From: an uncultured Cetobacterium sp.
GTDB taxonomy: Bacteria > Fusobacteriota > Fusobacteriia > Fusobacteriales > Fusobacteriaceae
Assembly (NCBI GenBank): GCA_949293295.1
Contig: CASFCG010000024.1
Location: 1 to 64,000 of the forward strand
Reading direction: 5' to 3'
Length of the DNA stretch: 64,000 bases
In this document: piece by piece, positions 1 through 64,000 of the stretch
Numbering within the stretch: the first letter of the stretch is position 1
How the letters are laid out: the number at the start of each line of letters is the position of its first letter
Notes under the pieces: generated by a model
The model's input: only the letters and a program-made list of their open reading frames with translations
Databases searched by the model: none
What the model was told of the DNA's origin: nothing
Position numbers and translations under genes: made by a program

Positions 1-117
<117 letters not shown>

Positions 118-236
118 TTATCTTTCACTCTTTCGAGTTTCTTTTTCCACCTTTATTGGTCTGTCATTTCTGACTTGCATAACTTTCTCTCTATTCTATT
201 GCTAATGTCCTTTTCAGCTTTTCGCTGACAAAAGAT

Positions 237-265
237 ATATTATCACAACTTTTATTTTATGTCAA
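237..265 (-). promoter_or_regulatory. rRNA operon promoter (-35 TTGACA, -10 TAATAT)
   Basis: On the minus strand a consensus -35 TTGACA (260-265) and -10 TAATAT (237-242) are separated by 17 nt, about 120 nt upstream of the mature 16S end and facing it. That distance suits a processed rRNA leader. No convincing boxA antitermination motif was found in the leader. Confidence 0.8.
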
Positions 266-501
266 CTATTTTTTTATTTTTTATTTATTTTTTTTATACT
301 ACTAACTATTTGCTTTTTTATCATTTATTTTTCATCATTTACTTCTAAAAACTTTCTTTTCACTAACTTTTTTTCTATTCCTCAACTACAGGTATTCTCT
401 TTTATCAAACAACACTTAGACTATACTTTTACTATCTCTTCACAACCAAATATTTTCTTCCTTTGTTTCATATTACATTGTTGATTTTTTTATCCCATCT
501 T

Positions 502-541
502 TAAAAAAATATCCATAATTGATAACTATCAACTATGGATA
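502..541 (-). terminator. Intrinsic terminator of the kdsB/SpoIID-like operon
   Basis: On the minus strand the arms at 527-541 and 510-524 form a stem of about 15 bp (one G-T wobble) around a 2-nt loop, followed by seven T (503-509). It lies about 200 nt beyond the stop codon at 748. Confidence 0.75.
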
Positions 542-747
542 AAATCTCTTATGTTTAAGTATAAATATTCTCTATATTTCTCGATACTTTGTCAATGACA
601 GAATCTACTATGAATACTCTTCAAAACAATTATTTCTCTACTTGTATTTATCTTTGAATTTTCTTAAATGAGATTATATCGTAATACTCATAGTTTAAAT
701 GTTTTTATTTCACTTTGTATCAAAAATTCATCGATATTAATAAGCAA

Positions 748-2280
748 TTACCAAACATTATGTGCATGTGAATTAATCCCAGATGAAGTGGAATAATACT
801 TGGCATCTATCGGTTCCCCTTTATGCACTATTATTAAACTCTTTGTCGCCTTTACAGCTTTAGAAGCTACTTCATTCTCATCTAAATTATTATACACTTG
901 ACTTTGAGCACTATCCAATATATGGAATCCCATATATCCATATCTATTTTTCAAAATATCTTTCACGGCATAAGTTCTAGCCGCAATAGCTTGAACCTTA
1001 AGAGCCTCTAATCCGAAAGAAACTGGCATTTCACTCGGAACAACCTGAAGCAGATAATCCTCTATATCCACCTCATTTATCAAAACTAAATTACTACTAT
1101 TTTTCGTTAATTTTACCTCAAATTTTCCTCTATAAACCGGATATTTAGATTTTTTTATATTTCTTCTTATATTTGTCAATCCAATCATTCCCTTGGATTC
1201 AATCTCAACTAATTGTTTAGTCTTTACCCTACTTTTTCCATTACATATAACCTCTATTTGTTTATTATTGACTCTAAATTCTATCTTACTATCTGGAGGT
1301 AAATTTATTTTTCCAACACTAGTTTTTATTGAAAATCCCTTTGCTGAATACATTTTTATTATTTTATGTTCTATTCGAGAAAAGTTATCTGTCATTATTC
1401 CCACTCTAACTTTTCCGTTTATTCCTTTTATTCTATTTAAATTTTTTAAATCTGTGTTTTTATAATATCTCTTTATTACTCTTGCATAACTATAATTCTT
1501 ATTTTTTGTCAAATCACTAACGGACCACTGAGGAATTCCAACTCCGTGCCCAAATCCACCACCGTAAATTGTATAATTTCCTCCAGATTTTTCTAAAGCT
1601 ATAAAGGCTGAAGGTAATAGCTGCGGATTTATCATCTGTGGATTTTTAGTATATCTCGCACTAGAACTATTTACACCATACAGCTTCACATCTGAACCTA
1701 TATTTTTACTAGCACTAAGTACATATCTTATATTTGCTTCTTTTACCACTAAATATGACTCCTTACTAGTCTTTATCAATAATTTTATTGCTATCCCTGA
1801 TTTCCCTCTTTGAACTATTCTGACATCTAGTAACTCTCCGAAAGAACTTTTTGAAAATGGTTTTTTTATCCACTTTCCTCGTTGATAGGTCAATACCTCA
1901 TTCGGTCTTCTTTCTGAAAGACTTTTCAAATGATTTTCCAACAAATACTTTAATTTTACTTTTGAGTATGTAACTTTCCATCTCCAATAAGGTGAATTAT
2001 CCCCGTATCCTTTTATTTTCAAATCCTTATAAAACCTCAAAAATTCATTTTCACTATATCTTCTAAATGGAACTCTATTTTTTTCCAAATCATTAACCAA
2101 TCCCAAATAGGATATCTCTTTTGATATTGGATAACTGTCCTTTGCATAACTTCCATATAAATCTACCCTTGTACTACCCGTCTTGATTTCACTTCTATTC
2201 ACTCTACTAAGGCTCTCGCAAGAGTTTAAAAAAAATAACATTATAAACAACTTAATACCTATTTTTATGTATTTTTTCAT
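748..2280 (-). CDS. Lipoprotein with SpoIID/LytB-type domain, segments in permuted order
   Basis: This is a 510-aa protein with a lipoprotein signal (hydrophobic residues 7-18, lipobox L-N-S-C with Cys21). SpoIID/LytB proteins act on peptidoglycan; SpoIID is a lytic transglycosylase. Residues ~400-510 match the usual first half of the domain (VPSEMP, ALKVQAIAARTYA, then KYYSTSSG and final NVW). The usual last segment, GGGFGHGVGIPQW followed by RYY, lies upstream at residues 239-272 and is preceded by the RxxxSG-like strand region (~150-190). The order therefore appears circularly permuted, which also explains why the protein ends at NVW. The stop overlaps nothing; the start overlaps the kdsB stop by 4 nt (ATGA), so the two are translationally coupled. 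The family call is firm; the permutation is inferred by eye. Confidence 0.8.
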   Translation of the reverse strand: MKKYIKIGIKLFIMLFFLNSCESLSRVNRSEIKTGSTRVDLYGSYAKDSYPISKEISYLGLVNDLEKNRVPFRRYSENEFLRFYKDLKIKGYGDNSPYWRWKVTYSKVKLKYLLENHLKSLSERRPNEVLTYQRGKWIKKPFSKSSFGELLDVRIVQRGKSGIAIKLLIKTSKESYLVVKEANIRYVLSASKNIGSDVKLYGVNSSSARYTKNPQMINPQLLPSAFIALEKSGGNYTIYGGGFGHGVGIPQWSVSDLTKNKNYSYARVIKRYYKNTDLKNLNRIKGINGKVRVGIMTDNFSRIEHKIIKMYSAKGFSIKTSVGKINLPPDSKIEFRVNNKQIEVICNGKSRVKTKQLVEIESKGMIGLTNIRRNIKKSKYPVYRGKFEVKLTKNSSNLVLINEVDIEDYLLQVVPSEMPVSFGLEALKVQAIAARTYAVKDILKNRYGYMGFHILDSAQSQVYNNLDENEVASKAVKATKSLIIVHKGEPIDAKYYSTSSGINSHAHNVW

Positions 2281-3017
2281 TCTAATTCTATTCCTCTCTT
2301 TGCTATATACTCTCTAACTTTTTTCAGCTCCTCCTCTGTATCAACCCCTATAATTTCATGTTCAGTTTCTAAAACTTTTATTTTATAGCCATTCTCTAAT
2401 ACTCTAAGTTGTTCCAAAACCTCTGAACTCTCTAAGGGTGTCGACTCCATCTTCGAATATTCCAATACAAACTCTCGACTATACCCATAAACCCCCACAT
2501 GTTTAAAATACATCCCCTTATTTTCAACCCTCGGATAAGGAATTACACTTCTTGAGAAGTAAAGTGCATAATCATTCTTATCAGTTACAACCTTTACGAA
2601 ATTTGGATTTTTTATATCCTCTTCTTTTCTCAATCTGTGTTTCAAAGTTGCCATCTTTATTTCTGGTTCAGCTATAAAACTATTTATCAAACTATTTATC
2701 ATATCAGGTTCTATAAGAGGCTCATCCCCTTGTATATTTATTATATAATCATAGTCAACATAGTGTTGGCACACCTCTGCTATCCTACTTGTACCATTTG
2801 GATGCTCCTCACTTGTCAATATTACTTCTCCCCCAAAAGATTTTACTTTATCATAAATCTCTCTTGAATCGGTAGCAACAACTAAGCTATCTAACTTTGA
2901 TTTTTTTGCTCTCTTATACACCCATTCTATCATAGAATAACCACATATATCACTTAATATCTTTTTTTCTAGTCTTGTTGATTTATATCTAGCTGGTATA
3001 ACTCCTAAAAATTTCAT
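2277..3017 (-). CDS. kdsB: 3-deoxy-manno-octulosonate cytidylyltransferase (CMP-KDO synthetase)
   Basis: KdsB activates KDO with CTP to give CMP-KDO for lipid A core assembly in the cytoplasm. The 246-aa length is normal. Visible motifs are the nucleotide-binding IPARYKSTRL near residue 7, VVATDS near 46, and INIQGDEPLI near 92, all standard for this nucleotidyltransferase family. The gene starts with ATG after a GGAGG at normal spacing and overlaps the next gene by 4 nt. It is direct evidence for an LPS outer membrane. Confidence 0.95.
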   Translation of the reverse strand: MKFLGVIPARYKSTRLEKKILSDICGYSMIEWVYKRAKKSKLDSLVVATDSREIYDKVKSFGGEVILTSEEHPNGTSRIAEVCQHYVDYDYIINIQGDEPLIEPDMINSLINSFIAEPEIKMATLKHRLRKEEDIKNPNFVKVVTDKNDYALYFSRSVIPYPRVENKGMYFKHVGVYGYSREFVLEYSKMESTPLESSEVLEQLRVLENGYKIKVLETEHEIIGVDTEEELKKVREYIAKRGIELE

Positions 3018-3055
3018 CTTCTAACCTCCACTACTTTACTTTGTACAACAATCGT

Positions 3056-3061
3056 ATTATA
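3056..3061 (-). promoter_or_regulatory. Probable -10 element upstream of kdsB
   Basis: A perfect TATAAT on the minus strand lies ~40 nt upstream of the kdsB start. No good -35 is visible at 16-18 nt; the region upstream is a T-run. The call is tentative. Confidence 0.4.
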
Positions 3062-3339
3062 CCTAAATATTTTATGAAAAAAAAGTATTTTCTTAAAACT
3101 AATTTGAAATCTAAGTTGAATTGCCTATTTATATTTGCTATAATGATGTCATAATTATATTTAATAAAATTTAATACATCCCCCCAGTTTTATAATTAAT
3201 TACCTAGTTATGTTTTTATTAAAGAATATATTAGGTTAAGGTAAGCAAACTGTTATCTTGTAAAATATTCACAGTATAGTTTTGTTGTGTTGCAAAACAT
3301 AAAAGCATTGATAAACAAAATGCTAGATTACTATGTAAA

Positions 3340-3436
3340 ATCAGGCTAGGGACTAGCCGTAGAGCTTGGTAAATATAGCTAGGTTGCTAGTTACTTTCCA
3401 AGAAGCTCACACTTCTTTGAGTAGTGAGTAGTTCAC
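3340..3436 (+). mobile_element. IS200/IS605-type tnpB 3' end and right-end remnant (copy 1)
   Basis: This is the decayed right end of a tnpB-type element. A frame at ~3344-3373 reads LGTSRRAW-stop, resembling the usual TnpB C-terminus (VGTTGIAW-stop). AAATATAG follows, then a hairpin with arms CTCAC and GTGAG (3407-3428), then TAGTTCAC, the typical right terminus. The layout matches 32710-32817 (minus) and 46384-46478 (plus). No tnpB ORF remains. This region overlaps where an omega-RNA (guide RNA scaffold) is encoded in intact elements. The rest of the 3018-3463 gap shows no gene. Confidence 0.7.
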
Positions 3437-3463
3437 TATATACTAAAGTAAAAGGAGTTAAAA

Positions 3464-4090
3464 ATGCCTAAATTCTATTTTGTTAGACATGGGGAAACCG
3501 TTTGGAATACTAAAGGGATTTTTCAAGGTCGTTCCAACTCTAATTTAACAGAAAAAGGAATTCAACAAGCAGTTTTGCTTGCTAATAGGCTCGAAAATGT
3601 TCCATTTCACAAAATATACTCATCTCCACAAAAAAGGTCTATTGAAACAGCTAAATTACTCCGTAAAGGTAAGGATTTAGAAATAAATATAATAGATGAA
3701 TTTCAAGAGATTTCTATGGGGCTAGTTGAAGGAATCACTAGAGAGGAGTTTCAAAAGAGATATCCACAGGAGTTCAATGACTTTTGGAACAATTCAAAGG
3801 ACTATAATCCTATAGCTTACAATGGTGAGACATACTTTGCTCTTTTGGAGCGAGTAAAAAATGGTCTAAATAAACTCATTGAGGAGAATAGTAGTGATGA
3901 TATCCTAGTTGTAACTCATGGAATAACCTTGAAAGCTATTTTTAACCTGATTAATAACTTTGATATTGAAAATTTTTCAAATCAACCTACACCTGAAAAT
4001 ACAAGTGTAACAACTGTACTGTATGAAAATGATAAACTTTCTATTCTTGAGTTTTCGGATGTATCTCATTTAAAATTGGGTTCTAGATAA
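3464..4090 (+). CDS. Histidine phosphatase family protein (phosphoglycerate mutase-like)
   Basis: A 208-aa cytosolic enzyme of the branch-1 histidine phosphatase superfamily. It has the catalytic R-H-G at residues 8-10 within FVRHGETVWN, the LTEKGIQQA helix start, SSPQKRSIETA near 52, and the second catalytic His in VVTHGI near 150. It resembles the cofactor-dependent mutase-like phosphatases (GpmB/CobC group); the exact substrate cannot be told from sequence. It has a clear AAGGAG ribosome binding site and starts 27 nt after an IS remnant. The next gene follows at short distance on the same strand. Confidence 0.85.
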   Translation: MPKFYFVRHGETVWNTKGIFQGRSNSNLTEKGIQQAVLLANRLENVPFHKIYSSPQKRSIETAKLLRKGKDLEINIIDEFQEISMGLVEGITREEFQKRYPQEFNDFWNNSKDYNPIAYNGETYFALLERVKNGLNKLIEENSSDDILVVTHGITLKAIFNLINNFDIENFSNQPTPENTSVTTVLYENDKLSILEFSDVSHLKLGSR

Positions 4091-4131
4091 TAATATGTAA
4101 TTTTTAAAATTTTGGTTTGGGAGGATTTTGG

Positions 4132-4701
4132 GTGATTAAATTAAAAAAATATGAAAAATTTTATTTGGATGATGGTTTTCATATAATAAGAAAGGGGAGA
4201 GTGCTCGTTAAAGATATCTTACCTAATGGTAAAATCATTACAAATGAGACTATATTGAAAGAGGGAGAGATAATTGGAAATTTTTTCGAACTATTAGATT
4301 TAGATAACGATGGTTTAATATTAGACATTGGAATTGAAATGGAAACATTGGAGGAGACAGTTTTAGAACCGTTCTCATTTTCAAAAAAAGATTTGGAGGC
4401 AAATCCTATTTTAAAAAAGGTTATATTCCAACTTATAAAAAAAATAGCTGTAAAACTTCTTTATCAACTTTATAACAAGAAAGGATATTTACTTACCGTT
4501 TTAAAGTTTTTAGCAGACTCAGAAGGAAAAATAATAAAAAAAGATATTAGGTATGAGAATATCAATATAAGTAAGAGTCAATTTTATCATCTTTTTTCAA
4601 TTCTAAAAAAAGAAGAGTTTTTTAAAGAATCTAACGGGATAATTGCTTTAGATTTAGATAAAATTGAAACCTTTCTGGTTGAAGAATATGATGATTTTTA
4701 A
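4132..4701 (+). CDS. Crp/Fnr-like transcriptional regulator (divergent)
   Basis: I start this gene at GTG 4132 (189 aa) rather than TTG 4117, because GGGAGG (4119-4124) lies inside the longer version at ideal spacing before the GTG. The N-terminal half has the beta-roll pattern of cyclic-nucleotide-binding-like sensor domains (LPNGKIITNE, then LKEGEIIGNFF). A long helix follows (~105-125), then a possible winged helix (INISKSQFYHLFSILKK). It lacks the Fnr iron-sulfur cysteines. The effector and targets are unknown. It lies downstream of the phosphatase on the same strand and its 3' end overlaps a small broken ORF. Confidence 0.65.
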   Translation: MIKLKKYEKFYLDDGFHIIRKGRVLVKDILPNGKIITNETILKEGEIIGNFFELLDLDNDGLILDIGIEMETLEETVLEPFSFSKKDLEANPILKKVIFQLIKKIAVKLLYQLYNKKGYLLTVLKFLADSEGKIIKKDIRYENINISKSQFYHLFSILKKEEFFKESNGIIALDLDKIETFLVEEYDDF

Positions 4702-4855
4702 GTTTGCTAAAAAGTTAGCTATTGAGTGTTGGAGCCGGCACTGTCCTAGATACTTTGACTATGAAATATCTTTCTAAAAAATATTTCTTATTGGGGATAA
4801 AATAGCTCATGAAAAAGTGTTCTACAATAATTTTTATTTAGGTAAAAGAGGGTAG
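4688..4855 (+). pseudogene. Small ORF interrupted by one in-frame stop
   Basis: A frame beginning at ATG 4688, overlapping the end of the regulator, encodes 29 aa including AIECWSRHCPRYFDYEISF, then TAA at 4775. It continues open in the same frame for 25 codons (KIFLIGDKIAHEKVFYNNFY...) to TAG at 4853, exactly where a terminator stem starts. The amino-acid composition on both sides looks protein-like, suggesting a ~54-aa gene broken by a nonsense change, or a true 29-aa peptide. I do not recognise the family. Confidence 0.4.
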
Positions 4856-4883
4856 AAAGACTTAATTCCACCCTCTTATTTTT
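4846..4883 (+). terminator. Intrinsic terminator
   Basis: AAGAGGGT (4846-4853) pairs with ACCCTCTT (4870-4877), followed by an A and a T-run. It ends the phosphatase/regulator transcript. Confidence 0.75.
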
Positions 4884-5202
4884 AACTAATATCACTTATA
4901 TTTTTTTATTTTCAAATTATATCTCAAGTTAATTTCGCCATCTGTACTACTAGACTTTTATCTTGTAACTCCAATTTCAGACAAGATATTTTCTGTCGAA
5001 AAACTATCTCACTATTCAGTGTTCTCCTAAAAATAAAAACTACTCTATTATTAATTTTTTTTTATAAATAAACAGCCCTCCCAGGTAATATAATAGCATT
5101 TGAAAGATTCTACTCATACCTATTCCCAATAAAAAAGTTATTAACCTCATCACTCCTTAAATAGACTGATTGTAATATAAAACCTTCTGTAAGAATACTT
5201 TC
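4884..5202. other. Intergenic region without recognised feature
   Basis: About 320 bp of AT-rich sequence lie between convergent transcription units. I see no ORF of substance, no tRNA, and no clear terminator for the leftward beta-glucoside operon. Confidence 0.5.
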
Positions 5203-6063
5203 CTATTTTTTCCTTAATTTAACTTTATTGTCTTCTTCTAATATTCTATGAATATGAAGAGTCAAATACAACTCCTCATGCTTCAGAACCTCTACACGAT
5301 ATCTCTTTTTTATAAAAATACCTATCTTTTTCACACAATAATATTCTCTATAACAGGTTTCAAAAATATTATCAAAAATAATATCATTCATCTCACTATC
5401 TTGTGAATAACTTATTATTCTTTGAGCAAATCTTTTTAAATGAGATATAAATCTTATATATGACGTACTCTCTTCATCAAACGTTATATTAAATGTGTAT
5501 TTTACTATATCTAATATTCCTTTCAATATACTATTTATCTTCTGATTTTTTATACTATTAGGATTATCCTGTTGAGCATTTATAAAATGAAGAGCTATAT
5601 TACTGGCTTCATCTATTGGAAATTTTATCCCTGTTCTCTCTTCAATAATTTTACACCCATAAACTCCTATCTCAAATTCATCTGGATTAAATATTTTTAA
5701 ATTGTCTGTATAAAAATTTTGAATATCTATTCCCTTTTTTATTCTTTTCATCACATAGGATATATGGTCTGTAAGCCCTAAATAGATATGTTCCATTAGT
5801 TTCATATTATATTTTTCAATAGCATATTTTATAATCTGTTCTACTATTTCAAAATATTCAATATCTATTTCAGATGCTACTTGTATAATATTTTTAGAAA
5901 CTTCTCTATCTTTTAAAACAAAAACTTTTTCTATATCTTCAGTTTTTAATTCATATCCAACTGATTTATTATACCCAATACCCTTTCCCATTAAAATCAG
6001 TTCTTCTCCTAGAGTATTCTCAGCAAGAATTAAAGAGTTATTTAATATTTTTTTCACTTGCAT
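5203..6063 (-). CDS. licT: BglG/LicT-family transcriptional antiterminator
   Basis: An RNA-binding antiterminator of 286 aa, the normal length. Residues 1-55 form the CAT RNA-binding domain (KILNNSLILAEN, then MGKGIGYNKSVGYEL). Two PTS regulation domains follow (about 65-170 and 175-280) with conserved His positions: LTDHISYVMKR and ALHFINAQ in PRD1, FISHLKRFAQR and LHIHRIL in PRD2. When not phosphorylated by the cognate EIIB it dimerises and binds the RAT element at 9484-9512, preventing termination. It is the last gene of the operon behind the PTS permease and the glycosidase, which gives strong contextual support. Confidence 0.92.
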   Translation of the reverse strand: MQVKKILNNSLILAENTLGEELILMGKGIGYNKSVGYELKTEDIEKVFVLKDREVSKNIIQVASEIDIEYFEIVEQIIKYAIEKYNMKLMEHIYLGLTDHISYVMKRIKKGIDIQNFYTDNLKIFNPDEFEIGVYGCKIIEERTGIKFPIDEASNIALHFINAQQDNPNSIKNQKINSILKGILDIVKYTFNITFDEESTSYIRFISHLKRFAQRIISYSQDSEMNDIIFDNIFETCYREYYCVKKIGIFIKKRYRVEVLKHEELYLTLHIHRILEEDNKVKLRKK

Positions 6064-6084
6064 ATTAATCTAACCTCTTTTAAC

Positions 6085-7527
<1,443 letters not shown>

Positions 7528-7530
7528 TCA

Positions 7531-9399
7531 TTAACTGTTTTTTATTGCTATTACATTTTCATCAATACTTACTTTTTTCCCAGCTAATCCAACTATTTGT
7601 GAATAATCATCGCTATTACTTACTATGACTGGTGTTATCACATCATACCCCATTTCTTTTATCTTCTCAATATCAAAACTTATTAATTTAGTACCTTTTT
7701 TCACTTCCATCTCCTCTTCTACATATTTTTTAAAATATTTTCCTTGTAAATTTACTGTATCGACACCAATATGAATTATAAGTTCTACGCCACTTTTTAA
7801 TGTTAAACCAATAGCATGTAAAGTAGGATATATAGATGTTATTATACAATCTTCTGGAGCCACTACTTCTCCCTTTTCTGGAATTATTCCTATACCTTTT
7901 CCCAACGCTCCAGATGAAAATACTTGGTCAGATACTTGTGATAATGGAATTACCAATCCTTCTATAGGTGCCGGTATTAAAATATCCGCTTTTTCCTCCA
8001 CATTCTCTTTATTCAATTCATTCTTTTTCTCTGACTTTTCTTCTAGGTCTTCAAATCCTAATATAAAAGTCATAATTGCTGCACCAAAAAAAGCTACACC
8101 TATCCCTATTAAATAGAACATAAATCTCTTTAAACCAAAAGCTGCATATGTAGCTAAAGTAAGAACTCCATTATTTGCAAAAGCATCTCCATAAACCCCT
8201 CCAGCTCCCATTATAGCTCCTCCAATCGCTCCACAAATAACAGCATATATCATAGGCTTTTTTAAACGTAAATTACAACCATAAATAGCTGGTTCTGTTA
8301 TTCCACAAAGTACAGCAGACAGACTTGCAGAAGCAGATACAGCTTTTAAATCCTTATTTCTACTTTTTAACATAACTCCTAAAGCAGCTCCGCCCTGTGA
8401 AAAATTAGCAGCTCCAGCAAAAGCTAATAGATTTTGATGTCCATATAATGCTACATCATTTATTCCTATCGGAAGTAAAGCTCTATGTGCTCCAAAGATA
8501 ACAAATATACACCACATTCCTCCTATAAATCCACCACATAAAATAGGACTCAAACTCATCATTCCTTTGTATGTAAAACTTATAATATCACCGATATAAA
8601 TTCCTACGGGTCCAAAAAATATAAAAGTAGCTGGTACCATAATGAGTAATGAAAAACCTGGAACCAATATAATTTTTAATACTTCTGGTATTACTTTCTC
8701 CAAAAACTTCTGTACATATGATAAAATAAATATTCCTATTATGATGGGAATTACAGATGAAGTATAACTTGCCTTTGTAATCTTCATTCCAAACATTATT
8801 ACTTCATTTGCTCCAGTCATTAATGCTACAATACTAGGATAACACATGGTTCCTCCTAAAGCCATAGCCACAAATTCATTTGCCTTAAAAACCTTGGCAC
8901 TTGTATATGCCAAAATAATCGGCATAAAGTAGAATATTGCATCTGTTGAAGCCAAAATTATATTGTATGTGTCATTAGTAGTAATATCTCCCCCCTTATT
9001 TGCTACTATTATTTTAGCCATTGTCAAAACTCCCTTTAAAAGTCCTGAAGCTGCTATAGCTGGAACCATTGGCGTAAATATAGTAGATATAGCTATCAAA
9101 ACTCTATTCCAAATATTTCCCTCCTTTTCTTGAGTCTCTTTTAAACTCATCTCAACATTTACCATGGTTATCAACTCATCATAAACCTTTGTTACCTTTG
9201 CTCCTATAACAACTTGAAATTGTCCTCCACTTTCAACAACAGATATTACTCCTTCAAGTTGTTCTATTTTTTTCTTATCTGCTTTTCTATTATCTTTTAA
9301 AACAAACCTAAGTCTTGTGAAACAATGGGATAAACTTTTTATATTCTCCTCTCCTCCGACAGCCTCTAAAATATCCTCAGCTATAATTTTATAGTCCAA
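7531..9399 (-). CDS. bglP: PTS beta-glucoside transporter subunit IIBCA
   Basis: A 622-aa membrane permease that imports and phosphorylates beta-glucosides. The order is EIIB (1-85, phosphoacceptor Cys26 in SHCFTRLRF), EIIC (about 105-450, roughly ten membrane segments, with GITEPAIYGCNLRLKKP in the substrate region) and EIIA (~475-620, His in LIIHIGVDTVNL). It receives phosphate from HPr, whose gene (ptsH) lies at 24178. It is preceded by GGAGG and by the RAT/terminator switch. Confidence 0.95.
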   Translation of the reverse strand: MDYKIIAEDILEAVGGEENIKSLSHCFTRLRFVLKDNRKADKKKIEQLEGVISVVESGGQFQVVIGAKVTKVYDELITMVNVEMSLKETQEKEGNIWNRVLIAISTIFTPMVPAIAASGLLKGVLTMAKIIVANKGGDITTNDTYNIILASTDAIFYFMPIILAYTSAKVFKANEFVAMALGGTMCYPSIVALMTGANEVIMFGMKITKASYTSSVIPIIIGIFILSYVQKFLEKVIPEVLKIILVPGFSLLIMVPATFIFFGPVGIYIGDIISFTYKGMMSLSPILCGGFIGGMWCIFVIFGAHRALLPIGINDVALYGHQNLLAFAGAANFSQGGAALGVMLKSRNKDLKAVSASASLSAVLCGITEPAIYGCNLRLKKPMIYAVICGAIGGAIMGAGGVYGDAFANNGVLTLATYAAFGLKRFMFYLIGIGVAFFGAAIMTFILGFEDLEEKSEKKNELNKENVEEKADILIPAPIEGLVIPLSQVSDQVFSSGALGKGIGIIPEKGEVVAPEDCIITSIYPTLHAIGLTLKSGVELIIHIGVDTVNLQGKYFKKYVEEEMEVKKGTKLISFDIEKIKEMGYDVITPVIVSNSDDYSQIVGLAGKKVSIDENVIAIKNS

Positions 9400-9428
9400 T
9401 TAAAAAACCTCCTTTTAAAATTTTTTAA

Positions 9429-9487
9429 CAAAAAAAGACCAAGTGAAAAATTCTGAATAAAAAACTCAAAATTAATCAAGCTTGGTC
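9429..9487 (-). terminator. Conditional terminator of the bgl operon leader
   Basis: On the minus strand GACCAAG (9481-9487) pairs with CTTGGTC (9437-9443) across a long AT-rich loop, followed by seven T (9430-9436). Its 5' arm shares four bases with the RAT element, so binding of the antiterminator protein excludes the terminator. Confidence 0.82.
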
Positions 9488-9512
9488 TTGCCTGCATTAC
9501 CAGTAACACGCC
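9484..9512 (-). promoter_or_regulatory. Ribonucleic antiterminator (RAT) element
   Basis: On the minus strand the 29-nt segment contains GTGTTACTG, then GTAATGCAGGCAAGACC. It matches the known SacT/LicT RAT form (GTTACTG, GCAGGCAA, ACC) closely and overlaps the terminator arm at 9484-9487. It is the predicted binding site of the antiterminator encoded at 5203-6063. Confidence 0.88.
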
Positions 9513-9530
9513 GTTATTATCTTCGTGTTT

Positions 9531-9559
9531 ATGCTATCATATTTATCCAAAAATTACAA
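9531..9559 (-). promoter_or_regulatory. Possible bgl operon promoter
   Basis: TTGTAA (9554-9559) and TAGCAT (9531-9536) on the minus strand with 17-nt spacing, just upstream of the RAT. The -10 is weak but the position is right. Confidence 0.45.
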
Positions 9560-9602
9560 GTATTTTTTAAATTAAAATACTCCCTGATTAAATCAATTTC
9601 TT

Positions 9603-10109
9603 TTACCATTTATTATAGTGAACTTTACTCATATCCATATCTTTTTCTTCATAAGGGGGTTTCTCCTCTGCTGGATAACCTAGAGATATCATATTTCCAA
9701 TGTGTATATTTTCTGGTATTCCTAAAATATCTCTAATGTTATCATGACAAGCTTTTCCATTTAAATCAAATTTTCCTTTCGTTTGTAACCAACACGTACC
9801 TAACCCTAATTGATGAGCTTTCAATTGAATTATTGTACTAGCTATACTCGCATCATCCTCTCCAGTGGGATATTCATGCCATGCAACTACTATTATCAAC
9901 GGAGCACTTTCTGCAAATTGAGCTCCACTCTCTTTAGAATGAGCTAATTTTCTTATTTTCTCTGCATCATCAACTACAATAAACTCGTACGGTCGTCCAT
10001 TTCTACCACTAGGTGATACAACAGCGGTTCTCATTAACTCATCAATAATCTCTTTTTCTACTCTCCTATTTTGATATTTTCTGATACTCCTTCTCGATAA
10101 AAAATTCAT
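9603..10109 (-). CDS. Nitroreductase family protein
   Basis: A 168-aa FMN-dependent oxidoreductase-like protein. It starts with SRRSIRKYQNRRV (FMN phosphate-binding R-R-S-x-R), has PSGRNGRPYEFIVV near 33 and ends with the NMISLGYPAEEKPP segment typical of the family. It is somewhat short, as in the small nitroreductase subgroup. The physiological substrate is unknown. GGAGG lies upstream of the ATG. It is 32 nt downstream of dinB, possibly co-transcribed. Confidence 0.85.
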   Translation of the reverse strand: MNFLSRRSIRKYQNRRVEKEIIDELMRTAVVSPSGRNGRPYEFIVVDDAEKIRKLAHSKESGAQFAESAPLIIVVAWHEYPTGEDDASIASTIIQLKAHQLGLGTCWLQTKGKFDLNGKACHDNIRDILGIPENIHIGNMISLGYPAEEKPPYEEKDMDMSKVHYNKW

Positions 10110-10141
10110 ATTTTACCTCCTTCATATCATTTTAAAATAAA

Positions 10142-11197
10142 TTATAATATCTCTTCTATTCTCAACTGCCTCTGATTATAATTCTCAAAATTTGAAAAAG
10201 CAACCCCCAGTAATCTGACCTCTGACTCAATTAAAAAACCGTTTAATATCTCTTCTAACATCTCTTTTAAAGCGGTTTTATCATTTGTAAAAATAGCTCT
10301 AGTTTTTGATTTTGTGAACATCTCTCCATTTTTTAATTTTATTTTTACCGAAATAGTTTTTACCAAATAATTACTTTCTAAAACTTTTTTATATCCCTTA
10401 TCAAAAATTAGATTCAACTCCCGTTCAATCTCTAGTATTGAATTTAATGCTATTCTATAACTGTTTTCATTACTTATAGAGTGTGTTATCTTATTAAACT
10501 CTACCTCCCTAAAGTCTATACCTCTCGAGTAACTGTATAAAAGTTCTCCTCTTGAATTTCCATATCTTCCAACTAAAGTTTTAAGTGGATAATTCAAAAT
10601 ATCTTTCACTTTTACAATGTTTCTCTTATTTAAAAGCTTTTTAAGCTCTTTCCCAACTCCGGGAAGAATTCCTATATCTTTTTCCATTATATAACTTTGA
10701 AACTCTTTTTCACTGTGGAATATATGCTGTCCCCCGGGTTTATTTATATCACTCGCTATTTTAGCAATCAACTTGTTTGGTCCAATTCCAACAGAACATG
10801 TAAGTCCGGTACACTCAAATATTCTTTTTCTAAATAGATGTGCAAAACTCTCTTTTGATGAAAATCTTTTAATTATCTCTGTTATATCCAAAAATCCCTC
10901 ATCTAAGGCTATAAACTCTACTTTATCCGTTATCTTTAAAATTAAATTTTGGATATTTTCACTTTCTCTTCTATACTTATCCTTATTAACAGGAACAACA
11001 ATGAGCCTAGGGCATCGCCGTTTAGCTTCTGATGTACTCATCGCTGAACGTATACCATATTTCCTGGCTACATAATTCGCAGTTGTAACTACTCCCCCTG
11101 CAACGACTAAAGGTTTTCCAGCATATTTACGATTATCCCTCATCTCGATAGAAGCATAAAAACAGTCCATGTCATAGTGTAAGATAACTCTTCTCAT
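10142..11197 (-). CDS. dinB: DNA polymerase IV (Y-family, translesion)
   Basis: Error-prone lesion-bypass polymerase, 351 aa. Catalytic carboxylates are visible in HYDMDCFYASIE (residues 7-18) and IALDEGFLDIT (~97-107; usual form SLDEAYLD). YGIRSAMS and the helix-hairpin-helix region GILPGVGKELKKLL follow, then the little finger domain. No beta-clamp motif of the typical QLxLF type is obvious at the C-terminus, but QRQLRIEEIL is near the end. No LexA-type box was noted upstream. Confidence 0.93.
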   Translation of the reverse strand: MRRVILHYDMDCFYASIEMRDNRKYAGKPLVVAGGVVTTANYVARKYGIRSAMSTSEAKRRCPRLIVVPVNKDKYRRESENIQNLILKITDKVEFIALDEGFLDITEIIKRFSSKESFAHLFRKRIFECTGLTCSVGIGPNKLIAKIASDINKPGGQHIFHSEKEFQSYIMEKDIGILPGVGKELKKLLNKRNIVKVKDILNYPLKTLVGRYGNSRGELLYSYSRGIDFREVEFNKITHSISNENSYRIALNSILEIERELNLIFDKGYKKVLESNYLVKTISVKIKLKNGEMFTKSKTRAIFTNDKTALKEMLEEILNGFLIESEVRLLGVAFSNFENYNQRQLRIEEIL

Positions 11198-11214
11198 CTT
11201 TTTTTCCTTTCTGC

Positions 11215-11238
11215 AAAAAAAGGGGCTAATGCCCCTTT
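11215..11238 (-). terminator. Intrinsic terminator of cspA
   Basis: On the minus strand AAAGGGGC-ATTA-GCCCCTTT followed by T residues, 20 nt after the cold-shock gene stop. Confidence 0.88.
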
Positions 11239-11256
11239 ATAACTTTAAAATTTAAA

Positions 11257-11457
11257 TTACATAGCTTTTACTTCTTTAGCAATTGGTCCTTTTTCTCCTT
11301 CTTCAACTACAAAAGTAACTTGTTGTCCTTCTTCCAGTGTTTTAAATCCTTCTGCTACGATTCCTGAAAAATGAACAAAATAATCTTTTCCCCCTTCACA
11401 AGTTACAAATCCAAATCCTTTGTCCTTATTAAACCATTTTACCGTTCCTCTTAACAT
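11257..11457 (-). CDS. cspA: Cold shock protein, CspA family
   Basis: A 66-aa single-stranded nucleic acid chaperone. It contains RNP1 (KGFGFV) and RNP2 (YFVHF) in the order expected, with [11 protein letters not shown] at the start and GPIAKEV near the end. The start is ATG 11457, because GGAGG lies 5 nt upstream and family members begin with M(L)RGTVKWF; an upstream in-frame ATG at 11490 has no such site. It is monocistronic, with its own strong promoter and terminator. Confidence 0.95.
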
Positions 11458-11509
11458 ATAAACCTCCATAAACATATATTCAAGTTCCATTAGGCACTCT
11501 CATAACGCT

Positions 11510-11538
11510 ATTATACACTTTTTTTTATTAATTTGCAA
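11510..11538 (-). promoter_or_regulatory. cspA promoter
   Basis: TTGCAA (11533-11538), 17-nt spacer, TATAAT (11510-11515) on the minus strand, giving a ~45-nt leader before the ATG at 11457. Confidence 0.75.
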
Positions 11539-11597
11539 TATATTTATAATTGTTATTATTAAAATCTCTCATTTTCCTTAGATATCAATACTTTTTA

Positions 11598-12623
11598 TTA
11601 CTTTATTATGTTTATTATAGATTCATGTTTATACTCTAAATTGTGAACAGCATTTATATATCTTATTGTTTTACTCTTTCCCCTAATTAAAAGAGTTTGA
11701 GTTCTAGCGATATTTCCTTTTCTTCTTACTCCCTCCAGCAAATCACCAGTTGTAATTCCTGTGGCAGAAAAAATAATCTCATCATCTTTTACAAGGTCAT
11801 CTAGTTTCAAAACATCCCCAACTCTCAATCCCATAGCCTCACATCTACTTTTTTCAAAAGCAGATATTTTATCATTTTCCAAAGAAACTCCTTTTACTTC
11901 ACTTCTAAGTTTTAATCTAGCTTGCATATCTCCACCCATAGCTCTAATAACAGCTGCTGAAATAACTCCCTCCGGAGCTCCTCCTATTCCATACAAAACA
12001 TCCACTTCAGAGTCTACAATTGATGTTAAAATAGACCCTGCTACATCTCCATCCGGAAGTGCAAAAACTTTTATTCCTATCTCTTGTAAATCTTTTATTA
12101 TTTTTGTGTGTCGTGGTTTGTCCAATATCATAATTGTCAACTCTTGTAATGATTTATTAAGTGCTTTTGCTACATTTTTTATATTTTCAATCAACGGTTT
12201 CTCCAAATCAATTACGCCCTTTGCTCCTGAATTAACCACTAATTTTTCCATATACATATCCGGAGCTCTCAAGAAACTCCCTTTATTCCCAACAGCTAAT
12301 ACAGCAATTGCATTAGCCTGTCCCTGTGCTGTCATCCTTGTTCCTTCAACCGGGTCAACTGCGATATCTACTTCCGTGAAATTCTCACTTTCCCCCTCCT
12401 TTAAACCAACTTTTTCTCCAATATATAACATGGGAGCTTCATCTATCTCTCCCTCTCCTATTACTATTTCTCCCTTAATTTTCAATTCATTTAACATTAT
12501 TCTCATAGCATCTACCGCTGCTTTATCTGCTAACTCTTTATCCCCTCTCCCAATCCATTTTGAAGCTGCCAATGCTGCTGCCTCCGTAACTCTCGCAAAC
12601 TCTAATGCCAACTCTCTTTTCAT
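11598..12623 (-). CDS. glpX: Fructose-1,6-bisphosphatase class II
   Basis: A gluconeogenic phosphatase of 341 aa. Signature motifs are IVIGEGEIDEAPML (metal-binding acidic residues, ~55-68), VDPVEGTRMTAQG (~89-101) and GGAPEGVISAAV (~214-225), all as in GlpX. It is the last gene of the ftsI-priA-def-ftsB-like-glpX run, 9 nt after its neighbour. Confidence 0.95.
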   Translation of the reverse strand: MKRELALEFARVTEAAALAASKWIGRGDKELADKAAVDAMRIMLNELKIKGEIVIGEGEIDEAPMLYIGEKVGLKEGESENFTEVDIAVDPVEGTRMTAQGQANAIAVLAVGNKGSFLRAPDMYMEKLVVNSGAKGVIDLEKPLIENIKNVAKALNKSLQELTIMILDKPRHTKIIKDLQEIGIKVFALPDGDVAGSILTSIVDSEVDVLYGIGGAPEGVISAAVIRAMGGDMQARLKLRSEVKGVSLENDKISAFEKSRCEAMGLRVGDVLKLDDLVKDDEIIFSATGITTGDLLEGVRRKGNIARTQTLLIRGKSKTIRYINAVHNLEYKHESIINIIK

Positions 12624-12632
12624 TTCTTCCTC

Positions 12633-12905
12633 CTACGTGTTTTTCTCCTCAACTACTCTATATAATTTTTCTCCCGTTAAAATCATCTGTAACCGCTCTC
12701 TAGCAATCTTTTCCCTATAAAACGGCATTTTTATATTTTTTATATCATTTTCACATATAGAGATACTCTCTTTCAATTTTTCTATTCTTTCTTTTTTTTC
12801 TTCTCTTTCTATTTTTAATCTATCTATTTTCAAGAGTGATTTAACTATATTTTTTCCTACAAATCCAATATGTATTAAGACTACAATAATAAATATCTTT
12901 TTCAT
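12633..12905 (-). CDS. FtsB/DivIC-like septum formation initiator
   Basis: A 90-aa bitopic protein with one membrane segment (residues 4-19), a charged coiled coil (25-60) and a short C-terminal REKIARERLQM-LTGEKLYRV segment that matches the FtsB/DivIC pattern. It should act at the division septum with FtsL and FtsQ-like partners. It overlaps def by 1 nt (TAATG) and lies in an operon with ftsI, supporting a division role. Confidence 0.75.
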   Translation of the reverse strand: MKKIFIIVVLIHIGFVGKNIVKSLLKIDRLKIEREEKKERIEKLKESISICENDIKNIKMPFYREKIARERLQMILTGEKLYRVVEEKNT

Positions 12906-13408
12906 TATCCTCTTTCAACCTCTTTTTTTAGTAGTTGAAGTTTTTTACTCACCATTCTTTTAGCCACTGGAGATAACCTATCTACAAACAACACACCCTC
13001 TAAATGGTCATACTCATGTTGAAACGCTCTTGCTAAAAACTCTTCAGCTTCCTCTATAATCTCCTCGCCTTTCTCATTTAAATATTTTATTTTTACTCTT
13101 GAGGCTCTTTTCACTGATTTAAATACACCTGGAATACTCAAACATCCCTCTTCATTTATCTCAATCTCATCTGACAGTTCTAAAATTTCAGGATTTATAA
13201 CTTTTCTTATTTTATTATCTCCAACATCTATCACAAACATTCTCTTATTTATTCCAACCTGTGGAGCTGCCAACCCAACTCCCTTTATCTTCTGCATTGT
13301 TTCAACCATATTATCCAATATCTGTAACACTTCAACATCTATTTTCTCAACTCTCTCCGCTTTCTCTCTTAAACAACTATTTCCATATGTTTTTATATCA
13401 TATATCAT
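12905..13408 (-). CDS. def: Peptide deformylase
   Basis: Removes the N-formyl group from nascent proteins; a metal enzyme. At 167 aa all three motifs are intact: GVGLAAPQVGI (~43-53), EGCLSIPG (metal Cys, ~88-95) and QHEYDHLEGVLF (metal His pair and catalytic Glu, ~130-141). It lies downstream of priA with a 16-nt gap, an arrangement common in bacteria. Confidence 0.96.
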   Translation of the reverse strand: MIYDIKTYGNSCLREKAERVEKIDVEVLQILDNMVETMQKIKGVGLAAPQVGINKRMFVIDVGDNKIRKVINPEILELSDEIEINEEGCLSIPGVFKSVKRASRVKIKYLNEKGEEIIEEAEEFLARAFQHEYDHLEGVLFVDRLSPVAKRMVSKKLQLLKKEVERG

Positions 13409-13424
13409 CTCTCTCTCCTTTCAT

Positions 13425-15707
13425 CTAAATCAAATTTGTCGGTTCAACATCTATCACAACTCTGTATTTTCTATTTTTCATTTCCTTATATGCTTTCAAT
13501 AGTCTCTCTTTGTAATTATTTATCTTCTCCCTTTCGCCTTTTACAAATATATTATATCTATAACGTCCTTTCACTCTATAAACCATAGCCCTCATAGGTC
13601 CATAGATTTCAATCTCCTCATCTTTTATCCTTTTGTGAAACTCTATTGCAAACTCCTCTAGTCCTTTTTCTTCACTAGATGATATTCCAATATTTATTAT
13701 TCTTGAAAAAGGTGGATAAAATAGCTCCTCTCTTTTTTTTATCTCCTTTTCATAAAAACTCACATAACTATTCTCTTGTATCTTTTCTATAACATGATTC
13801 TCGGGCTGATAAGTTTGAATTATCACCTCTCCACTTTTTTCTCCTCTTCCAGCTCTTCCCGCTACTTGAGTGATGAGCTGATAGGTTCTTTCTCCTGTTC
13901 TAAAATCTGGAATTCCCATCAAAGTATCTGCATTTATAACTCCTACTAAAGTAACATCTGGAAAATGTAGCCCTCTCGATATCATCTGTGTTCCAATCAT
14001 AATATCATACTTCTTATTTAAAAAATCAAAATACATCCTCTCATAAAAATCCTTCTCTTTTGCAACCTCTCCATCTACTCTTATTATATTGACTGGAAAT
14101 ATCTTCTTTAATTCCTCCTCTATTCGCTCAACTCCCTGACCTCCAAACTCTAACTCATTACTACCACAATTTGAACAACTTCCACTAAACAGTTTTCCTA
14201 TTCCACAGTAATTACATTTTAATCTATTCACTCCAGCATAATAACTTAAACTTATCGAACAATGCTCACACTCCTCTATAAATCCACATTTTTTACACTG
14301 AATAACTGTTGAATATCCTTTCCTATTTAAAAGTAGAATCACTTGTTCTTTTTTTAACAATCTATCCCTTATCTTTTTCAATAATAGCTCACTAAAAAAA
14401 TTATTCTGCTCTCTCTTCATATCAACAATTTTAATCTCTGGAAGTTTTGCACTTCTATATCTATTTTCAAGCTCCAACAGTTCAAACAGACCTTTTTTTG
14501 CATAATAATAGCTTTCAATTGACGGAGTAGCTGAACCTAATACCACTTTTGCTCCCTCTAATTCCGCTCTTTTTAGTGCGACATATTTAGCATGATATCT
14601 CGGAGATGTATCCTGTTTATAACTATTCTCATGCTCCTCATCAATTATTATATATCCTAAATTTTTAACTGGTGCAAATATAGCAGACCTAACTCCTAAT
14701 ATAATCCTTTTTTGTCCACTATATATGTTGTACCACTCTCTAGCTCTCTCTAAATTTGACAAGCGACTATGTAAAATAGCTACTTCATCTCCAAACTCAT
14801 CTTTGAATCTTTTTACCATTTGAGGAGTCAATGATATTTCTGGAACCAAAAATATTGCCCCTTTTCCTTTCTCTAAACCATCCCTTATCAAATGGATATA
14901 TATCTCTGTTTTTCCGGACCCTGTCACTCCTCTCAAAAGAAAATATCTTTTTTTAGAATCTATAATTTTTTGTTTTATTCTCTCCTGTTCATCATTTAAA
15001 ACTGTAGGGGTTCGTATACTCTTATCTTTAACATCATATGTTAATTCCTGTGTATCTTTCTCTTTTAATCTTCTGATAAGAAAAATCCTCTCTTCCTTTA
15101 AAAGAGTTTCAATCTCTTTTTTATCAAATCTTTTCTCAATACTATCCCTAGAAAACTCGCTTCTTTCTAAAAAATATCTCTCCAGCTCTATGGGCAAATC
15201 CAACTCTCTGTTTATAGTGTACTTTTTATCCTTTTCCACCAAAAAGATATCTTTCAAATACTCTTTTACTTTCTCTTTTCCAAAGATTTTATTCAATGTC
15301 GCTTTTGTTACCCATTGTTTCTGGAGCATATAACTTAGTATTGAACTATCTTCCTTACTTAATTCGGAACTTTTAAAATTAATCACATATTTATCAACAT
15401 ATTTTATTTTTAATCCTTTTGGAATCGCGGTTGTGTATATCTGGTCAAAACCAACCATATAATACTCTTTAATCCATAACAACATTTTTATATAACTCTT
15501 AGAAAAACTAATCTCATTATCTAAAATCTCTTCAATTTCTAAAACATTATAATTGTAGCTTTTTCCAATCTCCTCCTCTATAACCACTCCAACTCTTTTT
15601 TTATTCTGAAAAGAGACTTTCACTTGAGTTCCTATCTTTATCTCCTGCACACTTGAATAGGTAAAAAAATCTACTGTATTCTCTACATAAATACTATAAT
15701 ACCTCAT
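13425..15707 (-). CDS. priA: Primosomal replication restart helicase PriA
   Basis: A 760-aa superfamily 2 helicase that restarts stalled forks. It has an N-terminal DNA-binding region, Walker A GVTGSGKTEIY (~256-266), DEEH box (IIIDEEHENSYKQ), GSATPSIES, a zinc-binding insert with four CxxC-type pairs (CKKCG, CEHC, CNYCG, CSNCG) and the late helicase motif VAGRAGRG. The start is ATG 1 nt after the ftsI stop, so translation is probably coupled. Confidence 0.96.
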   Translation of the reverse strand: MRYYSIYVENTVDFFTYSSVQEIKIGTQVKVSFQNKKRVGVVIEEEIGKSYNYNVLEIEEILDNEISFSKSYIKMLLWIKEYYMVGFDQIYTTAIPKGLKIKYVDKYVINFKSSELSKEDSSILSYMLQKQWVTKATLNKIFGKEKVKEYLKDIFLVEKDKKYTINRELDLPIELERYFLERSEFSRDSIEKRFDKKEIETLLKEERIFLIRRLKEKDTQELTYDVKDKSIRTPTVLNDEQERIKQKIIDSKKRYFLLRGVTGSGKTEIYIHLIRDGLEKGKGAIFLVPEISLTPQMVKRFKDEFGDEVAILHSRLSNLERAREWYNIYSGQKRIILGVRSAIFAPVKNLGYIIIDEEHENSYKQDTSPRYHAKYVALKRAELEGAKVVLGSATPSIESYYYAKKGLFELLELENRYRSAKLPEIKIVDMKREQNNFFSELLLKKIRDRLLKKEQVILLLNRKGYSTVIQCKKCGFIEECEHCSISLSYYAGVNRLKCNYCGIGKLFSGSCSNCGSNELEFGGQGVERIEEELKKIFPVNIIRVDGEVAKEKDFYERMYFDFLNKKYDIMIGTQMISRGLHFPDVTLVGVINADTLMGIPDFRTGERTYQLITQVAGRAGRGEKSGEVIIQTYQPENHVIEKIQENSYVSFYEKEIKKREELFYPPFSRIINIGISSSEEKGLEEFAIEFHKRIKDEEIEIYGPMRAMVYRVKGRYRYNIFVKGEREKINNYKERLLKAYKEMKNRKYRVVIDVEPTNLI

Positions 15708-15708
15708 T

Positions 15709-17829
15709 TCATCCCTCTCTTAACTCAATTTTTATCTCTTTCACACCTGTTAAACTTGTTCCTGCCTCTGGAAACTGTTTTATTACAACACCAACCCCTT
15801 TTATTTTTATATCAATATCTGTTTTCTTAAATAGCTCTATTACTTCTTTGGCTGTCATTCCTTTTATATCTGGCATTATTTCAACTTTTGAGTTCCTAAG
15901 CGTCAATATATTTTTAAAATTTTTATTTCGGGTATTCACTGTTATATTTTTTATATCCTGAGAATAAATATTTTTTAATTTTGTTATTCTTCTTATTATT
16001 CGCCCTAGTACCGGTGCAGCTGCACTTCCACCATATTTTTCTGTTTGTTTCTCACTTTGAGGTTTAAAAAACATTGCCAACATCACATATTGTGGATTTT
16101 CAACCGGAAAGAAAACAATCGCCGATGAAAGATATTCATTCTTTACATATCTTCCATTCTCACTATATTGAGCTGTTCCAGTTTTTCCACCGACTCTATA
16201 TCCTTCAACTTGAGCTTTTTTTACTGTTCCATCCAATACCGCTAACTCCATCATTTTCTTCATTTTTTCAGAAGTTTTTTCACTCAAAACTCTTCTCTCA
16301 ACTTTTGGCGTATTTCTTCTAATTACGATACCATCTTTATCCACTATTTTCTCAACTAAATAAGGTTTATAAATATATCCACCATTTATTACTGCTGAAA
16401 AGGCAGTTAAAATCTGAATAGGTGTTACTGCAATTCCTTGACCAAAAGCCATATTACTTTTTTTCAATCCATTCCACTTATTTGGTGGAACATATCTTGA
16501 TTTCTGTTCATATGGAAAATCAACTCCTGTTTTTTCATATAATCCATATTTTTTTAGCCAATCATCAAACTCCACATCTGAAAAATTTTCTGATATCAAC
16601 ACCATTCCCACGTTACTTGACCTCTTTAATATATCTACTACACTCAATTCTCCTTTTAAACTCTTACTTCCTTCACTTATTGTGTAGCCATATTTTTCAT
16701 ATTTTCCCTCTCCTATGTCAAATACAGTCTCTGGAGTTGCTTTCTGACTCTCTAAAGCTGCCGCAACAATCATTGGCTTAAATATAGAGCCTGGCTCTAA
16801 TAGAGATTGAAATATTGGATTGGTCATATTTTTCTTATTTTTTTGATAAAAAGAGGTTGCCAAAATTCTACCACTGTTTGGGTCCATTATTATTCCATAT
16901 GCCTCCTCCGATTTTGTAACCTCAAACTGCTTTTTCATCTCAGAGTTAAATATATATGATAAATCACTATCCAGAGTCAAATATAAATCATTTCCATCTA
17001 AATTAATCTTTGTATCTATATCAGCAGTTGGAAGTACCATTTTTAAACCTCTTACAATTGGAACACGCATAGATTTTTTTAAACCTTTTAAATATTTTTC
17101 ATAATACAATTCAAGTCCAAAAATACCCTCTTTCTCATCTTTATCTTTAAAACCTATATTTCCAACAATCGGACCATATACACTAGAATCATAATATTTT
17201 CTATTTTTTATCTCTTCCAAACGTATAATCCCTTGATAAGTTAAACTATATTTTTTCATTAACTTAACCACATTTTCTTTTTCTCTGACAGTTATCTCAT
17301 TTAATCTTCTATACCTTTTATTATTTTTTGCCAAATCCTTAATCTTTTTCAAAACCTCTTTCTTATTCCCTTTTATATAGTTATTCTCTAGCATCTCATA
17401 TAAAAATAACTTTCCTTCAGGAAACTCCATAAGAGCTTTAGGGTCTATAACTATGCTATAACTATCTATATTATAGGCTAACTCCTTTTCTGTAGCATCA
17501 TAAATCTTTCCTCTACTTCCATTCTTCTTTATCTCTATGTTTGACTGTCGTTGAATAGCTATTCTATATCTTTCAGAATTAAAAATCTGAAGCTGCAAAA
17601 TTCTGAAAAGAGATATCAAAAAAAGTAATAATACTATATCTAAAACTATATAACTTCTCAAATCAAAATTATTTGTTGGTTTTACTCTTTTCCATTTAAA
17701 AAAAAGATATAAACTATATCCAAATATCATAAGAAAAAATAACGAATATAAATACTTTTTACATATTGTAAATACAATCAATAATGTAATCTCTAGTATT
17801 AATATTAATACTTTTGTTGTTTTTGCCAA
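15709..17829 (-). CDS. ftsI: Division transpeptidase, penicillin-binding protein 2/FtsI class, with PASTA domain
   Basis: Septal peptidoglycan transpeptidase of 706 aa. There are membrane segments near 5-45 and 58-76, a dimerisation/pedestal region, and a transpeptidase with S348-I-F-K351, S404-S-N and K549-T-G. A C-terminal PASTA domain (~651-706, MPDIKGMTAKEVIELF) is present, which is more common in Gram-positive PBPs and SpoVD/Pbp2x types. It is the first gene of the five-gene operon. Without a neighbouring mraW/ftsL cluster in view, assignment as FtsI rather than another class B PBP rests on the SSN and PASTA context. Confidence 0.88.
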   Translation of the reverse strand: MAKTTKVLILILEITLLIVFTICKKYLYSLFFLMIFGYSLYLFFKWKRVKPTNNFDLRSYIVLDIVLLLFLISLFRILQLQIFNSERYRIAIQRQSNIEIKKNGSRGKIYDATEKELAYNIDSYSIVIDPKALMEFPEGKLFLYEMLENNYIKGNKKEVLKKIKDLAKNNKRYRRLNEITVREKENVVKLMKKYSLTYQGIIRLEEIKNRKYYDSSVYGPIVGNIGFKDKDEKEGIFGLELYYEKYLKGLKKSMRVPIVRGLKMVLPTADIDTKINLDGNDLYLTLDSDLSYIFNSEMKKQFEVTKSEEAYGIIMDPNSGRILATSFYQKNKKNMTNPIFQSLLEPGSIFKPMIVAAALESQKATPETVFDIGEGKYEKYGYTISEGSKSLKGELSVVDILKRSSNVGMVLISENFSDVEFDDWLKKYGLYEKTGVDFPYEQKSRYVPPNKWNGLKKSNMAFGQGIAVTPIQILTAFSAVINGGYIYKPYLVEKIVDKDGIVIRRNTPKVERRVLSEKTSEKMKKMMELAVLDGTVKKAQVEGYRVGGKTGTAQYSENGRYVKNEYLSSAIVFFPVENPQYVMLAMFFKPQSEKQTEKYGGSAAAPVLGRIIRRITKLKNIYSQDIKNITVNTRNKNFKNILTLRNSKVEIMPDIKGMTAKEVIELFKKTDIDIKIKGVGVVIKQFPEAGTSLTGVKEIKIELREG

Positions 17830-17922
17830 TTTTCCACCCCTAAAATCTTTTTATAAATATTATATCAAATATTTTAAAAATAATGTATAATATATCTAAA
17901 AAATTTTAAGTGAGGAATTATA

Positions 17923-18423
17923 ATGAAAAAGTTATTTTTATTCTTTCTTCTCTTTTCTTTTGCTTATGCTGAAAAGATAGGAGTTGTTGACTTTGAAAAA
18001 ATTTTCAATACATACAATAAAGCTGTTCAACTTAATGATGACTTTATTAAAAATAAAAAAATTTATGAAAAAAATATAAAAAATTTAGAGGAAAAATACT
18101 CACTCAAAAAAAAGCAAGCCTCTTCTACCATAAAATCTAAGAAAAAACTAGAGCTAAGACTTAAAGAACTTGATAAAGAGTTTCAAAAAAATCTTAAGAA
18201 CTCCCAAGCTGAGTTTTATCCAAAATATCAAACTCAATTTTATCTTGTAATTCTCGAAGTTGAAGCTAGCTCTATCCTTTTTGCAGAACAAAATGGTTAT
18301 GATTATATATTTGATAAAAAATCTTTAGTTCACGGTGGAAATGATATTACCGATTCAATCCTGAGTTTTATGAGTTTTAGTGAAGATTTTGAACTGAAAG
18401 ACCCTCTTCTTTTGAACCAATAA
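17923..18423 (+). CDS. OmpH/Skp-like periplasmic chaperone
   Basis: A 166-aa secreted protein with signal peptide (residues 1-16, cleavage after AYA). KIGVVDFEKIFNTYNKA opens the mature protein exactly as in the OmpH/Skp family, and a long coiled coil follows (~40-95, very Lys-rich). The C-terminal strand region ends in EQNGYDYIFDKKSLVHGGNDITDSIL. It chaperones outer-membrane proteins in the periplasm. It is transcribed divergently from ftsI and followed by a terminator. Confidence 0.85.
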   Translation: MKKLFLFFLLFSFAYAEKIGVVDFEKIFNTYNKAVQLNDDFIKNKKIYEKNIKNLEEKYSLKKKQASSTIKSKKKLELRLKELDKEFQKNLKNSQAEFYPKYQTQFYLVILEVEASSILFAEQNGYDYIFDKKSLVHGGNDITDSILSFMSFSEDFELKDPLLLNQ

Positions 18424-18441
18424 AATAGCTAATATATAGAC

Positions 18442-18470
18442 AAAGATTGATTTTAAAAATCAATCTTTTT
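18442..18470 (+). terminator. Intrinsic terminator of the skp-like gene
   Basis: AAAGATTGATTTT pairs with AAAATCAATCTTT almost without a loop and is followed by T residues. The symmetry lets it act on both strands. Confidence 0.8.
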
Positions 18471-18566
18471 AATTTTATCTAACAATCTCTATATCAAATT
18501 CAGCATTGTATCATTATTTTTTAGTATCTTATAATTTTTCAAATAAAAACACGTTGTATAAAAAAA

Positions 18567-18593
18567 GTGTCTATTTAAAATCTAAATAGACAC
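18567..18593 (-). repeat. Short solo form of the palindromic GTGTCTATTTA repeat, probably used as a terminator
   Basis: GTGTCTATTTA (18567-18577) and TAAATAGACAC (18583-18593) form an 11-bp stem. On the minus strand it is followed by a T-run (18559-18566), so it can terminate the gene at 18612. The arms equal the outer arms of the 32-nt palindromes at 19701, 19837, 52548 and 52684, with the GGGTATACCC centre missing. Confidence 0.7.
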
Positions 18594-18611
18594 CACAAAT
18601 ATAAAGCTCAA

Positions 18612-19358
18612 TTAATCAATTTTTACTTGAAAATATACCGTTCCTGTTACTGAACCCACGAACTGCTCCATGGCTGGTTCTGATTGTTCCTGTGTCATTG
18701 TTTGAGCCTCTGAATATGCTGAGTCACTAGTAGTTCCTAATTCTAATACTCCTCTTGTTTCATGACGTGCATTAACTTTATTTGGGAATCTTAAAATTCT
18801 TCTCTCTCCATTAAATATTGCTTCTATCTCTCCCCATGCATTAATATCAGGAGCTGCTCCATCCACTCCTCCATACGCTGTTGTTGCTATCTCTGCCAAT
18901 CTAGTTTTTGAAATAAATGCTGTCATCGGATATACCATTGTTGTTTTTCCTAGTGTTATTACGTCTGCTGTATGAGATGTATAAGATTCGTCAAAACCAG
19001 TTGCCAAAAAAGATACATTATCTGTATCCGTTAGTTCTCCTAATGCTCCGTTCATTACTCTTTTTACATATATTTTGTCTGGTGTTCCCACAAATGTATT
19101 TTTAGATTCATCACGAGTTAATACTAAACTTGGTAAAACTAATGTATCTTGTGCATCACTCAAATCTCCAGTAGCTGAGGCAAAAACCACATATTTTACT
19201 ACAGGAACATCAGTCATTAATGTTGCCTCTACTTGAATCTTTCCAAGCTGCCCTGTCTGAAATACATTTGTGTTCTCCGTTGGTGTAACTTCTAAGTCAA
19301 CATTTGCTGCTAACGACATAGACGATAACGCTAATAACCCTAATAAAAATTTTTTCAT
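18612..19358 (-). CDS. Secreted protein of unknown function
   Basis: A 248-aa protein with a clean signal peptide (MKKFLLGLLALSSMSLAA, cleavage after SLA). The mature part is Thr/Val/Asp-rich with alternating hydrophobic residues, suggesting beta structure, and ends in GTVYFQVKID. Cysteines are absent. I do not recognise a family; a fimbrial or surface-layer-like subunit is possible but unproven. It has an AGGAGG ribosome binding site, is monocistronic, and has a terminator made from a palindromic repeat. Its codon use and GC (slightly higher than neighbours) suggest good expression. Confidence 0.6.
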   Translation of the reverse strand: MKKFLLGLLALSSMSLAANVDLEVTPTENTNVFQTGQLGKIQVEATLMTDVPVVKYVVFASATGDLSDAQDTLVLPSLVLTRDESKNTFVGTPDKIYVKRVMNGALGELTDTDNVSFLATGFDESYTSHTADVITLGKTTMVYPMTAFISKTRLAEIATTAYGGVDGAAPDINAWGEIEAIFNGERRILRFPNKVNARHETRGVLELGTTSDSAYSEAQTMTQEQSEPAMEQFVGSVTGTVYFQVKID

Positions 19359-19573
19359 AATACAATCCTCCTAAAACTTTTAAAAACAATTTATTCTATA
19401 AAAAGTTAAAACTTTTAATAGCTAAACCCTCTAACTACATTTTTTTATTTTTAAATTTTTCTTTTTAAAACTGATTTTTAACTGAATAAAAAAATAATTT
19501 TTTTAATCTCTAGCTTTTTTCTTATTTTTGATTTTCATAAAAAAATAAAATTTATATTAAAAACTCTCCAATG

Positions 19574-19595
19574 CCCAACCACCAAGGCAGTTGGG
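19574..19595 (+). other. Hairpin followed by T-run in a gene-free stretch
   Basis: CCCAAC (19574-19579) pairs with GTTGGG (19590-19595), followed by ACTTTTT. It looks like a plus-strand terminator, yet no plus-strand gene precedes it. It may end an unrecognised small RNA or be a relic. The rest of 19359-19700 is AT-rich and I see nothing else in it. Confidence 0.4.
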
Positions 19596-19700
19596 ACTTT
19601 TTAAATTATGAAAAAGTTTTGTTTGGCTTACTTAAAATCTATTCATTTTTATCTATATAAATCATACAAATCCAGTAATATTAAACACTAAAATAAAAAA

Positions 19701-19868
19701 GTGTCTATCTGGGGTATACCTCAAATAGACACAAAAAATAAAAAAGAAAGCAAAAATTTAGTGAACTAAACTTTTGCTTTTTATTCAGATTTTATTCTTT
19801 TTATACATAAAAATTTTTAAATTTTTTCAAATTTTTGTGTCTAAATAGAGTATACCCTAAATGGACAC
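19701..19868. repeat. 168-bp MITE/REPIN-like element, copy A
   Basis: The element is bounded by two 32-nt imperfect palindromes, 19701-19732 and 19837-19868, both variants of half-site GTGTCTATTTAGGGTA joined to its reverse complement. Inside is a strong hairpin, AAAGCAAAA..TTTAGT at 19747-19762 pairing with ACTAAA..TTTTGCTTT at 19765-19780, and AT-rich filler. It has no ORF. Copy B at 52548-52715 has exactly the same length. Confidence 0.75.
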
Positions 19869-19891
19869 TAAAATTAGTTTATCATAAATTT

Positions 19892-21133
19892 TTAATTTTT
19901 ATTCTTTTTTAAGACTTGTTTCTCCATATCTTTTCTATGTGGAAGGCTTGCTCTTTCTTGATACACTTTTTTCTTTAGGTTATCTCGTATTTTTAGAGTA
20001 TTATCTTGTATTTTATCAAATCCAAAAAACACACTTCCTTTTACATTTTCTTTAGCTCTATTATATTTTATTTGATTTATAATCTCATTTGGATTTCTCC
20101 AATTTTTGGTCGTTCCTATTTTATACATACCATGCCCTACATATAAATCAACTTTCGTTCCTTCAACCTCTTTCGCCCACCAATCAACTAAAATATCATA
20201 TTGTGCCACTTTCAACTTAAAATCCCAATATATCTGAGGAACTATATAGTCTATCCAGCCATTTTTTATCCATTTTCTTGTATCAGCATATAAATCATCA
20301 TAATTTTCAATTCCAGCTTTTGTATCTGAACCTGTCGGGTCGGAACTTTTATTTCTCCATACACCAAATGGGCTTATACCATATCTAATCTCCGGTTTCA
20401 CCCTTTTTATTTTTAGATTGAGGTTCTTTACAAAATCATCGGTATTCTTTCTTCTCCAATCCTCTAATCTCATTCCTTTTCCATATTTTTTATAACTTTT
20501 TTTGTCATCAAAAGGAATCTTTTTCCCTTTTTTATTTTTTATTGGATATGGATAAAAATAATCATCCATATGTATTGCATCAATATCATAATTTTTTACA
20601 ACTTCAACAATTAAATTCTCTATAAATCTTCTTGCAAAAGGATTTCCAGGGTCATAATAATAACGCTCATTATACTCTACTATCCAATCTGGATTCTCCA
20701 AAACCACATGATTTTCTGGAATTATCTCTTTTGGCTTTAATGTAATTCTATAAGGATTGAACCACGCATGGAACTCTATCCCTCTCTTATGAGCTTCCTC
20801 TATAAAAAACTCTAAAGGGTCATATTTTGGAGGTTTTCCATTTTCTCCAATGAGATATTTTGACCAAGGCTCAATTCCAATTTTTTTGTAAATCCTATCA
20901 GCTGTAGGTCGTATCTGCATAATAATCGCATTCATATTTAAGGATTTTATCTCATCCAATATATCTATAATCTCAGCTTTTTGCTCTTTATCTGTCAACC
21001 CTGGTTTCGACGGCCAATTTATATTATCAACACTTGCTATCCAAACACCTCTAAACTCCACTTTCTCTTCATCCGAATATATAGATAAAAATATCAACAA
21101 AAATATAGTAATAATCTTAACTATCTTTTTCAT
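19892..21133 (-). CDS. Family 10-like glycosyl hydrolase (GHL10/DUF187), exported
   Basis: A 413-aa protein with a signal peptide (1-20, ends SIYSDEE). It opens with EFRGVWIASVDNINWPS, the hallmark of the GHL10 family. NMNAIIMQIRPTADRIY, HAWFNPYRITLK, DAIHMDDYFYPYP and ISPFGVWRN, which form the predicted (beta/alpha)8 barrel, follow. Related proteins are envelope-associated and thought to act on cell-wall or surface glycans; the substrate is unknown. It starts 3 nt after the preceding membrane-protein gene, so they are co-transcribed. Confidence 0.85.
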   Translation of the reverse strand: MKKIVKIITIFLLIFLSIYSDEEKVEFRGVWIASVDNINWPSKPGLTDKEQKAEIIDILDEIKSLNMNAIIMQIRPTADRIYKKIGIEPWSKYLIGENGKPPKYDPLEFFIEEAHKRGIEFHAWFNPYRITLKPKEIIPENHVVLENPDWIVEYNERYYYDPGNPFARRFIENLIVEVVKNYDIDAIHMDDYFYPYPIKNKKGKKIPFDDKKSYKKYGKGMRLEDWRRKNTDDFVKNLNLKIKRVKPEIRYGISPFGVWRNKSSDPTGSDTKAGIENYDDLYADTRKWIKNGWIDYIVPQIYWDFKLKVAQYDILVDWWAKEVEGTKVDLYVGHGMYKIGTTKNWRNPNEIINQIKYNRAKENVKGSVFFGFDKIQDNTLKIRDNLKKKVYQERASLPHRKDMEKQVLKKNKN

Positions 21134-21136
21134 TAA

Positions 21137-21628
21137 TTACCCCTCAATCCTAAATTTTCCATTTAAATTTTCTTTTAAGGTTGCCACAAATACTCTCTTT
21201 TTAGACATAATAACTGGAATTATGTACTCCTCTTTCTTTGAGGTCAAAATCCTTAAAATCAACTGTAATTTTCCTTTTTTTCCGACCACACCCTCTTTTA
21301 ATTGACAACTTTCAATGTCAGAAAATTTTATTATAACTTTTTGATATTTTAATAACTGCTCTTTTAAATCTAGAACTATCCTATATGAAAGAACTGTCTT
21401 TATATGCTTTAACCCTAAAAATAGTAATCCAACTCCTAATAAAATATAGATAGGATTATACTGTTTCCTATAACCTATATATATTTGTAACATTCCCAGT
21501 AAAATAAGCGGTATCCCAGTTCCCAACCACATAACCAATCTTCTAACTTCAATTCCATAGCTTTGATATTGTTTTTCATTTGCCTTTGTTTTTTCTATAC
21601 TTTTTAAAAAATCTTCAAAAAAAAACAT
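21137..21628 (-). CDS. Small membrane protein of unknown function
   Basis: I start at ATG 21628 (163 aa), since GGGAGG lies 5 nt upstream and would be inside the longer TTG-started version. It has two hydrophobic segments near residues 35-55 and 60-75 with a YRKQYN turn between. The rest is cytoplasmic, charged and strand-rich (RIVLDLKEQLLKYQKVIIKFSDIESCQLKEG, split here into YRIVLDLKEQ and KFSDIESCQL). The pattern recalls PH-like domains of bacterial membrane proteins, but this is only a guess. It is coupled to the GHL10 gene. Confidence 0.6.
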   Translation of the reverse strand: MFFFEDFLKSIEKTKANEKQYQSYGIEVRRLVMWLGTGIPLILLGMLQIYIGYRKQYNPIYILLGVGLLFLGLKHIKTVLSYRIVLDLKEQLLKYQKVIIKFSDIESCQLKEGVVGKKGKLQLILRILTSKKEEYIIPVIMSKKRVFVATLKENLNGKFRIEG

Positions 21629-21658
21629 TTTACCTCCCAAATCTTTCCCTCTCTTTCC

Positions 21659-21686
21659 AAAAAAAGAGAGAGTCTCTTCTCTCTCT
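21659..21686 (-). terminator. Intrinsic terminator after the S1-domain gene
   Basis: On the minus strand AGAGAGAG pairs with CTCTCTCT around a 6-nt loop, then seven T. It separates the pts-ispH-S1 run from the following two genes. Confidence 0.8.
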
Positions 21687-21695
21687 AATTGTAAA

Positions 21696-23312
21696 CTACT
21701 CCTCTACACTAGAAGATGTTCCATATTTTTCAATTAACTCTCTATTCTCTTCTTTTTCTCTCTCCGTCTCCAATTTCCTCGCTGAAAGTTTTACTCTCTT
21801 TTTCTCATTGTCAATCTCTATGATTTCAGCTCTCACTATATCACCAATTTTAAACTGCTCAGTTATATTTTTTATAGTTGTTTTTGACAATAACTGAACT
21901 GGGATAAATCCATCCACTCCTATTTCTAACCCCACAAATACACCAAAACTTTGGATATTTTTTATAGGTTTCTCAACGACATCGCCAACTTTATACATAT
22001 TTGTCACTTTTTCCCAAGGAGACTCGGTTAAAACTTTTATACTTCCTTTTATTTTTTGTGATGCAACATCCAATTCTATTACCTTAAATTCAACTTGTTC
22101 ACCCTTTGAATACTTTGCATTTCCAACCCACGCAAAATCTGAATTATGAATAAAACAATCCACTTCCTCTTCTATCTGCACAAATATTCCAAATGGCTTT
22201 ACCTCAACGACATTTCCTTTCAGGATATTTCCAACTCTAAATCTCTCTTCAGCATCACTCCAAGGATTTTTACTTAACTCTCTTATACTCAATTTTAATT
22301 TTCTTTCCTCTGGTCTTAACTCTGTAATAACAACTTTTATCTCATCTCCAACTTTTACCATTGAATTTATATTTATTTTTTTAGCAGTCCAACTAAAATC
22401 TGAGATATGAATTAACCCTTCAACACCTGGTATTAATTCCACTATTGCTCCAAATCTCTCTATTTTTAAAACTTTAACACTAATCTCATCCCCAACTTTC
22501 TTAGTTTCAGCAATAATCTCCCATGGATTTTTAGTTAATGCCTTTATAGAAAGCTTAATATTTCTTTTTTCCTCACTAATTTCGATAATTTTTGCCTCAA
22601 TCTGCTCTCCAACTCTATATTTTTCAGAAAGATTACCTATTTTCTTCCAATCCACCTCTGAAATATGGATAAACCCTCTTATCCCATCAATTTTCACAGT
22701 CAATCCAAAATCTAAAATCTCAGTTATAGTCGCTGTTACAACATCTCCAACCGAGTATTTTGATAACTTCGCAAGCTCCTCTCCTAAAACAACCTCTTTT
22801 CTTGATAAAAGAATTTTTCTTCCTCTTCTTTCCTCTTTTATTTCTTTAACAATTAAATCTACTTCTTTTCCAACTATCTCTTCATCTCTTGTTTCTGCTA
22901 AAGAGTTAGGTAAAAATCCTTGATAAAGTCCTAAAATTTCAACTATATATCCGCCATTTATTTTATTTATAACCTTTCCAGTAACTACTTTTTTTTCTTC
23001 AAAAGCTTTGTTCAGCTCCTCCAACCCTTTTTCTTCATCAACTTTCCTTTTAGAAGCAATCAATATTTCATCATCATCCTCTTCTATTTTTGCTAAAATA
23101 ATTACTTCAACTTGTTCTCCAACGTTAAACTCTTTTAACTCTTCTGTTCTAACTCTAATTGATTTCGGCTCCCCTACAACCTCTAAATAACTATAATTTC
23201 TATCCTTTCCTATTATAGTCCCTACAACCTTTCTTCTTAAGGATTGATTCTCTTGTTCTGGCATATATTGGTTTAGTAAAGCTTCAAACTCTTCATACTT
23301 CTCATTATACAT
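21696..23312 (-). CDS. rpsA: S1 RNA-binding domain protein, ribosomal protein S1 homologue
   Basis: A 538-aa protein made of six consecutive S1-type OB folds. The last four are clearest, each with the pattern VGD...V...I..FG..V.......G.IH.S (near 190, 275, 360, 440) separated by KNPW or ESPW linkers. The first two are more diverged. It binds mRNA on the 30S subunit. Its start overlaps the ispH stop by 8 nt; in many clostridia the two proteins are fused. Assignment as the true S1 rather than a paralogue is likely but not certain. Confidence 0.85.
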   Translation of the reverse strand: MYNEKYEEFEALLNQYMPEQENQSLRRKVVGTIIGKDRNYSYLEVVGEPKSIRVRTEELKEFNVGEQVEVIILAKIEEDDDEILIASKRKVDEEKGLEELNKAFEEKKVVTGKVINKINGGYIVEILGLYQGFLPNSLAETRDEEIVGKEVDLIVKEIKEERRGRKILLSRKEVVLGEELAKLSKYSVGDVVTATITEILDFGLTVKIDGIRGFIHISEVDWKKIGNLSEKYRVGEQIEAKIIEISEEKRNIKLSIKALTKNPWEIIAETKKVGDEISVKVLKIERFGAIVELIPGVEGLIHISDFSWTAKKININSMVKVGDEIKVVITELRPEERKLKLSIRELSKNPWSDAEERFRVGNILKGNVVEVKPFGIFVQIEEEVDCFIHNSDFAWVGNAKYSKGEQVEFKVIELDVASQKIKGSIKVLTESPWEKVTNMYKVGDVVEKPIKNIQSFGVFVGLEIGVDGFIPVQLLSKTTIKNITEQFKIGDIVRAEIIEIDNEKKRVKLSARKLETEREKEENRELIEKYGTSSSVEE

Positions 23313-24174
23313 TTAAATTCCACCTCATTATTTTATTTTCGATTTTTTTTATTGTTTCCTCTGGTGTTGACGCCCCAGCTGTTAATCCTATTTTCATATA
23401 TCTCTTTAAAATTGATATATCCAATTCCTCCTCATTTTGAATCAAGATAGAGTTTGGATTCTCAGTTTTAGCAACTTCAAGCAGTTTTTTACTATTAGAG
23501 CTTTTAAAATCTCCAATCACTATCACTAAATCTGTCTTTCTGGCGAGATTTCTCGTTGCTTCCTGACGTTCACTAGTAGCTCCACATATCCTATCAAAAA
23601 TTTTAAAATTTGAATAGTTTTTTTCTAAATATTCTTTAATTTCTATAAATTTTTTTTTATTCAAAGTTGTTTGTGTTAGCACACTATAACTTTTCTCTCT
23701 ATCAAACTCAAATAATTTCAATTCGTCCAAATCTCTAAAAACTACCACTTTTTTTCCAAACGAGATTATTCCCTTTACTTCTGGATGATTTTTATCCCCT
23801 ATAAAAACAATCTCATTATTTTGTTTCTCCTGTTCAACTAACAACTCTTTTATTCTATTAACAAAAATACAACTAGCATCATATATTTTTATATTTTTCT
23901 CTTCCAATCTATTCATTATCTCTTTTGTCGTTCCATGAGCTCTGATAACAACTGTATCTCCAGATTTTAAACTATCTTTTCCCATTAAAATATCATTTTC
24001 ATCTATAATTTCAAAGCCTATCTGCTCCATCTCGTTTATTACATCCTTATTATGCACCAACATTCCCAGTATATATTTTTTTCCACTCTCTTCCATTGCC
24101 AATTTATAACATAACTCAATGGCTTTTTTTACACCAAAGCAAAATCCCATTTTCTCGGCTCTTAATATCTCCAT
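23305..24174 (-). CDS. ispH: 4-hydroxy-3-methylbut-2-enyl diphosphate reductase
   Basis: The last step of the MEP isoprenoid pathway, a [4Fe-4S] enzyme. At 289 aa the three cluster cysteines are in GFCFG (Cys12), DASCIF (~102) and RICGAT (~197). Substrate histidines are in LVHNKD and NHPEV, and the helix after RAHGT fits. It lies between ptsH and the S1 gene, overlapping the latter. It indicates the non-mevalonate route. Confidence 0.95.
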   Translation of the reverse strand: MEILRAEKMGFCFGVKKAIELCYKLAMEESGKKYILGMLVHNKDVINEMEQIGFEIIDENDILMGKDSLKSGDTVVIRAHGTTKEIMNRLEEKNIKIYDASCIFVNRIKELLVEQEKQNNEIVFIGDKNHPEVKGIISFGKKVVVFRDLDELKLFEFDREKSYSVLTQTTLNKKKFIEIKEYLEKNYSNFKIFDRICGATSERQEATRNLARKTDLVIVIGDFKSSNSKKLLEVAKTENPNSILIQNEEELDISILKRYMKIGLTAGASTPEETIKKIENKIMRWNLNV

Positions 24175-24177
24175 TGA

Positions 24178-24447
24178 TTACTCCTCATTAAATTTTTTTA
24201 CCTCTACCAAATCAACTAATTCTGCTATCATATCATCCTCATCAACACCATCACACTCTAAAATAAGAGTTCTTCCCTGTTCTGCTGCCAACAACATCAA
24301 TCCCATTATACTTTTACCATTTATAACCTCATCCTCATAAATTATATTTATATCCGCATCATATTTGCTGGCAGTTTCTACAAATAGTGATGATGGTCTT
24401 GCATGTAATCCAGCTTTATTTTTTATTGTTACTTCTACTCTTCTCAT
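24178..24447 (-). CDS. ptsH: PTS phosphocarrier protein HPr
   Basis: An 89-aa cytoplasmic phosphocarrier. His15 is in KAGLHARPSS, the site phosphorylated by enzyme I; Ser46 lies in GKSIMGL, the site used by HPr kinase in organisms that have it. It overlaps the ptsI stop by 4 nt and feeds the bglP permease in this window. Confidence 0.96.
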   Translation of the reverse strand: MRRVEVTIKNKAGLHARPSSLFVETASKYDADINIIYEDEVINGKSIMGLMLLAAEQGRTLILECDGVDEDDMIAELVDLVEVKKFNEE

Positions 24448-26198
24448 CTGTTTCTCCCTTCTATTCTTTCCAGATAACTATTCAATATATCTTTTATCTC
24501 TTTTGGATTTATAGCCTTAAACATATCTCGCTTCACTTGTTCCAATTCATTAATTTTTATTTTTCTTATTAAATTTTTTACTCTTGGAATATATACAGGG
24601 GACATACTTAAATCACGAACTCCCAGTGCTAAAAGTGCTATGACTCCTAATTCCTCTCCTGCTATCTCCCCACAAACAGAAACTTTTTTTCCTTTTTTTC
24701 TTCCTGCCTTAACAACCTTATAAATTGCTCTAAAAACAGATGGGTCATAACAATCATATATCTTTTTACCTATTGAGCTATATCTGTCTGTTGCTAACAT
24801 ATACTGTGTTAAATCATTTGTTCCAACTGAAAAAAAGTCCACATAATCCGCAAAAACCTCAGCCAAAACCACATTTGACGGAACCTCAACCATCATACCA
24901 ATCTCTATATCATTCTTAAACTCTTTATTCTCATTTTTCAGCTCTCTTTTACATAACTCTATAATCTCTCGTGCTTCCAATATCTCATCTATTGTCGTTA
25001 CCATAGGATACATAATCTTTATATTATTATCACAACTTGCTCTCAATATTGCTTTTAACTGTGTTTTAAAAATATCTAAATTCTCCAGAGTAAATCTTAT
25101 TCCTCTACACCCAAGAGAAGGATTCTCCTCAATTTTCATATCACAATACGGAAGCTTTTTATCCGCTCCTATATCTAATGTCCTTATTAAAATTGGTTTA
25201 TCCTTTCCAACTTCCATAGCTATCCTCTCGTATAACTCCTTTTGAAATTCCTCTTTCGGAAAATCCTCGGCTTCCATATAAATAAGTTCTGTCCTTAAAA
25301 GTCCTATTCCTGCTGGACTTTTTCTCTCCAACTGCTCCTTATCATATCGACTTCCTAAATTCAAAAATAGATTTACACTCTCTCCATCTAAAGTAATAGC
25401 TTCTTTTAAGTTTGCTTCCTCTATCTCTTTTAATTTCAAAAAATAACTTCTCTCTTTTCTCTTGTACTCCTCTATATCTATCTGAGTTGGATTTATCACC
25501 GCTTTCCCATAAACAGAGGTTGTATCAAGGATTATCTGCTCCCCCCACTCCAGCTTTAATAGATTATCTCCTCCCATTAAAGTAGGAATTTCAAGAGTTT
25601 TAGCTAATATTGCTATATGTGATGTTTCCCCTGCATATTCCATTATAATTCCCTTTAATCTAACTCCAGCATAATGCAACTTTAAAAGCTCTGATGGGAA
25701 CAGCTCCTCTGTAATTAAAATTTTATCATTTAATTCTAAATTTACACTCTCTTTATCCAGTAATTTTTTTATAACTCTTTCACTTATATCTTTTATATCT
25801 AAAGCTCTCTGCTTATAAATCGGGTCCTCTATCCTTTCAAACATCTCTATATATCTATTTGAAACCTCTTGTACAACAGCTTCTGCATTTATTTTTTTGT
25901 CTTTTATACATTTTTTTATATCAGATAGATATTGAGGGTCTTCCAATAACATTATATGAACAGTCAAAATTTGTAATTCACTTTCACTTACCTTATTTTT
26001 TAAGCTATCCTTTAATCCTTTTATATCCTCTTTAGAGCTATTAATAGCATTTAGGACTCTCTCAATCTCATCCGGAATTCTCTCTATCTCTATGGTACAA
26101 ACCTCAACAGATAAGTTCTTTTTTCTCTCAACAAAGGGTGTCCCTAAAACTATCCCTGAAAATATACTTTTTCCTTCTACTATCCCCATTCTCTTCAC
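24444..26198 (-). CDS. ptsI: PTS enzyme I (phosphoenolpyruvate-protein phosphotransferase)
   Basis: A 584-aa enzyme that starts the PTS phosphate relay from PEP. Active-site His is in GETSHIAILAKTLEIPTLMG (~190). The PEP-binding barrel shows GIGLLRTELIYM, GCRGIRFTL, MVEVPSNV and SVGTNDLTQYMLATDR, with the active Cys in KVSVCGEIAG (~500). It is the first gene of the ptsI-ptsH-ispH-S1 operon and has a strong promoter directly upstream. Confidence 0.97.
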   Translation of the reverse strand: MKRMGIVEGKSIFSGIVLGTPFVERKKNLSVEVCTIEIERIPDEIERVLNAINSSKEDIKGLKDSLKNKVSESELQILTVHIMLLEDPQYLSDIKKCIKDKKINAEAVVQEVSNRYIEMFERIEDPIYKQRALDIKDISERVIKKLLDKESVNLELNDKILITEELFPSELLKLHYAGVRLKGIIMEYAGETSHIAILAKTLEIPTLMGGDNLLKLEWGEQIILDTTSVYGKAVINPTQIDIEEYKRKERSYFLKLKEIEEANLKEAITLDGESVNLFLNLGSRYDKEQLERKSPAGIGLLRTELIYMEAEDFPKEEFQKELYERIAMEVGKDKPILIRTLDIGADKKLPYCDMKIEENPSLGCRGIRFTLENLDIFKTQLKAILRASCDNNIKIMYPMVTTIDEILEAREIIELCKRELKNENKEFKNDIEIGMMVEVPSNVVLAEVFADYVDFFSVGTNDLTQYMLATDRYSSIGKKIYDCYDPSVFRAIYKVVKAGRKKGKKVSVCGEIAGEELGVIALLALGVRDLSMSPVYIPRVKNLIRKIKINELEQVKRDMFKAINPKEIKDILNSYLERIEGRNR

Positions 26199-26224
26199 CT
26201 CTTGAAGATTTATCTATCCCCTAG

Positions 26225-26253
26225 ATTATATCTTAATTTTCACTATTTTTCAA
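26225..26253 (-). promoter_or_regulatory. ptsI operon promoter
   Basis: TTGAAA (26248-26253), 17-nt spacer, TATAAT (26225-26230) on the minus strand. The start of transcription would be ~20 nt before the ATG, leaving little leader. Confidence 0.8.
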
Positions 26254-26341
26254 TCTCAAAAATTGTACTGCACTCAAAATTTTAGTCATCCAAGAAGGTA
26301 AAATTAAAGTCATTTTTAAGTTTTTTACTTATATTTACTTA

Positions 26342-26468
26342 TGGTATAATATATTAAATTATATCGTATTTCATCATATAGTCAATTAATGATAAATATT
26401 GATTAAATTTTTACAAACTTTAAGCTATGATAATAAAATTTAAAGCAAGAGATAATCTCTCTTGCTTT
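26342..26468 (+). ncRNA. Candidate small transcript: extended -10 plus terminator-like hairpin
   Basis: On the plus strand TGGTATAAT (26342-26350) is an extended -10 motif. About 95 nt further a perfect 11-bp hairpin (AAAGCAAGAGA 26442-26452, TCTCTTGCTTT 26458-26468) follows. No ORF lies between, and all neighbouring genes run the other way. There is no good -35 and no long T-run, so this is tentative. Confidence 0.25.
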
Positions 26469-26509
26469 ACTCTTAAATTAGGATATCTATCACTAAATTA
26501 TTCTTAAGT

Positions 26510-26663
26510 CTATTTATCTCTATAATAAGACACACATTGAACTATTTTTCATATATCTCCATCTATTACGATTACAATCATCAATTCATCTACTCCAATA
26601 CATTGAAAGGTCTCCTGATAACCTTTCTGGCTTTCCAATTCCGTCATAACCGTTTCTGTCTAT
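26510..26663 (-). pseudogene. Remnant of a YoeB/Txe-type toxin gene (C-terminal part)
   Basis: The frame from 26663 reads IDRNGYDGIGKPERLSGDL, then SMYWSR, then TGA, then IDDCNR. After a frameshift, DGDI and KIVQCVSYYRDK-stop follow (stop at 26510). This matches the C-terminal two thirds of YoeB/Txe mRNA interferases (FEGKGKPEPLKHNLSG-WSRR-EHRLVY-...-YHY). The N-terminal part is deleted, and a stop plus at least one frameshift make it dead. It sits directly behind the antitoxin gene. Confidence 0.75.
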
Positions 26664-26666
26664 GCT

Positions 26667-26917
26667 TTAATCATTAAAATCTACCTTATGTACCGTTCCT
26701 CTTGTTGCCTCCATTTGAGCAATCTTGCCATATTAACAGGGCTATAAAAGAGGTCAGTTTCAGTGGTAATCTCGAAAGGTATTCTTTTTTCTCTCACTAC
26801 TGTTTTTGCAAATACACAAAAAGCTGTAGTCATACTCATCCCAATATCAGAACAAAAGGCATCAAATTGTTTTTTTAATTCTTCATCTATACGAATATTT
26901 ATACTTGTTTGAGCCAT
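26667..26917 (-). pseudogene. RelB/DinJ-family antitoxin with frameshifted C-terminus
   Basis: The start encodes a normal ribbon-helix-helix antitoxin (SINIRIDEELKKQFDAFCSD, then MSMTTAFCVFAK, IPFEI, DLFYSPVNMARLL). At ~26717-26722 the frame shifts and ends as KWRQQEERYIR-stop at 26681. Reading the next frame restores QMEATRGTVHKVDFND and a stop at 26667, the usual toxin-binding tail. A 13-nt deletion between short direct repeats (TTGCT) would explain it. The DNA-binding part could still be made (78 aa). Confidence 0.8.
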
Positions 26918-26959
26918 GTTGTAACCTCCTTTTTAAATTTATATATATTTTGACAATTT

Positions 26960-28003
26960 TTATCTATTTCCTAATACTATCTGAGTAGCTTTCTCTTTTT
27001 TATTCGCATAAATAACTACATCTCTTATTACTAACTTTTGAATAGCAGAAATTAAGGTTTCCATATATTCAAAGTCTGGTTTATTCTGCTTTCCTGGTAA
27101 CCTTATATTTAATATATCTGCATCTTTAGCATAAAAATTTCTACCATAATTAAACTGCCCATTATATGATGTTTTGTGAATCGCTGTTGTTACAAAAATC
27201 GCTGCCATCATAGGTAATTTTTCAGTATGAACCACTGCAATATGGTCATCTCCTCCATAGTCATAATTCCTATATTTTGCTGAACCAAACATATCTATTG
27301 TAACAGTATTTTTTTTAAATATTTCTACTTTATTACCAATAAAAGCTGATATTCCTTCATTAGTTTCTCCTGCGGTAACAAAAGGTAGGGTTCCTTCTAT
27401 CCTATCTGCACTCTTTAATCTTTTACCTCTTGTCGCTTTTCCAAATAGCTCTTTTAGATTATAACTACTCCATACGACCTTATGATAATTAGATATTGCT
27501 TCTTTTTCAGCTTCAGTCAGCTCATAATCTTTCAAGCCTGTAATAGTCAAGTAAGCTTCCAGCTCGGCAACATGACGAGCTTCCAGCTCGGCAACGAAAG
27601 ATTCCATAAATTTGAAATCTATTTCTCCGTTTTTTGTTGGGAGTTTAATTTCTAGTGAATTAATCATTTTTACATCAGACCCTATCCCCCAACTAAAATT
27701 TCTTAAAGTAAAGTTACAAATAGCAACAATAAAAGTCGCCACATCTTCATTGAAATTATCAATTCTTGGCTTTAAAACTTTCACTTTATTTCCTGTAAAG
27801 TATTTTTCTTTCTGATAAAATACAGTAAATGTATCTTGAGCAAAAGTCAGTGTATTTTCACTATTCAAAAATTCTTCATTTTCTTTAATATATCCTCTTA
27901 TTCCATTATCTTGGGTTTTTCTGACAATATAAGGATATGTATCTTTAAATTTTGTATCAAAAATTTCTATATTATTTGCATGAAATATTTTTTTTGATGA
28001 CAA
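26960..28003 (-). CDS. BcgI-like specificity subunit (restriction-modification S/B subunit)
   Basis: As drawn from TTG 28003 this is 347 aa, but conserved sequence continues 25 codons upstream in frame to 28078 (KVEWGEFRIGDLFEVL) without any ATG, GTG or TTG. The protein has two target-recognition halves, each opened by the same pattern: W-F-IGDLFEV (upstream of the drawn start) and WSSYNLKELFGKATRGKRL (~185). A linker with the repeat VAELEARH-VAELEA near residue 140 lies between. It confers DNA specificity on the nuclease-methylase encoded just upstream. The missing start suggests expression by -1 frameshifting from that gene. Confidence 0.8.
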   Translation of the reverse strand: MSSKKIFHANNIEIFDTKFKDTYPYIVRKTQDNGIRGYIKENEEFLNSENTLTFAQDTFTVFYQKEKYFTGNKVKVLKPRIDNFNEDVATFIVAICNFTLRNFSWGIGSDVKMINSLEIKLPTKNGEIDFKFMESFVAELEARHVAELEAYLTITGLKDYELTEAEKEAISNYHKVVWSSYNLKELFGKATRGKRLKSADRIEGTLPFVTAGETNEGISAFIGNKVEIFKKNTVTIDMFGSAKYRNYDYGGDDHIAVVHTEKLPMMAAIFVTTAIHKTSYNGQFNYGRNFYAKDADILNIRLPGKQNKPDFEYMETLISAIQKLVIRDVVIYANKKEKATQIVLGNR

Positions 28004-28074
28004 TACCTCAAATAAATCCCCTATTCTAAACTCTCCCCACTCAACTTTACTTAGTTTCTCATTGAGTGAGGAAT

Positions 28075-30114
28075 CTACTTTCCCATTTTCTCATCAACAC
28101 TATTTGAACTCTTTAGAAGATTTGACACCTCCCAAGCTAGATAGTCTGACACTGTTTTCTTAAAATCTTCAAGGGTTGGGGTTGTATCTATTGGAGCTGA
28201 CTGATTCCAATCTGCACCATTTTTAGGGTCTATTGTCCCCTCATAATACTCTTTCTCTGTAAAAATATTTAGTTTTCTTCTTCCAAAACGTACCAATTCA
28301 ACTAGCTCTTGATATCTCTCCTTAGCTCTATCTGTATCTCTTAGATTGTTACTTGCTTTTTTTCTATTACTTCTTGTATATCCATCATTTGAAAAATCAA
28401 TAAACTTTACTGTGTCATCCTTGTGATGAGGCTTTCCAACCTCAAATACATATATATTTGTCTGAACACTTGATTTCCCTATAAACAAATCTATTGGCAT
28501 CTTTATACTTGCTATTAGTTTGTTCTTTTCTAATATTTTTTTATTGTATTCCGTGGCTTTCCCTGAACCAGCTGAATTTTGAATAATTATCGCTGCATGT
28601 CCTGTTTTCATCATAGATAGTGCCTTTTGCACAAATACCATTCCATTTCCACTAGCTGAATATGGAGGATTTAGTATAAAAGCATCTGCTGGGAATTCTT
28701 GATTTGTATTTCCAAAGCCATATTTCCCATTATACTCTAATGAGTCAGCATTGATAATATTTGAACTTCCATCTCCCATTAGTATCATATTTAGTATTGC
28801 TAACATATATACCCCTGGTAATACCTCTAATCCTAATAGTTGATTTGCTTTTATCTCTAAGGTTTTTTGTTGTACCTCTTCAGTTGTATCTAGATTTGCT
28901 TTTGCATCTATTATCATCTCATTCATAGCTGCAACTAATAGTCCCGCTGACCCTGTAGCAAAGTCCCACACATACGAGTTCATATCCACTCTAGCTAGCT
29001 TTACTAAAAGTGTAGCTACATATGAAGGTGTAAGAACCACATCATTTAATTTATCCTGAGAAAATCCAAGCCATGAGTACATCTCATTAAAAAGTTTTCC
29101 TGTAAAATCTGTAGTTAGCCCTATCTTATAATATATTCCTAAATCATCCACTATTTTAGAAAATACCCTTTTCAGTTGACTTTCTCCATCTTTTGGAGTG
29201 TTTATATTATCCGTCATCAGAGTATTTGCTAAGGTTCTTTCTATCAGCTCCCTCTTATCTGTTGGTATCTTTTTCTCAATTAAAAAAGATTTTATTTTTC
29301 TAAGAATGATATCTCCATCTTTATTTCCATTCTCTACCGATGATTCTAAATCATTTTTTTCTAATGGTTTAACTTTTCCTGGAATACCTAATGTTGCTAT
29401 AATTGAAGCTGCCACTAGATAGACTCTATCATTTTCTCCCAAGCCTTTCTCATCTCTATATATATCATTATTTAGTTTTACTAGACTCGCTTCTATCTCC
29501 TTTTCTCTTTTTTCCTTTATCTCTTCCAACTCTTTAGGAGACAAAGAAAGCTCTTTTACCTTTTCTATAAATCCATCAAAATTCTCTTTTTTCAAAAAGG
29601 AAAGGTCTTTATAGCTTCCTACCTCTTGTCCTACTCCCAAGTTACCCTTTGATACATAGTAGACTCCTATTGAATGGCTTAACTCTCCACTTTCATCTTT
29701 ATATCCTGTAACCCCTATTGATATTATATCTGTGTAGCTTGTATAGTGCAGTATTGCATTTGCATAGTGTACAGCTCCATTTACTGCATAATCTTTTATA
29801 TTGTTATAGTTTGGCTCTCCATTAGCTTTTCTATTGTCAACCTGTTTATTACTGTCTAGCTTTACCAACTTATCCTTATACCCTTTATACTCTATAAGAA
29901 TAGGATAATAATTTAGATTTTTATCTTGAAGCAATAGTTTAGCATCTGGACGATTTCCTCCACGTCCACCGCTTTTTGATTTATACTCATCTAGTGCTTT
30001 GTCTATCTCACTATTTAAACTTTCTTGCTCTAATTTATAGTCTAATCCATAACTTTTTAACCATCCATTTACCAAATCAGCTATATTCGGCTCTACTGAT
30101 TGTACTTTTGCCAC
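28075..30114 (-). CDS. BcgI-like Type IIB restriction-modification subunit (nuclease plus N6-adenine methyltransferase)
   Basis: A 679-aa protein with GTG start after GGGAGG. Residues 50-80 contain a PD-(D/E)xK nuclease pattern: P56-D57, then IEYK with E75 and K77. A helical region follows, then a gamma-class methyltransferase: DFATGSAGL (384-392, SAM) and NPPY (482-485, catalytic). The architecture and size match BcgI subunit A, so a separate HsdR is not needed. It would cut on both sides of a bipartite site set by the adjacent S subunit. It lies downstream of the ribosomal alpha operon, behind its terminator. The reading of Type IIB comes from motifs only. Confidence 0.82.
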   Translation of the reverse strand: MAKVQSVEPNIADLVNGWLKSYGLDYKLEQESLNSEIDKALDEYKSKSGGRGGNRPDAKLLLQDKNLNYYPILIEYKGYKDKLVKLDSNKQVDNRKANGEPNYNNIKDYAVNGAVHYANAILHYTSYTDIISIGVTGYKDESGELSHSIGVYYVSKGNLGVGQEVGSYKDLSFLKKENFDGFIEKVKELSLSPKELEEIKEKREKEIEASLVKLNNDIYRDEKGLGENDRVYLVAASIIATLGIPGKVKPLEKNDLESSVENGNKDGDIILRKIKSFLIEKKIPTDKRELIERTLANTLMTDNINTPKDGESQLKRVFSKIVDDLGIYYKIGLTTDFTGKLFNEMYSWLGFSQDKLNDVVLTPSYVATLLVKLARVDMNSYVWDFATGSAGLLVAAMNEMIIDAKANLDTTEEVQQKTLEIKANQLLGLEVLPGVYMLAILNMILMGDGSSNIINADSLEYNGKYGFGNTNQEFPADAFILNPPYSASGNGMVFVQKALSMMKTGHAAIIIQNSAGSGKATEYNKKILEKNKLIASIKMPIDLFIGKSSVQTNIYVFEVGKPHHKDDTVKFIDFSNDGYTRSNRKKASNNLRDTDRAKERYQELVELVRFGRRKLNIFTEKEYYEGTIDPKNGADWNQSAPIDTTPTLEDFKKTVSDYLAWEVSNLLKSSNSVDEKMGK
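28078..28084 (-). promoter_or_regulatory. Candidate -1 ribosomal frameshift site (G GGA AAG before TAG)
   Basis: The last codons of the nuclease-methylase gene are ATG GGA AAG TAG. G-GGA-AAG is a canonical X-XXY-YYZ slippery heptamer and the stop follows at once. A -1 slip enters the frame GTA GAT TCC, which runs open through the conserved N-terminus of the specificity subunit. The product would be a fusion of about 1,050 aa. No strong downstream stem is obvious. Confidence 0.5.
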
Positions 30115-30196
30115 TTTTCTCCTCCCAAGTCGTATTTTTTATTAGTATCATAACATATTTCAACCTCAATTCATAGTTTTTAAATTTTTCATCAAT

Positions 30197-30227
30197 AAAA
30201 AAACCGTACAAACTATTGTTTGTACGG
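30197..30227 (-). terminator. Terminator of the ribosomal S10-spc-alpha cluster
   Basis: On the minus strand CCGTACAAAC pairs with GTTTGTACGG around a 4-nt loop, then seven T. It lies 11 nt after the rplQ stop. Confidence 0.92.
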
Positions 30228-30238
30228 CAAATAAGCTA

Positions 30239-30589
30239 CTATACTAATTCAATGATTGCTAACTCTGCTGAATCTCCTTTTCTAACTGTTGTTTTTATTA
30301 TTCTTGTATATCCACCATTTCTTTCAGCATATTTTGGTGCTAAATCATTAAATATTTTTGCAACCGCTTCCTCACTTCTTAAGAAAGCAAACGCTCTTCT
30401 TCTATCAGCCAAATTCCCTTTTTTTCCAAGAGTTATCATTCTTTCAGCAAACTTTCTAAGCTCTTTTGCTCTAGTCACTGTTGTTTCTATTCTATCTGCT
30501 AAAATCAGAGAGATAGTTAAATTTTTTAACATAGCTTTTCTGTGGTCAGCTCTTCTCCCTAACTTTCTATACGATTTATTGTGATTCAT
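30239..30589 (-). CDS. rplQ: 50S ribosomal protein L17
   Basis: 116 aa, normal length. The start [20 protein letters not shown] and the segment [11 protein letters not shown] are diagnostic of L17. It is the last gene of the alpha operon behind rpoA and is followed by a strong terminator. It binds 23S rRNA at the tunnel exit side of the large subunit. Confidence 0.97.
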
Positions 30590-30612
30590 TAGTCAGCTTT
30601 CCTCCTTACTGA

Positions 30613-31593
30613 TTATTCTATTTCTCCATTTCCTTCAAGTTCAAACCCTAGTTCTCTCATTTTGTCCAAAATCTCTTCTAATGATTTTCTTCCAAGATTT
30701 TTTATTTTTAACAACTCATTCATTGACATTTTAGCAAGTTGTCCAACTTCGTCAATTCCTGCTTTTTTCAGACAATTAGATGACCTAACTGTCAAATCTA
30801 GCTCCTCTATTCTAGTACTCATAACATCATCATTTTTAGGAGCTGAACTATCTAAGACCTCTTCCTCTTTATCTAAATCTGTTCTTAAATGTTCCATTCT
30901 ATTTCCAATATCTAAAAGTGGGTCAATATGATATCTTAACAATTCAACTGCATATGAAACTGCATTCCTTATATCTACACTTCCATCAGTTTCTATATTT
31001 AAAGTTAATTTATCAAAATCTGTCATTCTTCCAACCATTGTATCTTGAACAGAATATGAAACCTTTCTAATAGGTGTATATATAGCATCAATAGCCATAA
31101 AATCTACTGCCCAATCTTTCTTTTCAATATCCTCAGAAACTACAAACCCCTCTCCAGTATCGACAATAAACTCCATATTAATCTCTTTCTTAGTCGTTAT
31201 TGTACAAATTACTTGTTCAGGATTTACTATCTCAAGTCCAATATCTGGAATAATATCAGCTGCCGTAACCGTCTTTGGTCCTTTTACGGAAAGAGTCATC
31301 TTTCTCTCACCAGCTGTATCAGCCTTGATAACAACCTCTTTGATATTTAATATAATCTCAGTTACAGACTCTTTCACTCCCTCTATAACTGAAAATTCAC
31401 TAAGTACTCCGTCTATTCTAACTCCTTTTATAGCCGCTCCAGGAATAGATGAAAGAAGTACTCTTCTTAAAGCATTCCCTATTGTATGCCCATATCCTCT
31501 ATACAGAGGTTCTATTATATACTGTCCTGAATACTCATTTGTTTTATTCTCAGTAATATTTATCCCTTTAGCGTGTTTTTCTATTTTTAACAT
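30613..31593 (-). CDS. rpoA: RNA polymerase alpha subunit
   Basis: 326 aa. The N-terminal domain shows GYGHTIGNALRRVLLSSIPGAA (split here as HTIGNALRRVLLSS), the alpha dimer interface. The C-terminal domain (~250-320) shows LDLTVRSSNCLKKAGI and LLKIKNLGRKSLEEI, the helix-hairpin-helix that contacts UP elements and activators. The position between rpsD and rplQ is standard. Confidence 0.98.
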   Translation of the reverse strand: MLKIEKHAKGINITENKTNEYSGQYIIEPLYRGYGHTIGNALRRVLLSSIPGAAIKGVRIDGVLSEFSVIEGVKESVTEIILNIKEVVIKADTAGERKMTLSVKGPKTVTAADIIPDIGLEIVNPEQVICTITTKKEINMEFIVDTGEGFVVSEDIEKKDWAVDFMAIDAIYTPIRKVSYSVQDTMVGRMTDFDKLTLNIETDGSVDIRNAVSYAVELLRYHIDPLLDIGNRMEHLRTDLDKEEEVLDSSAPKNDDVMSTRIEELDLTVRSSNCLKKAGIDEVGQLAKMSMNELLKIKNLGRKSLEEILDKMRELGFELEGNGEIE

Positions 31594-31620
31594 CTAATCA
31601 ACTCCTATTAAAAGGATTTA

Positions 31621-32208
31621 TTATCTAGAGTAGAACTCAACTATTAACGCTTCATCTAAATCAAAATCCAAGTCATCTTTAGTTGGATTTTGTAAAACCT
31701 TTCCTGCAAAGTTAGCTTTATCCAACTCCAACCATGCTGGTACTGTTTTTTCCTCAATAGCTGTTTTTATTAACTCAATATTTTTTGAGTTCTCAATTAC
31801 AGATACAACATCTCCAGCTTTTACTCTATAAGAAGCAATATTTACTCTTCTTCCATTTACAGCAATATGTCCATGAGACACAACTTGTCTCGCTTGTCTT
31901 CTTGTTTTAGCAAATCCTAATCTGTATACTACATTTTCTAATCTTCTTTCTAAATATTGGATTAAGTTTAACCCTGTAACTCCATCTTTTCTCGAAGCTT
32001 CATCATAAAGTTTTCTGAATTGTTTCTCCATCACATTATATATAAATTTAGCTTTTTGCTTTTCATTTAACTGAATTGCATACTCTGTAGGCTTCTTATT
32101 AGCGTTAGGTCTAGGTCCTCTATTTGAAGACTTGTTTACTCCCAAAACAACTGGATCAATTCCAAGAGCTCTACATTTCTTTAAAACAGGTTGTCTATTT
32201 CTTGCCAT
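31621..32208 (-). CDS. rpsD: 30S ribosomal protein S4
   Basis: 195 aa, slightly shorter than the usual 200-208. The S4 RNA-binding fold is clear: LERRLENVVYRLGFAKTRRQ, then RQVVSHGHIAVNGRRVNI. It has a single Cys (12), so it is the zinc-free form. It nucleates 30S assembly. In E. coli S4 represses the alpha operon by binding near rpsM, and in Bacillus its own gene; see the RNA element at 33308-33415. Confidence 0.97.
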   Translation of the reverse strand: MARNRQPVLKKCRALGIDPVVLGVNKSSNRGPRPNANKKPTEYAIQLNEKQKAKFIYNVMEKQFRKLYDEASRKDGVTGLNLIQYLERRLENVVYRLGFAKTRRQARQVVSHGHIAVNGRRVNIASYRVKAGDVVSVIENSKNIELIKTAIEEKTVPAWLELDKANFAGKVLQNPTKDDLDFDLDEALIVEFYSR

Positions 32209-32265
32209 CTCTTTATTGTTCCTCCTTACACTATTAATAAATTTCTACGATAATGAGCTATTATA

Positions 32266-32655
32266 TTACACTCTTCTTCTTTTTGGTGGTCTACAACCAT
32301 TGTGTGGAACTGGTGTTACGTCAGTTATTTTTGTAACTTCTAATCCAGCCGCTTGTAAAGACCTAATACAAGCTTCTCTACCTGAACCAGGACCTTTTAC
32401 TTTAACCTCTACTTTTTTCATTCCATTTTCCATTGCAATTTGAGCTGCTTGTTCAGCTGCAATTTGAGCCGCAAATGGAGTTCCTTTCTTAGTTCCTTTA
32501 AATCCTGATGTTCCTCCAGATTTCCAACTTACAACTCTCCCTTCAACATCTGTAATTGCTACGATTGTGTTATTGAAAGTTGAATGTATATGAGCTACTC
32601 CGTTAGGAATATTTTTCAATTTCTTCTTTACTTTAGCTACTTTCTTCTTAGCCAA
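32266..32655 (-). CDS. rpsK: 30S ribosomal protein S11
   Basis: 129 aa. [37 protein letters not shown] and the C-terminal [12 protein letters not shown] are S11 signatures. It lies on the 30S platform near the E site. The gap to rpsM upstream (262 nt) is unusually long for this operon and contains an IS remnant. Confidence 0.97.
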
Positions 32656-32709
32656 TTTAAGCTACCTCCTTACGATAAAATACACCTTTTTTACTTTCCT
32701 AAAATCAGC

Positions 32710-32817
32710 GTGAACCCCTCCCACTTAAAACTTTTAAAGTAGGAGCTTCCTTCTTGGGAAGTAGTTGCTTTTGTTAGTCAACTATATTTACCAAGCTATC
32801 CCCGTAGTCCCTACGGT
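32710..32817 (-). mobile_element. IS200/IS605-type tnpB 3' end and right-end remnant (copy 2), inside the ribosomal operon
   Basis: On the minus strand ACC GTA GGG ACT ACG GGG ATA GCT TGG TAA reads TVGTTGIAW-stop, a typical TnpB C-terminus. AAATATAG follows, then a hairpin with arms CTCCTACTT and AAGTGGGAG, then GGGTTCAC at 32710. The frame upstream is closed by stops. Weaker similarity may extend to ~32890. The element lies in the rpsM-rpsK spacer and must be transcribed with the operon. Confidence 0.75.
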
Positions 32818-32917
32818 TCTTTATACTTCTTTAGTCCGTTTCTCTTATTTCTTAGACTTTCAACCAATTATATCACTTTATTTTCTAAAAGCGACCTCTT
32901 GCACATTAGGTTAAAAA

Positions 32918-33274
32918 CTATTTTTTAATTGGTTTTTTTGGACCTTTTCTAGTTCTTGCATTTGTCTTAGACTTTTGTCCTCTTACAGGTAGATTCATTT
33001 TATGTCTTGACCCTCTATAACATCTGATATCCATCAATCTTTTTATTGCAAGTCTAACCTCTTTTCTTAGGTCTCCCTCAACTTTAATTGTCTCAACAAT
33101 AGCTCTTATTCTATTTAACTCCTCTTCAGTTAAATCTTTTACTCTAGTGTCAAAATTTACTCCTGCTTCTGTCAATACTTTTTGTGAAGTTGGTTTTCCA
33201 ATTCCATAAACATAAGTCAAAGCTATTTCAACTCTTTTGTTTCTTGGAATATCTACTCCTGCGATTCTAGCCAA
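32918..33274 (-). CDS. rpsM: 30S ribosomal protein S13
   Basis: 118 aa. [20 protein letters not shown] at the start, [12 protein letters not shown] helix-hairpin-helix, and [20 protein letters not shown] near the end are S13 signatures. It sits in the head of the 30S subunit and contacts the P-site tRNA. It is preceded by AGGAGG and by a structured RNA element that may control it. Confidence 0.97.
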
Positions 33275-33307
33275 AATACTTCCTCCTATCTCGAAAATTT
33301 TTTATAT

Positions 33308-33415
33308 ATCCGTCAGTATAATAACTGACTAACACTTTCCTCGGTATGCCTCTTACGAGAACCAGCTCTACAGCTTAACATACCTTTACAGTACTTCCAA
33401 TGTCAGTACTAATCA
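33308..33415 (-). promoter_or_regulatory. Structured RNA upstream of rpsM with mutually exclusive pairings (candidate ribosomal-protein leader)
   Basis: In the RNA sense the segment contains GGUAUG (33379-33384) pairing with CAUACC (33343-33348), enclosing AGCU-GUAG-AGCU and CUC-GUAA-GAG hairpins. An outer stem ACUGACA (33401-33407) pairs with UGUUAGU (33328-33334). The strand GUCAGU (33324-33329) can instead pair with a second ACUGAC downstream (33312-33317). The two states exclude each other just before the rpsM ribosome binding site. The autoregulatory role is inferred. Confidence 0.55.
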
Positions 33416-33434
33416 ATCTAAAGCTACCTAAAAA

Positions 33435-33548
33435 CTATCCTTGCACTTGTTTGTGTTTTGGATTTTCACAGATTACTCTGATTTTTCCATGTCTTTTGAT
33501 AACTTTACATTTGTCACAAATAGGCTTAATTGATACTCTTACTTTCAC
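33435..33548 (-). CDS. rpmJ: 50S ribosomal protein L36
   Basis: A 37-aa protein with GTG start at 33548 after GGAGG. The sequence begins [20 protein letters not shown] and has the zinc ribbon C11-x2-C14, C27 and H32. It is the zinc-containing form. It lies between infA and rpsM, as in most bacteria. Confidence 0.95.
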
Positions 33549-33579
33549 TTAGTTACCTCCTCTCGTGAACTCTTAAATC

Positions 33580-33798
33580 TTACTTCTTTCTGTATACTAT
33601 TCTCCCTCTTGATAAATCATAAGGTGAGATTTGTACCGTTACCTTATCTCCAGGCAAAATTTTAATATAATTCATTCTCATTTTCCCAGATATGTGCCCC
33701 AATATTACATGTCCGTTCTCTAACTCAACTCTGAACATAGCATTAGGCAGTGCTTCCAGTATCGTCCCTTCTAACTCAATAACATCCTTCTTCGACAT
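33580..33798 (-). CDS. infA: Translation initiation factor IF-1
   Basis: 72 aa, a single S1-like OB fold: [20 protein letters not shown], then [20 protein letters not shown]. The start is ATG 33798, because AGGAGG lies just upstream and this gives the exact family length. An in-frame start at 33825 has no support. It binds the A site of the 30S subunit during initiation. Confidence 0.97.
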
Positions 33799-33885
33799 TC
33801 TACCTCCTATCGAACAGAAACTCATAATATTCTATCATCTTTTTTCTCAAAAGTCTATATTATTTTATTATTTTTACTATATTTT

Positions 33886-34653
33886 TTAATCAATCTCTGT
33901 CAAAATCACTGGTTTCCCATTGATAATCGCTACCGTATGTTCAAAATGTGCTGAACGACGCCCATCCTTTGTAACAACAGTCCAACCATCATTTTTTATA
34001 TTTACTTTATAACTCCCCGCATTCACCATTGGCTCCAAAGCTAAAACCATCCCATTTTCAATCTTTAGTCCTCTTCCTTTTCTACCAAAATTCGGCAGAC
34101 AAGGTTCTTCATGCATAGCTTTTCCAACTCCATGTCCAGCAAAATCTCTTACAACTGTAAATCCATTTGATTCTACATAACTTTGAATCGCGTTTCCAAC
34201 ATCTCCCAATCTATTTCCAACAACCATATGTTCAATACCTATCTGTCGAGCTCTTTCTGTTACTTCTAAAAGTCTTTGACTCTCTTCATCTATTTGACCT
34301 ACGGGATAAGTAATTGCTGCATCTCCATAAAAACCATTCATTCTTGCCACAACATCAATACTTACAATATCTCCTTCTCGTAAAACCTTATCTTCTCTCG
34401 GAATTCCATGTACAACCTCTTCGTTTACAGATATACAAGATCCAGCTGGATACGGATTCAACGGACCTCCAACACCAATTGTAGCTGGTTCTGCTCCATT
34501 ATCTCTAAGATATTTTTCAATTATGTCATTCAACTCTTTCGTTGAAATTCCAGGTTTTATATATTGGGGTAAAACATCTTTATATAGTTTTGCTATTAGT
34601 TTACAAGGCTTTTTTATCTCCTCTATCTCTTCTAAACTTTTCAATATAGCCAT
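33886..34653 (-). CDS. map: Methionine aminopeptidase, type I
   Basis: 255 aa. Metal ligands are visible in VSIDVVARMNGFYGDAA (two Asp), FAGHGVGKAMHEEP (His), LALEPM (Glu) and AHFEHTVAI (Glu). It removes the initiator Met after deformylase, whose gene lies at 12905. The position between adk and infA is the common one. It has no N-terminal zinc finger, unlike longer Map variants. Confidence 0.97.
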   Translation of the reverse strand: MAILKSLEEIEEIKKPCKLIAKLYKDVLPQYIKPGISTKELNDIIEKYLRDNGAEPATIGVGGPLNPYPAGSCISVNEEVVHGIPREDKVLREGDIVSIDVVARMNGFYGDAAITYPVGQIDEESQRLLEVTERARQIGIEHMVVGNRLGDVGNAIQSYVESNGFTVVRDFAGHGVGKAMHEEPCLPNFGRKGRGLKIENGMVLALEPMVNAGSYKVNIKNDGWTVVTKDGRRSAHFEHTVAIINGKPVILTEID

Positions 34654-34669
34654 AGTTTCCCTCTCTTCT

Positions 34670-35311
34670 CTAGCCTAAAATCTCAAAAATTTTCTTAGTT
34701 ATTTCTGAAATCTCTGCAGTTCCATCTACCTCACTCATAATTCCTTTTCCTTTATAAAAATTAAAAAGTGGTGCTGTTTGCTCATGATATGCTATCAATC
34801 TTTTTTCAACAGTTTCCTTATTATCATCTTTTCTCATAATCAGTTCTCCACCACAATAATCACAAATTCCATCAACTTTAGGTGGATTATTGATAACATG
34901 GAAAGAGGCTCCGCACTTAGAACACACTCTTCTTCCTATAATTCTTCCTACAATCAGTTCATCTGGAACATTTAGTGATATCACTCTATCTAAATTCATA
35001 TTTAACTCTTTCAATAACTGCTCTAATGCTTCCGCTTGTGCTAAAGTTCTTGGAAAACCATCTAGAATAAACCCTTTTTTACAATCACTCTCTTTCAATC
35101 TATCCCTTATTATTCCAATCATTGTAGAATCTGGAACCAATTTTCCTTCATCCATATATTTTTTAGCTTCTATCCCCATTGCTGTTCCCTGACTTATTGC
35201 TTCCCTTAAAATATCTCCTGTGGATATTTGTGGAATTCCGTACCTGTCTATTATATATTTCGCCTGTGTTCCCTTTCCTGCTCCAGGAGCTCCAAATAAC
35301 ATTATATTCAT
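34670..35311 (-). CDS. adk: Adenylate kinase
   Basis: 213 aa from ATG 35311, chosen because GGGG lies upstream and the protein then begins MNIMLFGAPGAGKGTQAKYI, with the P-loop G-x4-GKGT. DGFPRTLAQAEAL and the zinc-binding lid (CSKCG ... CDYCGG) identify the long, zinc-containing form. An upstream in-frame TTG at 35329 is less likely. It balances ATP, ADP and AMP. Confidence 0.97.
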   Translation of the reverse strand: MNIMLFGAPGAGKGTQAKYIIDRYGIPQISTGDILREAISQGTAMGIEAKKYMDEGKLVPDSTMIGIIRDRLKESDCKKGFILDGFPRTLAQAEALEQLLKELNMNLDRVISLNVPDELIVGRIIGRRVCSKCGASFHVINNPPKVDGICDYCGGELIMRKDDNKETVEKRLIAYHEQTAPLFNFYKGKGIMSEVDGTAEISEITKKIFEILG

Positions 35312-35336
35312 AACTTTATCCCCTTTCAATCTAATA

Positions 35337-35364
35337 TAAAAAGCACGACAACCATAGCCGTGCT
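35337..35364 (-). terminator. Terminator-like hairpin between secY and adk
   Basis: On the minus strand AGCACG pairs with CGTGCT around an 11-nt loop, followed by five T, directly after the secY stop. It may attenuate transcription into adk-map-infA and the alpha operon. Confidence 0.6.
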
Positions 35365-35370
35365 AAGATT

Positions 35371-36648
35371 TTATAAAAATCCTTTATACTCTCTCATTAC
35401 AAGATGGGCATCTATCTGTTGAACAGTATCTAAGGCAACACCTACCACAATTATTATTCCTGTTCCACCGAAAAACATAGGTAAACCAAAAGCTTTAAAC
35501 AACACCATTGGTGCTATCGCTATAAGTGCTAAAAATATAGCTCCTCCCCATGTTATCCTAGTTACAACATCTTCTAAGTATTTTGCAGTATCAGCACCAG
35601 GTCTAATACTTGGGATTGTTCCACCACCTTGCTTTAAATTTTCTGCTACTTTCTCTGGGTCAAACATTATCGAAGTATAGAAAAATGAAAAGAATATAAT
35701 CACAACAGCATATAGTATCAAATATACAGGATGCTGATCATTAAATATTCTCGAAAGCAATACCTTGTATTTAAATGTACTCGGAAGAGCATTTGCAATC
35801 AACGAAGGAACCATCATCACTACTGAAGCAAATATTACAGGCATTACTCCTGAACTATTCAACTTTAATGGAATATACGAGTTTTGACCAGCACTATTCC
35901 CTGTAAAACCTCTTCCCACATAGTGAACTGGAATTTTTCTTTGTCCTAATTGAAATACAACTATTCCAGCTATTGTTAAAACAGCAGCAACTCCTACCAA
36001 TGCTAAAACAGGGATAAGAAATTTACTTCCTTTCATATCTTGAATCGTTTGTATTACAGCTGTCGGTGCTCCTGAAATTACATTTAAAAATATCAGTAAA
36101 GAGACTCCATTCCCTATTCCCTTTATTGATATCTGCTCACCAACCCACATTAAAAAAACTGTCCCAGCAGTTAAAGTAGTAATTGTTGTTAAAAAAAATG
36201 CAGTTCCTGGCATCAGAACCAATCCTACTGATTCTAACCAAGTACACACTCCAAGACCTTGTATAACTGCAATCACTATTGTTAAATATCTAGTCCACTG
36301 AGTTATCTTGTCTCTTCCAGACTCTCCCTCTTTCTGAATCTCTTCAATTTTCGGGATAATTACAGCCAACAAACTAAAAACTATCGAAGCATTAATATAA
36401 GGCACAATCCCCAGTGCGAAAATTGAAACCCTCTTAAAAGCTCCCCCTGAGAACATATTGATATATCCCAACAAATCACTCTGTCTTGTCATCTGCTCTA
36501 GCCTGTCAATGTCTACACCAGGAGCAGGGATATATGTCCCTACCCTAGCAACTAGAAACATTAATAGGGTGAAGATAATTCTATTTCTCAACTCTGGAAC
36601 TTTAAACACTCCTCTAAGTTTCATATTAAATTTTTCAATTAAACTCAA
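35371..36648 (-). CDS. secY: Preprotein translocase subunit SecY
   Basis: 425 aa with about ten membrane segments. FTLLMFLVARVGTYIPAPGVD near the start, INMFSGGAFKRVSIFALGIVPYI as plug/TM2 region (written here in part: SGGAFKRVSIFALGI), and RPGADTAKYLEDVVTRIT in the C-terminal loop are typical. It forms the protein-conducting channel. The position between rplO and adk is canonical. Confidence 0.97.
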   Translation of the reverse strand: MSLIEKFNMKLRGVFKVPELRNRIIFTLLMFLVARVGTYIPAPGVDIDRLEQMTRQSDLLGYINMFSGGAFKRVSIFALGIVPYINASIVFSLLAVIIPKIEEIQKEGESGRDKITQWTRYLTIVIAVIQGLGVCTWLESVGLVLMPGTAFFLTTITTLTAGTVFLMWVGEQISIKGIGNGVSLLIFLNVISGAPTAVIQTIQDMKGSKFLIPVLALVGVAAVLTIAGIVVFQLGQRKIPVHYVGRGFTGNSAGQNSYIPLKLNSSGVMPVIFASVVMMVPSLIANALPSTFKYKVLLSRIFNDQHPVYLILYAVVIIFFSFFYTSIMFDPEKVAENLKQGGGTIPSIRPGADTAKYLEDVVTRITWGGAIFLALIAIAPMVLFKAFGLPMFFGGTGIIIVVGVALDTVQQIDAHLVMREYKGFL

Positions 36649-36678
36649 AGCTCTTCACCTCACATCTAACAACTAAAG

Positions 36679-37158
36679 TTATTTGTTGTTTTTTGCTACA
36701 TCAGCAAACGTTCTTATCTCTATAATCTCTACAGAACCACCTTTAGCTTCAATTGCAGCTTTTGCAGACGCTGAAACTTTATGAGCTTTTACTGAAACTT
36801 TTTTCTCTAATTCTCCATTTCCTAATACTTTAATTCCAGAAAGAAGTTTTTTAATAACTCCAGTCTCTTTCAATAACTCTGGCGTTACCAATGTTCCATC
36901 TTCAAATCTATTTAAATCTGACAAATTAATTATTGCAAAATCTTTTCTGAAGACTGCATTAGAGAACCCTCTTTTTGGAGTTCTTCTATATAAAGGCATT
37001 TGTCCACCTTCAAAATAAGGTTTTACTCCTCCACCAGCTCTTGATTTTTGTCCGTTGCTTCCTTTTCCAGCAGTTTTACCTAATCCAGAAGACTCTCCTC
37101 TTCCAACTCTTTTTCTTGCTTTTCTTGGCACAGAAGGCTTTAACTCATTTAATTTCAT
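36679..37158 (-). CDS. rplO: 50S ribosomal protein L15
   Basis: 159 aa. The N-terminus [20 protein letters not shown] with Gly/Lys-rich [20 protein letters not shown] and RRTPKRGF are L15 hallmarks. It assembles late into the large subunit. It follows rpmD by 2 nt. Confidence 0.96.
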
Positions 37159-37160
37159 TA

Positions 37161-37340
37161 TTACACCTCCTCTACCTTTATTAAGTAAGAAATTTGAGCA
37201 ATTTTTCCCATTAATTCTGGAGTTACATTATGCTCTCTAACATCATTCATCTTCTTAAGCCCTAGCGACTTTGCAGTAGCTATATGGTTAGGCTTTCTTC
37301 CGATTATGCTTTTTACAAGCTCTATTCTAAGCTTTGCCAT
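37161..37340 (-). CDS. rpmD: 50S ribosomal protein L30
   Basis: A 59-aa gene. [20 protein letters not shown], then [17 protein letters not shown] is diagnostic of L30. The start is ATG 37340 after GGAGG; the stop TAA is at 37161. It lies between rpsE and rplO, as in other bacteria. Confidence 0.95.
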
Positions 37341-37352
37341 TTTCTTTACCTC

Positions 37353-37853
37353 CTAGCTTAAGATATCCTTTACTTCTTTTCCTCTTAAAGCTGCAATCTC
37401 CTCAGCAGTTCTCAATGCTGCCAACCCTTCGATTGTAGCTCTAGCTACATTGTGTTTATTTCTTGAACCTTTAACTTTTGTTAAGATATTGTGAACTCCT
37501 ACTAGCTCCAATATCTCTCTACAAGAAGAACCAGCAATTACTCCAGTACCTTCATAAGCTGGTGCCATCCATACAGACGTAGCTCCCCATTTTCCTACTA
37601 TTTCGTGAGGAATAGTTCTTCCTTTTAAAGAAACTTTTATCATATTCTTTTTAGCAGAAGCAACAGCTTTTCTGATTGCATCAGGTACACCATTTGCTTT
37701 CCCTAGTCCTATTCCTACATTTCCTTCAGCATCTCCAACAGCAGCTAAAACTGAGAAAGAGATTGTTCTTCCTCCTTTAGTTGTCTTAGAAACTCTAGAA
37801 ATTTTCAATAATTTCTCTTGAAATTGTTTTTCCTCTTTAACTAACTTAGACAA
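37353..37853 (-). CDS. rpsE: 30S ribosomal protein S5
   Basis: 166 aa. The double-stranded RNA-binding-like N-terminal domain has RVSKTTKGGRTISFSVLAAV and GDAEGNVGIGLGKANGVPDA. The C-terminal domain has GVIAGSSCREILELVGVHNI. It is involved in decoding accuracy; the spectinomycin-related loop (KTTKGGR) is intact. Confidence 0.97.
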   Translation of the reverse strand: MSKLVKEEKQFQEKLLKISRVSKTTKGGRTISFSVLAAVGDAEGNVGIGLGKANGVPDAIRKAVASAKKNMIKVSLKGRTIPHEIVGKWGATSVWMAPAYEGTGVIAGSSCREILELVGVHNILTKVKGSRNKHNVARATIEGLAALRTAEEIAALRGKEVKDILS

Positions 37854-37877
37854 GTGAAATCCTCCTCTCTACAAGAA

Positions 37878-38246
37878 TTAGAATTTTAGTCCTGCTTCTC
37901 TTGCAGCTTCTGCAAGTGCAGCAATTCTTCCAGTATATTTATATCCAGATCTGTCAAATACAATAACAGATATATTTTTTGCTAACGCTCTTTCAGCAAT
38001 TTTCTTACCTACAAGTTTAGCTGATTCGATGTTTCCACCGTGTTTTACATCCCCTTTTAACTCTTTATCAACCGTAGATGCAGAAACTAATGTAACTGCA
38101 TTTACATCATCAATCAATTGAGCAAAGATGTTGTTGTTTGATCTATATATAGAAAGTCTTGGTCTCTCAGCTGTACCAGAAATTTTATTTCTGATAGATA
38201 AGTGCTTTCTTCTTCTAATAGCTTGTCTATTAACTTTCTTAAACAA
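37878..38246 (-). CDS. rplR: 50S ribosomal protein L18
   Basis: 122 aa from TTG 38246: GGAGG lies 8 nt upstream and the protein then begins (M)[20 protein letters not shown], the normal L18 N-terminus. A longer frame from GTG 38282 would contain that ribosome binding site. [19 protein letters not shown] and the C-terminal [20 protein letters not shown] are conserved. It binds 5S rRNA. Confidence 0.94.
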
Positions 38247-38294
38247 CTTTCTAACCTCCTTATTCTCAAAGTCACCAATCACTACTTAGCTATT

Positions 38295-38831
38295 TTATGA
38301 CTTTTTACCTTCTTTTCTTCTGATTACTTCATCAGCATATTTAACTCCTTTTCCTTTATAAGGCTCTGGAGCTCTTTTTGCTCTAATATCTGCAGCAACT
38401 TGACCTACTACATCTTTTTCTATTCCATCAATATAGATAGTTGTATTTTTTTCAACAGTCATTTTTATCCCTGGAACTGCTTCAATAATAACTGGATGAG
38501 AATACCCTAACGCCATCTCCAATCCACCATTTTTCTCTGATGCTCTATAACCAACCCCAACTAAATTAAGAGTTTTTCTAAAACCTTCAGAAACTCCAAC
38601 TACCATATTGTTAATTAAAGCTCTTGTTGTTCCATGAATAGCTCTTACAGCTGGTAAATCATTAGGTCTTGCAACTTTAATCTCATTATTTTCTATATCA
38701 ATTTTTAACTCTTCATTAAATTTTTTTGTTAAAGTACCTTTAGGACCTTTTACAGTAACTACATTCCCTGCAGCTAATGTAACTTCTACCCCAGCAGGTA
38801 CCACTATGATCTTCTTACCTACTCTTGACAT
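38295..38831 (-). CDS. rplF: 50S ribosomal protein L6
   Basis: 178 aa. MSRVGKKIIVVPAGVEV at the start, TVKGPKGTLTKKF, and the C-terminal IRAKRAPEPYKGKGVKYADE are L6 signatures. It lies near the factor-binding site of the large subunit. Canonical order: rpsH-rplF-rplR. Confidence 0.97.
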   Translation of the reverse strand: MSRVGKKIIVVPAGVEVTLAAGNVVTVKGPKGTLTKKFNEELKIDIENNEIKVARPNDLPAVRAIHGTTRALINNMVVGVSEGFRKTLNLVGVGYRASEKNGGLEMALGYSHPVIIEAVPGIKMTVEKNTTIYIDGIEKDVVGQVAADIRAKRAPEPYKGKGVKYADEVIRRKEGKKS

Positions 38832-38849
38832 CTGGCTACCTCCTAGTTT

Positions 38850-39245
38850 TTACCAAACGAACGCAAGAACTTCGCCACCAACGTTCTCTTTTCTAGCTAC
38901 TCTATCTGTCACTATTCCTTTAGAAGTTGAAACGATAGCGATTCCTAAACCAGACAGCACTCTTGGCATATCTTCAACTGAAGAATAAATTCTTCTTCCT
39001 GGTTTAGATATTCTTTTGATTCCTTTGATTACTCTTTCTTTTCCAACATACTTTAAATATACTCTTATATTTTTCTTATTTCCATCTGTTATTATTTTAT
39101 AGTTAGAAATATATCCCTCTTCCTTTAAAATCTCTACAATTCTTTCTTTTATTTTAGAGTGAGGAATATCTGTTTTTTCATGCATTACTGCATTTGCATT
39201 TCTAACTCTTGTTAACATATCTGCAATTGGATCTGTTAAAAACAT
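38850..39245 (-). CDS. rpsH: 30S ribosomal protein S8
   Basis: 131 aa. [20 protein letters not shown] at the start and the C-terminal [20 protein letters not shown] are diagnostic. It binds the central domain of 16S rRNA. In E. coli S8 represses the spc operon at the rplX-rplE region; no such site was identified here. Confidence 0.97.
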
Positions 39246-39268
39246 CTATTAAATCCTCCTTTCATCAA

Positions 39269-39556
39269 TTACCAAGATGATTTCTTTACTCCTGGAATAA
39301 GTCCAGCTCCAGCTAATTGTCTAAACTTAACTCTTGAAATTCCAAACTCTCTCATATATCCTCTTGGTCTTCCATCTAACTGACATCTATTTTTCTTTCT
39401 AACTGCCGAAGAGTTTTTAGGTAGTTTATTTAACTCGAATACAGCTTCCATATCCCCTTTTTTTACTCTTTCTTTCAGTTCAGCTCTTTTTTCAGCATAT
39501 TTGTCACATAGAGCTGCTCTCTTAACATCTCTAGCAATCATTGACTTTTTAGCCAT
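39269..39556 (-). CDS. rpsN: 30S ribosomal protein S14, long zinc-independent form
   Basis: 95 aa. [20 protein letters not shown] at the start, then [20 protein letters not shown]. It lacks the CxxC pairs of the short zinc form, so this is the C-minus type, while L36 in the same cluster keeps its zinc ligands. Confidence 0.96.
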
Positions 39557-39577
39557 TTATTCTTAACCTCCTCACTA

Positions 39578-40129
39578 TTACTTTTTGAAAGGCATTCCAA
39601 ACGCCTTAAGTAAAGCTCTTCCTTCTTCATCTGTTCTAGCTGAAGATACTATAGTGATAGACATTCCTAAAAGCTTGTCAACTTTATCAAACTCAATTTC
39701 AGGGAAAACTAATTGGTCTCTTAATCCTAAAGAATAGTTTCCTCTTCCATCGAATGAATCCGCTGGAACTCCTTCGAAGTCTCTTACTCTTGGAAGAACT
39801 ACATTTACTAATCTATCTAGAAAATCGTACATTCTTTCTTTTCTTAAAGTAACTTTTGTACCGATTGGCATTCCTTCTCTTAACTTAAATCCAGCTTCTG
39901 ACTTTTTCGCTCTTCTTACAACTGGCTTCTGTCCTGTGATTATTGCTAAATCATTCATAGCAGCATCTATTAATTTAGAGTTTTGAGTCGCCTCTCCTAC
40001 TCCCATATTAACAACGATTCTGTCTAGCTTTGGACACTCCATAACGTTAGATAACCCTAACTCTTTCATCAAATTAGGAACTATCGTTTCGTTATACAAT
40101 TTATGATATCTAGAAACGTATTTAGACAC
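39578..40129 (-). CDS. rplE: 50S ribosomal protein L5
   Basis: 183 aa. [39 protein letters not shown] and [20 protein letters not shown] are L5 signatures. It binds 5S rRNA and contacts the P-site tRNA. Confidence 0.97.
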
Positions 40130-40147
40130 TTACGTTCTCCTCCTCTC

Positions 40148-40489
40148 TTATAAAGTTTCTCCTGATACTTTTGAGTATCTTACTTTCTTTCCATCCACAA
40201 ACTTATATCCAACTCTTGTCGGTTTTCCAGCTTTCTCATCAAACAACATCACTTTTGATGAGAACATTGGAGCTGGAGCTTGTACAACTCCACCTTGTGG
40301 GTTTATTTGCGATGGCTTTGTATGTTTCGTTACCATATTTATATTCTCAACTACAATTTTTCCTCTTTTAGGGAAAACTTTTAAAACTTTTCCAGTCTTT
40401 CCTTTATCTTTTCCAGAAATCACATAAACCATATCTCCAGTTTTTACATGAAGTGATTTTGGAACGAATTTAATTTTAGGTTTAGCCAC
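40148..40489 (-). CDS. rplX: 50S ribosomal protein L24
   Basis: 113 aa. The KOW motif lies in [20 protein letters not shown], followed by [17 protein letters not shown] and [16 protein letters not shown]. It is an early assembly initiator at the tunnel exit. Confidence 0.97.
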
Positions 40490-40511
40490 GATAATTAGCC
40501 TCCTTTCTTAA

Positions 40512-40880
40512 TTATATTACTTCTGGAGCTAATGATACTATCTTCATAAAATCTTTAGCTCTTAATTCTCTCGCAACTGGTCCAAATATTCTCGTTGCTC
40601 TTGGTTCATTGTTATTATTTAAAACAACCCCTGCATTATCATCAAACTTAATATATGAACCATCTTCTCTTCTTAACTCTTTTCTTGTTCTAACAATAAC
40701 TGCTTTCACTACGTCCCCTTTTTTAACGTTTCCACCAGGTATTGCTTCTTTAACTGATGCCACAACAATGTCACCGATTTTTCCGAATCTTCTCCTTGAA
40801 CCTCCAAGTACTCTAATAACCATAAGTTTTTTAGCACCTGAATTATCAGCAACATTAAGGATAGTTTGTTGTTGTACCAT
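40512..40880 (-). CDS. rplN: 50S ribosomal protein L14
   Basis: 122 aa from ATG 40880; GGAGG lies upstream and L14 proteins begin M[15 protein letters not shown], exactly as here. A longer frame from 40901 would add five poorly conserved residues and include the ribosome binding site. [20 protein letters not shown] is diagnostic. Confidence 0.96.
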
Positions 40881-40916
40881 TAAATTATCCTCCTCTCTCA
40901 ATAATTTGGATTATTA

Positions 40917-41168
40917 TTATCTTGCTTTCTCTATAATTTCAACCAATCTCCATCTCTTATCTCTTGATAATGGTCTAGTTTCCATAATTCTTACTTTATC
41001 CCCAATATGAGCTTCATTGTTCTCATCATGAGCTTTAAATTTTGTAGTCTTTTTTACTCTTTTTTTATAGATTGGATGTAACACCATTGTTTCGATTGCA
41101 ACAACTATTGTTTTTTGCATTTTATCAGAAACAACAATTCCTTCTCTAACCTTTCTTTCGTTTCTCAA
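40917..41168 (-). CDS. rpsQ: 30S ribosomal protein S17
   Basis: 83 aa from TTG 41168, with GAGGAGG 8 nt upstream. [20 protein letters not shown] and [20 protein letters not shown] are S17 signatures. It is an OB-fold protein binding the 5' domain of 16S rRNA. Confidence 0.96.
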
Positions 41169-41210
41169 GACATTGACCTCCTCTTCTTAAGATCTATATA
41201 TTTCCATTAA

Positions 41211-41393
41211 TTATCTTTCATTCAATATAGTATTGATTCTTGCTATCTCTCTTCTTACTTGTCTAATCTTAGCAGTGTTAGTTACTTGCCCTAATGAAAG
41301 TTGAAACTTTAAGTTGAAAAGTTCTTCCTTAAGCTCTTTACACTTTACTACTAAGTCTTCAGTAGATATTTCTCTTATTTCCTTAGCTCTCAT
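41211..41393 (-). CDS. rpmC: 50S ribosomal protein L29
   Basis: 60 aa, two long helices. [20 protein letters not shown] and FNLKFQLSLGQVTNTAKIRQ are diagnostic. The start overlaps the rplP stop by 1 nt (TAATG). Confidence 0.96.
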   Translation of the reverse strand: MRAKEIREISTEDLVVKCKELKEELFNLKFQLSLGQVTNTAKIRQVRREIARINTILNER

Positions 41394-41815
41394 TAGTTTT
41401 CACCACCATTCTCTCTTTTTACTACTTTACATCTAATAGGTAATTTCATCGAAGCTTTTCTTAAAGCTGCTAAAGCTTTCTCTTCAGTAACACCAGAAAC
41501 TTCAAACATTATTCTTCCTGGTTTCACTACTGCTACCCAACCTTCTACGTTACCTTTACCTTTACCCATTCTCACTCCAGCTGGTCTAGCAGTGATTGGT
41601 TTATCAGGGAATATTCTTATAAAAGTCTTCCCTTCTCTTCTGAATGTTCTATTTATTCCAATTCTACAAGACTCAATCTGTCTATTTGTTATCCAAGCTG
41701 GCTCTAGGGCTTGTAATCCATAATCTCCAAAAGCAACAGTGTTCCCTCTTTGAGCTGTTCCTTTCATTCTTCCTCTAAACATTTTTCTATGTTTTGTTCT
41801 TTTAGGCATTAACAT
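41393..41815 (-). CDS. rplP: 50S ribosomal protein L16
   Basis: 140 aa. [20 protein letters not shown] at the start and [11 protein letters not shown]-like [20 protein letters not shown], then [20 protein letters not shown] are diagnostic. It lies near the A-site tRNA elbow. An alternative start at the internal Met3 is possible. Confidence 0.96.
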
Positions 41816-41817
41816 GA

Positions 41818-42474
41818 TTACGCTTCCCCTCCTTCCTTCTTAGTTGGAAGTACTTCTCCATTAAAAATCCACACTTTAATTCCAAGAGCTCCATAAGTTG
41901 TATGAGCTGTTGCTGTTGCATAATCAATATCCGCTCTTAATGTGTGTAAAGGTACTTTCCCTTCCACTGACCACTCAGCTCTTGCAATCTCTGCTCCATT
42001 CAATCTTCCAGAAACCATAACTTTGATTCCTTTAGCTCCAGCTTTCATAGCTCTCATCATAGCCTGACTAACCGCTCTTTTATATGCTACCCTTTTTTCA
42101 ATAGAAGTAGCTATATTTTCTGCAACTAGTACCGCATCTTTATTAAACTCTTTTACTTCTTGAACTTTTACAGTTACTTTTTTACCAGTTTTAGCTTCAA
42201 TCTTAGCTCTCAAAGCCTCAATTTCTGCTCCTTTTCTTCCAATAATAATTCCTGCTTTAGCTGTATGAATTAAAACTACAACATGCATTGGAGAAGTTCT
42301 TTCAATCTTTACTTTTGAAATTCCCGCGTGGTAGTAGTTTTTCTTTATCATCTCTCTGATCATTGTATCTTCATGAAAGAACTTTACGTATTCTTTTTTA
42401 TCTGCATACCAGATAGAATCCCAAGTTCTTGTAATTCCAAGTCTCAGTCCTCTAGGGTCTACTTTTTGTCCCAC
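41818..42474 (-). CDS. rpsC: 30S ribosomal protein S3
   Basis: 218 aa. [20 protein letters not shown] at the start, the KH domain around [18 protein letters not shown], and the C-terminal [20 protein letters not shown] are diagnostic. It forms part of the mRNA entry channel. Confidence 0.97.
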
Positions 42475-42486
42475 AGTCTTACCTCC

Positions 42487-42822
42487 TTACTTACTTTCAG
42501 ACACTGCTACAATAATATGTGCTGTTGGTTTTCTTATAATATCTGCTCTTCCCATCGCTCTTGGCATTACCCTTTTAAGAGCTGGTCCATCATTTATCAT
42601 TATAGTTGACACTACTAAATTTTCTTCATTCATATTGAAATTATTAGTTGCATTAGCAATTGCTGATGCTAAAGTTTTCTTTATAAATCTAGCAGCTTTT
42701 TTGTTAGTAAATTCTAATATATCTAAGGCTTCTAAAGCTGATTTTCCTCTCACTAAGTCAGCTACTAATCTAGCTTTTCTTGGAGATAATCTCACGTATC
42801 TAGTTATTGCTCTAGCTTCCAC
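42487..42822 (-). CDS. rplV: 50S ribosomal protein L22
   Basis: 111 aa. ARAITRYVRLSPRKARLVAD and the C-terminal hairpin region ALKRVMPRAMGRADIIRKPT are diagnostic; this loop lines the exit tunnel near the macrolide site. Confidence 0.97.
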   Translation of the reverse strand: MEARAITRYVRLSPRKARLVADLVRGKSALEALDILEFTNKKAARFIKKTLASAIANATNNFNMNEENLVVSTIMINDGPALKRVMPRAMGRADIIRKPTAHIIVAVSESK

Positions 42823-42868
42823 TAGTCCGACCTCCTTTATTACATTATTTGTAATCTATAATTTAATC

Positions 42869-43150
42869 TTATTTCTTTTTCTTTTTCTTATCTACACCAT
42901 GACCATAGTAAGTTCTTGTTGGAGCAAACTCACCTAATTTATGTCCAACCATTTGCTCTGTTACATGAACTGGTATATGTTTTTTACCATTGTAAACACC
43001 AAATGTTAATCCAATAAAGTTAGGGAAAATTGTTGATCTTCTTGACCAAGTTTTGATAACTGCTTTCATATTATCTGCAGCCACTGCTTCCTCAACTTTT
43101 TTCATTAAATGGTGGTCACAAAAAGGTCCTTTCTTTAATGATCTAGCCAT
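42869..43150 (-). CDS. rpsS: 30S ribosomal protein S19
   Basis: 93 aa. [20 protein letters not shown] at the start and [20 protein letters not shown] at the end are diagnostic. The C-terminus is a run of lysines. It lies in the 30S head beside S13. Confidence 0.97.
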
Positions 43151-43175
43151 TACCTATTGCCTCCTCTTAAAAAAA

Positions 43176-44006
43176 TTACTTTTCGTTTCTTCTTCTTACG
43201 ATAAATTTATCAGAAGTTTTTCTTCCTCTTGTTTTAACACCATGAGCTGGTTTTCCCCAAGGAGTCATAGGAGATTTTCTTCCAACAGGACATTTTCCTT
43301 CTCCTCCACCATGTGGGTGATCACAAGGGTTCATTACAGAACCTCTTACATGAGGTCTTCTTCCTTTATGTCTATTTCTACCAGCTTTACCAACCGATAC
43401 CAGATTATGCTCTGAATTTCCTACCTCTCCAATAGTTGCCATACATTCTCCATGTATCAATCTTAACTCTCCAGATGGTAGTTGTACGTGGCAATAAGTT
43501 CCATCTTTAGCAACCAATCTTGCAGCAGTTCCTGCAGATCTAACCAACTGTCCACCTTTTCCTCTTTGTAACTCAACATTGTGGATTTGTGCTCCAACTG
43601 GCATATCTTTTAATTTAAGAGCATTTCCTGGTTTAATATCAGCATTTGCCCCTGCCATCACGATATCCCCTTTTTTCAATCCTTTAGGAGCTAGAATATA
43701 TCTTTTCTCTCCATCAACATAAAATAGTAACGCAATGTTAGCAGTTCTATTTGGGTCATATTCTAATGTTACTACTTTTGCTGGTATATCCAATTTATTT
43801 CTTTTGAAATCAATTATTCTATAAAGTCTTTTATGACCTTTGTCTCTATTTCTACAAGTTCTATGTCCATAATTATCTCTACCATAAGCAGATTTTAATG
43901 GTGTAGTTAAAGACTTTTCAGGTCTAACTTTATCTAACTCTTCATTAACTAGTCTAGACATATGTCTAGTTCCGTTAGTTATAGCATTTAACTTTTTAAT
44001 TGCCAT
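43176..44006 (-). CDS. rplB: 50S ribosomal protein L2
   Basis: 276 aa. [20 protein letters not shown], the peptidyl-transferase-proximal [20 protein letters not shown] with its conserved His, and [20 protein letters not shown] are diagnostic. Confidence 0.98.
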
Positions 44007-44055
44007 CTTCTTTTTCCTCCAATTGACCTATATTTATCTTTAGCTTTCTTTAAAA

Positions 44056-44337
44056 TTAGAATTCAAATATATTTCTGCTTCCTTCAGCTAATTTAACAAT
44101 AGCTTTTTTCTTAGCTTGAGTTTTATACAGTTTCATTCCATGTCTTTTTGTAACTGGTTTTATATTCATAGTTGCCACTGATTCAACTTTTACGTTAAAT
44201 ATAGTCTCAACCGCTTTTCTTATCTCAATCTTATTCGCTTTTGGATTTACTTCGAACGTGTATTTATTGTATTCTCTTCTTAATAACTCACTTTTCTCAG
44301 TAATTACAGGTTTTTTTATGATATCATAAGCTGTCAT
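44056..44337 (-). CDS. rplW: 50S ribosomal protein L23
   Basis: 93 aa. AYDIIKKPVITEKSELLRRE, YTFEVNPKANKIEIRKAVE and FNVKVESVATMNIKP are diagnostic. It lies at the tunnel exit and docks SRP and trigger factor. It overlaps the rplD stop by 1 nt. Confidence 0.97.
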   Translation of the reverse strand: MTAYDIIKKPVITEKSELLRREYNKYTFEVNPKANKIEIRKAVETIFNVKVESVATMNIKPVTKRHGMKLYKTQAKKKAIVKLAEGSRNIFEF

Positions 44338-44969
44338 TATGCAAGCACCTCCTCGATTGTAGCCAATGCTTCTTTAGTAACTATAACCTTCTCTTGCTTT
44401 AATAACCAATAGATTCCAATCTCATTTGGTTGTAAAACAACAGCATTTTCCAAATTTCTTGCCGACAAATATAATTTGTAATCAGCATCTGTTGCTAAAT
44501 CATTTACTATAAACAGTTGCTTTGTTTTCGCTTCTAAAGCATTTGTCAAAGCGATTATTGTTTTAGTTTTTGGTGTCTCAATAGTTCCATCCAAAACCAA
44601 CACCTCTCCAGCCGCTACTTTAGCTGAAAGTGCTGACCTCAACGCCAAACTTCTAACCTTTTTATTTACTTTTTTCTCATAACTTCTTGGTTGTGGTCCG
44701 AAAGTAACTCCTCCACCAACCATATGTGGAGCTCTTATTGAACCTTGTCTAGCTCTTCCTGTTCCTTTTTGTTTGAAAGGTTTTCTTCCTCCACCTCTAA
44801 CCATAGCTCTAGTCTTAGTAGCTGCAGTCCCTTGTCTAGCAGCTGCTAATTCTGCAGTTAGCACTTCATGTAAAACTACTTTATTCGGTTCAATTCCAAA
44901 TATAGAATCTTTAACTTCAATAGTTCCAGTTTGCTTTCCTGCTAAATCATATATGTTTAAAACTGCCAT
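44337..44969 (-). CDS. rplD: 50S ribosomal protein L4
   Basis: 210 aa. [40 protein letters not shown] and [20 protein letters not shown] form the extended loop that lines the exit tunnel. In E. coli L4 regulates the S10 operon; no L4 target was identified here. Confidence 0.97.
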
Positions 44970-44996
44970 TATTTTCCTCCTTTCACCCTACTATTA

Positions 44997-45623
44997 TTAT
45001 TTTTTCACAGCCGGCTTAACAACGATATATCCGTTTTTAGGTCCTGGCACTGCACCTTTGATTAATAGTAAGTTATTCTCTGCATCAACCTTAACAACTT
45101 TTAAGTTTTGAACTGTTACAGTTGTATTTCCGTATCTTCCTGCCATTCTCTTATTTTTTAAAACTTTTCCAGGCCAAGATGACATACCGATAGAACCTCC
45201 AAGTCTATGGTTTCTAGAAACCCCGTGAGACGCTCTATTTCCACCAAAATTATGTCTTTTCATTACTCCGGCTGTTCCTTTACCTTTTGAAGTTCCAGTA
45301 ATATCTACGAATTCTACACCTGCCAAAGTATCAACTTTAATCTCTTGTCCAAGTTCGATTCCTTCTACTGAATCAACCTTTAATTCCTTAACAAATCTTA
45401 AAGGTTTAACTCCAGCTTTGTTAAAGATTCCCATTAATGGCTTTGTAGTATTTTTCTCTTTTTTCTCATCAAATCCTAATTGTAACGCTGTATACCCGTC
45501 ATTTTCTATAGTCTTTTTTTGAAGAACAAAGTTAGGTCCAGCTTCAATTACTGTAACTGGAACAAGCTTTCCATCTTCAAAGATTTGAGTCATTCCAATT
45601 TTTTTTGCTAAAATTCCTGACAT
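44997..45623 (-). CDS. rplC: 50S ribosomal protein L3
   Basis: 208 aa. ILAKKIGMTQIFEDGKLVPV at the start and GVMKRHNFGGNRASHGVSRN, then HRLGGSIGMSSWPGKVLKNK are diagnostic of L3. It assembles early near the peptidyl transferase centre. It is preceded by a 142-nt spacer with hairpins. Confidence 0.97.
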   Translation of the reverse strand: MSGILAKKIGMTQIFEDGKLVPVTVIEAGPNFVLQKKTIENDGYTALQLGFDEKKEKNTTKPLMGIFNKAGVKPLRFVKELKVDSVEGIELGQEIKVDTLAGVEFVDITGTSKGKGTAGVMKRHNFGGNRASHGVSRNHRLGGSIGMSSWPGKVLKNKRMAGRYGNTTVTVQNLKVVKVDAENNLLLIKGAVPGPKNGYIVVKPAVKK

Positions 45624-45765
45624 TTTTAACCTCCATCAAATAATATATTGGTTGACAACTTGTCCTCGTGGTTCTACCACTTTTTTATAGAGCCAACTTG
45701 TATTATTCTGTAAGATAATTCAATTACTAAACTAAATTACCCGAAAATCGGCTACTCTAAATCAA
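45624..45765 (-). promoter_or_regulatory. Long hairpin-containing spacer between rpsJ and rplC
   Basis: At 142 nt this is long for a ribosomal protein operon spacer. In the RNA sense it contains GUGGU-AGA-ACCAC (45674-45686) and, further downstream, GACAAGUUGUC (45654-45664) plus possible long-range pairing around them. It could be an autoregulatory site or a processing site; nothing identifies it further. Confidence 0.35.
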
Positions 45766-46077
45766 TTACGCTTGCTTTATTTCTATTCCAACACCAGCTG
45801 GTAAATTAACTGCTGTTAGAGAAGCAATCGTTTTAGGGTTTGAGTTTTTAATCTCAACCATTCTTCTGTGAACTCTCATCTCAAATTGTTCTCTTGAGTC
45901 CTTATTAACGTGTACTGACCTTAATACAGTATACTTTTTAATTCTTGTAGGTAGTGGCATTGGTCCTGCAATCTCCGCTCCAGACCTTTTTGCAACCTCC
46001 ACTATCTTCTTAGCAGATTGATCTAATAAAGTATGATCATATGCTTTTAAGTAAATTCTTAACTTGTTAGAAGTCAT
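45766..46077 (-). CDS. rpsJ: 30S ribosomal protein S10
   Basis: 103 aa. [20 protein letters not shown] and [20 protein letters not shown] are diagnostic. It is the first gene of the S10-spc-alpha cluster. It also serves as the NusE antitermination factor. Confidence 0.97.
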
Positions 46078-46141
46078 CTTACCTCTCGCACCTCCTTAAA
46101 AGTTTCGATTAAAAGAATAAAATTCTTTTTACACTTTTATA

Positions 46142-46169
46142 AGTATAACATATTTTTTTTAATTTGCAA
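46142..46169 (-). promoter_or_regulatory. Promoter of the S10-spc-alpha cluster
   Basis: TTGCAA (46164-46169), 16-nt spacer, TATACT (46142-46147) on the minus strand, about 65 nt upstream of rpsJ. A small hairpin (AAAAGAAT-ATTCTTTT) lies in the leader. Confidence 0.7.
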
Positions 46170-46383
46170 ATTATTTTTTAGGATAATTCATTTAATTTAA
46201 AGTATATTATCTCTATATTTTTTCAGTTTTTATATATTTTAAACAGCCACTATCTGGAACTATCCTATTGTTTTTAGCGAACAATTTTTATCAACAACTT
46301 TGGAAACTGAATATATGGGAGATTTAAACTTCACTTATAAAGTATTCTTGATGTAATTTAGATGTAAAAATATTAAAAAATTT

Positions 46384-46478
46384 GGACTAAAAACTTGTTA
46401 TAGAGTTTAGATAAATATAGCTAGATTATTGACCACTTCTCCAGAGATTTCCACTCTTTAAAGTGTTGAATAGTTCAC
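46384..46478 (+). mobile_element. IS200/IS605-type right-end remnant (copy 3, most decayed)
   Basis: GGACTAAA, TAGATAAATATAGCTAG, a hairpin CACTCTTTAAAGTG and the end GAATAGTTCAC follow the same order as the copies at 3340 and 32710. The TnpB C-terminal codons are no longer recognisable. The surrounding gap (46170-46735) shows no gene. Confidence 0.55.
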
Positions 46479-46735
46479 AATTAATCCTTTCTATCCCCAT
46501 ACTTATCTACTTTTATAAAATTCCTTTATTGTTTTTTATAATTAAAATATAATCTCACTAAAAAACTTTCAAAATAGATAAGTAAACTATTATTTCATAT
46601 AATTTTGCTGCACTGGCATTATAAAATGCAACTTAACTAATTTACCTTAAAAAATCTTCCATCCTTATTATAGGGATAATCTACAACATAAAATTAATTC
46701 AACAGCTTATCTCTTACCTCATTTTATCTTTGAAC

Positions 46736-46764
46736 AAAAAAAATAAAGAGGTGTCTACCTCTTT
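46736..46764 (-). terminator. Terminator of the tRNA-Val/tRNA-Asp unit
   Basis: On the minus strand AAAGAGGT pairs with ACCTCTTT around a 4-nt loop, then ATTTTTTT. Confidence 0.85.
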
Positions 46765-46784
46765 TAAACCTCAATACTTTTCAA

Positions 46785-46861
46785 TGGCGGGAGTGACGAG
46801 TCTCGAACTCGCGACCTCATGCGTGACAGGCATGCGCTCTAACCAACTGAGCTACACCCCC
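46785..46861 (-). tRNA. tRNA-Asp (anticodon GTC)
   Basis: 77 nt including an encoded CCA end. The acceptor GGGGGTG pairs with CACTCCC (one G-T), the D arm has AGCTCAGTTGGTTAGAGC, the anticodon arm GCCTGTCACGC has GTC, and the T arm has GTTCGAGTC. Confidence 0.96.
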
Positions 46862-46870
46862 AAAAAATTA

Positions 46871-46946
46871 TGGTGGAAACAACTGGACTTGAACCAGTGA
46901 CCCCCTGCTTGTAAGGCAGGTGCTCTCCCAACTGAGCTATGCTTCC
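46871..46946 (-). tRNA. tRNA-Val (anticodon TAC)
   Basis: 76 nt including encoded CCA. The acceptor GGAAGCA pairs with TGTTTCC, the D arm is GCTCAGTTGGGAGAGC, the anticodon loop CTTACAA holds TAC, and the T arm is CTGGTTCAAGTCCAG. It is the upstream tRNA of a two-gene unit with tRNA-Asp. Confidence 0.96.
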
Positions 46947-46960
46947 TCACCACGAAAATT

Positions 46961-46989
46961 AGTGTATCATAATTTTATTTTTTTTGCAA
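46961..46989 (-). promoter_or_regulatory. Promoter of the tRNA-Val/tRNA-Asp unit
   Basis: TTGCAA (46984-46989), 17-nt spacer, TACACT (46961-46966) on the minus strand, ~15 nt before tRNA-Val. Confidence 0.65.
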
Positions 46990-47290
46990 CTATTTTTTTA
47001 TTAGTTATTTATAAAAATAAATAGATTACTCTTTAAATCTAATAAAGTTAATAATTTTTATTAATTAAAGTTGAAATATAATTATTTCTTTCGTTAATAT
47101 CTCCTTTTTTATTTTCTCAGTGTATATCTTTTAAAGTTATTTCATGACCTAATATAACAAAATTATCAAGATAAACAATGAAAATGAGGTTGAAAATTTA
47201 CTTGATAGATAGTTAATTAGTGAAAAATTTTGTATAACATTTTTATTATAGAGATATTTATTTTATTTTTGCAGTTGTGAAATATAAATC

Positions 47291-47319
47291 TTGCATTTTA
47301 ACTACTTTGACATTAGAAT
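47291..47319 (+). promoter_or_regulatory. Promoter of the XseA-like gene
   Basis: TTGCAT (47291-47296), 17-nt spacer, TAGAAT (47314-47319) on the plus strand, 28 nt before the ATG at 47348. The rest of 46990-47290 is AT-rich with nothing recognised. Confidence 0.55.
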
Positions 47320-47347
47320 GATATTAAAAATGTAGGGAGGGAGATTT

Positions 47348-48421
47348 ATGGAAGAGATTAGTATAAGTGAGATTAAGAACAGATGTGAGAGATATATCAG
47401 TAATCAAAAAATCATTGTTTCTGGTTTTTGTGATTATGGCAATTTAGGACGTAAAAGTAAAAACATCAGATATTATCAATATGTACAACTTATCTCTTTT
47501 GACGGAGATGAAAAGATAAGTGTCTTAGATGATGATAAGTCGCTTTTAGATGGTGTTTTTTATAAATTAGAAGTTGCGGTTTATTTTAAAAAACATTCAA
47601 ATGAAATAGCTTTAAAGAAAATAAAAATTCTTGAGGAGGATAAAAATAATTTAATTTATAATCATGAACACTTTTCTGTATTGAAAAATAGATTGAAAAA
47701 GGGAACAATAAATATTAATGAGTACTTAAGTCTATTATTTGAAAATAATAAAATAATAAAGATAGGGATGGTAACACCAAAAGAATCTGTTGCAATAAAT
47801 GATATTATGAATTCCTTATCCAACAGTAATAATAACTTGAAGATTGAGATATTAAAAGAACATATTATCACTATTGAAAATTTTTTGTCTTCTACTCGAT
47901 TTGATGAAGCTAAAATTGATTTTTGGTTGATAACAAGAGGAGGAGGGGATTTATCTTTATTCAATTCTTACAATATGATAAAAAAAATATCTGAGTTAAA
48001 AAAACCTGTAGTAACAGCTTTAGGTCATTCTACAGATTATACATTAACTGATTTTATGGCTGATAGAGTCTTTTCAACACCGACTTCTATTGCAGAATAC
48101 TTGAATAGTTTTTTTAGAAAAGAAGAGAGTAGGAATGAAGAAATGAAAAAATTAGAACAAAAACTTTTCGAACAAAGTAAAAAAATGAGAACATTAATGA
48201 TACAGATGAATGACCAAGAGAAAGAGTTAGAAAAATATAAAACAGAGGAGAATCATTTAAATAAAATAATAAGAATATTAAACACAGAATCCTCAATTAA
48301 GAATAATTCTATATCTCCAAGTATAAAAAAATTTATATATATTGTCATTGTCTTGAATATTGTCAGTATTATTATCAACATTGTAAACGTTTTTTCTAAA
48401 ATAGGGTTAATTAACAAATAA
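47348..48421 (+). CDS. Membrane-anchored protein with exonuclease VII large-subunit (XseA)-like core
   Basis: 357 aa, ATG after GGGAGGGAG. Residues 1-95 resemble an OB-fold (VSGFCDYGNLGRKSKNIRYY); 135-250 carry the XseA catalytic core: MVTPKESVAINDIM, TRGGGDLSLFN (197-200 GGG), GHSTDYTLTDFMADRVF (His227, Asp230) and TPTSIAEYL. A coiled coil follows (255-310), then a single membrane helix (328-348) instead of the long XseA C-terminal helices and XseB-binding tail. Canonical XseA is soluble and ~400-450 aa. Its AT-richness and position beside tRNA genes suggest acquisition by transfer. A nuclease role in defence or DNA uptake is possible, but unproven. Confidence 0.72.
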   Translation: MEEISISEIKNRCERYISNQKIIVSGFCDYGNLGRKSKNIRYYQYVQLISFDGDEKISVLDDDKSLLDGVFYKLEVAVYFKKHSNEIALKKIKILEEDKNNLIYNHEHFSVLKNRLKKGTININEYLSLLFENNKIIKIGMVTPKESVAINDIMNSLSNSNNNLKIEILKEHIITIENFLSSTRFDEAKIDFWLITRGGGDLSLFNSYNMIKKISELKKPVVTALGHSTDYTLTDFMADRVFSTPTSIAEYLNSFFRKEESRNEEMKKLEQKLFEQSKKMRTLMIQMNDQEKELEKYKTEENHLNKIIRILNTESSIKNNSISPSIKKFIYIVIVLNIVSIIINIVNVFSKIGLINK

Positions 48422-48534
48422 TTTTTATTTTAGATTTTTAGTATAAACCAAATTTTAAAATAATTGTATTTAATACGAGCTATTCACTGTTTATAGAAGT
48501 GAATCTAGGTTAAATTTGAAAGTCAACTTTGATA

Positions 48535-49872
48535 TTATATGGATTTTTTTAATTTTTTCAATCTATTTTGAGCAAGTATAAACAGTATTATTCCAGAAAG
48601 GGTATCCGATATAGGAAAAGCATACCAAACGCCAGTTTCTTTAAATAAATAACCCAATAAATACAAAAGAGGAATATTAAGAACTAAAATTCTAATAATA
48701 AAGAAATAAGTTGCAATTTTATTCTCTTTTATGGATTGAAAAAGATTGTTAGAAGCCAGAAATACAGCTGTAAATGGCATTAAAAAAAGATTTTGCTTCA
48801 TAGCATGAGAAGTAAATTTTATGAGTTCAAAATCATTTTTTACAAAGCAGGATACTATCTCATCTGTAAAAAGAAACATTCCTAACACAGACAATGTAGA
48901 TAGTGAAAAAACAATTGAAAGTTGAAGATTAAAACTGTCATAAACTCTTTTAAAGTTTTTAGCTCCAAAGTTATATGAGATGATGGCAGCTGTTCCAAGA
49001 TTAAATCCTTGTAGACTGTTGTTCATAACAGCTCTGCAGATTGAAATAATTCCGATAGCGGCTGTCGCAATATCTCCTCCATATATACCTGCCTGTCTAT
49101 TTGTAATAGTGATTACAGAGGCTTGAAGTAGTTGATTGAAAAATCTAGGACTTCCAATTTTCATAATCTCTTTTAAAATATCAACTTTAAAAGTAAGAGA
49201 TTCTCTTGAAAAAGATAGAATCTCAGATTTAAGAAAATAGATGATAATAAGAAATGCAGAGAAAGCTGTTGCAATCAATGTAGCTAATCCAGCTCCAGCA
49301 ATACCATAGTTCCACTTCATAATGAATAGATAATCCAAAATAACGTTTAAAATAGCTGTTAAAATATTAATAAATGTTGAAAAAAAGAGATTTCCCATTC
49401 CTCTGATAGTGGAACTTTGACCCAAAATTAGTTGAAATAATCCCATTGGAATTAGGAATTTAGTGTATTCTAAAGCAGGAGCAAAATTTGATGAAGTAGC
49501 ACCAAAGAGTTTTAGAAGTGGAATATTAAAGAGATATAGGAAACCAGTCAAAAAAAGTCCAATTAAGAACAACCAAAAGAAGCCGGTTGTTAAAAATATT
49601 CCAGCCTCATTTTTTCTATTCTCTCCGAGTTTAATACCAACAAGGATTGAAATACCAGAAAAAAGAAATGTAAAACTATTTATAAGCATAGTGTAAGGGA
49701 AAACAATTGCAATAGCAGACATTCCATCTCTTCCAGCAACTTGCCCGATAAAAAGTCGGTCAGTTAGAACGCAAATCATACCGATAATTGAAGCAAGAGA
49801 TGAAGGAAGACTAAATTTTAAAATTGTTGTTAAAACGCTTCCTTTTTCAAATTTAAAACTTAGTGTTTCCAT
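48535..49872 (-). CDS. MATE family multidrug/cation antiporter
   Basis: 445 aa with twelve predicted membrane segments. FSLPSSLASIIGMICVLTDR in TM1 and FIGQVAGRDGMSAIAIVFPY are typical of the DinF/NorM-like MATE families. The two halves are repeats (IMKIGSPRFFNQLLQASVIT opens the second). The substrate is unknown. GGGAGGG lies before the ATG. It follows the hemolysin III gene on the same strand after 15 nt. Confidence 0.92.
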   Translation of the reverse strand: METLSFKFEKGSVLTTILKFSLPSSLASIIGMICVLTDRLFIGQVAGRDGMSAIAIVFPYTMLINSFTFLFSGISILVGIKLGENRKNEAGIFLTTGFFWLFLIGLFLTGFLYLFNIPLLKLFGATSSNFAPALEYTKFLIPMGLFQLILGQSSTIRGMGNLFFSTFINILTAILNVILDYLFIMKWNYGIAGAGLATLIATAFSAFLIIIYFLKSEILSFSRESLTFKVDILKEIMKIGSPRFFNQLLQASVITITNRQAGIYGGDIATAAIGIISICRAVMNNSLQGFNLGTAAIISYNFGAKNFKRVYDSFNLQLSIVFSLSTLSVLGMFLFTDEIVSCFVKNDFELIKFTSHAMKQNLFLMPFTAVFLASNNLFQSIKENKIATYFFIIRILVLNIPLLYLLGYLFKETGVWYAFPISDTLSGIILFILAQNRLKKLKKSI

Positions 49873-49887
49873 ATCTTCCCTCCCAAA

Positions 49888-50514
49888 CTAAACTAAATAA
49901 TAAACAGAAAAATAATTAAAAATACTCCCAGATAAAACGAAGAGATGCCAAATCCCATGTGAAAATTTTAGTTTTTTCATTAAATAAAAGATTGTTCCAA
50001 CAGAATAACTTATTCCACTAAAGATTAAAAGTTTTAAAGAAAAATTAGGAATTAAAACAACTAAATCTTTATAAACAAGTATAATCATCCATCCCATGAA
50101 AAGGTAGATTAAAGTAGATAGAACTTTAAATCTACCTGCATAAAATATTTTGAAAAAAATTCCCAGTAGTGTCATTCCCCATTGAACAAAAAAGAAAATC
50201 CATTTTGTATTACCTTCAAAAACTCCAAGAAGATAAGGAGTGTATGAACCAGCAATTAAAATATATATAGCTGAGTGGTCTAGGATTTTAAAAATTTTTT
50301 TTACTTTAGGATTAAATACAATATGGTAGGTTCCAGACATAGTATAAAGTAAAATCAACGATATTGTAAAAATAATTGAACCGACAAAATAACCAGTGTT
50401 TTCAGTTCGATAGGAATGAACAAGCAAAGCTCCATTTCCAATTAGTGCTAAAATAACTCCTAAATAGTGAGTCATAGAGTTAATCCACTCTTCTAATTTT
50501 ATAATAGACCGCAT
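49888..50514 (-). CDS. Hemolysin III / PAQR family membrane protein
   Basis: I start at ATG 50514 (208 aa), because AGGAGG lies 6 nt upstream; an in-frame start at 50562 would lie inside the deaminase gene. Seven membrane segments with the PAQR metal-site residues are visible: EEWINSMTHYLGVILALIG, then MSGTYHIVFNP, LDHSAIYILIAGSYTP and the C-terminal FSHGIWHLFVLSGS. It resembles the YqfA/Hly-III family; the function in bacteria is poorly defined. Confidence 0.9.
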   Translation of the reverse strand: MRSIIKLEEWINSMTHYLGVILALIGNGALLVHSYRTENTGYFVGSIIFTISLILLYTMSGTYHIVFNPKVKKIFKILDHSAIYILIAGSYTPYLLGVFEGNTKWIFFFVQWGMTLLGIFFKIFYAGRFKVLSTLIYLFMGWMIILVYKDLVVLIPNFSLKLLIFSGISYSVGTIFYLMKKLKFSHGIWHLFVLSGSIFNYFSVYYLV

Positions 50515-50524
50515 AAAAACCTCC

Positions 50525-51019
50525 TTATCTATTTTTTGTGAAATCAAGAATAATTTTATCAAATTTTGGAATAAGTTGTCTAATTTTTACATTTGCTGAT
50601 TGAAGTAATTTTTTAGAGGCTATTGTTGATTCATTTTCATGATATTTATCTGATAGGTAGACTATCTCTCTTATTCCACTTTGGATTATACTTTTAGCAC
50701 ATTCATTACATGGAAAGAGGTCAACATATATAGTGCATCCATGTAAAGATTTCGTACTATTTAGGATTGCGTTTAGTTCAGCATGACAAACATAAGCATA
50801 TTTACTATTCAAAAAATCTCCATCTCTATTCCAAGGAAACTCATCATCGGAGCAACCATTAGGAAATCCATTATATCCGACGCCAACTATTTTTTTATCT
50901 TGGTTAACTATACAAGCTCCCACTTGTGTACCTGGGTCCTTACTTCTTTTTGATGAAAGAACCGCAATTCCCATAAAATACTCATCCCAATCAATAAAAT
51001 CAATTCGTTTATTCATCAT
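50525..51019 (-). CDS. dCMP deaminase (ComEB family)
   Basis: 164 aa, zinc-dependent cytidylate deaminase. Zinc ligands and the catalytic Glu are in CHAELNAIL (~78-86) and PCNECAKSI (~103-111). RSKDPGTQVGACIVN near the start is typical. It feeds dUMP for thymidylate synthesis. It overlaps the aroC stop by 4 nt. Confidence 0.92.
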   Translation of the reverse strand: MMNKRIDFIDWDEYFMGIAVLSSKRSKDPGTQVGACIVNQDKKIVGVGYNGFPNGCSDDEFPWNRDGDFLNSKYAYVCHAELNAILNSTKSLHGCTIYVDLFPCNECAKSIIQSGIREIVYLSDKYHENESTIASKKLLQSANVKIRQLIPKFDKIILDFTKNR

Positions 51020-52029
51020 TCTCCTCCATTAAAATTAAAAATTATATTTTGTAAATAAAGGTCAGCAAGAGCGATAGCTGTTGCACATTCAATGATAACT
51101 GGAACTCTTAAAATAAAAGCAGTGTCATGTCGTCCATCTATTTTTAAGTCTTCAATTTTATCTGTATCAAAGTTAAAAGTATGTTGTTTTTTTAAAATAC
51201 TAGAAGTTGGTTTTACTGCTACTTTAAAAAATATCTCATTTCCATTGGAGATTCCACCATTAATTCCACCACTGTTATTGGTTCTGGTAACACCTTTAGA
51301 GTTTATTATACAATCATTAAATTGACTTCCTAAGAGTTTTGTTCCTTCGAATCCTGCTCCAAATTCAATTCCTTTGATACCTGGAATAGAAAAAATTATT
51401 GATGATATACAGGACTCTATTGAATTGAAAAAAGGTTCACCGATACCAACAGGAAAGTTTTTTATCTTTGTTGTAATTATTCCACCTAGCGAATCTCCTT
51501 TTTGCTTTATTTCAAGAATATAAGAATCCAATCTTTTTTCAAAGTCTTGTTTATTTAAATCGCCAATTCTATCAATTTCAGAGGTAATAGAAACAGAGGA
51601 CAGAATTTTTTTTGCTATAACTCCAGCGGCTATTAGACCAAGAGTAACTCTTCCTGAAAAATGTCCTCCTCCTCTGATATCATTATAGCCTTTATATTTT
51701 ATGGTAGCTGTAAAATCTGCATGTCCCGGTCTTGGATGGATTTTAAAGCTTGAATACATTTTTGAATCAATATTTTTGTTTTCAAAGAATATATTGACTG
51801 GAGCTCCAGTTGTAAAATTATTGTAAATTCCAGATAAAAATATTGGTGTGTCTGTTTCAACTCTAGGAGTAGTTCCGAATTGATTTGGTTTTCTCTTAGA
51901 AAGGTCATCAAAAAAATCTTGAATAGATATTGAAATACCTGCGGGAATTCCATCAATTATTACACCAACGCCCTTTCCATGAGACTCTCCATAGATTTGG
52001 ACTCTGAAACATCTACCATATGTATTCAT
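51016..52029 (-). CDS. aroC: Chorismate synthase
   Basis: 337 aa, FMN-dependent last step of the shikimate pathway. Signatures are RCFRVQIYGESHGKGVGVII with the active His, RPGHADFTATIKYKGYNDIR, GGGHFSGRVTLG, and the C-terminal DGRHDTAFILRVPVIIECAT. It is a little shorter than typical (~360). It is the first gene of a run with the deaminase, hemolysin III and MATE genes. Confidence 0.96.
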   Translation of the reverse strand: MNTYGRCFRVQIYGESHGKGVGVIIDGIPAGISISIQDFFDDLSKRKPNQFGTTPRVETDTPIFLSGIYNNFTTGAPVNIFFENKNIDSKMYSSFKIHPRPGHADFTATIKYKGYNDIRGGGHFSGRVTLGLIAAGVIAKKILSSVSITSEIDRIGDLNKQDFEKRLDSYILEIKQKGDSLGGIITTKIKNFPVGIGEPFFNSIESCISSIIFSIPGIKGIEFGAGFEGTKLLGSQFNDCIINSKGVTRTNNSGGINGGISNGNEIFFKVAVKPTSSILKKQHTFNFDTDKIEDLKIDGRHDTAFILRVPVIIECATAIALADLYLQNIIFNFNGGE

Positions 52030-52067
52030 AAAAAAACCTCCAGAATTTTATAATCACTATTTTCATG

Positions 52068-52076
52068 ATTATATCA
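52068..52076 (-). promoter_or_regulatory. Extended -10 promoter upstream of aroC
   Basis: On the minus strand TGATATAAT (TGnTATAAT form) lies ~40 nt before the aroC ATG. TTTAAA at the -35 position is weak. Confidence 0.55.
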
Positions 52077-52139
52077 CAAAAAATATTTTTTTTAAATGAT
52101 ATTAGATTTAAAAACTAAATATTTTGATTATAAAAATAA

Positions 52140-52168
52140 TTGACAGATAAAATTTTATGTGATAATAT
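52140..52168 (+). promoter_or_regulatory. Promoter of the DUF2325 gene
   Basis: TTGACA (52140-52145), 17-nt spacer, TAATAT (52163-52168) on the plus strand. Its presence shows that translation starts downstream at 52197, not at 52140. Confidence 0.8.
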
Positions 52169-52196
52169 AACAAAAAAGATAAAGGGGAGGCTGTTT

Positions 52197-52475
52197 ATGA
52201 TAGCAATAGTAGGTGGGTTAAAAAGAGGAGAGAGGGAATATATGGAACTTTTAAAATCATATAACTTAAAAGGAAAAGTATATAACACTCATTGTCCAAA
52301 TTTTTGTAAAAAGATTAAAAATTGTGAAATGTGTATAATTTTTACTAATCTAGTGAGTCATAATCTGTTAAATAGTTGTAATAAAGTTTGCAAAAATCAA
52401 AATATACCAATCATTCACTTAACAAATAATAGTATATCAAAATTAAAAGAGAATTTAGATAGGATATATGGTTAA
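52197..52475 (+). CDS. DUF2325 domain protein
   Basis: 92 aa from ATG 52197, after GGGGAGG. MIAIVGGLKRGEREYMELLK and CIIFTNLVSHNLLNSCNKVC follow the DUF2325 pattern (VGG near the start, hydrophobic strand, then VSHN and a Lys/Cys helix, ending in a short strand and helix). It is Cys-rich (six). The function of the family is unknown; proteins of this type are often encoded near redox or metal genes. Confidence 0.7.
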   Translation: MIAIVGGLKRGEREYMELLKSYNLKGKVYNTHCPNFCKKIKNCEMCIIFTNLVSHNLLNSCNKVCKNQNIPIIHLTNNSISKLKENLDRIYG

Positions 52476-52547
52476 TATGTTAAAAGTTTAAACAATTTTA
52501 TTCCTAAAAAGGAATACAAAATAGTTTTTTATGTTACAATCATGACA

Positions 52548-52715
52548 ATGTCCATTTAGGATATACTTCAAATAGACACAAAAAAAAGAGCGAAAAAAAT
52601 TTTTTTGGAATACATAAAGAACATTTTTCGCTCATAATTCATACAAACAGAATGCTTATTTTTTTAGATGGCTAGTTTTTAGTTAGTCTATTTAGGGTAT
52701 ACCCTAAATAGACAC
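52548..52715. repeat. 168-bp MITE/REPIN-like element, copy B
   Basis: Outer 32-nt palindromes at 52548-52579 and 52684-52715 have the same half-site (GTGTCTATTTAGGGTA) as copy A. The right one is nearly perfect. Inside, GAGCGAAAAA (52588-52597) pairs with TTTTTCGCTC (52624-52633). The length is identical to copy A, 168 bp, while the interior has diverged. Confidence 0.75.
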
Positions 52716-52876
52716 TTTTCACTCCGATTCTCAGTATTTTTAGGGAGTTGAAGTAAAAGACTTCCGTAAAAGTTCTGAAGATTTGAGACTTATACGAAAA
52801 TATGGACTTATACGGAGAGATAAATTGATTTTGCCCCTATGTATCCTAATTAAATACATACTTAAACCTATTTAAG

Positions 52877-52908
52877 AGCTATGCTGTTAATTTTTTAGCA
52901 GCGTAGCT
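52877..52908. other. Stable hairpin in the spacer upstream of dnaG
   Basis: AGCTATGCTG (52877-52886) pairs with CAGCGTAGCT (52899-52908) with one G-T/A-C type mismatch, and a 12-nt AT-rich loop. It is not followed by a T-run. The surrounding 52720-53098 contains short direct repeats (ACTTATACG twice near 52790) but no ORF. It may be part of an unannotated RNA. Confidence 0.35.
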
Positions 52909-53098
52909 AGAAAAGTAGATTTGATAGATTAAGGTATAGAAAATGAATAAGTTTTAAAGTAATAAACATACGAAAATAATCAAAATCTATTCAATTGTAA
53001 TTAATCAGGGGTAAATAATTAGGTATTTTGGCTTTCAATGGGAACGTGGGGATATAATGTGATTTTAAGAAGATAGAGAAATGAAGAGGAAAGAGAGC

Positions 53099-53121
53099 AA
53101 AAGCGGTTTAGAACCGCTTTT
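53099..53121 (+). terminator. Intrinsic terminator without an assigned gene
   Basis: AAAAGCGGTT pairs with AACCGCTTTT around a 3-nt loop. The stem is strong and ends in T. The nearest plus-strand gene upstream ends 600 nt away, so it may end a small RNA; a TATAAT lies at 53052-53057. Confidence 0.6.
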
Positions 53122-53168
53122 AATATTTTATAAGCAGATCTGATAGAGGATATAATAAATTTTTAACG

Positions 53169-53197
53169 TTGCATATATTTTTATTTTATTATATAAT
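53169..53197 (+). promoter_or_regulatory. dnaG-rpoD promoter
   Basis: TTGCAT (53169-53174), 17-nt spacer, TATAAT (53192-53197) on the plus strand, ~45 nt before dnaG. Confidence 0.75.
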
Positions 53198-53242
53198 ATC
53201 AAATTATAAAATGATTTTAATGATTTATAGGAGAAGAAGTGA

Positions 53243-55033
53243 ATGAGATATAAATCAGAAGATATTGATTTATTGTTAAGTGAATTATCAATAGAGAAAG
53301 TTGTGGGGGAGTTTATTACTTTAAAAAGAGCAGGAGCTAACTATAAGGGGCTTTGTCCTTTTCATCAGGATAATTCTCCCTCTTTTGTTGTGAGCCCAAG
53401 TAAAAATATTTGTAAATGTTTTGTCTGTGGAGCTGGTGGAAATCCAATAACTTTCTATTCAGAGTATAAAAAGATTAGTTTCGGTGAAGCTGTAGAAGAA
53501 TTGGCATCTAAGTATGGTATTTCAATAGGAAAGGTTTTGTCTCACCGAAAAAATGAGGAAAATAATGTTTTTTATGAGATAATGGAGGAGGCTCATAAAT
53601 TTTATAAGGAAGAGATATTTAAATATGGTGCTTTTGAAGCTTTAGAATATCTTTCAAAAAGAAAGATAGACTCCAAACTTATCACTGATAATCAGATTGG
53701 TTATGCGCCAAACGATTGGTCGTCCTTATATGATTATCTGATTTTAAAGGGTTTTTCTAAAGAAAATATATTGAAATTAGGGCTTGCTAAAGAAAGTGAA
53801 AATGGTGTATACGATAGTTTTAGAAATAGAGTTATTTTTCCAATATATTCGATTTCAAATAAAGTTATAGGATTTGGAGGAAGAACATTAGAGGATAGAA
53901 AAGATATTCCGAAATATATAAATTCATCAGAAAATCCTATTTTTACAAAAGGAAAGAATCTATACGGATTCACTGATAGAGGAGCGAATATTAGAAAAAA
54001 GAATTATTCCATTCTTATGGAAGGATATATGGATGTTTTATCTGCTCATTCTTACGGGTTTGATGTGGCTTTGGCTCCGTTAGGAACGGCGTTAACAGAG
54101 GCACAAGCTACTCTTTTAAAAAATTATACAAACAACGTTATAATTGCTTTTGATATGGATGAAGCAGGGCAGAGAGCGACTGAACGTGCTATTATGATGT
54201 TAAAAAAGGCAGGTTTTAATATTAGAGTTCTGCAATTTAAAGATGCAAAAGACCCAGATGAATATTTAAAAAAATATGGAAAAGAAGCATTTCTAAAGGT
54301 TGTTAAGGAATCTTTAGAAGCATTTGAATTTCTTTATAACAGATATTCAGCAGAATATGAGTTAGATAACTATATGTCAAAACAAAATTTTATAAATAGA
54401 TTTAAAGAGTTTTTTCATTGTGTTGAGGCGGAATTAGAAAAAACGTTGTATATCGAGAAGCTTTCAAAAACTTTAGAGATTGATGTAACGATTTTGAGTG
54501 ATATTCTTATAAAAAATAATAAGAAAATTTATCATAATTATGAGTCTAATAAAGTAAAGAGCAATGAGAATGAGTCCAGAAATTTTGAAGTTGAAAGAGC
54601 AACTTTAGCGTTGGTACTGACCGAACCAGATTATTATGTTTTTTTTAGAGAGAAAAATTTTAAAACAAAACTTATAAGAAAGGTTTTCTATTTTATGAGT
54701 CAATTTGAAAATATAAGTTCCTTAGCTAGAGATGAATTTTTAAAGTTGATTTTGGGACAAAAGATATTGGAGGAGGATGAAGAGAAGCAGTTGATTGGTA
54801 TCTATTCAGCTTCTATAACTGATTTTATAAATAAGTTGATATTACAAAAGGAGTTACAAAATATCTTTGAATCTTGGTTTAGATTGGAATTAAAGGAAGA
54901 GATGAAGCATCGAAAGAGTTTTATGCAACACATAGAGTTAAAAAAAATAGAAGACCAACTAAAATATATTGAGAACTTTGAAGATTTAGATAGATTATAT
55001 AAAAATTTTGTAAAGATGTCTTTGATGAATTAA
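53243..55033 (+). CDS. dnaG: DNA primase
   Basis: 596 aa. The CHC2 zinc site is CPFHQDNSPSFVVSP with CKCFVCGAGG (~38-65). The catalytic TOPRIM core shows ILMEGYMDVLSAHSYG, APLGTALTEAQA and IIAFDMDEAGQRATERA. The C-terminal helicase-binding part (from ~450) is present. It makes RNA primers. It heads the dnaG-rpoD pair, a conserved neighbourhood. Confidence 0.97.
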   Translation: MRYKSEDIDLLLSELSIEKVVGEFITLKRAGANYKGLCPFHQDNSPSFVVSPSKNICKCFVCGAGGNPITFYSEYKKISFGEAVEELASKYGISIGKVLSHRKNEENNVFYEIMEEAHKFYKEEIFKYGAFEALEYLSKRKIDSKLITDNQIGYAPNDWSSLYDYLILKGFSKENILKLGLAKESENGVYDSFRNRVIFPIYSISNKVIGFGGRTLEDRKDIPKYINSSENPIFTKGKNLYGFTDRGANIRKKNYSILMEGYMDVLSAHSYGFDVALAPLGTALTEAQATLLKNYTNNVIIAFDMDEAGQRATERAIMMLKKAGFNIRVLQFKDAKDPDEYLKKYGKEAFLKVVKESLEAFEFLYNRYSAEYELDNYMSKQNFINRFKEFFHCVEAELEKTLYIEKLSKTLEIDVTILSDILIKNNKKIYHNYESNKVKSNENESRNFEVERATLALVLTEPDYYVFFREKNFKTKLIRKVFYFMSQFENISSLARDEFLKLILGQKILEEDEEKQLIGIYSASITDFINKLILQKELQNIFESWFRLELKEEMKHRKSFMQHIELKKIEDQLKYIENFEDLDRLYKNFVKMSLMN

Positions 55034-55061
55034 GAATAAAGTTTGAGGAGGCTTCAAAATA

Positions 55062-56264
55062 ATGAAGGAGTTTATTAAAAATGAGAAAGTGATGACTTTG
55101 CTGAGGCAGGCAATGGAAGATAAAGTTGTTACATATGAGGAGATTAATGAGAAATTAGCTTCTGATTTTCCACCTGAAAAAGTGGATTTTTTGATAAGTG
55201 GAATGATAGAACAAGGGATAGAGATTCTTACAAGACAAGAACTAAATAAGAGAAAAAGAGATGAGAAAAAAGGGATTGTAAAAAAAGCATCATCGGATTA
55301 TGAAGAGGAGGATGAGGAAGAGGACGAAATAGCAATTGATTATAATGTTGAGTTTGACTTTAATCCAGATGATGTAGAAGAGATAAGTGAAGAGGAATTA
55401 ATAAACGAGAATTTTTTTAATATAACTGGAGACATGGAGGTTGACGAACCTATAAAAATGTATTTGAGAGAGATAGGTCAAATTCCTCTTCTTACTCATG
55501 AGCAGGAGTTAGAGTACGCGAAAGCGACTTTTGAAGGGGATGAGTTCGCTCAACAACAACTGATTGAAGCTAACTTGAGATTAGTTGTAAGTATTGCGAA
55601 AAAGCATACAAATAGAGGATTAAAGCTACTTGACTTAATACAAGAGGGAAATATCGGTTTGATGAAAGCTGTGGAAAAGTTCGAGTATACAAAGGGATAT
55701 AAATTTTCAACATATGCGACATGGTGGATAAGACAAGCTATCACGAGGGCAATAGCAGACCAAGGAAGAACAATACGGATACCTGTACATATGATAGAGA
55801 CTATAAATAAGATAAAAAAAGAAGCAAGAATATATCTTCAAGAGACTGGAAAAGATGCTACACCTGAGATTCTAGCGGAGAGACTAAATATGGAAGTTGA
55901 AAAGATTAAGAGTATTCAGGAGATGAATCAAGACCCAATATCTTTAGAAACTCCAGTGGGAAATGAAGAGGATAGTGAACTAGGTGATTTTGTTGAAGAT
56001 AATAAGATGTTAAATCCATATGAGTTGACTAATAGAACATTGTTGAAAGAGCAATTAAGTGAGGTTTTAAAAACTTTGAGTAGTAGAGAGGAACAGGTTT
56101 TAAAGTTCAGGTATGGGTTGGATGATGGAACGCCTAAAACGTTGGAAGAAGTAGGAAAAATATTTAAAGTTACACGTGAAAGAATAAGACAGATTGAAGT
56201 AAAGGCGTTGAGAAAATTACGTCATCCAAGTAGAAGAAAAAAATTAGAGGATTTTAAATCATAA
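55062..56264 (+). CDS. rpoD: Housekeeping sigma factor (sigma-70/RpoD/SigA)
   Basis: 400 aa with short region 1.1 and a Glu/Asp-rich stretch (~75-110). Regions 1.2-2.4 contain [40 protein letters not shown], and [20 protein letters not shown]; region 3 contains [15 protein letters not shown]. Region 4 contains [20 protein letters not shown]. It recognises the TTGACA/TATAAT promoters seen throughout this window. Confidence 0.97.
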
Positions 56265-56267
56265 AAT

Positions 56268-56293
56268 AGGGAGCACACTCTGCTCCCTGTTTT
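56268..56293 (+). terminator. Terminator after rpoD
   Basis: AGGGAGCA pairs with TGCTCCCT around a 5-nt loop, then GTTTTG. It is likely to reduce read-through into the following gene. Confidence 0.75.
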
Positions 56294-56311
56294 GTCAGGA
56301 GAGATTAAATA

Positions 56312-57049
56312 ATGAAAATAGAGGATTTTGAGAGCAAGATTTTTGAAAATGGAATATCTGATGAAGAGCTAAAAGAATTGATTTTATTGGATAAAAAATT
56401 AGAGAGAAGAAAGATTGATTTGAGAGTAGAAGAGAAAATTGAATTAAATAATTATTCAACAGAAAATATCTCCGATTATTTAGAAGCGAATTTGAATATT
56501 GTTGAAATGGAAAATAATATAATCGGTAGATATTTTTCCAAAATTGTTGAGATAGCTTTTGATTATTATATCTCAGGAGTTGACTTTTTTGATTTGATAC
56601 AGGAGGGAACAATTGCGTTAATTGAAAGAGCAGATGATGATTTGAGTGAAAATGTAAGTGAACTTTTGATTAGAATAAATATGTTATTGTTCATAAGAAA
56701 TAAGGTAGAGAATGAAAAAAATATGTATTTAAGTTATTTGGAGGAAAATAGGGATGAGATTGTAAAATCGCTTTTAAAAAATAAACATATCGAAATACAA
56801 GAAGCTGAAAATCTGGTAAATGAAAAGATAAGAAGATTGAAAAATTTAAAATTAGAATTTCTTTCGAAAAAGATATCAAAATTGGAGGAAACAGTTTTAA
56901 AATTTTATTATGGAGTCGGAGTAGAAAAGCGATATTCAATTTTTGAAATTGAAGATGAATTGGGATTGGAAAGAGGAGAAGGAGAAGAGGTTTTTAAAAA
57001 CGCCCTTGTAAAACTTTCGCTAATAGGAGGAAAAACTGTTTTACTATGA
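56312..57049 (+). CDS. Degenerate sigma-70-like protein
   Basis: 245 aa. Residues ~55-115 match sigma region 2.1-2.2 (ENNIIGRYFSKIVEIAFDYY, then FFDLIQEGTIALIERA, as in [11 protein letters not shown] of RpoD). The DNA-melting and -10 reading aromatic residues of 2.3-2.4 (YATWWIRQ) are missing. The C-terminus (~185-235) looks like region 4 (SKLEETVLKFYYGVGVEKRY, then IFEIEDELGL) without the basic recognition helix. It could bind core RNA polymerase but not standard promoters. It is coupled to nif3 by a 4-nt overlap. A role as a decoy or specialised sigma is open. Confidence 0.6.
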   Translation: MKIEDFESKIFENGISDEELKELILLDKKLERRKIDLRVEEKIELNNYSTENISDYLEANLNIVEMENNIIGRYFSKIVEIAFDYYISGVDFFDLIQEGTIALIERADDDLSENVSELLIRINMLLFIRNKVENEKNMYLSYLEENRDEIVKSLLKNKHIEIQEAENLVNEKIRRLKNLKLEFLSKKISKLEETVLKFYYGVGVEKRYSIFEIEDELGLERGEGEEVFKNALVKLSLIGGKTVLL

Positions 57050-57834
57050 AAATAAAAGAGATTTTAAAATTTTTAGATGAAAAGTATCCGAAATTTATAG
57101 CCGAAGATTGGGATAATGTAGGCTTTTTAATTGGGAATAGAGAGGAAGAGTTAAATGCAGTATTATTAGCATTAGACCTTACAGAAAATGTAATAGATGA
57201 AGCTATAGCAAAAGGAGTTAATCTGATAATAACACATCATCCACTAATTTTTAAACCGATGAAATCTATAACGTCCGATAATATTTTAGGAAGAAAAATT
57301 TTGAAACTTATTCAAAATAAAATATCAGTCTATTCGCTTCATACAAATATAGATTTGATAAAAAATGGATTAAATGATTATATAGGGAAACTTATATTTC
57401 CAGCAGAAGATGATGTAAAAATTTTGATTGATGAGAAAAAAGAACTTGAATTTGGATTAGGAAGACTGTATAATTTGAAGAGTAGAATTTCTGTTGGACA
57501 GTTGATAGAGAGTCTTAAAAGGACTCTTTCCATAAAAAAAATGAGTTTTATTGGGGAAGATAAAGAAATGATGCTTAAAAAGATTGCTATTATCAATGGA
57601 GCAGGTTCTTCATATTGGAGAAAAGCCAAAGAGAAAGGTGCAGATATTTTGATAACCGGGGATGTTAAGTATCATGAGGCTTTAGAAGCGAAAGAAGAGA
57701 GGTTTGTGATACTAGATATTGGACATTATGAGAGTGAAATAGGGTTTATAGAACTTCTAGAAAGTATGTTAAAGGAACAATTTAAGATAAGAGTAGAAAA
57801 GATTAGAGAAAAAGGAATATTTGAAATAGTATAG
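57046..57834 (+). CDS. Nif3-like dinuclear metal-centre protein (YqfO family)
   Basis: 262 aa. Metal ligands are in LIITHHPLIFKP, SLHTNIDL and the C-terminal ILDIGHYESEIGFIELL. EDWDNVGFLIGN at the start is diagnostic. Members form hexamers; the biochemical role is debated (annotated in places as GTP cyclohydrolase I type 2). In Firmicutes the homologue also lies behind the sigA gene. It is translationally coupled to the sigma-like gene. Confidence 0.9.
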   Translation: MKIKEILKFLDEKYPKFIAEDWDNVGFLIGNREEELNAVLLALDLTENVIDEAIAKGVNLIITHHPLIFKPMKSITSDNILGRKILKLIQNKISVYSLHTNIDLIKNGLNDYIGKLIFPAEDDVKILIDEKKELEFGLGRLYNLKSRISVGQLIESLKRTLSIKKMSFIGEDKEMMLKKIAIINGAGSSYWRKAKEKGADILITGDVKYHEALEAKEERFVILDIGHYESEIGFIELLESMLKEQFKIRVEKIREKGIFEIV

Positions 57835-57849
57835 GAGAAATTACAAATT

Positions 57850-58503
57850 ATGTTGAAAAAGATATTTATAATTATATTGGCTTCGACCTCTCTATTTGCA
57901 GATATAAAAGATGAGAGGAATGTGTTTTCAGGAGATTCTAAAATTAAATTAGAAAAAATAATAGATGAGATAGAAAAGGAAACAAATTGTAAAATATATC
58001 TTACAACGCTTTTATCTGAACAAGAACCAGAGAAAAGAATAAGAAAGCGAACTATGTTTATAAACATAATAAAAGCAAAAGATGAGAAGCAATTGAAAAT
58101 ACAACTTAGAATATCTCGAGATTTAAATAATGATGAGATTTCAAGGGAGTTTTCAGCACTTTTAAGAGAGATGGGAGATATAGTAGGGAGCGGTGATGAA
58201 TTAGAAGTAACGGAAGAATTACTAACTAAGGTAAGGAATATTTTGAAAACAAAACTACAACCTGTTGTTGTAGAAAAAGTAGTAAAAGTAAAAGAGGATA
58301 GAAGCGGAGCAACTACAGTTACTTTTAGAAAGATAAGAGATGTATTGGCTATCTTTTTGGCGGTAGCGATTTTGTTGATTTCGCTTGTACCAATTGTTTT
58401 GAGAAACTGTAGATTTATAGTCTTAGCATTTAAACAGACAAAGAGTGTAAAGAAAACATTTGAACTATTTTGTGCTAAATTTTGGACTAAGTTTAAGAGA
58501 TAA
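57850..58503 (+). CDS. Membrane protein with TPM-like domain
   Basis: 217 aa. A signal peptide (1-18, ending LFA) precedes an extracytoplasmic part of ~140 residues (ERNVFSGDSKIKLEKIIDEI, NCKIYLTTLLS) that resembles the TPM/YgcG fold. It is followed by a membrane helix (~168-188) and a basic cytoplasmic tail (KQTKSVKKTFELF). The family is uncertain. It lies between nif3 and the RNase P RNA gene and ends only 7 nt before the RNA. Confidence 0.5.
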   Translation: MLKKIFIIILASTSLFADIKDERNVFSGDSKIKLEKIIDEIEKETNCKIYLTTLLSEQEPEKRIRKRTMFINIIKAKDEKQLKIQLRISRDLNNDEISREFSALLREMGDIVGSGDELEVTEELLTKVRNILKTKLQPVVVEKVVKVKEDRSGATTVTFRKIRDVLAIFLAVAILLISLVPIVLRNCRFIVLAFKQTKSVKKTFELFCAKFWTKFKR

Positions 58504-58510
58504 ATTAAAA

Positions 58511-58847
58511 ATAGGTATTAGGGTTAATCGCTTGTATTAATGACAAGAGGAAAGTCCGGGCTCCACAGAGCAAAAGGGTAGCTAACGGCTACTAAAGGAA
58601 ACTTTAAGGAAAGTGCCACAGAAAATAAACCGCTACATTGTTGTAGTAAGGGTGAAAAGGTAGTGTAAGAGACTACCAGTTTTTTAGGAGACTAAAAAAG
58701 CTAGGTAAACCCCCTTTGGAGCAAGACTAAGTTAGAGAAGTAAGGAGTTGCTCGCTCTTTCTCAGGGTAGGTCGCTAGATGTTATAAGTGATTATAATAC
58801 TAGATAAATGATTAACAAATACAGAACCCGGCTTATTTAATGCCTAT
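58511..58847 (+). ncRNA. rnpB: RNase P RNA, bacterial class A
   Basis: 337 nt. Helix P1 is formed by ATAGGTATTA at 58511-58520 and TAATGCCTAT at 58838-58847. Conserved cores are present: GAGGAAAGTCCGGGCTCC near 58547, and ACAGAACCCGGCTTA near 58821 (P4 and the P15 region). GGGTGAAAAGGTAG and GTAAACCCC lie in between. Catalytic RNA that trims tRNA 5' ends. It starts 7 nt after the preceding stop codon, so it may share that transcript or have a promoter within that gene. Confidence 0.96.
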
Positions 58848-58900
58848 TTTTAAAATACTAGAGATTAGAAGGAATGCTTGTTAAAGTTAAGGAGATTTAT

Positions 58901-59650
58901 ATGAGAAGAATAATTCTTTTTGCATGTGTGGGAATGTTTATGACAGCTTGCACTTCATTGCAATCACACAAGAGTATTGAATTGCCACAGGCTAAGAAAA
59001 TAAACTTAGAAACATCAAAAGTTAAAGAAAAAAAAGCTGTTTTTATTCCAGAAATTGATATAATAAATCCAAATCTAAATTTTGGAGTTAGTAATAAACC
59101 GAAAAATAAGGATATAAAAATTGATGACAAGACAATAGTAGATATAAACAAAAAGATAGTTAAAAATCATCTGGCGTATGTAGAAAAGTCTGAGCAACCA
59201 TTTACAGGGACGTTTGTGTTGAAAATTGGAAACCATTTACAATATACCGAACAATACAATAAAGGAAAGTTAAATGGACAGAAGATATGGTATTCTGAAT
59301 CTGGAGAGATAGGAATGATTGAGGAGTATAAAGATGGTGTACTGGATGGAAATAAGAGTAGTTATTACAGAGAAAATGGAAAAATAAAATCTGTAATTCC
59401 ATATGTTGCCGGAGAGCTATCTGGTAAGATGATTTCATACACTTCAACTGGAAAAATAATTTCTCAAGAGTTATTTGTAGATGGAAGTGGAGAATGGAAG
59501 ACTTACTGGGATAATGAACTTTTGAAAGAGGAAGGGACAATGAAGTCTGGTAGAAAGGATGGAATTTGGAAAAATTATAATAGAGAGGGGAAACTAGAGA
59601 AAGTAACTAATTATAAATTTGGAAAAATTGTAAAAAGAGAATGGCTATAG
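58901..59650 (+). CDS. MORN-repeat lipoprotein (YwqK-like)
   Basis: 249 aa from ATG 58901 (AAGGAG upstream). The lipoprotein signal has lipobox M-T-A-C (Cys18). Residues ~110-245 carry MORN-type repeats: GKLNGQKIWYSESGEIGMIE, DGVLDGNKSSYYRENGKIKS, GELSGKMISYTSTGKI, GRKDGIWKNYNREGKLEKV. This family is often labelled as antitoxin YwqK, but that label is not supported by context here. It is likely envelope-anchored, with an unknown partner. Confidence 0.8.
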   Translation: MRRIILFACVGMFMTACTSLQSHKSIELPQAKKINLETSKVKEKKAVFIPEIDIINPNLNFGVSNKPKNKDIKIDDKTIVDINKKIVKNHLAYVEKSEQPFTGTFVLKIGNHLQYTEQYNKGKLNGQKIWYSESGEIGMIEEYKDGVLDGNKSSYYRENGKIKSVIPYVAGELSGKMISYTSTGKIISQELFVDGSGEWKTYWDNELLKEEGTMKSGRKDGIWKNYNREGKLEKVTNYKFGKIVKREWL

Positions 59651-59651
59651 G

Positions 59652-59680
59652 AAAGAGATAGGAGATTCTATCTCTTTTTT
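59652..59680 (+). terminator. Terminator after the MORN lipoprotein gene
   Basis: AAAGAGATAG pairs with CTATCTCTTT around a 6-nt loop, followed by T residues. Confidence 0.85.
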
Positions 59681-59810
59681 ACAATATAAATATCTTCTGT
59701 ATAGATTGTTTATTGGTAATTGTAGTAGAAAATTTAATTTAAATATTTATTTTCTAAAACAAATATGTTAAAATAGTTGCGTTGCTAATAATAAATAACA
59801 GGAGGTTGAA

Positions 59811-60935
59811 TTGGAAAGAAAAGATATCAAAATTGTTGACATTAAAAAAAGTTTTGATGGTGTAGAGGTTTTAAAAGATATTAATCTTCACATTAAAGCT
59901 GGAGAGTTTTTCTCTATATTAGGACCATCAGGATGTGGTAAAACCACCCTTTTGCGAATGATTGCTGGATTTATAACTCCAGATAGTGGAGCAATCTATC
60001 TAGGAGATGAAAATATAGTGGAGTTAGCTCCAAATCAGAGAAATGTTAATACGATTTTTCAAAAATATGCTTTATTTCCACATTTAAGTGTGTATGAGAA
60101 TATAGCTTTTCCGTTGAGATTAAAAAAAATTGCACCTGAAATAATTGATAAAGAAGTTAGAAAGTTTGTTGAATTGGTGGATTTGAAAGAGCATATTTAT
60201 AAGAAACCTTCTCAACTTTCAGGAGGGCAACAACAGCGTGTTTCAATCGCAAGAGCTTTAATAAATAAACCTGGAGTACTTCTTTTAGATGAGCCATTAT
60301 CAGCTTTAGACGCAAAATTGAGACAAAATTTATTGATTGAATTAGATAATATTCATGAAGAGGTTGGAATTACATTTGTTTTTATAACTCATGACCAGCA
60401 GGAAGCCTTGTCAATCTCTGATAGAATAGCTGTAATGAATAAGGGACAAATTTTGCAAGTTGGTACTCCTGCAGAGGTTTATGAAGCTCCAGCTGATACT
60501 TTTGTTGCTGATTTTATTGGAGAAAATAATTTTTTCGAAGGAAGAGTTATAGAGATTTTTGATGAGATATATGCTAGAATTTCTACATCAGAGCTTGGAA
60601 CACTTGTCTGTGAAATGGATAAATCTGTCAATGTTGGAGATTATATTAGAGTTTCAATTCGACCTGAAAAAATTAGAGTATCTAAACAGAAACCACAGAA
60701 TCTATCCAAAAAACACAATGTTCTAGAAGTATATGTTGATGAACTGATTTATTCAGGTTTTCAAACTAAATATTTTGTGTGGATTGATGGAAAAAAGGAG
60801 TTATTGTTTAAAGCTTTTAGACAACATGCAGTATATTTTGATGAGGATGATAATGATACAATTCATTGGAATGAAAATGCATATATTTCGTGGCATGCAG
60901 ATGATAGTTTCTTAATTGAGGTGATAAATCAATGA
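59811..60935 (+). CDS. potA: Spermidine/putrescine ABC transporter ATP-binding protein
   Basis: 374 aa, TTG start with GGAGG at ideal distance. It has Walker A GPSGCGKTT, Q-loop, signature LSGGQQQR, Walker B VLLLDEPLSALD, H-loop FITHDQ and a C-terminal TOBE domain (from ~240). Its coupling to two inner-membrane subunits of the PotB and PotC type identifies it. It overlaps potB by 4 nt. Confidence 0.95.
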   Translation: MERKDIKIVDIKKSFDGVEVLKDINLHIKAGEFFSILGPSGCGKTTLLRMIAGFITPDSGAIYLGDENIVELAPNQRNVNTIFQKYALFPHLSVYENIAFPLRLKKIAPEIIDKEVRKFVELVDLKEHIYKKPSQLSGGQQQRVSIARALINKPGVLLLDEPLSALDAKLRQNLLIELDNIHEEVGITFVFITHDQQEALSISDRIAVMNKGQILQVGTPAEVYEAPADTFVADFIGENNFFEGRVIEIFDEIYARISTSELGTLVCEMDKSVNVGDYIRVSIRPEKIRVSKQKPQNLSKKHNVLEVYVDELIYSGFQTKYFVWIDGKKELLFKAFRQHAVYFDEDDNDTIHWNENAYISWHADDSFLIEVINQ

Positions 60936-61777
60936 GAAAAAAATCATCAGGTATTTTCTATAGTTTACCTCTAACATTATGGCTAACTATTTTTTTTCTA
61001 ATTCCGATGCTTATAGTTACAGGATATTCATTTTTGACAAAGGGAACGTATGGTGGAGTTCAACTGCCTCTTACATTAAAAAATTTTTCTGTATTTATGG
61101 AACCAATATTTTTAAAGATAGTTTTGAGAACTTTATATATTTCGATATTGGTAACTTTCTTTACAGTTTTACTAGCTGTTCCTACAGCTTATTATATAGC
61201 TCGTTCAGTGTATAAGAAAGAACTTTTAATACTGGTAATAATTCCGTTTTGGACAAATTTTTTGATTAGAGTGTATGCTTGGATATCTATATTGGGAAAT
61301 AATGGGAGTTTCAATAGTATTCTTATGAAACTTGGAATTATTTCTGAACCACTAAAGTTTTTATACAATTCAGGAGCTGTGATTTTAATAACGGTTTATA
61401 CTAGTTTGCCGTTTGCTATTTTACCCTTATATTCTGTTATTGAAAAGTTTGATTTTTCATTAGTTGAAGCAGCAAGAGATTTAGGAGCTACAAATTCACA
61501 AGCTTTTAGAAAAGTATTTTTGCCAAATATTAAGAATGGGATTATAACCTCAATACTTTTCACATTTATTCCAGCTATGGGCTCATATGCTATTCCCAAG
61601 TTAGTTGGAGGTACAAAAGCTACAATGCTTGGAAATGTTATAGCACAATATTTAACTGTTACTAGAAACTGGCCACTGGCTTCTGCTATTTCTACCGTAT
61701 TGATTGTAATTACATCTGTGGTACTTTTAATCTTCGTATACATTGAAAGAAAAAAGGAGGTAGAAGATGATGAATAG
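60932..61777 (+). CDS. potB: Spermidine/putrescine ABC transporter permease PotB
   Basis: 281 aa, six membrane segments. The EAA loop contacting PotA is VEAARDLGATNSQAFRKVFL. LTLWLTIFFLIPMLIVTGYS at the N-terminus is typical of PotB. It overlaps potC by 11 nt. Confidence 0.94.
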   Translation: MRKKSSGIFYSLPLTLWLTIFFLIPMLIVTGYSFLTKGTYGGVQLPLTLKNFSVFMEPIFLKIVLRTLYISILVTFFTVLLAVPTAYYIARSVYKKELLILVIIPFWTNFLIRVYAWISILGNNGSFNSILMKLGIISEPLKFLYNSGAVILITVYTSLPFAILPLYSVIEKFDFSLVEAARDLGATNSQAFRKVFLPNIKNGIITSILFTFIPAMGSYAIPKLVGGTKATMLGNVIAQYLTVTRNWPLASAISTVLIVITSVVLLIFVYIERKKEVEDDE

Positions 61778-62543
61778 GAGACGAACCTCTTTTTTTATAT
61801 TCATATTATCTATGTTATTTTTCTATCTGCCGTTGTTTATTTTGATAATAAACTCTTTTAATGCTGGAAGAGGAGCAGTTTGGCAGGGGTTTTCACTGAA
61901 ATGGTATAGAGAACTTTTTCTATATTCAGATAATATATGGAGTTCTTTTAAATATAGCTTGATTATTGGAGTGATATCAAGTGTTACATCTACTTTTATT
62001 GGCACATTTGGTGGAATAGGGATTCACTGGTATAATTTTAAATATAAAAATTACTTAAAAATAATATCATTTTTACCGTTGGTTATTCCAGATATTATAC
62101 TTGGAGTTTCTCTATTAATAATGTTTGCAACAGTAAAACTACAGTTGGGATTAATGAGTATTTTTATTGCTCATACAACTTTTAATATTCCATTTGTACT
62201 ATTTATTATATTATCAAGATTAAACGAGTTTGATTATTCGATTGTAGAGGCGTCTTTTGACCTTGGAGCGAATGAGATTCAAACCTTAAAAAAAGTTGTT
62301 TTACCCATGTTAATGCCGGCAATTATCTCTGGTTTTCTACTTTCATTAACTCTTTCGTTTGATGATTTTGTTACAACTTTCTTTGTTGCTGGTCCCGGCT
62401 CTTCGACACTTCCACTTAGAATTAATTCGATGATAAGATTGGGAGTTTCGCCTGTTGTAAACGCTTTATCAACATTGTTAATTGTATTTTCAGTGGTTTT
62501 AACACTTTCAACTAAAAAATTACAGAGATATTTTGTTAAATGA
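61767..62543 (+). CDS. potC: Spermidine/putrescine ABC transporter permease PotC
   Basis: 258 aa, six membrane segments. The EAA loop is VEASFDLGANEIQTLKKVVL; LPLVIPDIILGVSLL and LSLTLSFDDFVTTFFVAGPG are typical of PotC. It is followed by a cyclophilin gene rather than the usual potD. Confidence 0.94.
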   Translation: MMNRRRTSFFIFILSMLFFYLPLFILIINSFNAGRGAVWQGFSLKWYRELFLYSDNIWSSFKYSLIIGVISSVTSTFIGTFGGIGIHWYNFKYKNYLKIISFLPLVIPDIILGVSLLIMFATVKLQLGLMSIFIAHTTFNIPFVLFIILSRLNEFDYSIVEASFDLGANEIQTLKKVVLPMLMPAIISGFLLSLTLSFDDFVTTFFVAGPGSSTLPLRINSMIRLGVSPVVNALSTLLIVFSVVLTLSTKKLQRYFVK

Positions 62544-62553
62544 GGAGGTATCT

Positions 62554-63186
62554 ATGAAAAAAATAATTAAATTACTGTTTATGATTGCATTAGGTATGGG
62601 ATTTTTTACGGCATGTTCATCTAGTGATGCTACACAACCGAACAATAACGATATTAGGGTAACTTTTGTTACAACTCAAGGGGAGATAAATTTTTATTTG
62701 TACCCTGATGCGGCACCTTTATCTGTAGTGAATTTTATAAATCTTGCAAAAAGAGGTTTTTATACAGATAATAAATTTCACAGAGCAATTGACAACTATA
62801 TTGTACAGGGAGGAGACCCAACAGGAAAGGGAGATGGTGGACCTGGTTACTCTATTCCAGACGAGTTTGTTGATTGGCTAAATTTTTATCAACCTGGAAT
62901 GTTAGCGATGGCTAATACCGGAGCTCCTAATAGTTCTGGCTCTCAATTCTTTTTTACATTATATCCAGCAGACCAATTAAACTATAAATATACTATAATT
63001 GGAGAGGTTGTAAGTGATAATGATTTTAATAATATCAGAAAATTAGAAGTTGGAGATATGATTAAAGAGATAAAATTTAGAGGAAAAGTGAGTCAATTAT
63101 TATCAGAACATAAAGAGCAAATTGAAGAATGGAATAAAATATTGGATGAAAAATTTCCTAATTTAAAAAAGTATCCGATAAATTAA
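62554..63186 (+). CDS. Cyclophilin-type peptidyl-prolyl isomerase, lipoprotein
   Basis: 210 aa from ATG 62554, with GAGGAGG upstream. The lipoprotein signal has lipobox F-T-A-C followed by SSSDATQ. The cyclophilin fold shows TTQGEINFYLYPDAAPLSVV, NFINLAKRGFYTDNKFHRAI, QGGDPTGKGDGGPGY and SSGSQFFFTL (active-site residues). An acidic/basic tail follows. It is probably a periplasmic or surface foldase. It lies where potD is normally found in the pot operon, followed by the operon terminator. Confidence 0.92.
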   Translation: MKKIIKLLFMIALGMGFFTACSSSDATQPNNNDIRVTFVTTQGEINFYLYPDAAPLSVVNFINLAKRGFYTDNKFHRAIDNYIVQGGDPTGKGDGGPGYSIPDEFVDWLNFYQPGMLAMANTGAPNSSGSQFFFTLYPADQLNYKYTIIGEVVSDNDFNNIRKLEVGDMIKEIKFRGKVSQLLSEHKEQIEEWNKILDEKFPNLKKYPIN

Positions 63187-63196
63187 TTATATAAAC

Positions 63197-63233
63197 AAAA
63201 AAGAGGTTGTTATTATTTGTAACCTCTTTTTTT
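63197..63233. terminator. Bidirectional terminator between pot operon and amidase gene
   Basis: AAAAAAGAGGTT pairs with AACCTCTTTTTT around a 12-nt loop, with T-runs usable from both sides. Confidence 0.88.
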
Positions 63234-63325
63234 ATCAAATTTGAAATGTAATATTATTGTAAAATAATAAGGGAGTTGAAGGAAAGAGATAAAGAATTAT
63301 TTCAGCTGGTTTTGAATACCGTCTA

Positions 63326-64000
63326 TTATTTATATTTTTTGTTTAAAGCTTTTATAATTGCAAATGTTTCTAAATCTACAACCCCATCTATCTTTTCAGG
63401 TCTAAAATGCATTTGAAAGGCAGAAACTACCTTTTTACTATTCCAATCCCATTCATTTGTTGTATTTATATCATAGCCGTATTTTTTCAACTCTTTTTTT
63501 ATATCACTAACTGTATAGAGTGAAAAAATCTCTTCCTTATAGAATGAGTCAAAATCCTTTTCATCAAACCAAGCACCGACCTTAAAGTTATCATATAAAA
63601 ATTTCCAGGGAAAACGAGCTCCAGGGTCCATTTTTCGCGTAGGTGCGATATCAGAATGTCCCAAAACATACTTAGGATTTATATTATATTTATTTGTCAA
63701 ATACACTAATAAACTACCAACTTTTAGTATTTGTTCTTTTTCGAAAGGTTCGAAAAGTTCTGGTTTTAAAGTAATATTTGGAACCTCTTTTTTTACTGGT
63801 AAACTTTCCCCTTGCTTTAACAAAGTAATGGAACTTATATTTGGAATCTCTTTTAATTCAGGATAGAAGTAATTTTTAAAATCTGTAATTTTATTAAATT
63901 TAGCGATATCAATTAATTTATGCTCTACCTCGTTTGGGTCTGTTTCAACATACCCCATATTGGAAATCTCTATACCTATTGAATTATCATTTAAATTTTT
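63326..64000 (-). CDS. N-acetylmuramoyl-L-alanine amidase (AmiD/AmpD type) with peptidoglycan-binding domain, 5' partial
   Basis: The frame is open to the right edge; the visible C-terminal 224 codons begin KNLNDNSIGIEISNMGY, the conserved interior SIGIEI strand of amidase_2 enzymes. The third zinc ligand and catalytic region are in GHSDIAPTRKMDPGARFPW. Residues after ~150 of the visible part form a PG_binding_1 domain (IKKELKKYGYDI, then WDWNSKKVVSAFQMHFRPEKI split here: SAFQMHFRPE, IDGVVDLET). It cleaves the stem peptide from muramic acid in recycling or remodelling. The start lies outside the window. Confidence 0.9.
   Translation of the reverse strand, partial: KNLNDNSIGIEISNMGYVETDPNEVEHKLIDIAKFNKITDFKNYFYPELKEIPNISSITLLKQGESLPVKKEVPNITLKPELFEPFEKEQILKVGSLLVYLTNKYNINPKYVLGHSDIAPTRKMDPGARFPWKFLYDNFKVGAWFDEKDFDSFYKEEIFSLYTVSDIKKELKKYGYDINTTNEWDWNSKKVVSAFQMHFRPEKIDGVVDLETFAIIKALNKKYK

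Follow-up and report, generated by a model that had tools for sequence, protein, structure and literature searches.

A stand-alone XseA-like protein with a predicted C-terminal membrane anchor in an uncultured Cetobacterium, and its relatives across bacterial phyla

Canonical exonuclease VII (ExoVII) is a soluble housekeeping enzyme of two subunits, XseA and XseB. What, then, is the role of an XseA-like gene that has no xseB beside it and that ends in a hydrophobic segment? Such a gene lies in the window, i.e. the whole 64,000-nucleotide stretch of an uncultured Cetobacterium sp. that was analysed here, and its features are collected in Table 1. The original prediction, made from the letters of the window, was that an XseA catalytic core had been joined to a membrane helix in place of the part that holds XseB, and that the product might be a mobile, defensive nuclease acting at the membrane.

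Table 1. Coordinates of the XseA-like gene, its protein features, its flanks and the three relatives that carry an additional tail domain
Feature	Position	Strand	Basis
CDS, stand-alone membrane-anchored XseA-like protein (putative), 357 aa	47348..48421	+	intact frame, ATG start
Shine-Dalgarno-like AGGGAGGGAG, 4 nt ahead of ATG	47334..47343	+	direct sequence reading
N-terminal region, residues 1-105, OB-fold-like	47348..47662	+	low-confidence predicted strands; inside profile-profile match to canonical XseA
XseA catalytic core, residues 135-255	47750..48112	+	PF02601, AlphaFold2, Foldseek, profile-profile match
D152 codon (E. coli XseA D155)	47801..47803	+	alignment to 8txr
R197-GGG codons (E. 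coli R205-GGG)	47936..47947	+	alignment
H227-S-T-D230 codons (E. coli H238 and D241)	48026..48037	+	alignment to 8txr
Single long helix, residues 245-311, coiled-coil-like, where XseB-binding helices would be	48080..48280	+	AlphaFold2
C-terminal hydrophobic (membrane) segment, residues 330-348; net charge +3 ahead, 9-residue tail behind	48335..48391	+	hydropathy
tRNA-Asp and tRNA-Val genes, flanking, divergent from CDS	46785..46946	-	
MATE-family transporter gene, flanking, convergent with CDS	48535..49872	-	
XseA-like core, membrane segment and peptidoglycan-binding-like tail, G069 chromosomal copies	L235:7871-9202, L236:7547-9286		
XseA-like core, membrane segment and peptidoglycan-binding-like tail, Fusobacterium varium plasmid copy	L199:7854-9392		

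The catalytic core was read correctly. The TRGGG, GHSTD and TPTS motifs are all present, and Exonuc_VII_L (PF02601), the sole Pfam domain above cut-off, matches residues 138-309 (E=1.3e-24). The NCBIfam xseA equivalog TIGR00237, however, scores 93.7 bits, about half of its cut-off of 180, so that the score of a full-length canonical XseA is not reached, and the best identity to any canonical row is 28 %. All four catalytic positions are retained, since D152, R197, H227 and D230 correspond to D155, R205, H238 and D241 of the Escherichia coli XseA in structure 8txr, which itself carries H238A; D155A serves as a catalytic mutant of the E. coli protein (PMC11077951). In an AlphaFold2 model built from a 42-row alignment, pLDDT is about 75-97 over residues 111-310, the N-terminal strands and the tail being of low confidence, and residues 245-311 form one unbroken helix. 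The best Foldseek matches are three 8txr chains, i.e. E. coli ExoVII (E=5.5e-12 to 1.7e-10), with whole-chain TM-scores that are low (0.32-0.41), as is expected of a model with low-confidence ends. By hhalign, the profile of the family described below and that of canonical XseA align through the OB-like region and the core (E=2e-26), with the match ending at residue 252, where the long helix has just begun. Canonical XseA (PF02601, TIGR00237; 8txr) therefore resembles the window protein in its OB-like N-terminus and catalytic core but differs in having an XseB partner, most of the XseB-binding helical part, the C-terminal 'RGY' segment and an equivalog score above cut-off, and in having no membrane segment. 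From this core, the window protein may act as an ssDNA nuclease without XseB.

The proposed exchange of the XseB-holding part for a membrane helix also stood up when 70 canonical XseA proteins, drawn from the genome collection, served as controls. Segment 330-348 has a mean Kyte-Doolittle value of 2.54, and when the protein was shuffled 5000 times, a 19-residue window of at least 2.5 arose only 50 times; no canonical tail (0/70) reached 1.6, the maximum being 1.49. The RG[YF] that defines the RGY segment is found in 68 of the 70 controls and is missing here, as are the long XseB-binding helices. The call of a membrane segment is a hydropathy argument set against these controls, so we infer both membrane insertion and topology; the positive charge ahead of the segment in most family members suggests that the core would be cytoplasmic.

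At the locus itself, the gene is stand-alone and adjacent to tRNA genes as had been noted, with no xseB next to it, and its AT-richness is clear from a GC content of 25.0 % against 31.1 % for the window, the second lowest among 41 ORFs of at least 200 aa. Its start codon is preceded by a strong Shine-Dalgarno-like site, AGGGAGGGAG. With divergent tRNA genes on one side and a convergent MATE gene on the other, the layout indicates a monocistronic gene; however, the promoter that had been ascribed to it was not borne out, as the scan gave 17 promoter-like matches, a chance level (14.2 +/- 4.0 in shuffles), and a terminator scan gave no match above chance. The MATE gene ends an aroC-dCMP deaminase-hlyIII-MATE operon whose order is kept in congeners, where the sequence downstream of MATE varies and the S10 operon lies ~46-49 kb away. 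Since the XseA-like gene is absent from all 11 congeners and what follows MATE differs among them, it is specific to this lineage and sits at a junction that has been rearranged. In this genome, gene order has changed near topA and the S10 operon. Mobility at this site fared less well: insertion at a tRNA was considered and rejected, because neither tRNA has its 3' end towards the gene and no integrase lies nearby, and a tRNA neighbourhood alone means little. PADLOC gave no match for the XseA-like gene, MATE or hlyIII, and no defence gene was found among the scanned neighbours; a single match nearby, at 53243-55033 (reverse-transcriptase/DnaG-like models), is best read as DnaG primase.

Searches for homologues by tblastn of plasmid and phage collections, together with motif pattern searches, yielded 13 further stand-alone XseA-like proteins across six phyla, 11 of them with a clear C-terminal membrane segment, one borderline (Meiothermus, 1.34) and one, possibly truncated, with none (Bacteroides ovatus). 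With the window protein, the tree rows of this set are those of Paenibacillus, Thermus, Sulfuricystis, Azospira, Rhodococcus, Meiothermus (Allomeiothermus), G332 (a genome from the phylum of Ruminiclostridium), Prevotella, B. ovatus, a gut contig, Fusobacterium varium and two copies in Fusobacterium genome G069. In a tree of core columns, with the tail left out, all 14 fall on one side of a branch (support 97/91) from 27 canonical or XseB-linked proteins; the tree is unrooted, and the program warns of long branches and of uneven composition. GH is followed by S, T, A, P or Q in family members and by E in every canonical tree row, but the motif patterns required S, T or A there, which biases the survey towards this trait; L168, a canonical-type protein beyond the tree rows, has A. 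No family member departs from the D155, GGG-loop and H238 equivalents, whereas D241 becomes N or E in some relatives and R205 becomes K in the Fusobacterium group. By these comparisons, the proteins constitute a distinct family with an OB-like domain, core, helix and predicted anchor and no XseB, and the window protein belongs to it by its XseA core, coiled-coil-like helix, C-terminal membrane segment, lack of an adjacent xseB and separate core phylogeny. Their distribution suggests that the family has been scattered horizontally across at least six bacterial phyla and is so far undescribed.

Within the Fusobacteriota, the motif pattern search found any form of the variant in only three of 98 genomes, namely the window genome (G000), G069 (two copies) and G071 (one), and it is therefore not a core gene there. 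The same kind of search, run on 398 genomes from a single Bacillota phylum, gave two matches, one a true variant. Scans of viral contigs with six queries returned a sole copy, identical to the G332 gene, and so do not evidence a phage gene family; scans of genome contigs returned either nothing or, in all ORFs that the motif check found, canonical GHE-type XseA only. The first plasmid matches (Sedimentibacter, Spiroplasma and Synechococcus) and the gut 'phage' contigs inspected first were rejected as relatives, being canonical XseA. On the Meiothermus plasmid pMESIL02 (L078:4166-7216), the XseA-like gene overlaps an upstream 148-aa ORF and a downstream DUF4900 gene in an operon-like layout.

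The suggestion that the protein is a defensive nuclease gains from the relatives what it lacks at the window locus. Neighbours matching phage-defence models occur in five of the 13, an association rather than an enrichment, as there was no matched control and the search was plasmid-enriched. The PADLOC neighbour scans covered the Paenibacillus, G332, Prevotella, B. ovatus, gut-contig, Azospira, Meiothermus and Rhodococcus loci. Beside the Paenibacillus member lie PD-Lambda-3_B (E=2e-82) and a HEPN protein; beside that of G332, bSEFIR (E=1e-103), type III restriction-modification, a CoiA-like protein and a serine recombinase; and, from the PDC models, which are candidate defence models, PDC-S57 and PDC-S01 beside that of Prevotella. 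PDC-S26, a PD-(D/E)XK protein, directly adjoins the B. ovatus and gut-contig members, on the upstream side of one and the downstream side of the other. Azospira neighbours gave weak HTH matches only, and no defence match was found among the scanned neighbours of the Meiothermus and Rhodococcus members.

We put forward, as the best explanation and with a confidence that stops just short of even, that the family is a nuclease against invaders held at the membrane by its anchor. Through the anchor, an ssDNA-type exonuclease would sit on the cytoplasmic side of the inner membrane, meet DNA entering via phage, conjugation or uptake machinery, and be kept off the chromosome; the long helix may stand in for XseB as an oligomerisation or spacer element. 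This proposal draws support from the architecture shared by 14 proteins from six phyla and absent from the tails of all 70 controls, from the four retained catalytic positions and a homology to canonical XseA that breaks off at the XseB-binding helices, from the defence genes that adjoin relatives, from the toxicity reported for E. coli XseA on overexpression (PMC11077951) and from the precedent of SNIPE. The latter is a membrane-anchored DNA nuclease (GIY-YIG and DUF4041) that cuts incoming phage DNA and whose anchor prevents self-damage (PMC13190303). Both proteins join a single-pass anchor, in the window protein predicted from the hydropathy of 330-348, to a DNA nuclease that is cytoplasmic (again as predicted here); however, the nuclease domains are unrelated, the SNIPE anchor is N-terminal rather than C-terminal, neither GIY-YIG nor DUF4041 was found in the window protein, which has no PADLOC match, and anti-phage action is shown only for SNIPE (PMC13190303). 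The original statement that no described system has such an architecture thus holds for XseA, as no membrane-anchored XseA or XseA-based defence effector is described in the literature searched (preprints and most subscription papers lying outside it), but SNIPE is comparable. Zorya and Kiwa, which are membrane-localised anti-phage systems, likewise couple DNA targeting to the membrane, although they are multi-protein systems with other folds (PMC12904381). Against the anti-invader role stand the varying catalytic positions in some relatives, the lack of defence neighbours at the window locus and Fusobacterium loci with no recognised defence genes. E. coli XseA is also reported to need XseB for DNA binding (PMC11077951), so that a stand-alone form might be inactive; this report and that of toxicity point in opposite directions for a nuclease. 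If the anti-invader role is true, a branch of XseA that dropped its partner subunit and moved to the membrane would show a repair nuclease becoming spatially restricted, and would supply a second nuclease fold, after the GIY-YIG of SNIPE, for degrading DNA during entry. The family also makes it testable whether an XseA core works without XseB.

A role for a mobile element rather than for defence, in which the protein would trim or protect ssDNA where its own element is transferred or enters (conjugative strand processing, entry exclusion or establishment), is unlikely. Nine of the 13 relatives are plasmid-borne, which is partly ascertainment, a plasmid collection having been searched, and the F. 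varium copy lies between trbJ/trbL/traF and a replication gene. ExoVII-type enzymes act on ssDNA, the form in which DNA is moved in conjugation. However, most plasmid copies have no adjoining transfer genes, and there are chromosomal copies without them.

The F. varium copy and the two in G069, which adjoin FadA-like and large autotransporter genes, form a subgroup with KGGG and GH[SA]DD cores and conjugation or FadA/autotransporter genes as neighbours. Beyond the membrane segment, their tails give PG_binding_1 matches (E=1e-4 to 7e-4) that fall just short of the Pfam cut-off, and this domain, strongly conserved among the three, is absent from the window protein. The arrangement fits a cytoplasmic core with an external wall-binding tail that would also tether the protein to the wall, and Zorya offers a parallel, in that ZorB binds peptidoglycan (PMC12904381) as this tail may. 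Extending the anti-invader proposal, the family may represent, though this is rather doubtful, an undescribed class of single-gene, membrane-anchored ssDNA nucleases that hit invading DNA at entry and that, wall-tethered in some bacteria by the peptidoglycan-binding tail, could respond to a breach of the envelope. The conserved tail would equally suit a membrane-tethered sensor or signalling protein whose XseA core binds DNA or nucleotides and does not cut, as would the variable D241 and R205 positions and the reported XseB requirement. That alternative is quite unlikely, given that the window protein keeps every catalytic position, that the D155, GGG and H238 equivalents never vary and that no conserved signalling partner gene was seen.

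It is improbable that the gene substitutes for housekeeping ExoVII in the DNA repair of a reduced genome, although the host assembly gives some grounds for it. That assembly has 1.18 Mb in 26 contigs and is 82.8 % complete (the 11 congeners have 1.7-3.1 Mb), and within it the window protein is the only PF02601 match, with neither canonical XseA nor XseB found; a canonical-type XseA match is present in 60/60 related genomes, and XseB in 59/61 genomes. In congeners, xseA sits in uvrB-xseA-x-dprA-topA and xseB between rsmD and ispA (gene names read from translations). Here, topA has different neighbours, the xseA operon being broken up there, and another gene fills the place of xseB beside ispA in contiguous sequence; a direct search for xseB at the congener-type site found none, though unassembled sequence could hide it. 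However, uvrB and prfA, the companions of xseA and xseB in congeners, are likewise unmatched, prfA in a DNA search, which suggests unassembled sequence. As prfA is essential, part of the genome must be missing or too diverged for such a search. The family is also unrelated in location and phylogeny to the xseA of Fusobacteriota. Low GC, rarity and strong divergence might suggest a decaying xseA copy with an accidental hydrophobic tail, but this is very improbable given an intact frame, a strong ribosome-binding site, a full catalytic set and the same architecture in relatives on one branch.

XseA cores also occur on mobile DNA as plasmid XseA/XseB pairs (Chryseobacterium, Pseudomonas luteola and Halocatena), which differ from the family in keeping xseB and in falling on the canonical side of the tree. 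Immediately ahead of the diverged Chryseobacterium pair (L081:4326-5946) are a type I restriction gene, HsdR, and a pore-forming S-4TM effector, and the pair may represent a second ExoVII branch linked to defence, with which plasmid proteins of P. luteola and Microvirga group. On the Halocatena salina plasmid (L085:4515-6227), xseB follows a canonical-type XseA whose coiled coil is very long and whose C-terminus has a strong membrane segment; haloarchaea seem to have gained a membrane anchor independently. Additionally, a diverged XseA-like 'exonuclease' occurs in many Gordonia phages (matches H49, H60 and H176-H194).
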